DNA of 56,941 bases from Ophiocordyceps camponoti-saundersi (nom. inval.) (taxonomy: Eukaryota > Ascomycota > Sordariomycetes > Hypocreales > Ophiocordycipitaceae): NCBI GenBank assembly GCA_003339415.1, contig PDHQ01000190.1, positions 9,031-65,971 on the forward strand. Direction: 5' to 3'. Below, piece by piece: positions 1-56,941 of this stretch (the stretch's first letter is position 1; every line of letters starts with the position of its first letter). The notes under the pieces were generated by a model. The model ran no database searches. It was not told the DNA's origin and was given only the letters and a program-made list of their open reading frames with translations. Both the position numbers and the translations under genes were made by a program.

Positions 1-32
1 AAAAAAAGAAAAAAAAAAATTATATATTTCTT

Positions 33-78
<46 letters not shown>

Positions 79-119
79 AAAAGAAAAAGAAAGAAGAAGA
101 GAGAGAGAGGAAGAGAAGA
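1..119. repeat. A/purine-rich low-complexity start of the window
   Basis: The window opens with long A runs (about 44-74 is almost pure A) followed by an AAG/GAGA purine tract. No coding potential is visible. It is the edge of the AT-rich RIP-degraded compartment; the exact length of the A run may be unreliable in assembly. Confidence 0.7.
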
Positions 120-540
120 GGGCGTTTTATACCCTACTTAGATAACTTATCTAGTATAACTAGTTTAATAAGTATAAAAGAGTAGTAAACTATAACGGGT
201 TTATTTACTAGGGGATAAAAAAAGTAGTAAACGGGTTTATCCTAAAAATAGTAATTAACGAGTTTATACCTTATAAGATAAGAATAGTAATTAATAGTTT
301 TATTCCTTAAAGGAGAAGAATAGTATTTAATAAGTTTATCTTTTAAGGGATAAAAATAGTAGTTAATAGTTTTATATTTTAAAAGATAAGAATAGTATTT
401 AATAAGTTTATCCCTTAAGGGAGAAAAATAATATTTAAGAGGTTTATCCCTTAGTAAATAAGATAAGTAGTTAATAGGTTTATCCCCTAAGGGATAAGAT
501 AAGTAGTTAACGGGTTTTTATTACGCTAGTATTATTACTT
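120..540. repeat. Tandem array of ~35-bp palindromic monomers (small array 1)
   Basis: About ten degenerate copies of a unit resembling GTAGTTAATAGGTTTATCC plus CTTAAGGGATAAGAAA occur head to tail. Each monomer is centred on an inverted repeat of the form TTATCCC-TTA(A)-GGGATAA. The same monomer builds the array at 6,640-7,050 and the large satellite at 11,260-18,345. In both small arrays the monomers lie immediately before the same longer duplicated sequence (540 onward and 7,060 onward), so the array and its flank were duplicated together. Confidence 0.75.
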
Positions 541-1215
541 AGTATTAAATATTAGCGCGGTAAATAAGTAAATATAGAAGATATAAAAGTATTATTTAGA
601 TAAATTTACTTAGATAGTTAAGCGATATAATAACTAAAACTATACGTCCCTTAGCTTATATATAGATATTATATTATAATATATTTTATAATAGTATTTT
701 ATAAATTATATCTAAATATAGGAACTCCTAAAAATATTACGATATATAAAGAGCTATTTTAAAGCTATCTAAGTAATAAGTTTATAATTAAGCTTATAAA
801 AGAATATAAGTATAATTATAAAACTTTTATAAAGGAACTAAAAGATAATTTAAGATTTCTCTTATAGAAAAAGTAATAAAGAGTTATTATAAACTAAGCC
901 GAGGATATAAAAAATATATAAAGTTAAAGTAAGTAAAATTCTTATTAGCTAAAGATAATAATAGCTAATTAATCTCTTTCTAATAGCTAAGGGAGAATAT
1001 TACTAGCTATAGAAAAAATATAATAGCTATTAACTAAAATACTATTAGTAAATTTATTTTTAAGTTTATTATTTACTTAGCTAATTACGCTATAAGAGAT
1101 AAGATATATTAAGAAATTATCCTTAAACTTATTTTAGTTTATTAAGTTTATCGGCTACCTTAAAATAGACTATTATAAAACTTTAAAAAAGGGGTATTAA
1201 TAAAGGTATAATAGC
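540..1215. repeat. Duplicated segment, copy A
   Basis: Positions about 540-900 match 7,060-7,385, sharing for example the stretch reading AAGCTATCTAAGTAATAAG. Positions about 925-1,215 match 8,422-8,715, sharing the segment around TTAGCTAATTACGCTA. The second copy is interrupted by about 1 kb that includes a diverged LTR. No gene is recognisable; both copies are RIP-mutated. Confidence 0.65.
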
Positions 1216-4200
1216 TAGCGTTATCTAAATTTCGGTTTCTTAAGCTAATATACTATAAATATAAGATAAAGTAAATAATAAATTCGAATCCCTTATCTCT
1301 ATAATTATATACGCTAGTAAGCTAATAATATACTAATATAATTCTATACTTTTAAAAATACTAAATAGGATTAACCTTAAAAGAATAGTTTTTAAGGATT
1401 ATCTTAAAAAGTTCTATTAAGCGGAAGATAGATAGTAATCCTCTAACTTAGATAACTAGCTTTTATAAAAGAAAGTACCCCCCTTTATTAAAACTACTAC
1501 CCTCCTAGCTAGAGAGGAATTTAACGCCGAAATAAATAAAAATTAGGTTTTAAGTACTAAAATCCTTAATTAAATAGTTTTAAGAAGTTATATATCTCTT
1601 AGTAACTAAACTAATAAAGTAGTTATTAGGGATAATCTCCTTAATATTTAAACTAAGCTAAAAAAACTACTTTTAAAATTTAGCTCCCTTAGATTATTAA
1701 AGTAAAGAAAGCCCTTTATATTAAAGCTATTTTATAATTATTATATAAGCTTTAAATACCCGTAACCTTTCTTACTTAATATTTATAAGGAGGAAAGGGA
1801 AAGTATTTTAGTTTAGATAATATACTTAAACGAAGGTATAATAACTTTTCTTTATTTTAATTTCTTTACTAAACCCTTATACTTATAATAAATTACTTTA
1901 TTTTAATTTTAGAACTTTTTAAGCCCGCTCCTTAATATTAGGCTACTTATTACCTTTTCTAAGCTTTAAACCGTTATCTAAGAACGGATTTAATATATCT
2001 TTAATTAAGCGAGGCGTAACTTAAGAATTTAGATAATCCTTATATATAATAGAGTTAGTAAAAATATCCTAGCTACTAATAAAGTAACTTACTATCTATA
2101 AGGCCTTACTAATCTTTATTTTATAAGCGTACTTAGAGTATTAACGCTAATTATAAGTAGCCGCCTTAATCTTATTCTAAATATAATTAGAATAACTATA
2201 ACCCCCTTAGCTATATATCGAAATATACTTATAAAATAGTATTAATATATATTCTTTATAATAAATAATAATCGTTATTTATAATTATAAGTAATAAGTA
2301 TATAACTTTAGGTTATATTAATTAAAAATTAAGATAAAAAAAGCCTTATAGTATTTAGGGCGTTTCCCTTAAATTAAATAATTAAAAAAAAAGCTTTTTA
2401 AGTATGCGATCTTAGTTAAGATATAAGTAACTCGGGGTTCCCTTAGCGTCTTCTCCTAATACTCTCTCTCTCTAGCCTTAATAAAGTAATAAAAAAAAAA
2501 CTTAAGAGGAGATATAATACCTATTTTTATCTTAATAAAAGCTAGGGCTTCTTAAGGAACCTTTTCGTAGAAAGCTATCTTAATAAATATAAGAACGTTA
2601 AAATACCTAATATTAACGCCTCCCTTATATTAAATCTTAAGGTAGGCGTAAATCTAAGTAAAGAAAATTAATTTCGATATCCGGAACTATTTAATTAAAA
2701 TATTTATATATATATATTTAAGGTAAAAAAGAGTTTTTAGCGCTATACGGCCTTACTAGCCTAGGCTTAATAAGACGCTTATATTTTTAATATTTAACTT
2801 ACGTAAGATAAGGTTATAAATATTAGGAAGATATTTCTTTTTCTCCTTAATTATCTCCTTTTCTATTAACTTAAGCGCTATTACGATTAAAAATTCTTAT
2901 TATTATTAATATATCTAAGTTAAGTAAGTAAAAAAAGAAAAAAAAAAGAGGGAGAGGATAAGGGCGATATAAATAATAAGCTAATAATTATTTATTCCTA
3001 ATTAGAAAGGAGCCCTCCCCGCTCTTCCTTTCGTAATATTATAGTATTAACTAAAATATAAAGTAGTAAGCTTAAAAACTAAAGTAGCGAATAATAATAA
3101 AATAAAGTAACGTATTTTTCCTTTTTTCCTACGCGTACCTTTTTTTTCTTTTAAACTAATTATTTATTTAATAAATAAGCTATACTTAGCGTATTATTAT
3201 TATAATTAAAATATATTATAAATTTAGTAAACTTAAACTATAAGCTTAGTAAAGAAGTAAACTTTAAACTAGAAAAGCTATTTTTTAGCGAATAAAATAA
3301 TAAGTTTGCTATTATAGCGATATTTTATAGTAAAGTAATAATAAGGCCTATATCGCCTAATCTCCCTTTCTTAGCGGTAACTCCTAAGCTCGCGCGAACC
3401 CTTAAGTATAAATAGCCCCTTTAGTTTATAAGATAAATAGTTTAGCTAAAAGAACGCGTTAAGCTTTTTATAAATATAATTAAATACTTATATATATTTT
3501 AAGCTAGTAAAGAGATTGCTAATATTATCTTATTTAATAATATCTAAGATTAAAATAGCTATATAGATAATATAAGGCGTTTTATTTTTAAAATATAAAA
3601 ATAACTATAAGTAACTAGCTTTAAGCTAGGAGCTATAATAAAAATCTTAAATAGGGGAATTTAAGATAAAATATACTTATTTATAATTCCTATAATAATT
3701 ACGATACCTATTATTATAAACGAGACTACTAATATACTATTTAAAAAGAAATTTTATTATATTATACTTAAGTTTAACTTAAGGTAGGAAGTAAATAGTT
3801 ACCTTTTTCTAAATAATATAGTTAATTTTAAAGCGGATAGGACTAATATTAGGTATTATTAGGGTAGCTTTTTTTAAAATTAGTAAGCTTAAGTATTTTA
3901 TTTTTTCGACTTAATAAAGCCGGGGTAAGTACCTCGATTAAAAAAGGTAATAGCTATATAAAAAGATATTTTAAGCGAGTTTTAAAAGGATTACCCTTTT
4001 AATTTTATTATTATTCTTAGGACGCGATAGAAAAGAGCGTATAAATATAGATACCTAGCCCTTTCTATACTATAATACTAGGCTTATAGCTTTATTAGTC
4101 TTAAACTTAATATATATATTAATAGCTTATCGAATAAGCGAGGATTAAGTATTAAATAGTTTAGAGAAGATCTTAAGACCCCCCCGGATTCCTATATTCT

Positions 4201-6639
4201 CTTATAAGATTAGGCTATATAAACTAAAAATAGCGATAGTAATAACTATAACGAATTAATCGCTTAGATAACTAGTAACTTATATACTATTAAAGCGAAT
4301 AAACTAAGTATCTAAAAGTTAGAATAGTTTAACTTTTTAGGAAATAGTTATAAATTTAAACTAAAAAACTAAAAAGGTAGCGAAAATCTCTTAATAAAGC
4401 TAAAAGTAAGCTTAATAATACTTAGGGGCCTATACCCCGAGGCTATTATCCCCTACTATTAGATCCTTAGAAGATATTAAACTATTACGCTTAAGACCTT
4501 TACTAATAACTTTATAATAAAAAGCTATATTATAATACTATACTTAAGCGCTACTAAAGTTAGAAGATAGCTTTAAGGAGATCGGGAAGAACTATAAGGG
4601 ATTAATATTAATAACTTTAATAAGGGCGAAGGGGCTAGGGATAATAAGGCTTTAGATAAGAAAAAGGTTAGGGAGGAAAATAATAAGGACTTTCCCGAGG
4701 ATAAGACTATAAAAAGCCTAACTAATAATTAAATAGTTCCGATATTTAGCCTTTTATCTTCTCTTAGATTTAAAAACCCCCTAACTTTAAAAAAACTTAG
4801 ATAAGAGATAAGCGCTATAAAGAATATAAAAAAGGAAGATAAGGCGATTAAGGCGCCTAATAACGCTATAACTAGAGAGGAAATAACTAAGATAAAGAAA
4901 ATAATCTCTTAGGAATTAATAAGTATATTATAGCTTAAGAAACTTACTATAGGGAAGAAAATACTTATAAGATTAAACCCGGCCCTAATATAGCTAGCTT
5001 TTTTTTTAAGGCGTAGCGTAAGGATAAAAAAGTTAACGAAGCGCGACTATTTAATTAAGAACCCTACGTTATAAAAAACGGCCCCTAAAAGAAAAGGGGA
5101 GGAAAAAAACGTAAAAACGCTAAAATTAATACGCTTTACTTATTTTACCTTAAGTAAGAACCTTATAGTCTAGCTTAGCGAAAGACTTATAGCTATAAGT
5201 ATAAGCTAAAAACTAATTAATCTAAACCTACTTAGCTTTAAAATTAAAAAGGTTAAGCGTTATAAGAATTATATAACTTAAACTAAAAGTTATAAACTTA
5301 TATAATAAGGAAGGTATATTATACTTAATACGGCTAGATTTATTATAATATATACCGGACGCGCACTTATTAGAGACTAGCTTTAAGAACTAAAAATAAT
5401 CCTAATAATCCCGAAAACTAGTTTTTTTATTAGCTTATAGCCCCCGGGGCTTATATACCCTAATATATAAGCTAAGATCGATAAAGTTATTAATAACTAT
5501 TTAATTAAGTAACGATAAAAGTAAGAGAAGGGACCTAAGAGAAATTTACTACTAGTAGGCAGTTAGTATAAACGCTAAAGTTAATAAATCTAAAAGTTAA
5601 ACCTTAAGAAAAAGTAACTAGAGTTTCCTTTATTATTTCCTTTACTAAGAGTCCTTTCTACCTTTATTTTATCGCGCTTATACGCACCTTATTTAAGTTA
5701 TAAGAAAAAGTTAGTTATTACTAAGAAAAAGGGCTAATTACTTATTATTATAGCACGCGCTTAGGGAGGAGTTTAGTAGCGGAGATAAGGACGCTAAAAG
5801 AAATATAAGCGCTTACCTTAGCTAGGGAATTATTAAGGACTTATAAAAAGTTTAATTAAATAGTTCCTAAACCCTTTCTTCTTTTCCTAAAAGCTGCTAA
5901 AAGTTAATATATAAGGGTAGTTAAGCTAAAATAGGAGCTATTACTAAGTATATAGTATAAATTAGTTTCCCTTAAAAGAGGATAAATTAAGTAAGTAATT
6001 AGCCCTTAACTTTATTTTTAAAGCTATAATAAAAATCGTATATCGTAAGTTAAGTTTTAAAGAAGACTTATAATAAAAACTTTACTAAATAAAATTATAA
6101 CTTTATTTTAAACTTTATACTTTTATATTATAAATTACTAATTTAAATACCTTTTTTAAAATCTTTAATATTTAATTAAATAATTTTTACCTTTATATTA
6201 CTTTTTTCTTTTATTTTTATATAAAAAACTAACTCCTTATTATTTTCCCTATAAAGAATTATTATATAGCTCTTCCCCCTATAGCTAAAAATCCCCCCTT
6301 ATATTAGTTAAAAACTTTAGTTACGTAAAAAGTTACGCTTTTTAAGTATTTACTACGCTTACTTAAGGTATCTTTCTTCCCCTACTAAAATATTATACTA
6401 ATAATTAATTTATTAGCTCCGATCTTACTAAGATATTTACTTTAAAATATTTTATTAGTTAATAGAAAATCTAATTTAAATAGAGAGGTTTATTCCTTCT
6501 AAAAGGAGGCGATTATAATAGTAAAGTTAAAGCTCGAAATAAAAACTAAGGCGGAGGCTAATAATAAAATAGCTTAAAAAGCTAAGGGCTAATTTTATTT
6601 TCGCTATAAAGATAGAAAGTTAAGGGGGGGGTTTATATA
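1216..6639. other. Unassigned RIP-degraded sequence
   Basis: 5.4 kb of AT-rich sequence without an open frame of 60 codons on either strand. Its length and duplicated left flank suggest decayed transposon DNA, but I could not recognise a reverse transcriptase, transposase or terminal repeat by eye. Confidence 0.5.
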
Positions 6640-7050
6640 AATATTACTTTTAACCTAACTTTTAAAAAATAAGGAGTATAGTAAATAGGTTTATCTTAAA
6701 AAAAATAAGAGTAATTAAAAAGTTTATTTTTTAGGAAATAAGAATAATAGTAAATAAGTTTATAGCTTAAAGAATAAGAAAAGGAGTAAGTAAATTTATA
6801 AATAAATAAGTTTATCTAATAAGGGATAAGAAAAGGAGTAAATAGGTTTATAAATAAAAAGGTTTATCTTTTAGGGAATAAGAATAAAGTAAATAAGTTT
6901 ATCCTTTTAAGGATAAGAAAAGTAGTAAATAAGAATAAGTTTATACTTAGGAGAAAGAAAAATAGTTAGCGAGTTTAACTTTAAAGGAGAAGAAAGGTAA
7001 TTACCTAGCTTATTTTATAGTTTATAAGAGGAGTAGTTAATAGGTTTCTA
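6640..7050. repeat. Tandem array of palindromic monomers (small array 2)
   Basis: Degenerate copies of the same roughly 35-bp monomer as at 120-540 (core GTAAATAAGTTTATC followed by TTAAGGGATAAG-like sequence). It precedes the second copy of the duplicated segment, mirroring the arrangement at the left end of the window. Confidence 0.7.
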
Positions 7051-7059
7051 TAACTTTAG

Positions 7060-8740
7060 TATTAGTACTAAATATTAGCGTAATATTTAGCTAAATTTTA
7101 AAGATATAGAAATATTACTTAAGTAAATTTCTTATAAGGTTAAACGCTATAATAAGTAAAACTATACGCTTAATAGCTTATAGTAGAAAATTAAGTTATA
7201 ATATATTTTATAAAGATATTTTATAAATAGAATTTAATAATAAAAACTTATAATAATATTATAAGATTTAAGGAGTTATTTTAAAGCTATCTAAGTAATA
7301 AGTTTATAAATAAGCTTCCTAATATAATTATAAATCTTTTAAGAAAAAGCTATAGAATAATTTAAGATTTCTCTTATTATAAAAGTAGTTAGGCTAAAAA
7401 GTGATTATAGACGAAGCTTACTATTAAGGATAAACTTAGTAAGTATTTACGTAACTAAGCTAGTTTAGCGGGGTTAAAAGGATACTTCCGAAAAAAGGAA
7501 AAAAAAGAAGAAAAAGGGAAAAAGGGATAAAAGGGTAATTCTATATAATTCCTAAAAATTTAAAAAACGTAGAATTAAAGGGGCTAAGGGAGGAAGGAAT
7601 CCGTAGCAGGTAGCTTTACTTTACTAAGTCCGAATACGCTTATAATAACTAACTTTATATAAAAAGGCTTACAGCTACCTTAGGTTTTCTTACTAAGGGT
7701 AGGAAATTAACCCCTTCTTATAAGTATAAATCTAACCCTTCTTAAGTCTTTTAGCCCCCTCTAGCTAAGCGAATACTAATTAATTAAATTTATTAAATTA
7801 GGTAGGTAAGATTAAATAACTTTTCTAAACCTTATAGTTTTAACCGGCCTATATAACTTAGTAGGTCCTTATAGGCCTATACGGACTAAATAGTCTTATA
7901 TACTTCCTTAAGATAGTCTTCTCTACGAGGGCTATATATATATATAAGTAAGAGTGCCTATTACTTCCGCGAAACTAAAAGGCCTTTTCTTTTTTATCTT
8001 TATAGCTTAGTAGCTAAGTTAGCTTTTTTATTATTATAAGTATAAAATTATTATATTTATTTATTACTTTTTATAATAATAGCGCTTTAGTAAGCGCGAT
8101 TATACTAATAAAATTAAAGATATATCTATTAGATAGGCTATCCGATACTAATACCGAGGGATCCTAAAAAGGAGTATACTTATTATCGTAATGCCCTCTT
8201 ATATATAACGTATAAAGAGGGTAGATATCTAAAAACTAAATACCTATTCGAATATATAAAATAATAAATAAGGAATATAAAAGGTAAAGTAAAGAGTTAT
8301 AAAATAAAAAGGATCTTATATAAAGGGTCCTTATAACTTAGGTAAGCTATATATATATTAAGATAAGGCTATAAGGGTAATATAAGGCTACGAGGTATTA
8401 TAAGATTCCTTAATAATATTAAGTTTAAGTAAGTAAAATACTTCTTAGCTAAAGATAATAATAACTAATCGATATTTTTCTAATAGCTAAGAAAGAATAT
8501 TACTTATTATAAAGTAAATATAATAAGTATTAATTAAGAGATTATTAGCAAACTTAGCTTTAAGTTTATTATCTAGTTAGCTAATTACGCTAAGAGAAAT
8601 AAAATATATTAATAAATTATCCTTAAAGCTATTCCCGTATATTTAGTTTATTAGCTACCTTATATTAAACTATAATAGAACTTTTAAGAAAATATATTAA
8701 TAAAGGTAAGAATAATTAGTAGTTCGGGCTTATAACTAGT
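7060..8740. repeat. Duplicated segment, copy B, interrupted
   Basis: Positions 7,060-7,385 correspond to copy A 540-900 and 8,422-8,715 correspond to copy A 925-1,215. Between them lies about 1 kb absent from copy A, containing a diverged LTR-like sequence at 7,465-7,975. The simplest reading is insertion of an LTR element, now a solo LTR or remnant, into copy B followed by RIP. Confidence 0.6.
7465..7975. mobile_element. Diverged LTR relic related to the 22-24.9 kb element
   Basis: Colinear with the LTRs at 21,954 and 24,432. Shared landmarks in order are the GGGG-ATAAAAG-like start with purine tract, AAGGCTTACAGCTACCTTAGG, CTTCTTATAAGTATAAA, GATACTAATTAATTA, GGCCTATA, ATACTTCCTTAAGATAGTC, and the end GCCTATTACTTCCGCGAAAC. 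Differences are mostly transitions plus some indels, so it is much older or more heavily RIP-mutated than the pair at 22-25 kb. No partner LTR is obvious close by, so it may be a solo LTR. Confidence 0.6.
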
Positions 8741-10950
8741 AGCGTTAAAGAATACGGTAAGGTAGTTAATAATACGATTATAATAAAAACGCTAAATTTT
8801 ATTTATTTTAAGGTAACTGCTAATAAGCTATTTAGGGAAATAGGGAAGGATAGTAAAGGCGTTATTATAGCGCGGAAATATCTAATATTATACGGCCTAC
8901 TTTATAAGCCTCCCTTTTAGTTAGTTAGCGCTACTAGCTTTACTTCCTAAAGCCCTAGCCTTATTATATAAACTTAGCAGAATTATAGTTATTATATTAG
9001 GAATATTACTATATTTATTAAAGCTACTTTTCGCTATATAAGATATAAGAATAACTTTTTTAGTACTAAGCGCTAAGTATTTTAGATTTCCTCTAATACT
9101 AAGTACGAAAATAACGGCCGCTATAATTATAATTTTTACTTAACTAGCTTAAGGAATGCCCGGAGAGAAGTTTATCGATTAGTAGTTAGTACCTTAGAGA
9201 CTTAGACTAAAAGAGAAATAAACTACTAAGTATAAGAAAAGCGGGCTAATATATATAGTTAATCTTATAAGTAGTATATATAAGATATACTATATTATAC
9301 TAATAGCTTATATAAATATTTAAGCATATATATATATATAAACTATTTATTAGAGAGGAAAAACTATAAGGCTTAGGGGAAGACTTTTTACTTAATAAGG
9401 TTAGCTAGCTTATAAGCCTAATTCGTTATATTAGAGAGCTTATTTATTATAAGTTATCTATCTAAAGTTACGCTAATCTTAAGTAAGGGATAACTATACT
9501 TCCTTAATTCTTATCGCATATAAATATTATCTAAGTTTTAAGTAGTTATAGTATATATATTAGCAAATACTATAGCGAAGATTTTAAGTTATATTATAAG
9601 GGCTTACTTTATAAACCTCCCTTTTAGTTAGTTAGCGCTACTAACTTTACTTCTTAAAATATAGCTTTATAAAATAAACTTAGCAGAATTATTATTATAG
9701 TTATAAATATTAGGAATTTTAATACTTTTATTAGTGCTACTATTAACCTTATAATAAGTTACTTTTATAAGAATACTTTATTACTATTTTAGTTAGTTCC
9801 TAGCTTTATAGCTATAAGGGTAATATTAGAAAGGAAGAACTAACTTTAATTTATATTACTATAAGTAAGTAAGATATAATTAAGGGGGTTATTAAATATA
9901 GAAGGAAAACTTTAATACGAAGATATATATATTTATTTAGATTCCGTAATAATAATAGAATAATCCTACTTAGTATATCGCTAGCTTAAAAGCTAGTATC
10001 TTTATTCTTAAAAGCCTTTCTCTAAAAACCGCTATTTTTATATATATATATATATTATATATATAAGGAAGGCCTCTAAGCTTAAAAATCGGAGGTTAAG
10101 CTTTTTATATTTATAATTTATATAAATATATATATAATATACTTACTTACGTTCTAACTCTTAGATATATAAATTAATTACTTAGTTTATTTTTTATTTA
10201 ATATAATATTCCGATTTTATTAGAATCTATCTAAGATTATAACCTTAGTAAAAAGTAGCTTATAATCGCTACTTATAAATAGCTTTAAGATAGGTACTAA
10301 GTCCTTTTATAATAAACTTACTTATATATTTCCCCTATCTTACTTAACCGGAGCTTAGGCGAGTATAATTCTAGCTAAGGAAAAGATCGAGCGGGGTTAT
10401 AATTTCTACTAGGGTTATTTTAAAATTATATCGTAAATAGCTAAGTAACTAGCTCGCTTATTAAAGGCGAATATCTTATAAGTAATATTTACCGAATTTA
10501 TTAACTTAATCCCTTAAGTATTAGGATATATATTATAAAAGGTAAACGTATTTTTCTATTATTATTTACGCGTAATAATATAAACTTAGATAAATAAAAT
10601 AATTAGCGACTTTACTAAAAACGAAACTAAGAAGGAATTAGTATATATATATATAAGAGAAAGAGATATTTAGATATCCCTAATAGCTAATTAGTTAGCA
10701 AATCGTAAATATAGCTATAAGCTATATAACTATAAATATATAATATATATATAAAATATATATCTTAGCTTACTTACTTACTTATATAAAGCTATTTTTA
10801 AAGAATATATTATCTATTACTATATTTATTATATTTCTTATAATAAGTTTTTACTATAAGAACTAGCGAAGAAAGTTTAAACCTTATATTAGCGAATTAT
10901 ATTATTATTATAAACTTATAATAGAAAATAATAAAGGAGAAGTAAGCGAA
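8741..10950. other. Unassigned RIP-degraded sequence with an internal direct repeat
   Basis: AT-rich and gene-free. It contains a direct repeat of roughly 140 bp, at about 8,897-9,028 and 9,604-9,740, sharing CCTCCCTTTTAGTTAGTTAG and a following AACTTAGCAGAATTAT block. This could be an internal duplication of a decayed element. Otherwise I see nothing recognisable. Confidence 0.5.
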
Positions 10951-10954
10951 ATAT

Positions 10955-11180
10955 CGTAGCTATAGTATATAGCGTTTTAGGTAGAGGAAAGAGACGCGTA
11001 TAGCGTTTCGGAAAGACGAAAAAAATATATATAATATTTTAAGTAAACGAAAAAAACGCGTATAGCGTTTTAGATAGATAAAAAAAATATATATAGTATT
11101 TTAGATAAACGAAAAAGAAGCGTATAGCGCTTTAGGTAAACTAAAAAAATATATCTTATTTATATTTTAATTTAAGAAGT
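10955..11180. repeat. ~60-bp tandem repeat leading into the satellite
   Basis: About four tandem copies of a unit containing GCGTATAGCGTTTTAGGTAG followed by GAAAAA and ATATATAATATTT. The phrase GCGTATAGCGCTTCGG recurs at the head of each spacer block in the adjoining satellite, so this array looks like an expanded version of the spacer head. Confidence 0.65.
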
Positions 11181-14100
11181 AGAAGTTAAGTTTTATATTT
11201 CGTTAATATAAGTACGAAAAGATAAGGAGATTAACTATATTATATAAGATAATAACTATATATTAAAGACGATAAGTATTTATCCCTTAAAGGATAAGAA
11301 GAGAAGTTAACGGGTTTATCTTTTAGGGATAAGAAAGGTAGCGTATAGCGCTTCGGGTAGACGAAAAAGATACGTTTTATCTATATCTTAATTTAAGAAG
11401 CGGAAATTAAGTTTTATATTTCGTTAATATAAGTATAAAAAGATAAGGAGATTAACTATATTATATAAGATAATAATAATATACTTAAAACGATAAGTAT
11501 TTATCTCTTAAGGGATAAGGAGAGTAATTAATAAGTTTATCCCTTAGGGGATAAGAAAAGTAGTTAATAAGTTTATCCCTTAAGGAATAAGAAAAATAGC
11601 TAATAAGTTTATCCCTTAAGGGATAAGAAAAGTAATTAATAGGTTAGTTTTATAAAAGATAACTAGAGAGAAATAAGCTAATTATCGCATATAGCGTTTT
11701 AGGTAGATTAAAAAGACGCGTTTTATCTATATCTTAGTTTAAGGAGCGAGAGTTAAGTTTTATATTTCGTTAATATAAGTGCGAAAAGATAAGGAGATTA
11801 ACTATATTATATAAAATAATAATAATATACCTAAGATAATAAGTATTTATCCCCTAAAAAATAAGGAGAGTAGTTAATAAGTTTATTTCTTAAAGGATAA
11901 GAAGAGCAGTTAATAAGTTTATCCCCTAAAAGATAAGAAAAGTAGTTAATAAGTTAGTTTTATAAAAAATAACTAAAGAGAAGTAAGCTAACTATCGCGT
12001 ATAGCGCTTCGGGCAGATTAAAAAGATATATCTTATCCGTATCTTAGTTTAAGAAGTAAGAGTTAAGTTTTATATTTCGTTAATATAAGTATAAAAAGAT
12101 AAGAAGATTAATTATATTATATAAGACGATAACGATATACCTAAGATAATAAGTATTTATCCCCTAAAAAATAAGGAAAGTAGTTAATAAGTTTATCCCC
12201 TAAAAGATAAGAAGAGTAGTTAATAAGTTTATTCCCTAAAAAATAAAAAAAGTAGTTAATAAGTTTATCTTTTAGGGGATAAGAAAAGTAGCTAATAAGT
12301 TTATCTTTTAGGGAATAAAAAATATAATTAATAAGTTAATTTTATAAAAAATAACTAAAGAAAAGTAAGCTAACTATTACGTATAGCGTTTTAGGTAAAT
12401 TAAAAAGATATATCTTATCTATATCTTAGTTTAAGGAGCGGGAGTTAAGTTTTATATTTTATTAATATAAGTGCGAAAAGATAAGGAGATTAACTATATT
12501 ATATAAGATAACGACGATATACCTAAAATAATAAGTATTTATCTCCTAAGAGATAAGAAAAGTAATTAATAAGTTTATCCCTTAAAAAATAAGAAAAATA
12601 GTTAATAAGTTTATCCCTTAAGGGATAAGAAAAATAGTTAATAAGTTTATCCCCTAAAAGATAAGAAAAGTAGCTAATAGGTTTATTTTTTAGGGGATAA
12701 GAAAGGTAATTAATAAGTTAATTTTATAAAAGATAACTAAAAAAAAGTAAGCTAACTATTATATATAGCGCTTCGGGTAAACTAAAAAGACGCGTCTTAT
12801 TTATATCTTAGTTTAAAAAGCGGGAGTTAAGTTTTATATTTTATTAATATAAGTACGAAAAGATAAGGAGATTAACTATATTATATAAGATAATAATAAT
12901 ATACTTAAGATAATAAGTATTTATCCCCTAAAAGATAAAAAGAGTAGTTAATAAGTTTATCTCTTAAAAGATAAAAAAAGTAATTAATAAGTTTATCTCT
13001 TAAAAGATAAAAAAAATAGTTAATAAGTTTATTTTTTAAGGGATAAGAAAAGTAGCTAATAAGTTTATCCCTTAAGGGATAAGAAAGGTAGTTAATAAGT
13101 TAGTCCCGTAAAAGATAATTAAAAAGAAGTAAGCTAACTATTATATATAGCGCTTCGGGCAGACTAAAGAGACGCGTCTTATTTATATCTTAGTTTAAAA
13201 AGTAGGAGTTAAGTCTTATATTTCGTTAATATAAGTATAAAAAGATAAGGAGATTAACTATACTATATAAGATAATAACGATATACCTAAGATAATAAGT
13301 ATTTATCCCTTAAAAGATAAGGAGAGTAGTTAATAAGTTTATCCCCTAAGGGATAAGAAGAGCTTAAGGGAATAAAAAGAGTAGTTAATAAGTTTATCCC
13401 TTAAGGGATAAGAAAAGTAGTTAATAAGTTTATCCCCTAAAAAATAAAAAGAGTAATTAATAGGTTTATCTTTTAGGGGATAAGAAGAGTAGTTAATAAG
13501 TTTATCTTTTAAGGGATAAGAAGAGTAATTAATAAGTTTATTTCTTAGGGGATAAGAAGAGTAATTAATAAGTTTATCTTTTAGGGGATAAGAAAAGTAA
13601 TTAATAAGTTTATCTTTTAGGGGATAAGAAAAGTAATTAATAAGTTTATCCCCTAAAAGATAAGAAGAGTAGTTAATAAGTTTATCCCTTAAGGGATAAG
13701 AAAAATAGTTAATAAGTTTATCCTTTAAAGGATAAGAAAAATAGTTAATAAGTTTATCCCCTAAAAGATAAAAAAAGTAATTAATAAGTTTATCCCTTAA
13801 AAAATAAGAAGAGTAGTTAATAAGTTTATCTTTTAGGGGATAAGAAAAGTAGTTAATAAGTTTATCCCTTAAAAGATAAGAAAAGTAGTTAATAAGTTTA
13901 TCCCCTAAAAGATAAAAAAAGTAATTAATAAGTTTATCCCTTAAGGGATAAGAAAAGTAGTTAATAAGTTTATCCTTTAAGGAATAAAAAGAGTAGTTAA
14001 TAAGTTTATCTTTTAAGGGATAAGAAGAAAGAAGTAAGCTAACTATTATATATAGCGCTTTAAGTAAATTAAAAAAATATATTTTATCTATATCTTAGTC

Positions 14101-17100
14101 CGAGGAGCGGGAGTTAAGTCCTATATTTCGTTAATATAAGTATAAAAAGATAAGGAGATTAACTATACTATATAGGATAATAATAATATACCTAAGATAA
14201 TAAGTATTTATCCCTTAAGGGATAAGGAGAGTAGTTAATAAGTTTATCCCTTAAAAGATAAGAAGAGTAGTTAATAAGTTTATCCCCTAAGGGATAAGAA
14301 AAGTAGTTAATAGGTTTATTTTTTAAGAGATAAGAAAGGTAGTTAATAAGTTAATCTTATAAAAGATAACTAAAAAAAAGTAAGCTAACTATCGTATATA
14401 GCGCTTTAAGTAAACTAAAAAGACGCGTCTTATTTATATTTTAATTTAAGGAGTAAAAGTTAAGTTTTATATTTCGTTAATATAAGTATAAAAAGATAAG
14501 GAGATTAATTATACTATATAAGATAATAATAATATACCTAAGATAATAAGTATTTATCTCCTAGGGGATAAGGAGAGTAGTTAATAAGTTTATCCCTTAG
14601 GGAATAAAAAGAGTAGTTAATAAATTAATCTTATAGAAGATAATTAGAGAGAAGTAAGCTAACTATTATATATAGCGCTTTAAGTAAACTAAAAAGATAT
14701 ATCTTATCTATATCTTAGTCTAAAAAGTAAAAGTTAAGTCTTATATTTTATTAATATAGGTATAAAAAGATAAGGAGATTAACTATATTATATAAAATAA
14801 TAACGATATACCTAAAATAATAGGTATTTATCCCCTAAAGGATAAGAAGAGTAGTTAATAGGTTTATCCTTTAAGGGATAAAAAGAGTAGTTAATAAGTT
14901 TATCTTTTAAGGGATAAGAAAAGTAGTTAATAAGTTTATCTCTTAAGGGATAAGAAAAGTAATTAATAAGTTTATCCCTTAAAGGAAAAGAAAAGTAGTT
15001 AATAAGTTTATCCCTTAAAAGATAAGAAAAGTAATTAATAAGTTTATCCCTTAAAAGATAAGAAAAGTAATTAATAAGTTTATCCCTTAAAAGATAAGAA
15101 AAGTAGTTAATAAGTTTATCCCCTAAAAGATAAAAAAAGTAATTAATAAGTTTATTCCTTAAAAGATAAAAAAAATAATAAATAAGTTTATCTCCTAAAA
15201 GATAAGAAAAGTAATTAATAAGTTTATCTTTTAGGGGATAAGAAAAGTAATTAATAGGTTAGTTTTATAGAAGATAACTAAAAAGAAGTAAGCTAACTAT
15301 TACGTATAGCGCTTTAGGTAGACTAAAAAGATATATCTTATCTATATTTTAGTCCGAGGAGCGGGAGTTAAGTCTTATATTTCGTTAATATAAGTACGAA
15401 AAGATAAGGAGATTAACTATACTATATAAGATAATAACGATATACCTAAGATAATAAGTATTTATCCCCTAAAAGATAAGGAGAGTAGTTAATAAGTTTA
15501 TCTTTTAGGAGATAAGAAAAGTAGTTAATAAGTTTATCTCTTAAGGGATAAGAAAAGTAGTTAATAAGTTTATCCCTTAAAGGATAAAAAGAGTAGTTAA
15601 TAAGTTTAATAGTTAATAAGTTTATCCCCTAAAAGATAAAAAGAGTAGCTAATAGGTTTATCTTTTAAGAAATAAGAAAAGTAGTTAATAGGTTAGTTTT
15701 ATAGAAAATAACTAAAAAGAAATAAGCTAACTATTATATATAGCGCTTCGGGTAAACTAAAAAATATATCTTATCTATATCTTAATCTAAGGAGCGAGAG
15801 TTAAGTCTTATATTTCGTTAATATAAGTGCGAAAAGATAAGGAGATTAACTATATTATATAAGATAATAACGATATACCTAAAACGATAAGTATTTATCC
15901 CTTAGGGGATAAGGAGAGTAGTTAATAAGTTTATCCTTTAAGGGATAAAAAGAGTAGTTAATAAGTTTATCTTCTAAGGGATAAGAAAAGTAATTAATAA
16001 GTTTATCCCTTAGGGGATAAGAAGAGTAATTAATAAGTTTATCTTTTAAGGGATAAGAAAAGTAGTTAATAAGTTTATCCCCTAAGGGATAAGAAAAATA
16101 ATTAATAAGTTTATTTTTTAAGGGATAAAAAAAATAATTAATAAGTTTATCCCTTAGGGGATAAGAAAAGTAATTAATAAGTTTATCCCTTAAAGGATAA
16201 GAAAAGTAGTTAATAAGTTTATCTCTTAGGGGATAAGAAGAGTAGTAAATAAGTTTATCCCCTAAGGGATAAGAAAAGTAATTAATAAGTTTATCCCTTA
16301 AGGGATAAGAAGAGTAGTTAATAAGTTTATTCTTTAGAGGATAAGAAGAGTAGTTAATAGGTTTATCCCTTAAAGGATAAGAAAAGTAGTTAATAAGTTT
16401 ATCTTTTAGGGGATAAGAAAAGTAGTTAATAAGTTTATCTTTTAAGGGATAAGAAAAGTAGTTAATAAGTTTATTCCTTAGGGGATAAGAAGAGTAGTTA
16501 ATAAGTTTATCTCTTAGGGGATAAGAAAAGCAGTTAACGGGTTTATCCCCTAAAAGATAAGAAAAGCTTAAGGGAATAAGAAGAGTAGTTAATAAGTTTA
16601 TCCTTTAGGGGATAAGAAAAGCAGTTAATAAGTTTATCCCTTAGGGGATAAGAAGAGTAGTTAATAAGTTTATCCCCTAAGGGATAAGAAGAGTAGTTAA
16701 TAAGTTTATCTCTTAGGGGATAAGAAAAGTAGTTAATAAGTTTATCCCCTAAAAGATAAGAAGAGCAGTTAATAAGTTTATCCCCTAAGGGATAAGAAGA
16801 GTAGTTAACGGGTTTATCCCTTAGGGGATAAGAAAAGCAGTTAATAAGTTTATCCCCTAGGGGATAAGAAGAGCTTAAGGGAATAAAAAGAGCAGTTAAT
16901 AAGTTTATCCCTTAGGGGATAAGAAGAGTAGTTAATAAGTTTATCCCTTAGGGGATAAGAAGAGTAGTTAATAGGTTTATCCCTTAAGGGATAAGAAGAG
17001 TAGTTAATAAGTTTATCCCCTAAGGGATAAGAAAAGTAATTAATAAGTTTATCTTTTAGGGGATAAGAAAAGTAGTTAATAAGTTTATCCCTTAAGGGAT

Positions 17101-18345
17101 AAGAAAAGTAGTTAACGGGTTTATCTCTTAAGGGATAAGAAGAGCAGTTAACGGGTTTATCTTTTAGGGGATAAGAAAAGTAATTAATAAGTTTATCCCT
17201 TAGGGGATAAGAAAAGTAGTTAATAAGTTTATCCCTTAGGGGATAAGAAAAGCAGTTAATAGGTTTATCCCCTAAAGGATAAAAAAAGTAATTAATAAGT
17301 TTATCCCCTAAAGGATAAGAAGAGTAATTAATAAGTTAATTTTATAAAAGATAACTAAAGAGAAGTAAGCTAACTATTATATATAGCGCTTTAAGTAAAC
17401 TAAAAAGATATATTTTATTTATATTTTAGTTTAAGAAGTAAGAGTTAAGTTTTATATTTCGTTAATATAAGTATAAAAAAATAAGAAAATTAATTATATT
17501 ATATAAGATAATAATAATATACCTAAAATAATAAGTATTTATCCCCTAAAAAATAAAGAGAGTAGTTAATAAGTTTATCTTTTAAGGGATAAAAAGAATA
17601 ATTAATAAGTTTATCCTTTAGAAAATAAGAAAAATAATTAATAAGTTTATCCCTTAAAAAATAAGAAAAGTAATTAATAAGTTTATTTTTTAAGGGATAA
17701 GAAAAGTAATTAATAAGTTTATTTTTTAAGAGATAAGAAAAGTAATTAATAAGTTTATCTTTTAAAGAATAAGAAAAATAGTTAATAGGTTAATTCCGTA
17801 AAAGATAATTAGAGAGAAGTAAGCTAACTATCGCGTATAGCGCTTCGGGTAAACTAAAGAGACGCGTTTTATTTATATCTTAGTCCGAGGAGCGGGAGTT
17901 AAGTCTTATATTTCGTTAATATAAGTATAAAAAGATAAGGAGATTAACTATACCGTATAAAATAACGATAATATACCTAAGATAATAAGTATTTATCCCC
18001 TAAAAGATAAGGAGAGTAGTTAATAAGTTTATCCCTTAAAGGATAAGAAAAGTAGTTAATAAGTTTATCCCTTAGGGGATAAGAAAAATAGTTAATAAGT
18101 TTATCCCTTAGGGGATAAGAAAAGTAGTTAATAAGTTTATCTCTTAGGGGATAAGAAGAGTAGTTAATAAGTTTATTTTTTAAGGGATAAGAAGAGTAGT
18201 TAATAAGTTTATCCCTTAGGGGATAAGAAGAGTAGTTAATAAGTTTATCCCTTAGGGGATAAGAAGAGTAGTTAACGAGTTTATCTTTTAGGGGATAAGA
18301 AGAGTAGTTAATAAGTTTATTTTTTAGGGGATAAAGAGGGCAGTT
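11180..18345. repeat. Large two-component satellite: 36-bp palindromic monomers plus spacer blocks
   Basis: Monomer of about 36 bp (GTAGTTAATAAGTTTATCCC continuing CTTAAGGGATAAGAAAA), whose core TTATCCCTTAAGGGATAA is a perfect 18-bp palindrome. Runs of monomers alternate with a conserved spacer of about 220 bp that begins near AAGTAAGCTAACTAT and GCGTATAGCGCTTCGG, contains ATTTCGTTAATATAAGT, and ends in AATAAGTATTTATCCC, which leads into the next run. Spacer copies, located by the TTTCGTTAATATAAGT core, lie near 11,190, 11,410, 11,755, 12,070, 12,450, 12,830, 13,210, 14,120, 14,465, 14,740, 15,370, 15,805, 17,450 and 17,900. Monomers per interval vary from one or two to about forty (15,895-17,330). 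All copies are RIP-mutated to different degrees. It is not telomeric: TTAGGG occurs only inside the longer monomer. Confidence 0.85.
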
Positions 18346-21300
18346 ATATAAGTTATTATATATAATATAAGAGATAAGAAGAGGTAATAAAATATACTTA
18401 GTTAATAAGATAATTTATATATTATATTATAAAAACTAATTTTCTAGTCCTAAACTTATAGTTTAGATATAAATCTGCCCTTACTATTTATACGCTTAAG
18501 CTACGCGTAAACTATCCTTATATAAGGTAATATAATAAAGCTAGAAATTACTTAAGCTATACTATCTAATATATACTTATCCCTTTTTACTTATTATCCC
18601 CTTAATTAAAATATTTTAGATTTACTTTTAACTATTTTACTTTATTTATAAAAAGCTTTAATTTTAATATTTTTATTTACTTATAAAGCTTTAAATAATT
18701 ACGCTTAAAATAACTAATTTAGTTATATTAATAGTAATATTAGCGCTTAGTAATATTAGAATAAAATTATATAAATATAATATTTATTAAGTTAGTAGAA
18801 AAAGGGGGCGGTAAATTAACTAGCGCGTTAAGAATATTCCTAGAATTAAATACTTTATTAAAACTTTAAAAAAAGCTAGTAAAGGCCGCGTATATTATAA
18901 GCTAGTTCTTATAATTTAAGCGTTCTTATAGCTCCTAATATAGCTTAGATAAAAGTAAAATAATTTTAGTATAGTTAAATTAATATAATAGTTTAACTTT
19001 AAAAAAAGTATATTTTTACTTTATAATATATTTTTTAAAGGGCTCTAATAGCTTTTAATATATCCTAACTAAGGAAAAACTTACTTAACGCTTTTTATAA
19101 CTTTTCTTAAGAAGTTTAAAAATATACGCTAAAAAAGCTTTAAGCTAGTAAGAAAAATTTATAATTATAATAATATATAGAAAGAATATTTACTAAAAGG
19201 TACTAAAATAAGAAAAAATATAGTAAAACTAAAACTTAAGCTTTTTAATTATAGCTCCGTTAATTATAAATTTAGTATATATAATAGCTAATTAAAAATT
19301 TAAGCTAAAATAAGCTAAGAGTAGCTTTAATATAAGTAGAATTTAATAGCGTTTTATACTAAAATCTTACTTTTATATTCGGTTAATAGTAAAAGGAGCT
19401 TTAATTAATATAATAATATTATTAAAGCGATTATAAAAGTAAGCTAAAATAAAGTTATAATTAAAGTTATTAAAGAGAGGAAAAAGAGGGGAGAGAAGCC
19501 CCTTTTCTAAGCTAACTATATACCTTATATAATAACTAAGCGCTATTAGGAAGACCTAAATATATTCGCTATAATCCCCCTTATCTAACTATAATTAATT
19601 ATAAACTAATCTCTTATAAGTAATATATTTACTTTCTTCTTATTAATAAAGTTAGTAAAACTTAATATTTTAAAAAGTAAAAAAAAGCTTATAATTAAAG
19701 TAAAAGTTTTAATATATAAAATATAAAAAATATTTTATAAGCTAATAATAAGAAATTAATAATTAGTATATTATTAAGATTTATAATAAATAAAAGCTAT
19801 AAAAATAAAGCTAAGAATAGCTATAATAAAATAAGTAACTTATTAAAATTTAAAATATAAAATAATTAATTTATTAATAAAGTAAATAATAATTTCCCGC
19901 TTATTAAAATATAGTAAGATATTATTATATATTATTTAAAATAAGCTAAAAATTAAGTTTTAAGTAAAGCTTAAAATTATATATATTATTAAAAGTAACT
20001 ATTAGCTATTAATATTAGCTATAAAGTAAATAAGGTAGCGGATAAATAAGTATAGCTTAAAATATATACGCTATTAGTAATATATTTATATAATAATATA
20101 AATTACTTATAAGTAAGAAAAGGGAATTTACTTAAGCTAATAGCGCTATATAAAAAATTTACTTATAGTAATATAATAATTATAGTTATTATTTACTTAT
20201 ATAATAATAAAAAAAGTAAAATTTATAAATATAAGAAAAAGAAAAAAAGATAAGTTTATATTTTAATTAATATTTATAAAGTAATTATTTAATATTTTAT
20301 AAGTAATATTATTATAAGAGTCCTCCTCTTATAAGAGACTTAATATAAGGGGGATTTATTTTTTTAATTTAAAGTAAGGTTTTTTTTTCTTTATAATATT
20401 TATAAAGTAAATTAAAAAAGCTAGTAAGGGAGAATTAAGCTTATACTTATATAAAAAATAGCTAGTATTATTATAATAAAAATAATAGCTCTTAGCGCGC
20501 TACTTTATAATTTTATTATTATTAGCTTTAATTACTTAATAATAAGTCTTATTATTATAATTATTTTAGCTTTAAAAGGGGGGATTATTATATTTACTAA
20601 AGCGTAGCTAAGTGCTAGTTTAATATATATTAGTTATTAAAATATCTTAAAATAGCTTAAAAGTAAAAAATAAAAATATTTAACTTTTATTTTTAAAGCG
20701 GAATAATTTAATATTTATAATAATAACGCGGATCTTAATAATAATAATAATATACTTAGTTAGGAGAATATTACGCTTTATATAATATTAGTAAAAAGCT
20801 AAAATAAAAGTATAATAAAAGCGTATAATTTTAATCTTATTAGCTTATTTAATATTATTTATTAAAGTAAGCTTAGCTTTAAAGTAAATAAGGAAGTTAA
20901 AGAAAAACTTAAAAGCGCTTTATATAAAGTATTTAAGCTTTATTATAGCTATTTAGCGCTAGTATAAGTTAGTAAATATAATATTAAAATAACTTAAAAA
21001 ATAGTTAAGGTTATACTTATACTTAATACCTTACTTAAAAAATAAAGCTATTTTAGCTTAAATTATAAAAAATAAGTACTAATATAAAAATACTTATTAG
21101 TTATAAATAATATTAATAAAAGCTTAGTTTACTTATAGCTTATAAGATATAAAAAAGCGCTATATTAGAAAAAGGTTTTTATTATTATTAAATAGTAAGC
21201 TAAGAGGTAATAGCTTATAATAAAGTTATAATTACTATTATTTAAAAAGCTATATAAATTAATATTATTAGTATATAAAGCTTTAAAACTTTATAATAAT

Positions 21301-21948
21301 AGCTTATTATTTTAAAAGTTAAGTAATAATAGCTTATTAAATATTAAGTTTATTTATAATTAAAGTTATTTTATTATAAAAGTCCTATACTTTTTAATAT
21401 TTATAAGAAGCTAACTTTATTAATATAAAATAACTTAAAAAGTTTTAAAGTATATATAATATATATACTTAAGGTTATAATTTATATATAGCCCGCGCCT
21501 ATTTTACGCGTAGCGCTAATTAATTATATATATTTATATATACTTTATACTTATTATACTTATAAACTTAACTAAGCACCCCTTATATAACTTAGCTATT
21601 TAAGCGTAGCTTAAATTTTTTATTATTAGTATTTTTCTTCGCACTTTCTCTTTTTTATACTTTTAACTATAGCTATAAATATTACTTTATATAAACTTTT
21701 TAAGTATTATAATAATAACTTTTTTAAATATATAAAGTTAATAAATTACTCTTTTTAAAAGTAACTTTTCTTTTTTATTATATAAACGCTTTCTTATATA
21801 AATAAGCTATATATAATATTTTATAATTTATAATAACTTACGCTATAAGTTAATTTTAATTATATAAGTATTATTAATATTTAATAACACTATATACTTA
21901 TTAAGAAAGCTATATAATATATTATAAAAAAAAACTATAAGTATTAAG
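18346..21948. other. Unassigned AT-rich sequence, left part of the block split by the LTR element
   Basis: Strongly AT-rich with many AGCTTATA and TAATAG words, no open frame of 60 codons, and no recognisable motif. The same texture resumes at 24,887, consistent with the LTR element having inserted into an already decayed AT block. Confidence 0.55.
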
Positions 21949-21953
21949 GTATT
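21949..21953. repeat. Putative 5-bp target-site duplication, left
   Basis: GTATT directly before the left LTR and again directly after the right LTR at 24,882-24,886. Five base pairs is the usual size for LTR retrotransposon integration. RIP and AT-richness make chance possible. Confidence 0.45.
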
Positions 21954-22403
21954 TTAACGGGGATAAAAAGATATACCCCGAGGCAAAGGAAAAAGAAGGA
22001 AGAAAAAGGGGAAAGAGAAGAAAAAGAAGCTATTTCCGTAGAATTCCTAGTAATTCGTAGATTTCATAAAGACTAAAGAGGTAACCTTATAAGGTCGTGC
22101 GCTCACGGCGACTAATTTTATATATTAAAGGGCTTACGGCTACCTTAGTCGTTCTTCCTAGGTAGGGAAAAACGACCCTTCTTATACGTATAAAAACGAC
22201 CCTTCCTAGGACCCGTAGGTCTGATACTAATTGATCAGATCCGTTAGATTAGGCAGGTCGGCTCAAACGACCCTTTTAACGCCTGCCACCCTGACCTACC
22301 TATACGGCCTGCAGGGCCGGACGGATCCGATAGTCCTACTTCCTTGAGACCGTCTTCCCTGCCAGGGCTGTGGTGTCTTAGGGTGCCCGTTGCTCCCGCC
22401 AAA
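21954..22403. repeat. Left LTR
   Basis: Begins TTAACGGGGATAAAAAG and ends GCTCCCGCCAAA. The paired copy at 24,432-24,881 begins TTAATAGGGATAAAAAG and ends GCTCCCGCTAAA. The canonical TG...CA termini are not intact, which RIP would explain. Confidence 0.75.
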
Positions 22404-24431
22404 CTACTCCCCACAGCGTAAGCACGCGTAAGGAAGAAGGAAAGCGTGCTTCGCGAGAAGAAACGCGGGAGCAAGTAAAGAAGAAGAAGGAAGAAAGGAG
22501 GAAGAAGAAGGTAACGGGAAGGTAGCCGCCGTAAAGAGGGCCGAAGAAGAAGAAAACGGTAAGGACTGACGGAAGGAAAAAGAAGAAGGAAGGAAGAAGA
22601 AGAAAGGAAAAAGTAGGAAAAAGCAGGAAAGAAGAAGAAAGAAGAAGAACGCCGCCGTACGCCCCTACCTATCGACCGGAGCAGAAGGAAGCATTTAATC
22701 AGACCCTTCAGAAGGTAGGGTCTTTATCTCGGACGAAAAAGTCGACTCCCCACAGGTCCGAAGGGATTAGGCCGGACGGCCGGGTTAATCAGATCGAGGA
22801 AGCCGAAGGAAACGGGCAGGCAGAAGAAGAAGGAAACGAAGGGAAAGGAGAAGACGACCGAGAGGAAGGAAACGACCGAACCGAAGAAGCAGAAAAAGAC
22901 GAAGAAGCAGAAGAAAACGAAGAAGTAGAAGAAAATAACCGAACCGAAGAAGCAGAAGAGACCGACCGGGCAGAAGGAAACGGCCGGACAGAAGAAGACG
23001 AAGAAGAAGACAGGCACGGCTAGGCAGTATCCCTTCGGTAGCGGCTTATTTCTTCGTTCTCGAGAAGAACGGAGGCGTAGAAATATGCCCTCTCGAAGAG
23101 GACGCCGTAGGAAGGAAGCTAACTACCGCGTCCTAAGCCGTCGTTCTTAAGAAGCAGGTCTCGTATTTCTTTCGGCAGAGCAGAAAAGAGACCGAGAGAG
23201 TGCCTCGTCGTAGCTTCGAAATCGTCGTTTTTCGGTAGCTGCCAGCAAAAGGAAGCGTGCCTCTCTAGCTAATCGATCACGTCTTTTATCTTTAGTCGCC
23301 GGGCTTCGTGCTACCGTAGCCTTCCTAAGGTCCCTACCGAATAGGCTTAATTAAATACTCTAAAGTATCGAAGGAGCCGTTTTTTCGCTACCTGCCACGG
23401 AAGGGCAGCTATAAGAATCTTAATTTTTCCCTATAGACTAGGGGCCACGAAGTACGGTAGCTACTCGAGTCTTTCTTCTGCAAACCTAGCTTTAAAACGG
23501 TCAAGGAAGCATTTAATCCCTTTACCCTAAAAAGGTCGAAGGGGGGGTAAGCTCGAGAGGGAAGAAAAGGAAGAAAACGGAAGAGGAAGACCTGAAATAG
23601 AACGAAGACCCGGAAAAGAAGAAGAAGAGGGGAAAAACAAAGGATCCGGAAAAGCAGGGGCAAAAGGTCCCTACAGCGACGTATCCGTCCGAGGCTGCTA
23701 TAGCCGCTGCTATAGCCGCTGCTATCAAAACGTCGTATCTGCACGAGGCTGCAGTCGTACGTTTCCTTCGGTTAGCTCCGTAGGCGGCTATTTTTCTTAG
23801 TCGCGATTCGTTTTTTCCTGCCGCTATAGCTATCGTGACGGCAGCCCTTATAACGACTATGACGACCCGGTCGAAAAGGGGGTTGCCGAAGACTATAGGA
23901 AGAAGAAAGCGGAAGACTAGAGGAAGAAAAAAGCAGCCGAAAAAAACGGGCCGAGGAAGAAGTCTGCAAAAAGCAGCAGAAAAAGCAGGGGGGCAGTAGT
24001 AAGGCTAGCCTCGTACGAAGCCTTCGCTGCCGGGAAGGAAGAAACGAAAGAAGAAAACGATAAGACCGGCCGATCCGTACGTTCGAGAGCAAAGTCCGTA
24101 GCCGTAACCGAAGAAGAAGAAGAAGAAGAAGAAGAAGAAGCGGGCTGCGCTTGCCGGGTCGAAGAAGAAGTCTTTTTCGGCTACGCTGGCCTGGCTGTCG
24201 TCCCCTCTCTCCCCCCGATTAATTAGTCTAAGGCATTTTAACGGACCTATCGAAGCCGTAGGAATCGTACCGGCTGCCGAGGCTATCGAGAAGGTAGGGA
24301 TTATAAAGAAAAAAAAATAGGTTTCTAGGAGGGTAGTGGCGGCCGAAGGAGGGTAAAACGAAGTATTCTGCGTCTTTAGAAGCCCGAAAAAGCAGGCTTT
24401 TCCAGATCGATCACGCCCTAGGAGACTAGTT
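22404..24431. other. Interior of the LTR element, no protein domains
   Basis: Purine-rich on the plus strand, with GAA/GGAA tracts including a (GAA)n microsatellite at about 24,111-24,140 and a triplicated phrase TATAGCCGCTGC around 23,698-23,725. Minus-strand frames of 70-110 codons here are composition artefacts rich in Phe, Ser, Leu and Arg. No enzyme motif is visible. Confidence 0.6.
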
Positions 24432-24881
24432 TTAATAGGGATAAAAAGATATACCCCGAGGCAAAGGAAAAAGAAGGAAGAAAAAGGGGAAAGAGAAGAA
24501 AAAGAAGCTATTTCTATAAAATTCCTAGTAATTTATAGATTTTATAAAGACTAAAGAGGTGACCCTATAAGGTCGTGCGCTCACGGCGACTAATTTTATA
24601 TATTAAAGGGCTTACGGCTGCCTTAGTCGTTCTTCCTAGGTAGGGAAAAACGACCCTTCTTATACGTACAAAAACGACCCTTCCTAGGACCCGTAGGTCT
24701 GATACTAATTGATCAGATCCGTCAGATCAGGCAGGTCGGCTTAAACGACCCTTTTGACGCCTGCTACCTTGACCTACCTATACGGCCTGCAGGGCCGGAC
24801 GGATCCGATAGTCCTACTTCCTTGAGACCGTCTTCCCTGCCGGGGCTGTGGTGTCTTAGGGTGCCCGTTGCTCCCGCTAAA
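24432..24881. repeat. Right LTR
   Basis: Same length as the left LTR and alignable without gaps. The differences are transitions in both directions (left copy C or G where right has T or A, and the reverse), so each copy was mutated independently after insertion. Confidence 0.75.
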
Positions 24882-24886
24882 GTATT
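24882..24886. repeat. Putative 5-bp target-site duplication, right
   Basis: GTATT immediately after the right LTR, matching 21,949-21,953. Confidence 0.45.
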
Positions 24887-25690
24887 TTATAATATTATAA
24901 TAGCTTTATATTATCTTTATAGCTTTATATTTTATATAGCTTACTTAAGTTAATAAGACTTTTTATATAAAATTCTTTTAATCTTATAATATTACTCTTT
25001 ACTTTATATATTCCTTAACTAATATTTTATATATTTAAATAAGTATTTAAATAGCTACCTTTTTTATATAATAATATAAAAAGTATTATAATAATATACT
25101 CTTTTTTAAGACCCCCCCTTATTATTAGTAATAGATAGCTTATTTAATAATATATTTTACTAAGATTTTACTTATAAAAGTTTTTCTTTTTTTTCTTTTT
25201 TTTTAGCTTAGAATTTTTATTTATAATATTAATATTATTATTTACTTAATATATTTTTAAGCTATAATAATAAGCTTTTAAAATTATAATATTTATTAAT
25301 ATAATTAAAAGCTTTATTAATTAAGACTTTATTATAAAATATATATATTAAAAAAGCTAATAATAGTAAAATTATAATAGCTATTAGCTAATAAATAACT
25401 ATTACTTATAATAGCTTTATAAACTTAAATATCTTTTTTATATTAATAGCGTTTTTTATTAAATAGCTAGCTATTATATTAATAAGTAATAAATTAAATA
25501 AGTATTATTTAGCTAATAATTATATATTTTTATAAGTTATAGCTATTTATATAAGTAACTAGTAATTTATATTATTTTATATAATATATATTAAACTCTA
25601 CTATATAATACTTAAATTTAGATATTTTAGAAAGAAAATTAGACCTATTACTAGTTTAATAAGGTTTATTATCTATCTACGCCCTGAATC
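24887..25690. other. AT-rich sequence, right part of the split block
   Basis: Same composition as 18,346-21,948. It ends abruptly at about 25,690, where normal base composition starts. Nothing else is seen. Confidence 0.6.
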
Positions 25691-25710
25691 TATATAGACC
25701 CCCTGTCTAA

Positions 25711-25726
25711 CCCCCCCCCCCCCCCC
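25711..25726. repeat. Poly-C tract at the compartment boundary
   Basis: A run of 16 C sits a few tens of bases inside the boundary between the AT-rich block and genic DNA. Homopolymer length may be inexact. Confidence 0.7.
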
Positions 25727-26759
25727 GCGCCTAGGTAAGCAATGCCCTTCCCTAGTACCCCTCTATAGTGTTTGCTAAGTGTTAGTAGGTACGTAAAAGA
25801 CCTCGCACTTAAATGAAATAATGACTGACAACGTACAGAGCAGTCATCACGAGAGCATGGGCTATTTTGCCTAGACACGTAAAGAGACTTTCTGGCGAGC
25901 ACTTTAGTACCGCGGCGTCGTCGCTGACCATCGCCCGTATTTAGATCTCAGGCCGGCCTCCGAAGATACCCAGTACCTACTACGTACATGTCTACGTACC
26001 CAGTCGGCCAAGGGCATCTTTGTTGTTGCCGTTTGGCGTTGCATGCGTCATCCATTAATACTCTGTTGGTCGTGCCCGGACGTCCGAGCGAGAATGTAGT
26101 CGTTTCCTAACAGGACGGAGTCGGAAGCAACCGCCGAAGCGATGCATAAAGAACGGCAGTTAGGACAAGGTTGTAAATAGAGATTATGTTAAGAATTGAG
26201 ACAAGCTTCTGGCCCACTCACTCAAAATCGTGTGCCGGCCCAAAGTAGCGACGAAATGCGTCAAGAATGAGGCATCCATTTGGGGGCTGCAGATCGGCGA
26301 CTTCGCTGCTGCCTGGCGCTTTGGTGGTCAGCCGTTGATGGCTGCGGCCTGATTGTTAGGCGCTTTTCGGGGACGATACTTGCCGAATACTTATACGGCC
26401 TAACGTGCCGTTGCTACGACCATGCAGGGATCCGTGCTAGAGCAGTTCGTCGCGGCCGATCCCGCGACCCCGTACTGTCGCCGCCGATGCACTAACAGCG
26501 GTCAGCGGTCTCCGCCGTTGGCAGTACATACATCTAGTGGTGGTCAGCCGGGGGGCATCTGTGCTCTTCTCACGGCGCATCCCTGCATCTCACCGTTGGC
26601 CATGGCCCAAAAGGAACTCCTCCGGCTGTGCTTACTATTATATAGTGCCGCCTGTCTCGAGCCAACGGTCCCCCTCTGACTATTTCCTTCCTCCCCGAGT
26701 CTCACGTCTTAAGCTTCTAGGCGCCAATTGTTTCTCATCTCCAACTTACTCATCCCGCC
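25727..26759. other. Intergenic region upstream of the sugar transporter
   Basis: About 1 kb of normal-composition DNA between the AT-rich block and the first gene. Open frames of 60-85 codons here have no recognisable features. A CCAAT word lies near 26,723. It probably contains the transporter promoter. Confidence 0.5.
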
Positions 26760-29070
26760 ATGGACAATGAGAAGACAGCTCTTCAAGAGCGTGACGACGT
26801 CCGGTCAGTCTCCTTCTCTCGAGTCTTCGTGGGTTCAGGGCCCTAACCTTCACCTTCCTGCAGCTCTGGCCCGCCTGTAGCGGATCCTAGTCTCGATGGC
26901 GAGAGTCTGCGTCGGCGCAAGCTCCAGGAGCTCGCAGAGAACACGACTGGCGAGATTCGCAATCCCCTTCAGGGCATCCCCCGCGCCGAGCTGCTCGACA
27001 ATGTCACCCGATTTCAGCAGGATAAAGGTTTACCAGCCGATATCTTGCCGCTGCTGCAGAAGGGCGCCCTCGTCGCACAGGACCCCGCTGGCTTCGAGGA
27101 ACTCGAAGACCTCGACGATGCCGAGAAGGTGGCCTTGCGAGAAGAGGTCACTCACCGCTGGAAACACCCGTGGCCTCTCTATTACACCATCATCCTCAAC
27201 TCCATCGCCGCCGCAATCCAAGGCTGGGACCAGACTGGCTCCAACGGGGCCAATTTGAGCTTTCCCACAGCCCTGGGCATACCAGACACAGCCAATTCCG
27301 CCTGCGGCCCCGTTGCCAACGAGGGCGAATGCGCTAAGAACAGCTGGATCATTGGCTTGATCAATGCCATGCCCTACATCACCATCTGTCTCTTGTACGT
27401 TCGCAACTCGCTTTGTCTCCCCTGACTGACAGTCAAACTCAGTGCCGGCTGGATTTCCGATCCGCTCAATGACCTTCTGGGTCGTCGTGGCGTTATCTTC
27501 ATGGCCGCCATTTTTTCACTCCTCGCTCCCTTTGGGATGGCTCTCTCCCAGACCTGGGGACAGCTTGCCGCCTGCCGGTCCGTAGTCTTTCTCCGTCTTG
27601 ACCTAACTTGTACTGACAAGAGTTCTCAAGAATGCTTCTGGGCATTGGCATGGGCTTGAAGGAAGTCACTGTGCCAGTCTTCTCTGCCGAAAACTCCCCG
27701 GCCATCATCCGTGGTGGGCTCGTCATGTCGTGGCAGGTCTGGACAGCTTTTGGTAATGCTACCACTATATTCTTAGATTGTCCTTTTCTGATCCTCTCCA
27801 GGCATCTTTCTCGGAACCTGTGCCAACTTAGCCGTCGGAAAGACAGGAGAAATAGCCTGGCGATTGCAACTGGCCTCGGCATTTATACCGGCCGTTCCTC
27901 TTGTCGTTGGCACTTACTTCTGCCCCGAAAGCCCTCGATGGTGTCTGAAGAAGAAAAAATACAACCAGGCGTGGAAGTCGCTCCTCCGACTCCGTAACAG
28001 CCCGCTGCAGGCCGCGAGGGACCTCTACTACATCAGCTGTCTGCTCGAGCAGGAGGAGGTTCTGGTTCGAGAGGCTGGACTTAGCACCAAAAGCAGCCTG
28101 TTCACCCGCTTCATCGAGCTCTTCACTATTCCTAGGGTCAGGCGTGCCACCTGGGCATCCGGAATCGTCATGATCGCCCAGCAGCTCTGTGGAAGTGAGC
28201 ATCAAACCTGTCCCCTCCCTGGAAGAGAAACTCTGCATGCTGACTTCTTACGCCGTGCCCTTGTAGTCAATATCATCTCTTTCTACAGCAGCACCATATT
28301 CACTCTCAGTGGTGTAGATCCCTACACGGCGCTATGGGCCAGTTTCGGCTTTGGTCTCATCAACTTCATCTTTGCCTGGCCAGCCGTCTGGACCATTGAC
28401 ACATTTGGCCGTCGTGCCCTGTTGCTCTTCACCTTTCCCAATATGTTCTGGACACTGCTTGGTTCGTTTTGTTGCCGCGACCGAATTTCTGTCGCTGATC
28501 ACCCTTCGCAGTCGCGGGTCTCTGCTACCTGATTGATGCTGGCTCGGAACATAGCACAGCTCGGCTTGCGGCCGTCGCCACCTTTGTCTATCTTTTCGCG
28601 GCCTTTTATTCCCCTGGTGAGGTTCCTCCCCACGTCCGACCTGTTTAACGAGCTAATATCGTCGGCCAGGTGAGGGTCCCGTACCATTTATGTACTCGGC
28701 CGAAGTCTTTCCTCTGTCACATCGCGAGGTCGGCATGTCATGGGCCGTGGCGACGAACAACTTTTGGGCGTCTGTACTCTCTCTCACCTTCCCCCGCATG
28801 CTCATCGCCATGACCCCCGCCGGTGCCTTCGGCTTCTATGCTGGCCTCAACATCCTAGCTCTGATCCTCATCTTCCTCTTTGTTCCAGAGACAAAGCAGA
28901 AGACTCTCGAAGAGCTCGATTACGTATTTCAGGTATCCGTACGAAGGCATGCCTCGTACCAGCTCTTCACAGTCCTCCCTTGGTGGATCAGGCGCTACAT
29001 CTTCCGCCGGAAAGATGCCGTCTGCCCGGATCTGTATCACAATGCTAATGCTGTGCCGCTCAAACAATAA
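26760..29070 (+). CDS. MFS sugar transporter (Sugar_tr family), 641 aa, 8 exons
   Basis: Predicted plasma-membrane sugar/polyol:H+ symporter. Exons: 26760-26803, 26864-27394, 27443-27577, 27631-27752, 27802-28194, 28267-28461, 28512-28616, 28670-29070; every junction is GT-AG and keeps frame. A hydrophilic N-terminus of about 120 residues precedes the first membrane segment ([20 protein letters not shown]). Family marks are DLLGRRG in the first cytoplasmic loop, PESPRW at 319-324, [17 protein letters not shown] created by joining exons 5 and 6, [22 protein letters not shown] and [13 protein letters not shown] near 580-592. These identify PF00083; the substrate cannot be read from sequence. 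The long N-terminal extension and moderate C-tail fit a filamentous-fungal subgroup often labelled hexose or inositol transporter. It converges with the next gene. Confidence 0.9.
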
Positions 29071-29562
29071 GCCACTTCTCGCTTGTTTGTCTTGCTAGGA
29101 GGTAGCAGGCTGAAGGCCACTGATGGAGGCGCAATTACAAGAAAACCATCCCTTTCTTCTGGCTGAAAGTGAGACAGCAGGTTGTTGAGATGATAACGCC
29201 TGGCCATTGGCACAGATCAGGCCTGTTTCTTCCGTTACATATTCCCAGGTGGTCGCTGTATCATTCGTTTTCCTGTCTGTCTTCAAATTTATTTCAAAGA
29301 ATACGTCGCCGCTATCCAGGAGCGCATCAAAGTTTAGCAAACGACAGGTGTAAACGCCAATAAGCGCTGCAAGGAAAAATCGCCTGCAGCTGCGGCACCC
29401 AATCCAGGAGTAGCTTCCGCGTAAGGAGTGCGAGGCATGAACGCGAAGAAGGGGAGGGGGTAACATGGTGCAGAACTGTAAATTCCGTACTGATAGCATA
29501 TAGGACCGTATTTCTAGTGGTACATACTTTATGTACTGCGCTCAATAGCCCTGATCAGACAT
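29071..29562. other. Convergent intergenic region
   Basis: 492 bp between the 3' ends of the transporter (+) and the [SN]PW protein gene (-). It should hold both 3' UTRs and polyadenylation sites. No further gene was seen; overlapping short frames on both strands look random. Confidence 0.5.
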
Positions 29563-32500
29563 TTACCACCGACTCTGAAATGCGGTGGCATGGCACTGGG
29601 AAGCTTCGGCTCGAGGATCCCCGCGAACGTCATCGAGCTTTATATCGGCGTCCAATGCGAAGAAAAAGTCGCCCACGTCGCGAAGAATGTCGTCGACGAC
29701 TCCAACATCACCATTCCTATCCAACAATGCGTCCTGCTCCTGTTGCTCCTGCGGCTGCTCGGGTGTGAAGGCGTCGTCGGCGGCAAGGAAGGCTTCGGCC
29801 ATAGCACGCGGGCCGGGGGTTTGACCTTGTTGCGAGGCTGTGGGAATGAGGCGCAGCTTCGAAGTGCTGCAAGAGAGGACAGGGCTGGAGACGAACGACG
29901 GGAGGCGGCGGCGGCGGCTGGCGGCGATGGCGAAATGGCGGCTGAATTTGGTGCCTGGTGACAGGCTACTATTAAGCAGCGGCGGTGGAGGAGAGACCTG
30001 GCGGGTTTTGATTCGGGAGGCCGGGGGAGGGGGTAGAGGCGTCAAGGCAGCTGACGTTGTTATGGATGACGATATTGGGGCACGCTCCCCGCGATTTTGA
30101 CTGTGCTCCTGTGAAGGCGGCGAAGCCCAGGAGACTCGGCGGTCGGGACGAGACGACCTGCCGCTCCAGGGGTTTTTCAGGGCCGAGGCCAGGCCACCCA
30201 TCGTGCCAGCGCGAGACCTGAGTGCACGAGCGGGGCGCTCGGGAGAGGGAGTGACGAATGAGGCAAAGGGCTTGATGGCGAATTCGGGCTCTGGGGTATG
30301 CGGTCGTTGGATTCGGGGCTGTGAGCCGGTGACGACGGCGGAGGATGAGCTAGAGGCGAGGCCCAGGGTGTACATCGAAGCTTTCTCCGTGCCAACATGG
30401 TGCGCCTGTGAGATTTGGTCCTCGCCATCGCTGGGCTGGTCACGGAAGTGCGTCTCAGTCCAGGGACTTTGCTGTGATGCTGCCGTCTTCAAGTCTTGCG
30501 GCTCGTTATCTTGTGTATCATTCATCTCCAGATCCTTGTTCAAGTCGCAACCATCCACCGCTCGGTGCTGCCCGACATTGGTGGAGGGAGGGATCGCCGT
30601 CCAGGGGCTCTGATGCGAAGCCGTCAACTCAAGGTAGTTTCTCTGACTCTCGACCTCTTCGCATTCGCTCATATCGGTGTCCACATCGCCCTTGACCTGA
30701 TTTGAAGGAACGATTTTAATGTCAGTAAGGGGCGCAAGCCTCACCCATGGACTCTGCTGAGAAGCCGGAATCAGTGCCTGTGTACTGTCATCCACGGCTT
30801 TGGTTTCGCCCATATCGAGATCCTTCTCCGGGTCACTATTATCTGACAGCCGATCTTCTTTCGGCGAAGAAGGTCCAGAGTAAGAAGCGGTGAAGCCAGA
30901 TTCGACGATGGCTCCTTCTACTTCTGCACCTTCTTGGTCTGCTCCTTCTGCAGCTTCATCGAGTTGTTGTGCTCCTTCCTCACAACTGACCGGCGTACTC
31001 GCTCGGGCAGTTTGGTTTCGCAAAATCCCCGTTGACACAGAGCTTCTAGCTAGCTGCGACAATTTGGCCCAAGGACTCGGCGGCACCAGTTGATTCAGCA
31101 GAAGTCTTATCGAATATCCCTGAGGGGTCTCATCCGTCTGGCTCGTCTGGCTTGGTCTCGTTGAAGTCTTGCCCTGATGGTTGGGTAGCAACGCAGATCG
31201 CGGGCTGCTCAAGCATGAGCCAGACTCTGGGGATTCCTCGAGACCGGCAGTCAATTGGCTGCCTTGATCTTCATGCTGATTGGCAGCAACACTATACTGC
31301 GTACTAGTAGCGGGGAGTGGCGTGTTCGTTATTGCCGTCTCTTCGTTATCACGGTATTCAAGCCTCGTCGTTAAATCGTCTCTCGCAAGATTTGACCCCG
31401 GAGGTGCTGCAAATAGCGAGTTATCTTCCACAATCATCACCGACGAAGATTCCATAGCTTCATTTCCTTCCTCCACAAATTCGTCTTCGTTCAAGGGAAC
31501 GAAGGTCAAGTCCGAAATTTCAGGATTCAGCACCTTGAGGCGCCCTTGTTGTTTATCCTCCTTCCTGCCATCTTCGTCGGTTCTAGCCGAGTCGTCATCA
31601 CTCAACGGTTGTTTCAATTTTTTCTCAAAACTGAGCTCGTCGATTGGCAGCTCTATCGCAGACGGCCTGCATTGGTTTGCAGTCTTCGCGAAAGACTCGA
31701 ATCGACGATTCTCCGGCGTATTCTCCGCAGCACTTCTGATTTTGAACGAGAAACTCCGATCATGCTGTGTTTGCAATCGACGATATCTTTTCTTCGAAGT
31801 TGCAGAGCATGCGTCCTGCAGCCATCCGTCACCGTCTGATGCCCTCGTCTCGCCGTCGCTTTGTTCCTCTGTGTTCAGGGACGCCTCAACTGATGACGGA
31901 GCAGGAGAACGATTCTTGTGTTGATTCAACTCTAAAGTGTATGCTGGCATTTTCGATTGCCGCGAACTTGGCGACGACGGCGTCGCCACTTTCTCTTCGG
32001 CTTGTCGTGGTTCGTGAAGCACACCGCTGATGTGGCTGTCGACCGAGGACAACACACATTGGCTTGGAGATGTGGGCTTCTTGCTCGCCGTGAGTTGTGC
32101 CGAAGTACCATCAAAGGCGGTATTCGTATTGCATGTATCAAGCCCATCCTGTTCCATTAGGACGTTGCTATCAATCAGCCGCGGTCCACAAGGCGAGCTG
32201 GCTTCAAAGGCCGAGCTGCAAGACTCGGAATCTGGCGACGAGTGTCGGCCGTCTCTTGAGCTGAGTGTAGTCGTCTTCGGTTTCTGTCGGCCGGCCAAGT
32301 CGGGTTTTCGTTTCTTGTTTGTCCGCCGCTTCAACCACGCAGACTCGATAGCTCTTCGCTTCTTAGCTGATGAGTGTTTCTGTTCATTGGTCGATGTCCA
32401 GAAAGAATCTTGCGTCAGGGACGGCGGCTGGATATCTTGACGCCATCGCTGCACCATGTCCAGTCCCTGCCCCTGGAGGAAATGGCAGGGCTCGGATACT

Positions 32501-32880
32501 GAAGCCTGCCTAAGGCTTTCCGGACTTGGAAGATGACAGTGAAGGCTCTCAGAAGTCGAGACTTCCCCAGAACGGCAGGCGAAATCATTTCTCAGCTGTT
32601 TTCGGCTCGAGTCTAGCGTAGTCGAGAAGACTATACGAGGCTCGCAACGCTGTCCGCTCTTCCACGGGTTGTCCCATCCGGACGTTCGTTCGAATGGACC
32701 ACGCAACGAGGCCGACAACAGAAACGGCACATCGCCGTCCAAATAACGCTTACCGGCATGGCGGTAGCGCAGCTGCCTGGCTTGAGGGTCGGAGTAATCC
32801 TCATCGTCGGATCCATGATAGAAGACTTCGTCATCGTTGATGACATCCCCCAGGGGCAGCGCCATATTGATGGATGTCAT
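29563..32880 (-). CDS. Large disordered protein with six [SN]PW motifs, function unknown, 1,105 aa
   Basis: Single uninterrupted frame. The first ATG in frame is at 32,880 (MTSINMALPLGDV); the frame is open further upstream but without ATG, and a second ATG five codons in is an alternative. The protein is Ser/Asp/Glu/Gln-rich and low in hydrophobic residues, so mostly disordered. An acidic N-terminal patch (DDEVFYHGSDDEDYSDP) is followed by basic stretches such as KRRTNKKRKPD, a likely nuclear localisation signal. A short motif [SN]-P-W recurs with Trp at about 73, 604, 712, 760, 807 and 905; three copies are S-[QH]-Q-S-P-W. I do not recognise the family; similar fungal proteins are usually hypothetical. 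It shares an 884-bp divergent promoter region with the septation scaffold gene. Confidence in the coding call is high, in any function low. Confidence 0.8.
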   Translation of the reverse strand: MTSINMALPLGDVINDDEVFYHGSDDEDYSDPQARQLRYRHAGKRYLDGDVPFLLSASLRGPFERTSGWDNPWKSGQRCEPRIVFSTTLDSSRKQLRNDFACRSGEVSTSESLHCHLPSPESLRQASVSEPCHFLQGQGLDMVQRWRQDIQPPSLTQDSFWTSTNEQKHSSAKKRRAIESAWLKRRTNKKRKPDLAGRQKPKTTTLSSRDGRHSSPDSESCSSAFEASSPCGPRLIDSNVLMEQDGLDTCNTNTAFDGTSAQLTASKKPTSPSQCVLSSVDSHISGVLHEPRQAEEKVATPSSPSSRQSKMPAYTLELNQHKNRSPAPSSVEASLNTEEQSDGETRASDGDGWLQDACSATSKKRYRRLQTQHDRSFSFKIRSAAENTPENRRFESFAKTANQCRPSAIELPIDELSFEKKLKQPLSDDDSARTDEDGRKEDKQQGRLKVLNPEISDLTFVPLNEDEFVEEGNEAMESSSVMIVEDNSLFAAPPGSNLARDDLTTRLEYRDNEETAITNTPLPATSTQYSVAANQHEDQGSQLTAGLEESPESGSCLSSPRSALLPNHQGKTSTRPSQTSQTDETPQGYSIRLLLNQLVPPSPWAKLSQLARSSVSTGILRNQTARASTPVSCEEGAQQLDEAAEGADQEGAEVEGAIVESGFTASYSGPSSPKEDRLSDNSDPEKDLDMGETKAVDDSTQALIPASQQSPWVRLAPLTDIKIVPSNQVKGDVDTDMSECEEVESQRNYLELTASHQSPWTAIPPSTNVGQHRAVDGCDLNKDLEMNDTQDNEPQDLKTAASQQSPWTETHFRDQPSDGEDQISQAHHVGTEKASMYTLGLASSSSSAVVTGSQPRIQRPHTPEPEFAIKPFASFVTPSPERPARALRSRAGTMGGLASALKNPWSGRSSRPDRRVSWASPPSQEHSQNRGERAPISSSITTSAALTPLPPPPASRIKTRQVSPPPPLLNSSLSPGTKFSRHFAIAASRRRRLPSFVSSPVLSCSTSKLRLIPTASQQGQTPGPRAMAEAFLAADDAFTPEQPQEQQEQDALLDRNGDVGVVDDILRDVGDFFFALDADIKLDDVRGDPRAEASQCHATAFQSRW

Positions 32881-33764
32881 CAAGCTGCCACCTAGGAAGC
32901 AGCCCGCGTAATGAAGTGAATTGGCGAAAGTTTGACGGGGTTGCAAACAGGCTTCAACAGATCCCTGGGCCCATCCAAAAGTTTTGCTCCTTGCTAGACT
33001 GGTGGGGGAATTGTGCAAATCGCAGCTGTCAAGGGCGCGACGCGTCTCGCGAAAGCACGTGACGAGCCTTGATTGAAGCCTGAGGCATAAGCAGGTCCCA
33101 GGTAGGTAGGAAGGAGTAGGTACTACCTGATAGGCAGGTAGATCGTCTGGATGTATAATGTACCTATGTGGACCGTTTGTTATGGGATATTACCTCGAAA
33201 AACTGCTGGACGCAGACGGGTTCGGCCAGACCGCCGAGAGTTATTATGAGATTGAGATGCAAATGAAGTTGAAATACAAGACGGCTGGTGAGTAGGTATG
33301 AAGGTAGAAAAAAACAAATTCACGAGATTGTCATCGTCTGGAGAAGGCTGGCGAAGCGTTTGAGCTAACCACGTGACTAAGATAATGTGCAGCCGATGGT
33401 TGACGCGGCAACGGCGCCCCACTTCTTTTGTTTGGGATTCTGAATGGCTCCTTAAGAGTTACGACTAATAAGGGAGGACGCACTGGCAGTACATACCTAC
33501 ATACATACATATTCCGTAGCCTCTCTCAGCACCTACGCCTCGGAAAATCACCTTGAACGCGGTTCGTGAGCACTACGGCTCTGCTGCACTTTATTCTTTC
33601 TATCGTCTCTTTCTTCCTGCGACATCCTTACTTTGAGTTATCGTTTCCCTGCCACCCCTTGCTAGGCTTTCCCGCCCGCTCCACGTCGGCCCAGGATCAA
33701 GCAGATAAACAAGCCCACATTATCGGCCTGGATGGCGGCACTATAATCTTGAACAGTATCCGCC
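32881..33764. promoter_or_regulatory. Divergent promoter region between the [SN]PW gene and the SIN scaffold gene
   Basis: 884 bp separate the two start codons. It contains a cluster of GGTAGGTA/TACCTACC-like words at about 33,098-33,145, TACATACATACA at about 33,490-33,510, and a pyrimidine-rich stretch before the scaffold ATG. A four-codon upstream frame (ATG at 33,732, stop at 33,744-33,746) lies 18 bp before the scaffold start and could dampen its translation. No TATA box is obvious. Confidence 0.5.
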
Positions 33765-36700
33765 ATGGACCACGCTTGGCTCGACTCTCTTTCGGAGGAC
33801 TGGGTCTCACAACCTGTCAGCGACGCGTCCGCGGAAAGACTGCCGCCGCTGGCTGACGAGCCCGCCCAGTCTCGGAACCAGATATCGTGCCGAGATCAAA
33901 CTGTCAAATTCAAAGTGTCTTCAACGCGCGACGTCAACTCTGTCGTCCTCAGCGAGCGAAGCGCCAACAATCTTAACGCCTCTATCCGACGCCGCCCCTC
34001 CGACCGGACGCGCGATACCAAAGCTCTCGCCAGCGACGAGGTCTCTCAGTCTTCCCTTTTCAGCTCTGTTCTTCGCAATAACGTCCAGCGCCGCGCGTCT
34101 CCGGAACGGCAATCAGTAACGCCGGAGTGGAAGAGGCGCCTGGTGCACGGCAAGATGTCCTACGGAGAGCAGCGCGACCTGTTCTCGTCAGCGGCTGTTG
34201 GCTTGCAGGACATGTTTAAACCTCCCATATCGGGCCACGGCGCAATAGACCGGTCTGAGACCACGTTACCATCAAGCCCGCCTCTCAACCCGCGCATTGC
34301 CATCGATGCCGACTTGGAACGTTTCATCGCTTCTGAGGATGACGACGAGCCCAACGTTCGTCTGATTGGCACTCCCAGCCCTAGCCCGAGGAAGCAGCCG
34401 CATGAAATAAAATACACTTTCAACGTTGGTGGTCCTTCTTCGTCAATCACTGACGATTCTGCCATGAGCGCCAGACCTGCGGCGTCCGTGGCATGGCGCG
34501 GCGGGAAATCGGTGCCGGAGGATAGGAAAAGCAGTGGTCAGAGTGTCACTCGCAACGAAGACCTCAGTCCTATCCTCATCGGCAAACGCAGTGGTCAAGA
34601 CGGAAGAGTTAATTTCGCACCTATCGAGGTACCCGTTGACCAGCTGAAACAAAAGCTGGAGCGTTTGCGAGTTGATCAGTTGCTGCGCAGCTCTCGGGAA
34701 GACAGGACATCTCCATCTGACGCCCGCCTGGTCGGGCCTGAGACGACGGAAGACTGCATGGACGACGGTCGCTTCGTCAATTTGCAGCGCGGCGGGCGTT
34801 CAGGAGATGGATCATTCTACCAACGTCCTCTGAGCTCCGAATTGGAAGTTGACTCTTCCGAGATGCTGCCTGAGGAGTCACTTCAAGCAAGCACTCCCAA
34901 GCAGTTCCCTACCATCCGAACGCAGGCGAGCGTTCCACACGCGAGCTTGCGTCTGTCTCCAACAACGAGTCTCCCACGCGCGCCTTTCCCAAGCCCGGAC
35001 AAGCGGCAGGTTGAGCAAAGCACTACCCAAAGCCGCCGGGGCGGCAGTCCGTTGAAACTCTTTGGGCCTTACGATACGTTCACAAACCAAACGCTTCTGC
35101 GGCGGATCAGCCAATTTGAAGAGGCTTCGAGAAGTCCCTCGCGAGGGTCATCCAGCCATTTTCAACATCAAGACCCTGGTCACAACAGTCGGTCGTCGCC
35201 TTCTGGGCAAATACCATTCGTCAGCAGATTTGGCGATGGCGATCTTGAAGGCTTCGAATTTACGGCCGATCTGTCGAACGAGTATTCGCAGGCCCAAATT
35301 GTCAAGGATGTCGCCCCTGGAACGGCCTTATCTCCCGTCACCCCCTTGCAGCCCACTGAAGATATTTCTGAGGTCATTGGCAGCAGGCGACAAGCGAGTT
35401 CGACACGCGAAGCTGGCCCTGCGAAAGGGTCGGATGCCACTGCTCTCTCCCCGGATATCGTCAACGGCGGGATTTCGTTAGCCGAAACGGCGAACCGCAC
35501 CGGCGACCCCGAAGGAAAGCGAACCAGGACTTCGCCTGCCAAAGGCCCGACCCCAAAGCGTCGCCGTACCCTGCATCGATCCGACGTCGCTTTCCGGCGT
35601 CAAGCCGTCGACTCTGCTCATCAGCAGATGCAGTCAGTCATGAATGCGAAACATCAAGAGAAGGATCATGATGTAGGGCTTGCAACTTCCGAGCTAGTGG
35701 CCTCGCAATCCGTCACATCGTCCAAATCCCGTGCATTCCTTGCTGGCATGACCGAGGATTCGGTCCTCAACATACCACAGAATGGTAAGGAGGCCCTCAA
35801 GAGTCGCGATATCATTGCAGAGCGACCGCGGTCCATTCGAACTCAAGATTTTGTCGATCAGGCCGCACAAATCATGGCTATGATACGAAGCCAGGTGATG
35901 CCAGGACTGACGAGCGTCGAGGAGTCCGAGGCAGAAAATTTGGGCGTGAGTCCACGTCATTCGCTATCGGATTCGTGTCCAGAGTCGACGAATGAGCCGC
36001 TCTCTCGGCCACCCAGTCGAGAGGGGAAACCTTTGCCTAGGATTCCTCAGCGTCAGGAGGATCCAGAGCTCATTCGACGGTTGAAGCAGTATCAGGAGCG
36101 GAGCGACGGAGCCGACGCCCTAGCTTCATCCATACCTTCCATGAACATAGCGCCGACGAGATATAACCAGCGCTCTCGAGAGAGTAGCAGGCCAATGCAG
36201 GTCTGTGGCGACATTATCACCGATATACCGAATGTTCGCCTCTCGTTGAGCGAGGCGCCAGATGTCGGGCAACCAACGGGTCCGTCAAATGAGTTTCCAA
36301 CCAACTCATCTGAAAGGTCGACTAGCAGAACCTTCCCCACAACATCGTCCCGAGGTTCAGAGTCTCGAAGAACGATTATGCCGGCGAGTGTTTCGCACTT
36401 GATTCCCGACAAAGTAGGGAGCATGTACCTGGATAAGCACAACAACATGTGGGTGAAAAGAAAGAACACCCATCCGGTGCCTGCGACTGAGGCGCCGTCG
36501 TTGGGAGAGAGCGAGGACGACCCCTTTGCAAGTATCCCTGATCTTTCGGTCGACATGACGAAGGAGCTGCAGAATCTCAGGCTCGCTACATCACAGAGAA
36601 TATCTGCTGCTCGTGACGCGGAGCTACAGCGCTCCCCCGAAACTCCGCGCAACGCGCGAGCCGGAGAGCAAGACGAAGGATGCTTGAGTGTCGGGCAGAG

Positions 36701-38840
36701 GAGTCCGAATGCGACTCCTATGCCGGAAGAGCAGCTGGCGGTGCGGCGCAGCATGGCCTCGAGCTCGCTGGTTTTCCAGGATGGCGTGGATCAAGGCAGC
36801 AACACGGCCTCGACGAAGGCGGGCGGCAAAGCAGGGGGCTCGCACCCAACGACGAAGAGACGAAACTTGACCATATCCTTCTCCTCGCCCATCGCATCCA
36901 TCATCTACGACGTGGCGGCCGAGGACATCGTCAGCCTCCAGGATAATGACGCAGACAGCTGCCGCATCGGGGCGGTAAAGCCGGTCCTAAAGAATGACCC
37001 GCAGCCGCACTTCAGTAGCATCATGCAGCGGCCCTCTTCAGGCCGCGGTCCAGGCTTCGTGCCCCGTCCAGTGTCGCGGATCGATGAGCGTGATGAGGAG
37101 AGCACAGAAGAAATACAGCCAGCAGACGAACGCCAAGTCAGCATTGTGGGCGAAAGCAGCGTCGTGGGCCGAAAACCAGCCCACGGGCGGCATCCAAGCC
37201 TGAGCTTCGTCATCAACCACGCGACACCGAACAATCGCGGCGTGGTGCCGTTCCAGTCGGCTGATGACAGCGCCATTATCGGACAGAACGTGGGCAGGCT
37301 ATCGCTAAGCCCACTGTCGGAGTTTACAGTCAACAACTCGGATCCTTCCTTTGGCTTCGAGGTGAGCTACGTCATGGGACAGCGTCGCATGGCGACGGGT
37401 GACGGTTCTAAGAGGGTTATGTCTATGACGATACGGGAGCTCGTGGACAAGCTCGGCGAGGTGGAGCCATACGAGCCTTACTGGGAGGACATGACGGGGT
37501 TGGACCTGCACGGCAAGCAGCTGGCGAGCCTCCACATGCTGGGGGAGTTTTGCGGGCGAGTGGTAACGCTAGACGCGTCGGAGAACAAGCTGGGCCACCT
37601 GGACGGGATCCCGGCGACGGTGCGACACCTGAAGGCCTCGCACAACCTGCTGACGGAGTTGACTTCGTGGGACCACCTGATGAACTTGCAATACATGGAC
37701 ATTTCGGGCAACGAGATCAAGAGCCTGTCGGCGCTGAAGAAGCTTATCCACCTGCGCAGCATCCAGGCCGACGACAACCAGCTGAGGAGCCTCGACGGAG
37801 TTCAAGGCCTCGACGGCTTGCTATCACTCCGAGCGCGCAACAACGCCATCGAGAGCGTCGACTTTTCGTGGTCTACCTTGTCGAGGCTGAGCGACCTGGA
37901 CCTGAGGGGTAACCGTATTGGCTCTCTAATAAAGCTGGAGAAACTGCCGGCTCTCGCGCGGCTGAATATCCGGGGAAACCAGTTGAGGACGTTGACGCTT
38001 AGTAGTAGGTTAGAGGCGTTGCGTCAGTTGGACGTGAGCGACAATCAGCTCTGCCAGTTGGATCTTGGACATATGCCAGGCGTTCGATCGGTGCAAGCCG
38101 ACAGGAACTGCATCCACCATGTGAGAGGCTGTGAACAAGCGCGTCGGCTTGACAGTCTTTCGCTCCGGGAGCAGAGAGGCGACAAAAGTCTGGGCCTCGA
38201 CTTTCTCAGGCAGGCCTACGAAGTGCGGAAGCTTTTCTTATCGGGAAATTACTTGCAAACCTTTGAGCCGACGGTCGACTTTCTGAACCTACAGCTACTA
38301 GAGCTAGCAAACTGCGGTCTGCAGAGGCTGCCGCAACGGATGGGCCAGATGATGCCGAACCTGCGAACAATTAATATCAACCTCAACGCGGTGAAGGACC
38401 TTTGGCCATTACAGTTTTTGCCACGGCTGAAGAAGTTACTGGCGGCCGGCAACCGATTTGCCGACGCAACAGCGGCGACGCAGCTCCTGACAGACTTTCC
38501 GCATCTCCGACAGCTGGACTTGAGGGACAACCCGATGACGCTAGGATTATACTGTCCGACAACGGCGGACGGCGGAAGGGGGCAGGGCAACGAAGGCTTC
38601 GAGCTTATGGACGCCAGCGCAGAGCGAGACGTGCTGTTTGCGAGTCGTCTAGACGAAGCGACGAGACTGCGGCGACGACTACATCAAGTGGTACTGGTGG
38701 CCAACTGCCGGCGATTGAGGAAGTTGGACGGGCTAACGGTGCGACGAGATGAGGTTCTGGCCAGAGATGAACTTCTGGAGGTGCTGGTGCGGGAGGGCGT
38801 CGTGGCTGACGGCGAGGCACGGGACAGGGTCACGATGTAA
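33765..38840 (+). CDS. Septation initiation network scaffold, Cdc11/Nud1 type, C-terminal leucine-rich repeats, 1,691 aa
   Basis: Likely spindle-pole-body scaffold that anchors the septation initiation/mitotic exit kinases and their GTPase (Cdc11 in fission yeast, Nud1 in budding yeast, SnaD-like in Aspergillus). Single exon, ATG in good context. The first ~1,200 residues are Ser/Pro/Arg-rich and disordered with many S-P/T-P sites. Two more conserved islands are visible: around 875-905 (HLIPDKVGSMYLDKHNNMWV) and around 1,034 (LTISFSSPIASIIYDV). From about 1,240 to 1,590 come successive LRRs, e.g. LDASENKLGHLDGI, YMDISGNEIKSLSAL, LRSIQADDNQLRSLDGV, LDLRGNRIGSLIKLEKL, LDVSDNQLCQLDLG, LELANCGLQRLP, LDLRDNP, closed by a cap ending LRKLDGLTVRRDEVLARDEL. 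Architecture and length match filamentous-fungal Cdc11 homologues. Other LRR proteins are a less likely alternative. Confidence 0.85.
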   Translation: MDHAWLDSLSEDWVSQPVSDASAERLPPLADEPAQSRNQISCRDQTVKFKVSSTRDVNSVVLSERSANNLNASIRRRPSDRTRDTKALASDEVSQSSLFSSVLRNNVQRRASPERQSVTPEWKRRLVHGKMSYGEQRDLFSSAAVGLQDMFKPPISGHGAIDRSETTLPSSPPLNPRIAIDADLERFIASEDDDEPNVRLIGTPSPSPRKQPHEIKYTFNVGGPSSSITDDSAMSARPAASVAWRGGKSVPEDRKSSGQSVTRNEDLSPILIGKRSGQDGRVNFAPIEVPVDQLKQKLERLRVDQLLRSSREDRTSPSDARLVGPETTEDCMDDGRFVNLQRGGRSGDGSFYQRPLSSELEVDSSEMLPEESLQASTPKQFPTIRTQASVPHASLRLSPTTSLPRAPFPSPDKRQVEQSTTQSRRGGSPLKLFGPYDTFTNQTLLRRISQFEEASRSPSRGSSSHFQHQDPGHNSRSSPSGQIPFVSRFGDGDLEGFEFTADLSNEYSQAQIVKDVAPGTALSPVTPLQPTEDISEVIGSRRQASSTREAGPAKGSDATALSPDIVNGGISLAETANRTGDPEGKRTRTSPAKGPTPKRRRTLHRSDVAFRRQAVDSAHQQMQSVMNAKHQEKDHDVGLATSELVASQSVTSSKSRAFLAGMTEDSVLNIPQNGKEALKSRDIIAERPRSIRTQDFVDQAAQIMAMIRSQVMPGLTSVEESEAENLGVSPRHSLSDSCPESTNEPLSRPPSREGKPLPRIPQRQEDPELIRRLKQYQERSDGADALASSIPSMNIAPTRYNQRSRESSRPMQVCGDIITDIPNVRLSLSEAPDVGQPTGPSNEFPTNSSERSTSRTFPTTSSRGSESRRTIMPASVSHLIPDKVGSMYLDKHNNMWVKRKNTHPVPATEAPSLGESEDDPFASIPDLSVDMTKELQNLRLATSQRISAARDAELQRSPETPRNARAGEQDEGCLSVGQRSPNATPMPEEQLAVRRSMASSSLVFQDGVDQGSNTASTKAGGKAGGSHPTTKRRNLTISFSSPIASIIYDVAAEDIVSLQDNDADSCRIGAVKPVLKNDPQPHFSSIMQRPSSGRGPGFVPRPVSRIDERDEESTEEIQPADERQVSIVGESSVVGRKPAHGRHPSLSFVINHATPNNRGVVPFQSADDSAIIGQNVGRLSLSPLSEFTVNNSDPSFGFEVSYVMGQRRMATGDGSKRVMSMTIRELVDKLGEVEPYEPYWEDMTGLDLHGKQLASLHMLGEFCGRVVTLDASENKLGHLDGIPATVRHLKASHNLLTELTSWDHLMNLQYMDISGNEIKSLSALKKLIHLRSIQADDNQLRSLDGVQGLDGLLSLRARNNAIESVDFSWSTLSRLSDLDLRGNRIGSLIKLEKLPALARLNIRGNQLRTLTLSSRLEALRQLDVSDNQLCQLDLGHMPGVRSVQADRNCIHHVRGCEQARRLDSLSLREQRGDKSLGLDFLRQAYEVRKLFLSGNYLQTFEPTVDFLNLQLLELANCGLQRLPQRMGQMMPNLRTININLNAVKDLWPLQFLPRLKKLLAAGNRFADATAATQLLTDFPHLRQLDLRDNPMTLGLYCPTTADGGRGQGNEGFELMDASAERDVLFASRLDEATRLRRRLHQVVLVANCRRLRKLDGLTVRRDEVLARDELLEVLVREGVVADGEARDRVTM

Positions 38841-39913
38841 CGCAGTCGATGACGTGGTGTGCATGGCATCATTGGCATGTACATGACCTGATTGTACAGA
38901 TGTACATATGTATGTATAGTAACGACTGTGGGCTAACCCAGAGTCCCAGACATTGCGAGCGGACAGCTCAGATATGTCGAGGAACGGTAATCGTAGGAAG
39001 GTTACCGTACCTATGCAACCAGTGTAGGAGTCTGGAGGAGTTTTCGAATGAGTCTTGCCTACCTTGGTAAATTTTACAAGGCACATCGTAGCAGGTCAGA
39101 TAGGTGAGAACTCGAGCCTAGTTCCTAAGGGTGGTAGGTAATTGCAATTCTGAAGCAGGGGCTGCAACATGAATGCAGGTTTGTTAAAGCAGCGGTTCAA
39201 CGTCGTCGCATCCGTGGAGAGGTACCTAATAGCTAGTACTAAGGTAGTGCTGCGGTGCATACGGGGCACATGCTACCTACTACTTATCGTCATATGTATG
39301 TAGAGAGGCCTTGACGCGCTTCTAGTACTATAAAGCTTTAGCCCAAAAGCGTCCATTCATTAATCGCATAGATACATACATTTATGGCTTTGCATCTGGT
39401 GCCTCTCACCGGCATTGTCTATCCCGTCAGAAGGTCGTCAGAAGGCCGGTCATTCCACCTGTGTTTCGTTAGCACCCACCATTCCAGGCCGTCTCTTGTA
39501 AAGTCCAGCCAGGCGACTGTAGCCCCCAAATTCTTGGTGGGTCGTCTTTCCGGCCCGGTCGGGGGATCCCCTCCAGGTACCTGCCTTGTAGCTTCTGCGC
39601 AATCTTCAGGGCTGCTCCTAGGGGATCCCAGCCTGAAGCAGCGCCCGGTGTAGGCTCCCGCGCCCTGGCTGAGGGGACGCGATACTTGAGAGTACACACG
39701 ACATCCTAGGTCCAGCGATCCCTCCCCCTAAGGGTTGCTGTACCGTCTCCATCACCTCCTTCTGGTTTCCTAGTCATCTTTTTTCACGCACTCTCTCTTT
39801 TCCTGCCTCCCTCCAAGCCTCATGGATCTCCCTCTCCCTCTCTCTTACTCTGTCTCTCAACCATTTCCTCACTAGCGTCGCTCGCTCGCTCTTACTCTCT
39901 TTTTCTCTCTCTT

Positions 39914-39959
<46 letters not shown>

Positions 39960-40314
39960 GCGCATGCGCGCTCCTTCTCGCTTCCTCTCGCTCGAACTCT
40001 TCGTCTCAATCTGACACTCGTTTTTCGTCACTTCGTTTGCCTCGCCTGCTTTCCACGCTCTCGATCGCACTTCGCTAGGTACTCATCACCACTAAGTACT
40101 CGAGGAGAATTTACGGACATTTAGGGAGAGGGGCAGAGAGGGGAGGAAGGACAACTACGAAGTCGAATATTCGTCCGGCCACTTCACATCTGTCGACCTG
40201 TAAGGGCGATCCCCCACCCGCCCGAATATGCACCTGCGTCGCTGCGCATGAACCGTGTCTTGTCCCCTGCTTGCCTCCTTCTCCTCACAATCGGCGCCAA
40301 GAAGCAGAGACATC
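38841..40314. promoter_or_regulatory. Intergenic region and long 5' leader of the TBC gene
   Basis: 1.47 kb between two plus-strand genes. Pyrimidine-rich from about 39,780 to 40,030, with a (CT)n microsatellite at about 39,905-39,952; such CT tracts are common in fungal promoters and leaders. Two upstream frames precede the TBC start: ATG 40,228 with stop at 40,249-40,251 (7 codons), overlapping as ATGA the ATG at 40,248, which opens a 78-codon frame running out of phase across the main start. TACC/TACATA words occur at 38,880-38,915 and 39,220-39,300. Confidence 0.5.
39905..39952. repeat. (CT)n microsatellite
   Basis: Nearly perfect CT dinucleotide repeat inside a longer pyrimidine tract upstream of the TBC gene. 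On the minus strand it yields an artefactual Arg/Glu-repeat frame. Confidence 0.85.
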
Positions 40315-43300
40315 ATGGCCGCGGACGCGTCATCAGAGAACGGCCCGTCTTGCCTTTCCCTCGAGCGCTCCGTCTCTCAACACAGCGCCGCCTCGGGTCG
40401 CTCCCATCGCAGCGCCAGGCGGCACAGCAAGAACCGCAAGCTCATAAGCCAACCCAGCAGCTCAGCGAGCAGCATCGCCACTAGCGACAAGTCTCTCACC
40501 AGCTTTCCCAGCTTCTCGCCTGACTCTCCGGACGCTGACCACTTCGACAAAGATCAGCAAGCCCGCCTTAAAGCACCTCCTCAGCAAACCGATAGCCGCT
40601 CCATCGTTGACAGCCTCACAGGCTCTTGCTCTGCCCGCGATGCCCTCTTTGAGGATGCCCCGCTCAGGCAGTTCATCCCCGGAGCGTTGCATCGCGCAGA
40701 TGACGACCACATACAGCGTCTCGTCGCGCGTCACGGGGCCGTCGCCCTCGTTCGCCAAATCGCTGAGGACTTGGCTCATCGTGATGCTCAGATCGCCACA
40801 CTGCGTCGCCGCTCTGACGAGCGCGAGCGTGCTCTGAGGAGGATAATCCGCGAGTACGGTCTCACTAGTCTAGAGCTGGAGACGCGGCTGCGCGCCGTCG
40901 AAGCCGAGTTGCGGGCCAACGATCGATCCCAGTCTACGGAGATTGGTGCACTAAGCGATCTTATGAGCGATGCCATGCGCGACACAGTCTCTGAAAATGC
41001 ATACGGCGAGAAAGGTCACGCGACTAGCTCGACCATCCGCGCAACCAGCGCTACCTTCGGCGCCGCTGCCACCGCGGCCGCTACGGCCAGCAGCAGCAGC
41101 AGCAGCAACAAGGGAACCATGAGGGCGTGGAAAGATTACCTCTGGGGCACGGGTACGGCCAAGAGGACAAGTCGAACCAACAGTGTCAACGGCGAATCAA
41201 CGCGCCACACATCGGCGACAGTTGTCCGGTCGCACTCCAGCCTAGACAGGCGCCCGACCCTACAGGATGACCTATTCGACCCTCCCGCATCGTCCGACCC
41301 CGCCTTGACGCGTTGCGTGAGCCGCGCTTCGAGCGTCCGATCGGGCGACGCCTCCGATCGGAAGTCATCCGTGTCTCTCGCCAGTCTCGCTCTGAGACTC
41401 GTTGCCGGTGGTGTTACTCCGTCCCGCGACGCCGCTGTGTCGGGACGGGAAACGAGTAACACTCGCGACACTGCTCCTACGCGGGTCGGCTCGGCTGCCA
41501 GCTCTAGGGCCGTGCAGTCGAGTCGCGCCGCGTCCGGCGCTGGGGGTCCAAAGGCGCTGATGGCAATGCGACGTTCTGCACCTTCTCCTCAGGCGGCTCT
41601 GATGCCCAAGCCCCAAGCTCAGGACGCCAATTCGCCGGGCCGCCCGCCTGGATCGCAGGAAAGTTACGGTCCAGTCGAGATGGAGGCCATATTACCGCCC
41701 GAATCCCAGCCGCCGACCCTATCGAGCTACCACAACACCTGCGCCACGGACGAATATCTGACGGACCGCTTCGGCTTCATTTACGATCAGCGGCGTAAGA
41801 AGCGGCAGAGCGAGGCAGCGCAAACTGCCCAGCTCGGTGACAATGGCAGGCCGGGCCGGACGGAGATGCTTATCAATGGAATCTCCCCAGCCCTTTCGGA
41901 AGAAGCCTTGAGCGCGAGTGCCCGAGGGGCTCTCTTGAACGACGAACGGCCGGAGAGCCCGAGCAGCGCCGACGAAGCAAAGCCGAAGCGGTGGCAGGAC
42001 TATCTGCGCATCGCGACGTTTCCCACCGAGCTGCTCAGCCACACACCCAGCATCACCGGACCGACGCTCGAGGTCTTGGAGGGCGCCGAGGCGTCGCCGG
42101 TCGCCGGCGTCGCTGACCTTGTGAATCTTCCTCTTAAGTCGTCAAGCATAATACCTACATGCGCGGGTCTCGTACCCCCTCCGAGCGCCGTCGACAGCGA
42201 GGCCACGACGCATACAGTCCCGGCACAGGCGACGGTAGCCTGTTCGCCAATGAAGGAGGAAGTCGAGCCCGTGCGGCTTCTTTTAGACCAGCTGAGCGAC
42301 GTGCACGACTCACTGCAGCGGGACAAGACGATCAAGTGGAACGACTTCCTGCGTAAAGTACGAGCAGAGCGACGCCGCGATGGCGAGGCTGCCGTCGCCG
42401 CTGCTGCCGCTGCCGCTGAGGCGCGATACGAGACGCCGGCAGTGATCCTTCCGGAGACACGCGTAGCCGACGGCGAGATGATCGGTATATCTGACCTCGG
42501 GAACAGGGGTAAGGTAGGGCGGGCTAAATGGAGCGAGTTCAAGACGCTCGTGCTCAGCGGCATTCCCGTCGCGTACCGGGCCAAGATCTGGTCAGAGTGC
42601 TCCGGCGCCAATGGGCTGCGCGTGCCGGGACATTACGAGGACCTCGTTTCCCGCGACGGCGACGGCGACGACCCGGCTGTAGTGGGGCAGATCCAAATGG
42701 ACATCCGGCGCACGCTGACGGACAACATCTTCTACCGCAAGGGCCCCGGGGTGCAGAAACTAGACGAGGTGCTACTGGCGTACTCACGTCGCAATCGCGA
42801 GGTCGGCTACTGCCAGGGCATGAACTTGATCGCGGCTAACCTGCTCTTGATGACACCTTCGGCCGAGGACGCCTTCTGGCTGCTGGCGTCCATCATTGAG
42901 AATATTCTGCCACATGGCTACTACGACCACCTACTCATGCCCTCACGCGCTGATCAAGCGGTGCTGCGGCAGTATGTGTCGACGGTGCTGCCCAAGCTGT
43001 CGGCCCACCTGGACTCGCTTTCGATCGAGCTGGAGGCGCTGACGTTTCAGTGGTTTCTGTCCGTCTTCACTGACTGTCTATGTGCCGAGGCGCTGTTCCG
43101 CGTCTGGGACGTGGTGCTGTGCACCAACGACGGCAGCACCTTTCTTTTCCAGGTGGCGCTGGCCCTGCTCAAGCTCAACGAGGCCAATCTGCTGCGGTGC
43201 GACACACCGGCCGGCGTGTATACTTACATCAACCATCACATGACGGAACATGCTATCAGTATTGACGGCCTTCTACAGGCCAGTGAGGGTTTGAGGCGCG

Positions 43301-43431
43301 TCGTACGGCGCGAGGACGTCGAGCAGCGGAGAGCAAAGGCCATGGAGGCCGATAGGGAGCTAACGGCCCGCCGAGGCGGGGGAAGAGGCGAACCTATTGA
43401 GGCTCCTTCTGCGGGAGCCGAAGAGGCGTGA
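40315..43431 (+). CDS. TBC-domain Rab GTPase-activating protein, 1,038 aa
   Basis: Predicted to stimulate GTP hydrolysis by a Rab GTPase in membrane traffic. Single exon; first in-frame ATG at 40,315. The N-terminal part is Ser-rich and disordered, with a charged helical/coiled-coil stretch at about 155-210 (HRDAQIATLRRRSDERERAL) and poly-Ser near 260. The TBC domain runs from about 735 to 985: KWSEFKTLVLSGIP, the arginine finger I-x-x-D-x-x-R as IQMDIRR at 793-799, and the glutamine finger Y-C-Q-G at 832-835. Both catalytic residues (R799, Q834) are present, so it should be active. Later landmarks are LTFQWFLSVFTDCLCAEALF and RVWDVVLC. A motif [KR]-x-W-x-[DE]-[YF]-[LK] occurs four times, with W at 272, 560, 675 and 739. 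It may belong to the Gyp2/Mdr1-like group; it is far longer than the SIN GAP Cdc16/Bub2. The target Rab is unknown. Confidence 0.9.
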   Translation: MAADASSENGPSCLSLERSVSQHSAASGRSHRSARRHSKNRKLISQPSSSASSIATSDKSLTSFPSFSPDSPDADHFDKDQQARLKAPPQQTDSRSIVDSLTGSCSARDALFEDAPLRQFIPGALHRADDDHIQRLVARHGAVALVRQIAEDLAHRDAQIATLRRRSDERERALRRIIREYGLTSLELETRLRAVEAELRANDRSQSTEIGALSDLMSDAMRDTVSENAYGEKGHATSSTIRATSATFGAAATAAATASSSSSSNKGTMRAWKDYLWGTGTAKRTSRTNSVNGESTRHTSATVVRSHSSLDRRPTLQDDLFDPPASSDPALTRCVSRASSVRSGDASDRKSSVSLASLALRLVAGGVTPSRDAAVSGRETSNTRDTAPTRVGSAASSRAVQSSRAASGAGGPKALMAMRRSAPSPQAALMPKPQAQDANSPGRPPGSQESYGPVEMEAILPPESQPPTLSSYHNTCATDEYLTDRFGFIYDQRRKKRQSEAAQTAQLGDNGRPGRTEMLINGISPALSEEALSASARGALLNDERPESPSSADEAKPKRWQDYLRIATFPTELLSHTPSITGPTLEVLEGAEASPVAGVADLVNLPLKSSSIIPTCAGLVPPPSAVDSEATTHTVPAQATVACSPMKEEVEPVRLLLDQLSDVHDSLQRDKTIKWNDFLRKVRAERRRDGEAAVAAAAAAAEARYETPAVILPETRVADGEMIGISDLGNRGKVGRAKWSEFKTLVLSGIPVAYRAKIWSECSGANGLRVPGHYEDLVSRDGDGDDPAVVGQIQMDIRRTLTDNIFYRKGPGVQKLDEVLLAYSRRNREVGYCQGMNLIAANLLLMTPSAEDAFWLLASIIENILPHGYYDHLLMPSRADQAVLRQYVSTVLPKLSAHLDSLSIELEALTFQWFLSVFTDCLCAEALFRVWDVVLCTNDGSTFLFQVALALLKLNEANLLRCDTPAGVYTYINHHMTEHAISIDGLLQASEGLRRVVRREDVEQRRAKAMEADRELTARRGGGRGEPIEAPSAGAEEA

Positions 43432-43857
43432 TGCTTTACTGCTAGTGCTTTGTTCATGCAGGTGGTCGTTGGACAGGCGTTGAGCGTCTCATGTGCTTTG
43501 TCGAGGGCATTGTCACCGACAGACGGATTGATACCCCCTTCATTTGCTTTGTCATGCAAATATGTTCGAGGAGAGTCATTGTGGTGGGCACCGCATGCAG
43601 GTGTGGTTCATTCCGCCGATATCGATGACGACGCTGTAGGAACCTCTTTTGGCTTCACAGTTCTAGAGTCGACTGGGATGATTCACTACCTACTCACGCA
43701 ATGGTCTTGGTCAGATTAACACACAAGAACACGCATCTACAATGCCATATTCGAGCGGTAATGTGTATCGAATCGAAAGATGCGCAGAAATATATCTAGT
43801 CGTGGTAGTATCTCTCGTCCCTCATGTTCTTCGTCCAAGGAGATGTGACGGTGGCAT
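43432..43857. other. Convergent intergenic region
   Basis: 426 bp between the 3' ends of the TBC gene (+) and the enoyl-CoA hydratase/isomerase gene (-). No convincing gene or element is seen. Confidence 0.5.
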
Positions 43858-44786
43858 CTATAACTTGGCACTGCCATCCTTACGCCACTGCTCATACCAA
43901 ACGCTGGCAAACTCCTTACGCTCAGCCTCGGCACGGCCGTCTTCTTCGAAACGGGCCTCGGTGGCGTCGAGGCCTGGGCCAGACAGAAAGGCGACCAAGG
44001 GGCTGTGAAGCTCGGTCTTGATGACACCATAGACGCCAGACTTGGCCTTGTCGCCGAGGCTGCGTTCGCGTATGAATGTGAAAACGTCGTCGACACCGTC
44101 GGCGAGCCCGTCTGCAAGCCCGGCGGCGACGGCTTTGGGGCCGTCGAAACGTCGAGCCTCGAGCGCGAGGTCGCGAAGGGTGGAATGCGGTAACTTGTGG
44201 CGGAAGAGAGCGGCCATGGCTGGCTTGAGGGGCGCGCCGAAGAGGAGCTCGTTGAGGCAGAGGTAGCCGCGGGAACGGGGGGCGAGCCTATAGTCGTGGG
44301 CGGTGGCAAGCATGAGCCCGCCGGCGAAGGCGTGGCCGTTGATGAGGGCGATGGTTGGCATGGGGTAACTAGAAGGCAATTGTGTGATACCGATAGGAGA
44401 GAGGAGAGGGCATGGTGATGAGCCAAATAAGCTGCGCAAGTACAAGTGAAGGCGGGTTCAACGCACGTCAGGAAGCGACGCCAAACGGCATACAGCAATG
44501 GCCAAAAGCCATCAGTGGCAATAGCATGAGCGAGGTCCAGCCCGTTGGAATAGAACTTGGCGATGGCGCTGGTGGTGACGACGACGCCTGGCGGACGAGA
44601 GAGCTCAAGAACGTCGAGGGTCTCGAGTAACGCGCGGCAGAAAGGTGTCGTGAGGCGGTTATCGGGTGGTGACGACCAGGAAAGCAGATACACTCCGGGC
44701 TGGGGCTCAGAACAGGCAATAGAGCCGCCAGGGTGGGCCTCGCCGCAGGGAAGGACGGGAATGGTAAAGAGCGAGGAGTGCGCCAT
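43858..44786 (-). CDS. Peroxisomal enoyl-CoA hydratase/isomerase family protein, 276 aa, 2 exons, PTS1 tail
   Basis: Exons on the minus strand: 44786-44467 and 44368-43858; the 98-bp intron (GTGCGT...TAG) joins the exons as RFLT-YPMPTIALINGHAF. Crotonase fold: first oxyanion-loop region around KFYSNGLDLAH, second oxyanion motif INGHAFAGG (116-124), then YLCLNELLFGAPLKPAMAAL where Glu147 sits at the catalytic position used by delta3,delta2-enoyl-CoA isomerases. The C-terminus is Ala-Lys-Leu, a standard type 1 peroxisomal targeting signal. I infer a peroxisomal delta3,delta2-enoyl-CoA isomerase for beta-oxidation of unsaturated fatty acids; a hydratase role is less likely because only one crotonase glutamate is evident. 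ATG at 44,786 is chosen because family similarity begins there (HSSLFTIPVL); the frame is open further upstream. Confidence 0.85.
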
Positions 44787-45182
44787 TGTCGAGAGTAGAG
44801 GTGAAAGTGATATCATGACATGATATGATGATGTCGTTCGAGGTTGGGATAAGCGTTGGTTCGCGCCGCAGTAGGGTAGGGGCAAGGCCGATGACGTGAG
44901 CACTTGGGAGGTAGCGAGAGGTCATGACGGACCTCGGCTTCGGAGCCGGGCTTTCTTCACATGATGAGCTCGGTGTAGAGTTGGTACGGGGACTATCTGC
45001 CGTCCTTCCGGCGCCTGAAGAAAGCAGGGGTGTTCTGGTGAAGATGCTTTTGGAGCTGGGTAATTTAGTTTTACCTTATGATCTTTGATGCCCTTGCTTA
45101 TTGTGTAGGTACGCATTGATTTACCAACCCTTTCTACATTGTACATACGGCCCGTAACCCCGCCCACTACTATACACACGAC
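44787..45182. other. Intergenic region between two minus-strand genes
   Basis: 396 bp upstream of the crotonase gene and downstream of the secreted-protein gene. A short TGATATCATGACATGATATGA palindrome-like cluster lies at about 44,807-44,828. No gene was recognised. Confidence 0.4.
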
Positions 45183-45928
45183 TCATGCCGGGACCTTCGC
45201 CAACTTCGTATCGATGATGTCAAACCATACACAATCGTCGACCGGACCTCTCCTTACCTCGGGCATTACCACAGGCCAGCCGTTCTCGCCAGTAGCGATA
45301 GAACAAGCGCGGTGGCGACCCGCTATCGGCACGCCCCCCCTAACGTTAACACGGAGCCGGGTCGAGCCGGATGAGGCCGCGGAACTAATCCTCTGGGCGC
45401 GGGCGACGTGTATGAAGTCGAGGAGACCTAGTCCTGTGCTCTCGACAAGGCGCTCGATGCGCACGTATACGTGGCCTTTGGTCTGGCCTGTAGCTTGGTC
45501 GACGCGCTGCGGTGCGAAAGTAGGGAGCATTTCGTCGGATAGATGGAGGTTTGACGTGGTCAGTTCGATGGCAAAGCTTCTGTTTACTTCTATCTGCTGT
45601 CCGGGAATTGGTTGGTTGATTATGGTTGAGATCATTGCTTGTACGCTGGGAATTTGACCTTGTGTCGTGCAGCCTGCGGGTCAGCAAATGATGAAAGGAC
45701 AGAAGACTGAAAGGGCATGGTTCTACCTTGCTCGCAGCATGGAACCGGCTTTGAGTCGAAGCCGCCATCGTCTGCCAAAGAAAGGACCTTTTGGGTGTCG
45801 GCTCCTTCGTGAATGGGCCTCTCGCTGATCGGGCTCGAGGCATCTTGAGAAGGAGAGTATGCTGAAGGCTGGACGGCGGCGGAGACGACTAGGCTGGCGG
45901 AGACGGCAAGGGAGAGAAAGGCGTACAT
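45183..45928 (-). CDS. Small secreted cysteine-containing protein, 230 aa, 2 exons
   Basis: Exons: 45928-45727 and 45673-45183 (53-bp intron, GTAGAA...GCAG). The N-terminus MYAFLSLAVSASLVVSAAV is a clear signal peptide. The mature part has a Ser/Pro-rich linker, then PCCEQGCTTQGQIPSVQAMI made by the splice, a central region GHVYVRIERL, and a C-terminal block GRHRACSIATGENGWPVVMP followed by RRGPVDDCVWFDI. This layout (helical IPSVQ segment, GHxHV-like strand, G-x-x-R-x-C, PV-x-MP, RG-x-x-DDC) resembles a widespread fungal family of secreted proteins, often mis-named ribosomal protein S17; that match is from memory and only moderately certain. Five cysteines lie in the mature chain. Its function is unknown; its extracellular location fits the secreted oxidoreductases nearby. 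Confidence 0.75.
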
Positions 45929-47151
45929 TTCGGCGGCTGAGTGGAGGAAGAACAGTTGAATAACGAAAGTCGTGCTGGAAGCCTGACAGACAGATTGGAC
46001 AACGAGAAGAGAGGGAGAGATAGGGATGGAAAAGGTCGAGAGACCGCCTTGACTAAGGCTGCAAGGCTGAATGAAAGTGAGGCGTTTTCGCTGGTCCCTG
46101 ACGAGGACAATTGCGTAGTGTGGAACGAGAGTCGAATAACGGCCGGATGGGAGGGAAGGGTAACGAGGTGGATGTGTTCGTACATTGACGCCTTTATTAG
46201 TGCCTACTTAGACTACCTACCAGCATGATTTTCATTGCCCACTGACGGGATGAAAAGGGTTGCACCGCCCCGGTATGCCGCCTTGGCAGGGGCACGACTC
46301 AGGTGGCCACTTGATGTAGATGTTGGTTTTACCTTTTGCTAGTTGAAACGTTTGGAAGCATGAGTCAAGCCAAGGACGTTGCTGTGTTTTTATCCGGGAA
46401 CACGGTATGCCAGACCTCAGGAGAATTCGGCTGAGGCTGTGTTCTTCAGCTTAAAACATACCAGTACCTTCCTGCCTACACTTGTAATTGTAAGGGTCAT
46501 CTTCGTTGGGATAGGAGGCGCCGTCTGCAACCCAATTCGGTGGAGGTACGATTGTAGGTATCATATATCATGTATGCCAACGGGTATAAATACCGAAGTG
46601 CCTCCTCAAAGTCCAGGGCGAGGGACGCACTTGAAGTAGGGGGATCTTCCCCCCCCCCCCCTTCCCCCGGTGGTCGGTCGGCAGGATCGGTAGAGGAACC
46701 AGCGGCGTAGGTACGGATCATGGAGGCAGATCGGCATCGGCAAACACTACCTACCTACTACCTGGTGGTAGGCAGGTATGTTTTATGTAAGAAGGAAGGT
46801 ATTCAGAAGCCGGAGTTCCCAAAGGCCCCTTATCTCGGGTTACCAAAAAGACTTTATAAGGTGAACTAATGCCGATTTCAGTCGATGGTGATGCCTCAAT
46901 ATGTGTAGTAGCCAAGTTCCAACGAGTGGGAGAGGAACAGTTTAAGTCGCAACCCGTGCCCGCCGAGCCTTCCAGCCGAGTGCCTCTTACATATACATAG
47001 ATATCCTGGGCCATGCTGAACGTAGAATGATACGGATAGAAGGTCCTTCTCCTCCACGGCGCAGGATATACATATGTAGGTACCTAGGTAGGTAGGTAGG
47101 TATGTAGTTGCACGTAGTGGGTGGGCATGGAAAACACAGTTATGCATAACC
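45929..47151. other. Intergenic region with TACC/GGTA tracts and a C run
   Basis: 1.2 kb upstream of the secreted-protein gene and downstream of the alpha-dioxygenase gene. Contains a C homopolymer at about 46,650, CTACCTACCTACTACCTGG at about 46,749, and GTAGGTACCTAGGTAGGTAG at about 47,076. Short frames on both strands show no protein family. Confidence 0.5.
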
Positions 47152-49196
47152 TCACGCATTAGTCTCCACGCCCCCGTACGCCTTCGACTGGGGAAGCTTG
47201 GCCCAAGGTGCAAAGACGTTCTTGCTGTGTTGCAGCGTGCGGCCCAGCTCGGGGCAGTGTCTGAGCAGGACATCCTTCATCGTTGTGTGCTGGACCCAGT
47301 GCAGGCCCTCGGGCGTGTATGTCTCCTCGTTCCAGTCGTCTGCGAAGAAGCGATCGCACTTGAGCCGATTGCTGGCCATGATGAGGAAGACGCGGAAAGC
47401 CGTCTCGCTGAATCCAAAGCCCTTGATCAGAGGCTCGCTGTGGGAGCCGACAAGGACATCGACGAGCTCGATGTCGCCATAAACTTCACGCAGTTCCTGG
47501 GCGAGTGCACGGTTCCCCCCCGTCAGCTCCTCAAACGTCTTCGGCGCCGTCATGTTGAGCAGACGGCGGAACTGGCAGTATCTTGGCACGCCTCGCTCGC
47601 GGTCGCGGAGGATGTCGACTGTGCCGAGGTCGCGGAATTGGCCGTCGGGTGTGCGAAGGGCTTGCATGAATTTGGGGTAGTTGTTGTTGGTGATGGCTCC
47701 GGCGTAGTTGATGCCGAACGAGTAGAACGCGTCGGAGAGACTTATGCCTTTCTTGAAGGGCTCGTGGGCGCGGTCAAAGAGGAGGTCATTGATGGGGACT
47801 GTTGAGTGGTGCTGGCCAGTGCTGGCGTTGAATAGAGCGACGTTGTCTGGTCAGGATTCGTGTTAGTTGCGAAATGAAGGGGCAAGCGGAATCATCATCT
47901 CTCACCCGGACAAAGCGGGTGCATCCGGTAAACCGACACAAACTCCTCCGTCAGTGAATAAGGCACGCCAAAGAGTTCCGTCTTGGAGCCAGGGATGCCG
48001 CTGATGGTCTCGCCCTTGGCGAGGCGGCCGACCATTTTGGTGAGCGTCTCGCCCGCGAGCCCCCACCAATTGGCGTTCATCCCAATCTGTAACGCCGGAT
48101 GGCCAAGCACGGCTGGTGTCCATTCGACAGTATGGATCTTGGCCATGAGGGCGCAATTGACGAGTCGGGCCACGTCAAAGATGCGGGTGCTGAGGTCCGA
48201 GTCAGCTATCGCGCCCAAAAGCATCACATCAGTCGTCGACATACCCTTCCCACTCAGGATAGGCATCCCGTAGGCGGTCGCAGATGGCATTGTGCTCCAG
48301 AACCCATATCGAGTGCAGCATGTGAAGGCCAAACCACCAGTTGTCAACGAAACCCGTCCGCGGCACGCCCGCGGCGTCGTACGATATAGGCCCAGAACCC
48401 GGCATCTGAGCCAGCTTTCCATCGTCATCCGCGGCCCGTAGCGCCTGAGTGGTCTTCTCGTCCGAGCCGTATATCTGCGATGCGTCCCACCAGGCGGTGT
48501 TGATATTTTTGTAGCCGGGGGTCTGTTCGTCTGAAGGATCGAGGACGTCGTCTGGCTTGGTTTTAAGCAGCTCCATCCGGCCCCCTGGCCAGCTGTCTCC
48601 CTTGGGCAGCGGGATGTTCCACGAATCTTTGGCCTTTTGGTTCATTTCGCTCTCCGTCAGTCGGGCTCTCGTGGGAAAGAATATCCACATAGACTGACCT
48701 TTTCATGATCCATCCAGTCGTGTGTTTGGAACTGAATCCATACGGCCGCGAGCAGGTTGAGTGTCGTAGCCGGAATAAAGCCCTTTTCTCGACGCTTCAT
48801 GAACCTCTCGCTAATCAGCCGCGGGCTCGGATTCCAGAGCTCTTCCTCAGTCGGTTTGCGGCAGTACTCGCGCGGAAATTGGCGACTGAACCGCATCCCC
48901 GCGCAGCCCATCCGCGGCATGTCAAGCGAGTTATACTTCCCGTCCGAGTTCCGGGCGTGAACGAAGCGTTCGTCCATGGGTTCTGCCTCTGGGCCTGCCG
49001 CCGCCGCCGAGTGGCCTGGAGGGTAGCCGTCGTGGAGGTTGTTTTGTCTCATGGTGTTACGAATTGCTGCTAGGTTGAAAGCGCCCAACAGGCCGGGGAG
49101 TTTATACCATGGCACTACCTTGTTGAGGATGCTGAAGGCCTTGGAGATGACCCGGTCCAGCAGGCTGGGCTTGTACTTGGGTAGAGGATTCGTCAT
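47152..49196 (-). CDS. Fatty-acid alpha-dioxygenase (heme peroxidase fold), 627 aa, 4 exons
   Basis: Predicted to add O2 at C2 of long-chain fatty acids giving 2-hydroperoxy acids, which decay to the n-1 aldehyde. Exons: 49196-48699, 48651-48245, 48189-47906, 47846-47152; introns of 47, 55 and 59 bp, GT-AG, all in frame. Landmarks match the plant alpha-DOX group of animal-type heme peroxidases (PF03098): VVPWYKLPGLLG near the N-terminus (membrane-binding helices), distal histidine in WIQFQTHDWMDH (H159), AWWDASQIYGSDEKT, proximal histidine in AKIHTVEW (H321), GVPYSLTEEFVSVYRMHPLC with the catalytic tyrosine (Y389), then RDRERGVPRYCQFRR and GFSETAFRVFLIMASNR. Length and residue spacing fit alpha-DOX (about 630 aa). 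There is no C-terminal P450 domain, unlike fungal Ppo/linoleate diol synthases. No signal peptide. A TATAAATA box lies about 100 bp upstream. Confidence 0.9.
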
Positions 49197-50262
49197 GTTC
49201 GACCCTTTTTTCTTGGTGTTGTTATTCCTTGTGATTGACTCCCCGAGATCATTGAGAGACTGCTGGATACAAAAGTCAGCCTCAACGGCGGACCTCTATT
49301 TATATGCCGTCTCAGCTACAGCTTGAGAAGACTAATAATAGGCTTACACCGGGTGCCCGGACATGACGGCAGGCCGATTCAACGCGGTCATTGTACCATT
49401 TGTATGTATGTAGATACTATCCATGCTTGCATACATACTCCGTACAACATATTTAATACATTTCATACATAACATGCACACTACGGATAGGTAGATTAGC
49501 ACCTAGGCAGACACGCCAACTGCTCGTACATATTCATGGCGAAGCCACCTTCATCATTCGTCTAGCAGTAGTAGCACAATCTGTAAGCAATATGCCTGTA
49601 AGTCCCACGCTCGTGACGCGAGAGGCACACGGCCGTAGAACCTATGAGTACATACATATCTGAAGTATCCGTACTACGAGTAGAGATATTGCGAAGCCAC
49701 AAGGGTGGTTTTCATTCATCATATATCGGCGTTAAGTTACCGAAAAAGAATCAACCACCGGCCGTTGGAACCCAGGCAGGTATCCGTATGCCTAAAAGGC
49801 AATGATAGCTTTACCGAGACGGTAGATACGCGCTTGTGTTGCGTAGTAGTATTCCGTGAAATGTCACCCTCCACCTGTTCTACTTTGTCTCGTATGGTAG
49901 TTCAGAGAAGCCCCTGCCTTGGTCATCTGTAGCCTTGTCTGACCGGTAAGCATGCCATCACTCTGACCCCCCCTCGCGTACGACAGGCAGAAGCCAATGA
50001 GGTCTGTTTGAAGGCGCAGCAGGGGGTGTCATACTACGTCAACGTGGGCAGCATTGCCGGATACAATCTTGTGCATCATTTCCAGCCGTCATCCTAGATT
50101 CAGCTCCTGTGACACGGCATCGCGATGTTTCTCCACACAGCAGCCAATGCTTTTTAACCCATTTCTCAGCGGGGGGGGGAATCCCTTTCACCCCTTCTAC
50201 GCTCTAGTTGGTAGCCCGTTGAATCTCATCATTGTGCCTTCTTTCTCCCCAAACAACCGGCC
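49197..50262. promoter_or_regulatory. Divergent promoter region: alpha-dioxygenase / short heme-thiolate peroxidase
   Basis: 1,066 bp between the two start codons. A TATA box for the minus-strand gene is visible; TACATAC and TGTATGTA words cluster at about 49,398-49,470. No TATA box is evident for the plus-strand gene. Small frames in between are not convincing. Confidence 0.5.
49297..49304 (-). promoter_or_regulatory. TATA box of the alpha-dioxygenase gene
   Basis: Reads TATAAATA on the minus strand, about 100 bp before the start codon, in the context CATATAAATAGAGG. A strong TATA box is typical of inducible rather than housekeeping fungal genes. Confidence 0.6.
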
Positions 50263-51002
50263 ATGGCTAGACGAAGACTTGATACTGCCGTGCGGGAACA
50301 CGAGTACATTCGTGGTCGTGCACAGGACCGAGGGCCATGTCCGGCCTTGAATGCCCTTGCAAACCAGAATTATCTGTAAGCTCTTAAGTCTCACCCAACG
50401 GCACCGGCTCTCGCTCGATACTAAATTTGTCACGCAGTCCTCGGATTGGAAGAAACCTTACCGTTGCCCAAGTAGAAGCCGCTCTTCGTGAAGCCCTCTC
50501 CATGACAGCTCGTCTCGCAGCGAGCACCACGGGCCAGCTCAAGGTCATTCTCCGTCCTGATGGAACCTTTGACCTCACAGATTTGCGCAAACACGGCACT
50601 ATCGAGCATGACAGGTCCTTTACTCGGCTCGATTATCGTCAAGGAGGGGACAACTACACCCTACAGCCCGACATGTTTCAGGCTCTTCTCGACGATGCCG
50701 GCGGAGGCCCCTTGACTATCAGGACGCTGGCGAGGACATATCGCCGACGAGCCGAGGAGCATAAGCGGAGTGGCGGACAGCCTCTTTCGTTTCGAATGCG
50801 GTTCATTAATCTCGGTCAGACTGTGTCGTTCTATAACGTGGCACAGATAGGTGGCAAGATATCTCGAGAGACCGTGAATGCTTTCTACCTCGACGAGCGA
50901 TTTACGAATGAAACCTTGAGAGAAAAGCGGCCTAGAACACTGTTGAGGCTGATTGGAAACATGTTGAAGCTCCTGTTTTTTGTTTACATCGTCCGTGTAT
51001 AA
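50263..51002 (+). CDS. Short heme-thiolate peroxidase (chloroperoxidase/UPO superfamily), 225 aa, 2 exons
   Basis: Likely H2O2-dependent peroxygenase or peroxidase with cysteine-ligated heme (PF01328). Exons 50263-50375 and 50438-51002, 62-bp intron (GTAAGC...GCAG, branch-like ACTAA). Joining them gives GPCPALNALANQNYLPR: the proximal ligand motif P-C-P has Cys26. Next is the metal/heme-propionate motif E-H-D-x-S at 94-98 (IEHDRSFTRLD), and FYLDERF at about 188-194 supplies candidate distal acids. PCP-EHD-E is the pattern of the short UPO family. There is no signal peptide, so it is probably intracellular; the C-terminus (LLRLIGNMLKLLFFVYIVRV) is hydrophobic and could be a membrane tail. It is divergent from the alpha-dioxygenase gene and convergent, with 187 bp between, with the long secreted peroxidase. 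The intron-less reading from 50,427 would lose the heme ligand, which supports the spliced model. Confidence 0.85.
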
Positions 51003-51189
51003 GCTCTTACGAAGAAAATCGAGACTGAACCTCTCTCTCGACAGGGAGGAGCGTGTTGTGACCGGTAACACACCGTGATTGATAGCCTGACTCATATATA
51101 GTATTCAGTTATAACGATTGATGGGCGTAGCGGCTAACCAGTACCTACTACTAGGAATTAATTTTGTCCCTGGCCTTCCACCGCATAAC

Positions 51190-53173
51190 TCAGTACGGGA
51201 AAGGCCCCATCTTCGCACCCGGAAAGCGGCCCTTGATAGCATCCCAAGCGGTTGTTCCCCCAAGAGATAAGTCCTCAAAGACGGGGCAATTCATCACCTT
51301 GAACAGAGGATTGATTGCTTCTTCGATCAACTTCAAGGGGACGACAAAGTTGGCGTAGACAGAAGAGAAGGGACTTGGAGTGAGTGTCTTGAGCACGTGG
51401 AGACCGACGCAAATCGAGGCGTTTCCGCGAAGCAGATTATAAGAGTGAAAGGCACCGCCGAAGAGGTCAGACAGATCAAGACCGGTAAAGGTATTAACCC
51501 GGCCTATGTTGCCTCCCATGCTGTTCGCTGATTAGAGCCGTCTGTGAATGTATGCTGCATCGTCATCTTCATTATGCCATACCTTAAAAGCTGCGGGTGC
51601 ATGGCTGCCATTGCCTGTCCACCCAAAAGAAAGTCGACCAGTGTATAGTCGACAGGTCTCCGATACCAATTGTTTGGTATACGCTCCCAGCCTTCCCTGT
51701 ACTCGAAGTTGGGCTCGTCGCCGTAGACACCGTAGAAGCTTTTGATGATGTCCTTTGCTGCGAGATTCTGTAAGAAAAACTCAAAAACTGCTGAAGCCAC
51801 GAAGTCAACTTACTGAGGTGTCCAAGCGGGTTTAATCCCATTGCCGAATGATTGGCCATCAGAGCAGGGGGCAGCGTCAAGACGCCGTTTGCGATAATCA
51901 GGCCGCTCACTGGCCCCCGCCAAAAGAAGGGGTTATCCCTCTTGGAATCCTCAAATGCCTTGACGCCTCGCTTCGACATCAACCACCAATTGTAGTTTCC
52001 AACCGGGTCTGGCGACATGTTGTACCATTCTTTCCAGCGAGACAGCCGAAGGCGAAAGTTGTCACCGACCTTTCCAGTCTCGTACATGTCTCCTCTAGTA
52101 TTAGAAGAATCCGACTCAAGGAGGTTATGGCCCGCAGTGATCCCGCGTGGTTCCCCTAGGAGAAGAATTTGTGTCAAAGATCCGGCAAGACAGTGTTGAG
52201 AAAGCATCACATACCTAGTGCTCCGAAGAGGCTGTGGAAAGGGTACTGAACCAGTGGAGTAGTCCCGTTGATCGACCATCTTGGGTTGATGGAAACCGGG
52301 ATTCCCTGCCACACCGTTCCCAGCGCAGAGAGCAGTGCACCGAGGTCGGGGGACACGCCGTATACTGTGAAATGCATCTCAGTAATCAACGTCCTCTTGG
52401 CTAAGGTGAACGGGTGCCATACCTCGATTAAGGGCGAAGATGACTTGAAAAGTCTGTAAACTACTTAGAATGGACTTGGCCTCTTTTCGCCTTCTGACTT
52501 ACATTCACCACGCCGCTGCGAGGAATATAATTATGATTAGCTAGAGCATTCAGCCCAGGACATGGGCCTCGCTGGTCTCCTGCTTCGAAATTGGGTGGCT
52601 TAAATTCGTGTCTTCCGGTCACTGAACGCCTCATGAATACTTCCTCTGCAAGTGCTACATGGGATGATGATACCTACCTGGCACTGGCTTTGGTCCGAAG
52701 AACTTGATAAACTTCTTGGCGTGTTCTTTAAGGTTATCCAGTATATTCACGTGTGGGTTGTTCCAGTCCGGCTCGAATGTCGCCGTACCATCATGCTCGT
52801 GATCGGACTCTTCTTGGTGGCGATGGTCTCGGTCTTTCTGTGAGCCTCGCTCGGGCCAGTCCGTGACGCTATCGCTTGAAGCATGATCTGGCACGACCTG
52901 TTGTCCGCCGCGTTGGCCGCGGTCCTCGGGCGAGCCACGAGTGGGCCAGTCCATAATGCCTCCTTGCAGGACCTGCTGTCCTGAGCGACGTGTAAGATCA
53001 TCCCGCGAGCCTCGTGATGGCCAGCTCTTCAGATCATCGAACGTGTCCTTTGCCATGATATGAACGCCGCCGCCATCTTGGCTGGCCAGTTGAGCAAAGT
53101 CATCCGGCGTCGACAACAAGGCAGGCGTCCCACGCAAGCAGACAAGGGTGATAGCAACTATGTTGAACCTCAT
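51190..53173 (-). CDS. Secreted long heme-thiolate peroxidase with N-terminal DW-x-x-RGS repeats, 547 aa, 7 exons
   Basis: Exons: 53173-52678, 52621-52503, 52453-52423, 52364-52215, 52155-51814, 51757-51583, 51520-51190; introns 49-62 bp, in frame. Signal peptide MRFNIVAITLVCLRGTPA. Residues 49-120 hold three repeats, KSWPSRGSRDDLTRRSGQQV, MDWPTRGSPEDRGQRGGQQV and TDWPERGSQKDRDHRHQ, then a His/Asp/Glu-rich linker. The catalytic domain (PF01328) starts at about 166: RGPCPGLNALANHNYIPRSG, heme ligand Cys186; HNLLESDSSNTRGDMY carries the E-x-D-x-S-x-x-R element as ESD (279-281) with Arg286; later RIPNNWYRR and GNIGRVNTFTGLDL. It likely uses H2O2 extracellularly, but I cannot see the usual distal Glu in a YGE-like context, so the activity type is uncertain. 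The exon 5-6 junction (56-bp intron) was chosen because it alone joins NPLGHL to KDIIKSFYG in frame with family spacing. Confidence 0.85.
53023..53026 (-). other. Start of the repeat module in the peroxidase (residue ~50; module spans 53029-52814)
   Basis: Marks the first W-P-x-R-G-S repeat. The three tryptophans are residues 51, 76 and 106, giving periods of 25 and 30. The consensus D-W-P-x-R-G-S-x-x-D-x-x-x-R is the same as in the C-terminal tail of the GMC enzyme. Confidence 0.7.
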
Positions 53174-54266
53174 AGTAGTCAATGAAGAAAGGATAATGGC
53201 TCAAACCTGACACAAGATCCTCTGATGAGCAGAAGGGGCTGGCACCCAGATGAGATGCCCACAATGCTCGTAAGGGGTGTCGTTTACTTCAATGATGGGG
53301 GTGACCGTATATGAGAAGCTTACGACTGGTTCAGTATGAGATCGGTCAGCACTCAGCAGGTATACAGAATACCCAGACAACTGACGAAGACGGATATGAT
53401 CAGCAGCAGTTCAGACAACTATGAAAGCTGAGGTTTCTTAGAAATGATTACACAAAAGACCTTAATACGAAGCATGAAGCATATCACACCACACCATCCT
53501 TCTGACCATTCAAACAGCATTATTTGCTTCGGGCAACGATGATATCAATCACATCACACAATCCTTCGGACGTTGAAAAAGAATCATTTTCCTTCAGGCA
53601 GCTAAGACCAATCCAGAAGAGGTTATTCAGCTGCTTTTGGCGAAGTCGTGGCTGGCTGCTCTCTACGCTTGGTAAAGATCGCTGTTGAGCAGGCAGGCAA
53701 GACACCGACTTCTCTTCCATTTTGCTGGGATGCCGCGGAGATTCCGAGATAATCATCGCCTGATTTCGGAAGGACCTTGTCAAGACGTGCAGTCAACGCA
53801 GTCGTCTGGTCCTCGAAAGGGGCTGAAACCAAGGCTGTCGTGTCTCGAAAGCCCCTTGAGTAACCCCATTCGTACAATCTCGCGCGGAGATTTCTGCAAC
53901 GAGGCGGTGGCTTCAGCCTGCCTGCGTGTTCGAGACACCATAGCCTGTGCTCTCGAGACACGAGACACCACGGCTGGAGATGCATTCGTGTTCGAGACAC
54001 CACGGGTGGAGATGCAGTCGTATTGAAGACGCCACGGCTTGACATGTCTTCGTATTCGAGACACCGCGGCTCGAGAGAGTCGATCAGACAGAGCAAGCCC
54101 AATGAAATTCGCCTGTCCGAATACATGTACGCTGCATTGATCGAAGTCTTTCACTGGCTCGCCGGCTCAACTATCCCGATGAGCTTCTAATCAGGCTTCA
54201 GAAAAGGTCCACCAGTCGGCTTCTATTGTTGCCAATCCGCAAAAGATGCTCGTGACTATAGCCAAG
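53174..54266. promoter_or_regulatory. Shared divergent promoter region of the peroxidase and GMC genes
   Basis: 1,093 bp between the two start codons. It contains a 32-bp minisatellite at about 53,935-54,075 and a GCCAATC (CCAAT) word at about 54,231. Frames of 80-165 codons across this region have unlikely composition, no family motif and overlap the minisatellite, so I treat it as non-coding. The arrangement would allow co-regulation of the two secreted oxidoreductases. Confidence 0.6.
53935..54075. repeat. Degenerate ~32-bp minisatellite in the divergent promoter
   Basis: Four to five tandem units of the type GTGTTCGAGACACCACGG followed by GTGGAGATGCAGTC. Clear units start near 53,936, 53,988, 54,020 and 54,051, the central two exactly 32 bp long. 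Each contains TTCGAGACACC or a close variant. This could be an array of regulator binding sites or a neutral expansion. Confidence 0.65.
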
Positions 54267-56601
54267 ATGAAGCTTTTGCCTCTGCTTGTTGGCATTAACT
54301 GCCTAGCTTACTCGGCATTCGCGTAGGTTATCACAATGACTCCCAAACTATATCAAAAAAAAACATATTTCCTGATGGCAGCGTCCAATTAGTGGTTTTA
54401 TAGATTCTTACGACTCGTCCGTCAAGTATGACTATGTCATCGTCGGTTCCGGTGCTGGAGGCGGGCCACTGGCTGCAAGACTGGCCAACTATGGCCACAA
54501 AGTACTCCTTATTGAGGCCGGCGATGATCAAACCGACACGTACCATTACAAGGTGCCTGGCTTGAATCTAAGAGCATCTGAACATGATTCTATGGCCTGG
54601 AACTACTATGTTAATCACTACAGCGACGTGGAGCGGCAAAAGACAGACTCGAAAATGACTTGGACAACACCTTCTGGCGAAGACTACGTTGGCTTCGACC
54701 CTCCGCAGGGATCTACACCGAAGGGTATTCTCTATCCTCGCGCTGGAACTCTCGGAGGCTGCACGGCTCATAACGCTATGATAACCGTCTATCCTGCCAG
54801 AGGGGATTGGGACTATATCGCTCGACTAACCGGAGACTCGACCTGGGCGGCTGATAAGATGAGGACCTTTTTCCAGCGCTTAGAGAAGAAGACGTATCCG
54901 CTGGGATTACCCTCGGGACATGGTTTCAGCGGATGGCTGACCACGAGTCTCACGAATTTGGGCTTTGTCGTTCAGGACCCCAAATTCGAAGCCATGGTTC
55001 TGTCTGCCGCCTCTGCGGCCGGCCGTGGCGTCGAGAAGCTGATAAGCGGCGTGCCTGGACTGGCGGGAGTGCTGGGCCGGGACTTGAACTCGGACTTGCC
55101 CGGTCGTGACCTGCAGAAAGGCCCGTTTCAGATCCCTCTCGCCATTGACAATGGTCATCGCTCGGGTCCTAGAGATGCCCTGATGCAAATCGTCGGTGCA
55201 AGAAATCATCAGCTCGACATCCTTCTCAAAACATTCGTCACCCGACTTATTTTTGATGAGACGAGACCCGCCGGAACTAAACCAAAAGTCATCGGCGTCG
55301 AGTATGTCCAGGGAAAGAGCTTATATCGAGCTGATCCGCGAGCGTCCAAGTCAAAGGGCACGCCGCGGAAGAGCGGCAAGATTATGGCTCCGCAGGTCAT
55401 CATCTCTGTCGGCTCGTTTAACACGCCCCAGCTATTGAAACTGAGCGGAATTGGGCCCAGGGCCGAGCTTGAACGTCTGGGAATAAAGGTTCGAGTCGAT
55501 CTACCCGGCGTTGGCAACAACATGCAAGATCGATATGAAACAACTATCGTTGCCGAGAACCCAAGCAACTTCATCTTAACCGAGAAATGCACTTGGTTCG
55601 ATTCCCCGTCAGACCCCTGTCTTGAGAACTGGAAGAGTATTTTCCCAAGCCTCTTCATGCGAGGCGGATACACGAGTAACGGAATCGCACTGGGCGTGTT
55701 AATGAAGTCGTCCGTCGCTGAGAGCGACGCAGCGGACCTTCTCATCTCGGGGGCACCGGCCGCTTTCACCGGTTATTACCCAGGATACTCTGTGAACGCT
55801 ACGCGAGAGTCTAAGCAATGGACTTGGATAGTGTTGAAGGCACAGACCAGGAATCGGGGCGGGACGATAAAGTTACGGTCCAAGGATCCTTTTGATACCC
55901 CGATTATTAACTTTAACTATTTCGACACCGGGAACAATAGCAACAGAGAGGCTGAATTAGATGCACAAGCCATGGTTGATGGTATGAACTGGGCGCGCAA
56001 GGCCGTTGCCAATAACTTTCGCTTCCCGGGTTTCTTTCGCGAGACTTGGCCAGGCTCACAGGCTCAGACAGACCAGCAGATGAAGGATTGGGTAGAAAAG
56101 GAAGCCTGGGGTCATCATGCCTGCTGCACGGCTCCAATTGGTGCTGCAGATGACGTGAATGCAGTTCTGGACTCCAAATTCCGGGTACGAGGCGTCGATA
56201 ACCTCCGGGTTGTTGACGCAAGCGTCTTCCCCAAAATTCCCGGCTACTTTATCGTTTTGCCGATCTACATGATAAGCGAAAAGGCAGCGGATACAATCCA
56301 CGTCGACGATGTTGTCAACAAGCCGGTCGAGTGGACGCCGCGAGGTTCTCCGGATGATGTCACTCAGCGAGGCTCGAGAAGGCCCGGATGGGAAGACACG
56401 CAAGATACCGAGCAATCTTCTTCTACCGACGATTGGGCTCCGCGAGGATCGGCGAAAGACCTTGCCGGTCGCTTCAATATGCAGCAAGCCTCAGGTCAAC
56501 AGTCATCTCAGCAACCACTGGGCTCGAGAGAGAAGATTGGCATTATGGACTGGATGCCGCGAGGGTCGGTGGAAGACATTTCTCATCGCTATGGTTGGTG
56601 A
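54267..56601 (+). CDS. Secreted GMC oxidoreductase with C-terminal DW-x-PRGS repeats, 754 aa, 2 exons
   Basis: FAD-dependent glucose-methanol-choline family enzyme, probably oxidising an alcohol or sugar and passing electrons to O2 (giving H2O2) or another acceptor. Exon 1 54267-54322 encodes signal peptide MKLLPLLVGINCLAYSAFA; 70-bp intron (GTAGGT...TTAG); exon 2 54393-56601. FAD motif VIVGSGAGGGPLA (34-46) with Glu60 in LLIEAGDD; GGCTAHNAM at 140-147; GMC signature VGSFNTPQLLKLSGIGP at about 358-374; catalytic His in WGHHACC (593-594). The second catalytic position, often in a GNTNAP-like segment, reads FPKIPGYFIVLPIYM instead. The core ends near 660; the tail holds EWTPRGSPDDVTQR (665-678), DWAPRGSAKDLAGR (699-712) and DWMPRGSVEDISHR (738-751) with Gln/Ser-rich linkers. 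These repeats match those of the divergent peroxidase. Confidence 0.9.
56259..56598 (+). other. C-terminal repeat tail of the GMC enzyme
   Basis: Encodes the last ~95 residues beyond the catalytic domain, a region GMC enzymes normally lack. Three D/E-W-x-P-R-G-S-x-[DEK]-D-[VLI]-x-x-R repeats are separated by Ser/Gln-rich linkers (ASGQQSSQQ). The last copy, IMDWMPRGSVED, is nearly the same as the middle peroxidase copy, IMDWPTRGSPED. Confidence 0.75.
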
Positions 56602-56827
56602 GGCATTACTGGGGCACAAGAGCAGGTAGCTACATAGGTAGGTAGATATGGCAACTCATGTGTGCATCTACGTATGGGTATAAGTATAAGTATAACACAT
56701 ACTATACGGATTGGATTTGATGAACTACCTACGTAAATGCGTCAATATATACGTATGTATGCCTCTGTGTCACTACTGACTACCATGTCACAAATCCTTG
56801 ACTACTGTCTAGCAACCTATCTGTATC

Positions 56828-56828
<1 letters not shown>
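56602..56828. other. 3' flank of the GMC gene
   Basis: Contains GTAGGTAGATATG and ATACGTATGTATG words like other intergenic regions of the window; presumably the 3' UTR. No gene is seen. Confidence 0.45.

Positions 56829-56893
<65 letters not shown>
56829..56893. repeat. 65-nt poly-C homopolymer
   Basis: An uninterrupted run of 65 C, followed to the window end by C/A-rich sequence nearly free of G. Such runs are rare in fungal genomes and hard to sequence, so length and the sequence beyond may be unreliable; it may mark a contig edge. Confidence 0.8.
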
Positions 56894-56896
<3 letters not shown>

Positions 56897-56941
56897 CGCC
56901 GACACCACAACACCAACCACCCACCTCTACCACCCCAAACC

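What the first reader, a model, noticed from the sequence alone, without database searches (positions are those of the whole stretch)
51190..56601. Two divergent secreted oxidoreductases share the same DW-x-x-RGS-x-x-D-x-x-x-R repeat module
The heme-thiolate peroxidase (51190-53173) has three repeats between signal peptide and catalytic domain; the GMC enzyme (54267-56601) has three in its C-terminal tail. The match goes beyond the core: IMDWPTRGSPED against IMDWMPRGSVED, WPSRGSRDDLTRR against WTPRGSPDDVTQR, and SGQQ/GGQQ linkers in both. These enzyme families are unrelated, so a common appended module in opposite positions of two divergently transcribed, secreted enzymes implies a shared function. 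Hypothesis: the repeats let both proteins bind each other or a common partner (wall polymer, lectin or scaffold), bringing an H2O2 producer next to an H2O2 user. Alternatives: a proteolytically released repeat peptide (dibasic RR follows the first peroxidase repeat) or a common processing or anchoring tag. I know of no named domain with this signature.
Basis: partly seen in the sequence, partly recalled or inferred. Interest (0 to 1): 0.92.

Follow-up and report, generated by a model that had tools for sequence, protein, structure and literature searches.

The report
Shared docking-like repeat on fungal enzymes
In a zombie-ant fungus, two neighbouring secreted enzymes of unrelated families, and a cysteine-rich secreted protein elsewhere in the genome, carry the same short, strongly conserved repeat, which looks like a tag that gathers them at one place outside the cell.

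Summary
Confirmed. The window is from the ant fungus Ophiocordyceps camponoti-saundersi (its peroxidase is CP533_2565). Three W-x-x-R-G-S-x-x-D-x-x-x-R repeats lie between signal peptide and heme-thiolate peroxidase domain, and three in the C-terminal tail of the divergent GMC gene; shuffled tails hardly ever give one. The genome holds a third carrier, an 840-aa Cys-rich protein, apparently secreted, on another contig with three C-terminal repeats; the scans showed no further multi-copy carrier. All named carriers are Ophiocordycipitaceae: 5 of 120 listed peroxidases, own included, have the array. Between three named species the six core residues are 94-100% identical, linkers 42-74%. No Pfam or PDB family matches the peroxidase and GMC repeats above chance. 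Best reading: a short Trp-turn-helix docking repeat that brings an oxidoreductase pair and a wall- or matrix-like protein to one partner. Binding is untested. H2O2 production is not shown: the GMC has Phe at the second catalytic position. Peptide release is conceivable mainly after repeat 1 of the two enzymes.

The parts
51190..53173 (-). Heme-thiolate peroxidase gene, 7 exons (53173-52678, 52621-52503, 52453-52423, 52364-52215, 52155-51814, 51757-51583, 51520-51190), 547 aa, apparently secreted
   Evidence: splice model, identical to database protein P0004 = CP533_2565; Peroxidase_2 PF01328 at residues 170-414, E 3.6e-34. Signal peptide judged by eye.
52985..53023 (-). Peroxidase repeat 1, WPSRGSRDDLTRR
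   Evidence: ends in the conserved RR
52910..52948 (-). Peroxidase repeat 2, WPTRGSPEDRGQR
52820..52858 (-). Peroxidase repeat 3, WPERGSQKDRDHR
54267..56601 (+). GMC oxidoreductase gene, 2 exons (54267-54322, 54393-56601), 754 aa, apparently secreted, with a tail of about 100 aa
   Evidence: model; PF00732 and PF05199; relatives P0001-P0003. Signal peptide judged by eye.
56332..56370 (+). GMC repeat 1, WTPRGSPDDVTQR
56434..56472 (+). GMC repeat 2, WAPRGSAKDLAGR
56551..56589 (+). GMC repeat 3, WMPRGSVEDISHR, followed by the C-terminal YGW
   Evidence: R-[YF]-G-[WL] end in 3 of 3 relatives found
50263..51002 (+). Neighbouring small Peroxidase_2 gene, 2 exons, no signal peptide seen, no repeat
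47155..49295 (-). Neighbouring animal-haem-peroxidase (PF03098) gene, no repeat
   Evidence: two of its open frames tested

Best explanation
A lineage-specific, secreted docking repeat. Each unit of about 13 residues (W-x-x-R-G-S-x-x-D-x-x-x-R, mostly D/E before the W) is a Trp-containing turn followed by a short helix that the Ser starts (Ser as N-cap with an acid three residues on). Three or four units sit on flexible, fast-evolving linkers. The array gives multivalent binding to one extracellular partner (a wall polymer, a receptor, or other copies of the repeat), so that the peroxidase, the GMC enzyme and the Cys-rich protein end up at the same place, probably a wall or extracellular matrix. 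Shown: the repeats, their conservation, three carriers in one genome, presence in Ophiocordyceps and Hirsutella and absence from the other listed peroxidases. Inferred: secretion, helix, multivalency. Not shown: the partner, the binding, the place.
For: Same six-residue core in 9 of 9 repeats of three unrelated proteins. Core kept in 17 of 18 (peroxidase) and 18 of 18 (GMC) positions against O. polyrhachis-furcata and 18 of 18 in both against O. unilateralis, while linkers are 42-74% and the rest of the proteins 77-91% identical. The third carrier is Cys-rich with a hydrophobic N-terminus and no paralogue found. The module is N-terminal in one protein and C-terminal in two, as appended binding modules can be. 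In the AlphaFold2 model of the peroxidase the only helices between residues 50 and 130 are 57-65, 82-87 and 112-121, each starting right after the Ser of a unit. The array is kept where the motif drifts: Hirsutella minnesotensis has four units at an exact 29-residue period, O. sinensis six degenerate W..R units.
Against: No binding data and no candidate partner. All three carriers bear the same 'plug'; none shows a 'socket'. The helix rests on a low-confidence model (mean pLDDT 61.2, about 50-60 at the units); the GMC model failed (28.5) and is not used. In O. sinensis no unit matches W..RG[ST], and in the unnamed GMC P0003 the core is only 13 of 18 identical. The third carrier is known from one genome only. 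Looser DNA patterns are only mildly above their reversed controls (258 against 207; 222 against 167), so single motif hits elsewhere mean nothing.
Confidence: 0.48

Rival explanations
1. The repeat is a propeptide or a source of released peptides: the secretory pathway cuts at basic residues and the peptides, not the enzyme tails, are the product (like KEX2-processed repeat proteins).
For: Units end in R. A dibasic pair lies within residues 12-17 of repeat 1 in 3 of 3 Ophiocordyceps peroxidases with the intact motif (RR) and in 3 of 3 named-species GMC proteins (RR, RK, RK), and after 2 of 4 units in Hirsutella. One search had counted only KR and RR and so missed the two RK; this rival was raised from 0.12 to 0.15 for that.
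Against: Repeats 2 and 3 of those six proteins and all three repeats of the third carrier have none; 9 of 27 in all. KEPs are described as cores flanked by KEX2 sites (PMC9769878, passages read).
Confidence: 0.15
2. The repeat is a sorting or retention signal inside the secretory pathway (for example vacuole, septum or spore-wall vesicles) read by one receptor, not an extracellular binder.
For: Same short motif on unrelated proteins at either end; core conserved, linkers free.
Against: Three or four copies with long spacers are more than a sorting signal usually needs (recalled).
Confidence: 0.2
3. The repeats are substrates: the peroxidase oxidises their Trp residues and cross-links the three proteins into a wall, as has been proposed for parasite oocyst walls with Tyr (recalled).
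For: Trp is invariant in the nine units; a peroxidase and a Cys-rich protein share the array; two more heme peroxidase genes stand next door.
Against: Tyr, the usual cross-link residue (recalled), is not part of the core. R, G, S, D, R are as invariant as W, which cross-linking alone would not need.
Confidence: 0.08
4. Drift: a repeat expansion copied between genes, without a function of its own.
For: Two carriers are neighbours. Codons agree: Ser TCN in 9 of 9, both Arg CGN in 18 of 18, against 72% each in the three genes (62% and 76% in three other window open frames), a hint of common descent of the units.
Against: Core conserved across species while linkers diverge; third carrier on another contig; units no more than slightly more alike within a gene than between genes (mean DNA identity 0.60-0.65 against 0.58-0.62), so no recent copying.
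Confidence: 0.07

Closest known systems
Fungal and bacterial dockerins (cellulosome)
   Same: Short modules, often in tandem, appended to unrelated secreted enzymes to gather them on a partner (works-like comparison; recalled, with listing and abstract openings seen).
   Different: No Cys in any of 10 tails, no convincing Pfam match, no scaffoldin or cohesin counterpart identified; carriers are oxidoreductases and a Cys-rich protein.
PIR wall proteins (proteins with internal repeats)
   Same: Short internal repeats shared by several secreted ascomycete proteins, after the signal peptide, for wall attachment (recalled).
   Different: The PIR signature DGQ-hydrophobic-Q (recalled) occurs 0 times in 10 of 10 tails.
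KEX2-processed repeat proteins and dikaritin precursors
   Same: Secreted, repeats of short peptides, basic residues nearby; a dibasic pair after repeat 1 in six Ophiocordyceps enzymes.
   Different: Dibasic pairs at only 9 of 27 repeats; the repeats sit on full-length enzymes.
Oocyst wall proteins (COWP/OWP) of Apicomplexa
   Same: The third carrier is built of about 31 two-Cys units of roughly 19 residues (67 Cys in 840 aa). Resemblance recalled, not tested.
   Different: COWP type I repeats have six Cys each (PMC4514997, passages read). No Pfam match above chance and no PDB match.

Membership tests
Peroxidase_2 heme-thiolate peroxidases | PF01328 domain with PCP heme-ligand motif | tested here: met
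   119.3 bits against cut-off 26.9; GPCP and LNALAN invariant, the G between them nearly so, in the 27-row alignment
GMC oxidoreductases | PF00732 and PF05199 | tested here: met
   61.8 and 102.1 bits, above cut-offs 23 and 24.6
GMC oxidases (H2O2-forming) | catalytic His plus second His/Asn (recalled) | tested here: not met
   First His aligned with that of choline oxidase; Phe of PGYFIV aligned with an Asn of choline oxidase and a His of alcohol oxidase 8rpf; Phe in 4 of 4 aligned proteins, own included. Activity itself cannot be tested here.
KEX2-processed repeat proteins | repeat cores flanked by KEX2 (dibasic) sites | tested here: not met
   9 of 27 repeats have a dibasic pair within residues 12-17; repeat 1 in six Ophiocordyceps enzymes, 2 of 4 in Hirsutella, 1 of 2 in P0003, 0 of 3 in the third carrier
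PIR proteins | DGQ-hydrophobic-Q repeats (recalled) | tested here: not met
   0 matches in 10 of 10 tails
Fungal dockerins | Cys-rich domain of about 40 aa with a Pfam model (recalled) | tested here: not met
   No Cys in 10 of 10 tails; no Pfam family for the peroxidase and GMC stretches at E 10, only DUF4548 at E 0.15 for the third
Apicomplexan oocyst wall proteins | six-Cys type I repeats | tested here: inconclusive
   Third carrier has mostly C-x10-C-x7 spacing; no direct comparison with a COWP was made

The most novel reading that the evidence does not exclude
Ophiocordycipitaceae have their own extracellular docking system: a Cys-free W-x-x-R-G-S-x-x-D-x-x-x-R repeat that assembles a peroxidase, a GMC oxidoreductase and a Cys-rich structural protein into one complex on the wall or matrix, a fungal counterpart of the dockerin principle evolved independently and used for redox chemistry.
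Probability: 0.3. Interest if true: 0.82.

Novelty: new variant of a known kind. Interest (0 to 1): 0.6.

Why it matters
Secreted ascomycete enzymes are mostly thought to act singly (recalled). A shared, strongly selected repeat on two neighbouring redox enzymes and on a Cys-rich protein would be a handle on how an insect pathogen arranges its secreted oxidative machinery, and a short portable tag with a clear mutational test (the invariant Trp).

Tried and rejected
Low-complexity artefact: rejected. The strict DNA pattern matches 24 places (16 for the reversed control); 11 encode [DE]W..RGS..[DE], 8 of them in the three genes and 3 single. None of those 3 carries the closing R/K in the fetched loci (loci L049, L059, L071 held). 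With CGN/TCN codons 31 places match against 11 for the reversed control; 9 lie in the three genes, and no two of the other 22 are closer than 36 kb. Wrong gene model: rejected. Tail as a normal part of either family: rejected. 115 of 120 listed peroxidases have fewer than two W..R before the heme motif (one of them, P0064, has a long N-terminus without the motif), and the three close GMC paralogues lie in open frames of 635-653 aa that leave no room for the tail; a tail in a further exon is not excluded there, but searches show no motif near them.

A fourth carrier family: not found, but the test was weak. A query of 21 natural repeats returned 6 proteins, 4 peroxidases and 2 GMC; it missed the known carrier P0003 (648 aa, in range), P0008 and the third carrier, covered 330-1050 aa, and scored only the 7993 candidates sharing most words. 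The candidate at C21 (E 1.3) has no repeat array. Listing all W..RGS..[DE] places regardless of codons was not possible: one search counts 222 and lists about the first 100. The GMC fold failed for want of homologues.

Literature: searches. Oocyst wall protein with Ophiocordyceps or with ascomycete terms, and tandem repeat wall proteins in Ophiocordyceps, gave 0 papers. Word searches inside papers: PMC7341126 and PMC5624889 have no peroxidase or GMC in the main text; PMC11057048, which covers this species, has no peroxidase, GMC or repeat; PMC5432009 on O. sinensis reports an expansion of PF01328 peroxidases and of GMC oxidoreductases, tied to detoxification and to insect moulting hormone (passages), with no repeat mentioned in the passages seen. 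No search could use the motif itself, so I cannot say that it is not in print.
Full report
Where it is. The window is contig C100, bases 9031-65971, of a 45.7-Mb assembly. The peroxidase is 100% identical over 547 residues to CP533_2565 of Ophiocordyceps camponoti-saundersi, on a contig of 65,971 bases, the length of C100. The species belongs to the Ophiocordycipitaceae and is treated in a paper on the O. unilateralis complex of ant pathogens (PMC11057048, passages; abstract opening).

What is there. The peroxidase gene (minus, 53173-51190, 7 exons) encodes a hydrophobic N-terminus that I take for a signal peptide, three repeats at residues 51, 76 and 106, and a Peroxidase_2 domain from residue 170. 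The GMC gene (plus, 54267-56601, 2 exons) encodes a likely signal peptide, the two GMC domains and three repeats at residues 666, 700 and 739, near the end of the protein. Pfam has no family for either repeat stretch and the PDB only chance-level matches.

A third carrier. DNA-pattern scans of the genome showed three more units close together on contig C47. They are the C-terminal part of one open frame (864 codons; 840 aa from the first plausible Met) with a hydrophobic N-terminus and 67 Cys in about 31 units of mostly C-x10-C-x7 spacing. Its units are DWPQRGSSEDISQR, DWHKRGSAEDVAAR and DWPARGSAQDLSER. No paralogue was found in the genome, no Pfam family at E 0.01 (only weak matches at E 10), no NCBIfam family and no PDB relative at E 0.1. 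In the nine units of the three proteins W, R, G, S, D and R are invariant.

How rare. A protein probe of three units finds the same three loci, plus one chance match. Of 24 places matching the strict DNA pattern (16 for its reversed control), 11 encode [DE]W..RGS..[DE] (the script filled in the last base, so D and E are not told apart there), 8 of them in the three genes. The pattern with CGN and TCN codons matches 31 places, against 11 for the reversed control; 9 are in the three genes. Looser patterns are only mildly above control (258 against 207; 222 against 167), and their lists are cut, so further diverged carriers are not excluded. If such a fungus has about 8,000 genes (assumed), the chance that any two of three random carriers are neighbours is below one in a thousand, a rough figure of mine.

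Who has it. Of the 120 peroxidases listed (of 444 at E 0.001), 5 have the N-terminal extension with two or more W..R: the window's own, O. polyrhachis-furcata, O. unilateralis, Hirsutella minnesotensis (four units, exact 29-residue period, not all strict) and O. sinensis (six degenerate units). H. minnesotensis is in the same family. The other 115 have none or one W..R there. The GMC tail search returned 3 proteins: O. polyrhachis-furcata, O. unilateralis and one unnamed, with 3, 3 and 2 clean units. In O. unilateralis the two genes have consecutive locus tags (XA68_17453, XA68_17454); in O. polyrhachis-furcata they are on contigs of the same length, 5,280,523, presumably one contig, with tags 18 apart.

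Selection. Against O. polyrhachis-furcata and O. unilateralis the core is 17/18 and 18/18 identical in the peroxidase and 18/18 and 18/18 in the GMC; variable positions inside the motif 42-71%, linkers 42-74%, the rest of the protein 77-91%. Against the unnamed P0003 the figures are 13/18, 33%, 21% and 64%, its middle unit having decayed. So the core is held more tightly than the rest of the protein and the linkers less tightly, as expected of short binding motifs on flexible arms. Codon classes (Ser TCN 9/9, Arg CGN 18/18, background 72%) hint that the units descend from one another, though repeats within a gene are not independent. Units are hardly more alike within a gene than between genes, so the spread is not recent.

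Structure. In the AlphaFold2 model of the peroxidase (27 sequences, mean pLDDT 61.2) the only helices between residues 50 and 130 start right after the Ser of each unit (57-65, 82-87, 112-121), in an otherwise unordered stretch. With S-x-x-D this is the pattern of a helix N-cap. The confidence there is low, so it is a lead. The GMC model failed.

What it does. I favour docking: three unrelated proteins with secretory N-termini, the same multivalent array at either end, core-only conservation. All three carry the same element and none an obvious receptor, so either a fourth partner (polymer, receptor) or repeat-to-repeat contact is needed. The Cys-rich protein suggests a wall or matrix. Processing is not excluded: a dibasic pair follows repeat 1 in six Ophiocordyceps enzymes, though only 9 of 27 repeats have one and the third carrier has none; I raised that rival from 0.12 to 0.15 and lowered docking from 0.50 to 0.48 for it. 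The H2O2 relay is unproven: the GMC keeps the His aligned with the first catalytic His of choline oxidase, and a His at the place of that enzyme's FAD-linked His (roles recalled), but has Phe at the second catalytic position, as do 4 of 4 aligned proteins. Others link peroxidase and GMC expansions in O. sinensis to detoxification and to moulting hormone (PMC5432009, passages), which would give each enzyme a role without any relay.

Verdict. A real, apparently lineage-restricted secreted repeat with three carriers, which I found named nowhere in what I searched. Function inferred, not shown. It works like a docking or wall-attachment module and is a member of none of the repeat families tested.

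Noticed in passing
window 47155-51002: Two further heme peroxidase genes, an animal-haem peroxidase and a small Peroxidase_2 without visible signal peptide, stand beside the pair, so three heme peroxidases and a GMC lie within 9.5 kb. Neither carries the repeat.
   Followed up: partly
window 56821-56941: The contig ends 340 bases after the GMC gene, just past a poly-C run, so genes beyond it are unseen.
   Followed up: no
L039:5389-7908 (minus): The Cys-rich third carrier is built of about 31 two-Cys units and has no Pfam family above cut-off; a possible new wall-protein family.
   Followed up: partly
window 13339-17335 (minus): Long open frames made of a short repeated unit (LINYFSYPLRDK-like), probably a minisatellite and not genes.
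   Followed up: no
P0004, P0005, P0006 and the GMC proteins, just after repeat 1: A dibasic pair follows the first repeat in three peroxidases (RR) and three GMC proteins (RR, RK, RK); a single processing site there is possible.
   Followed up: partly
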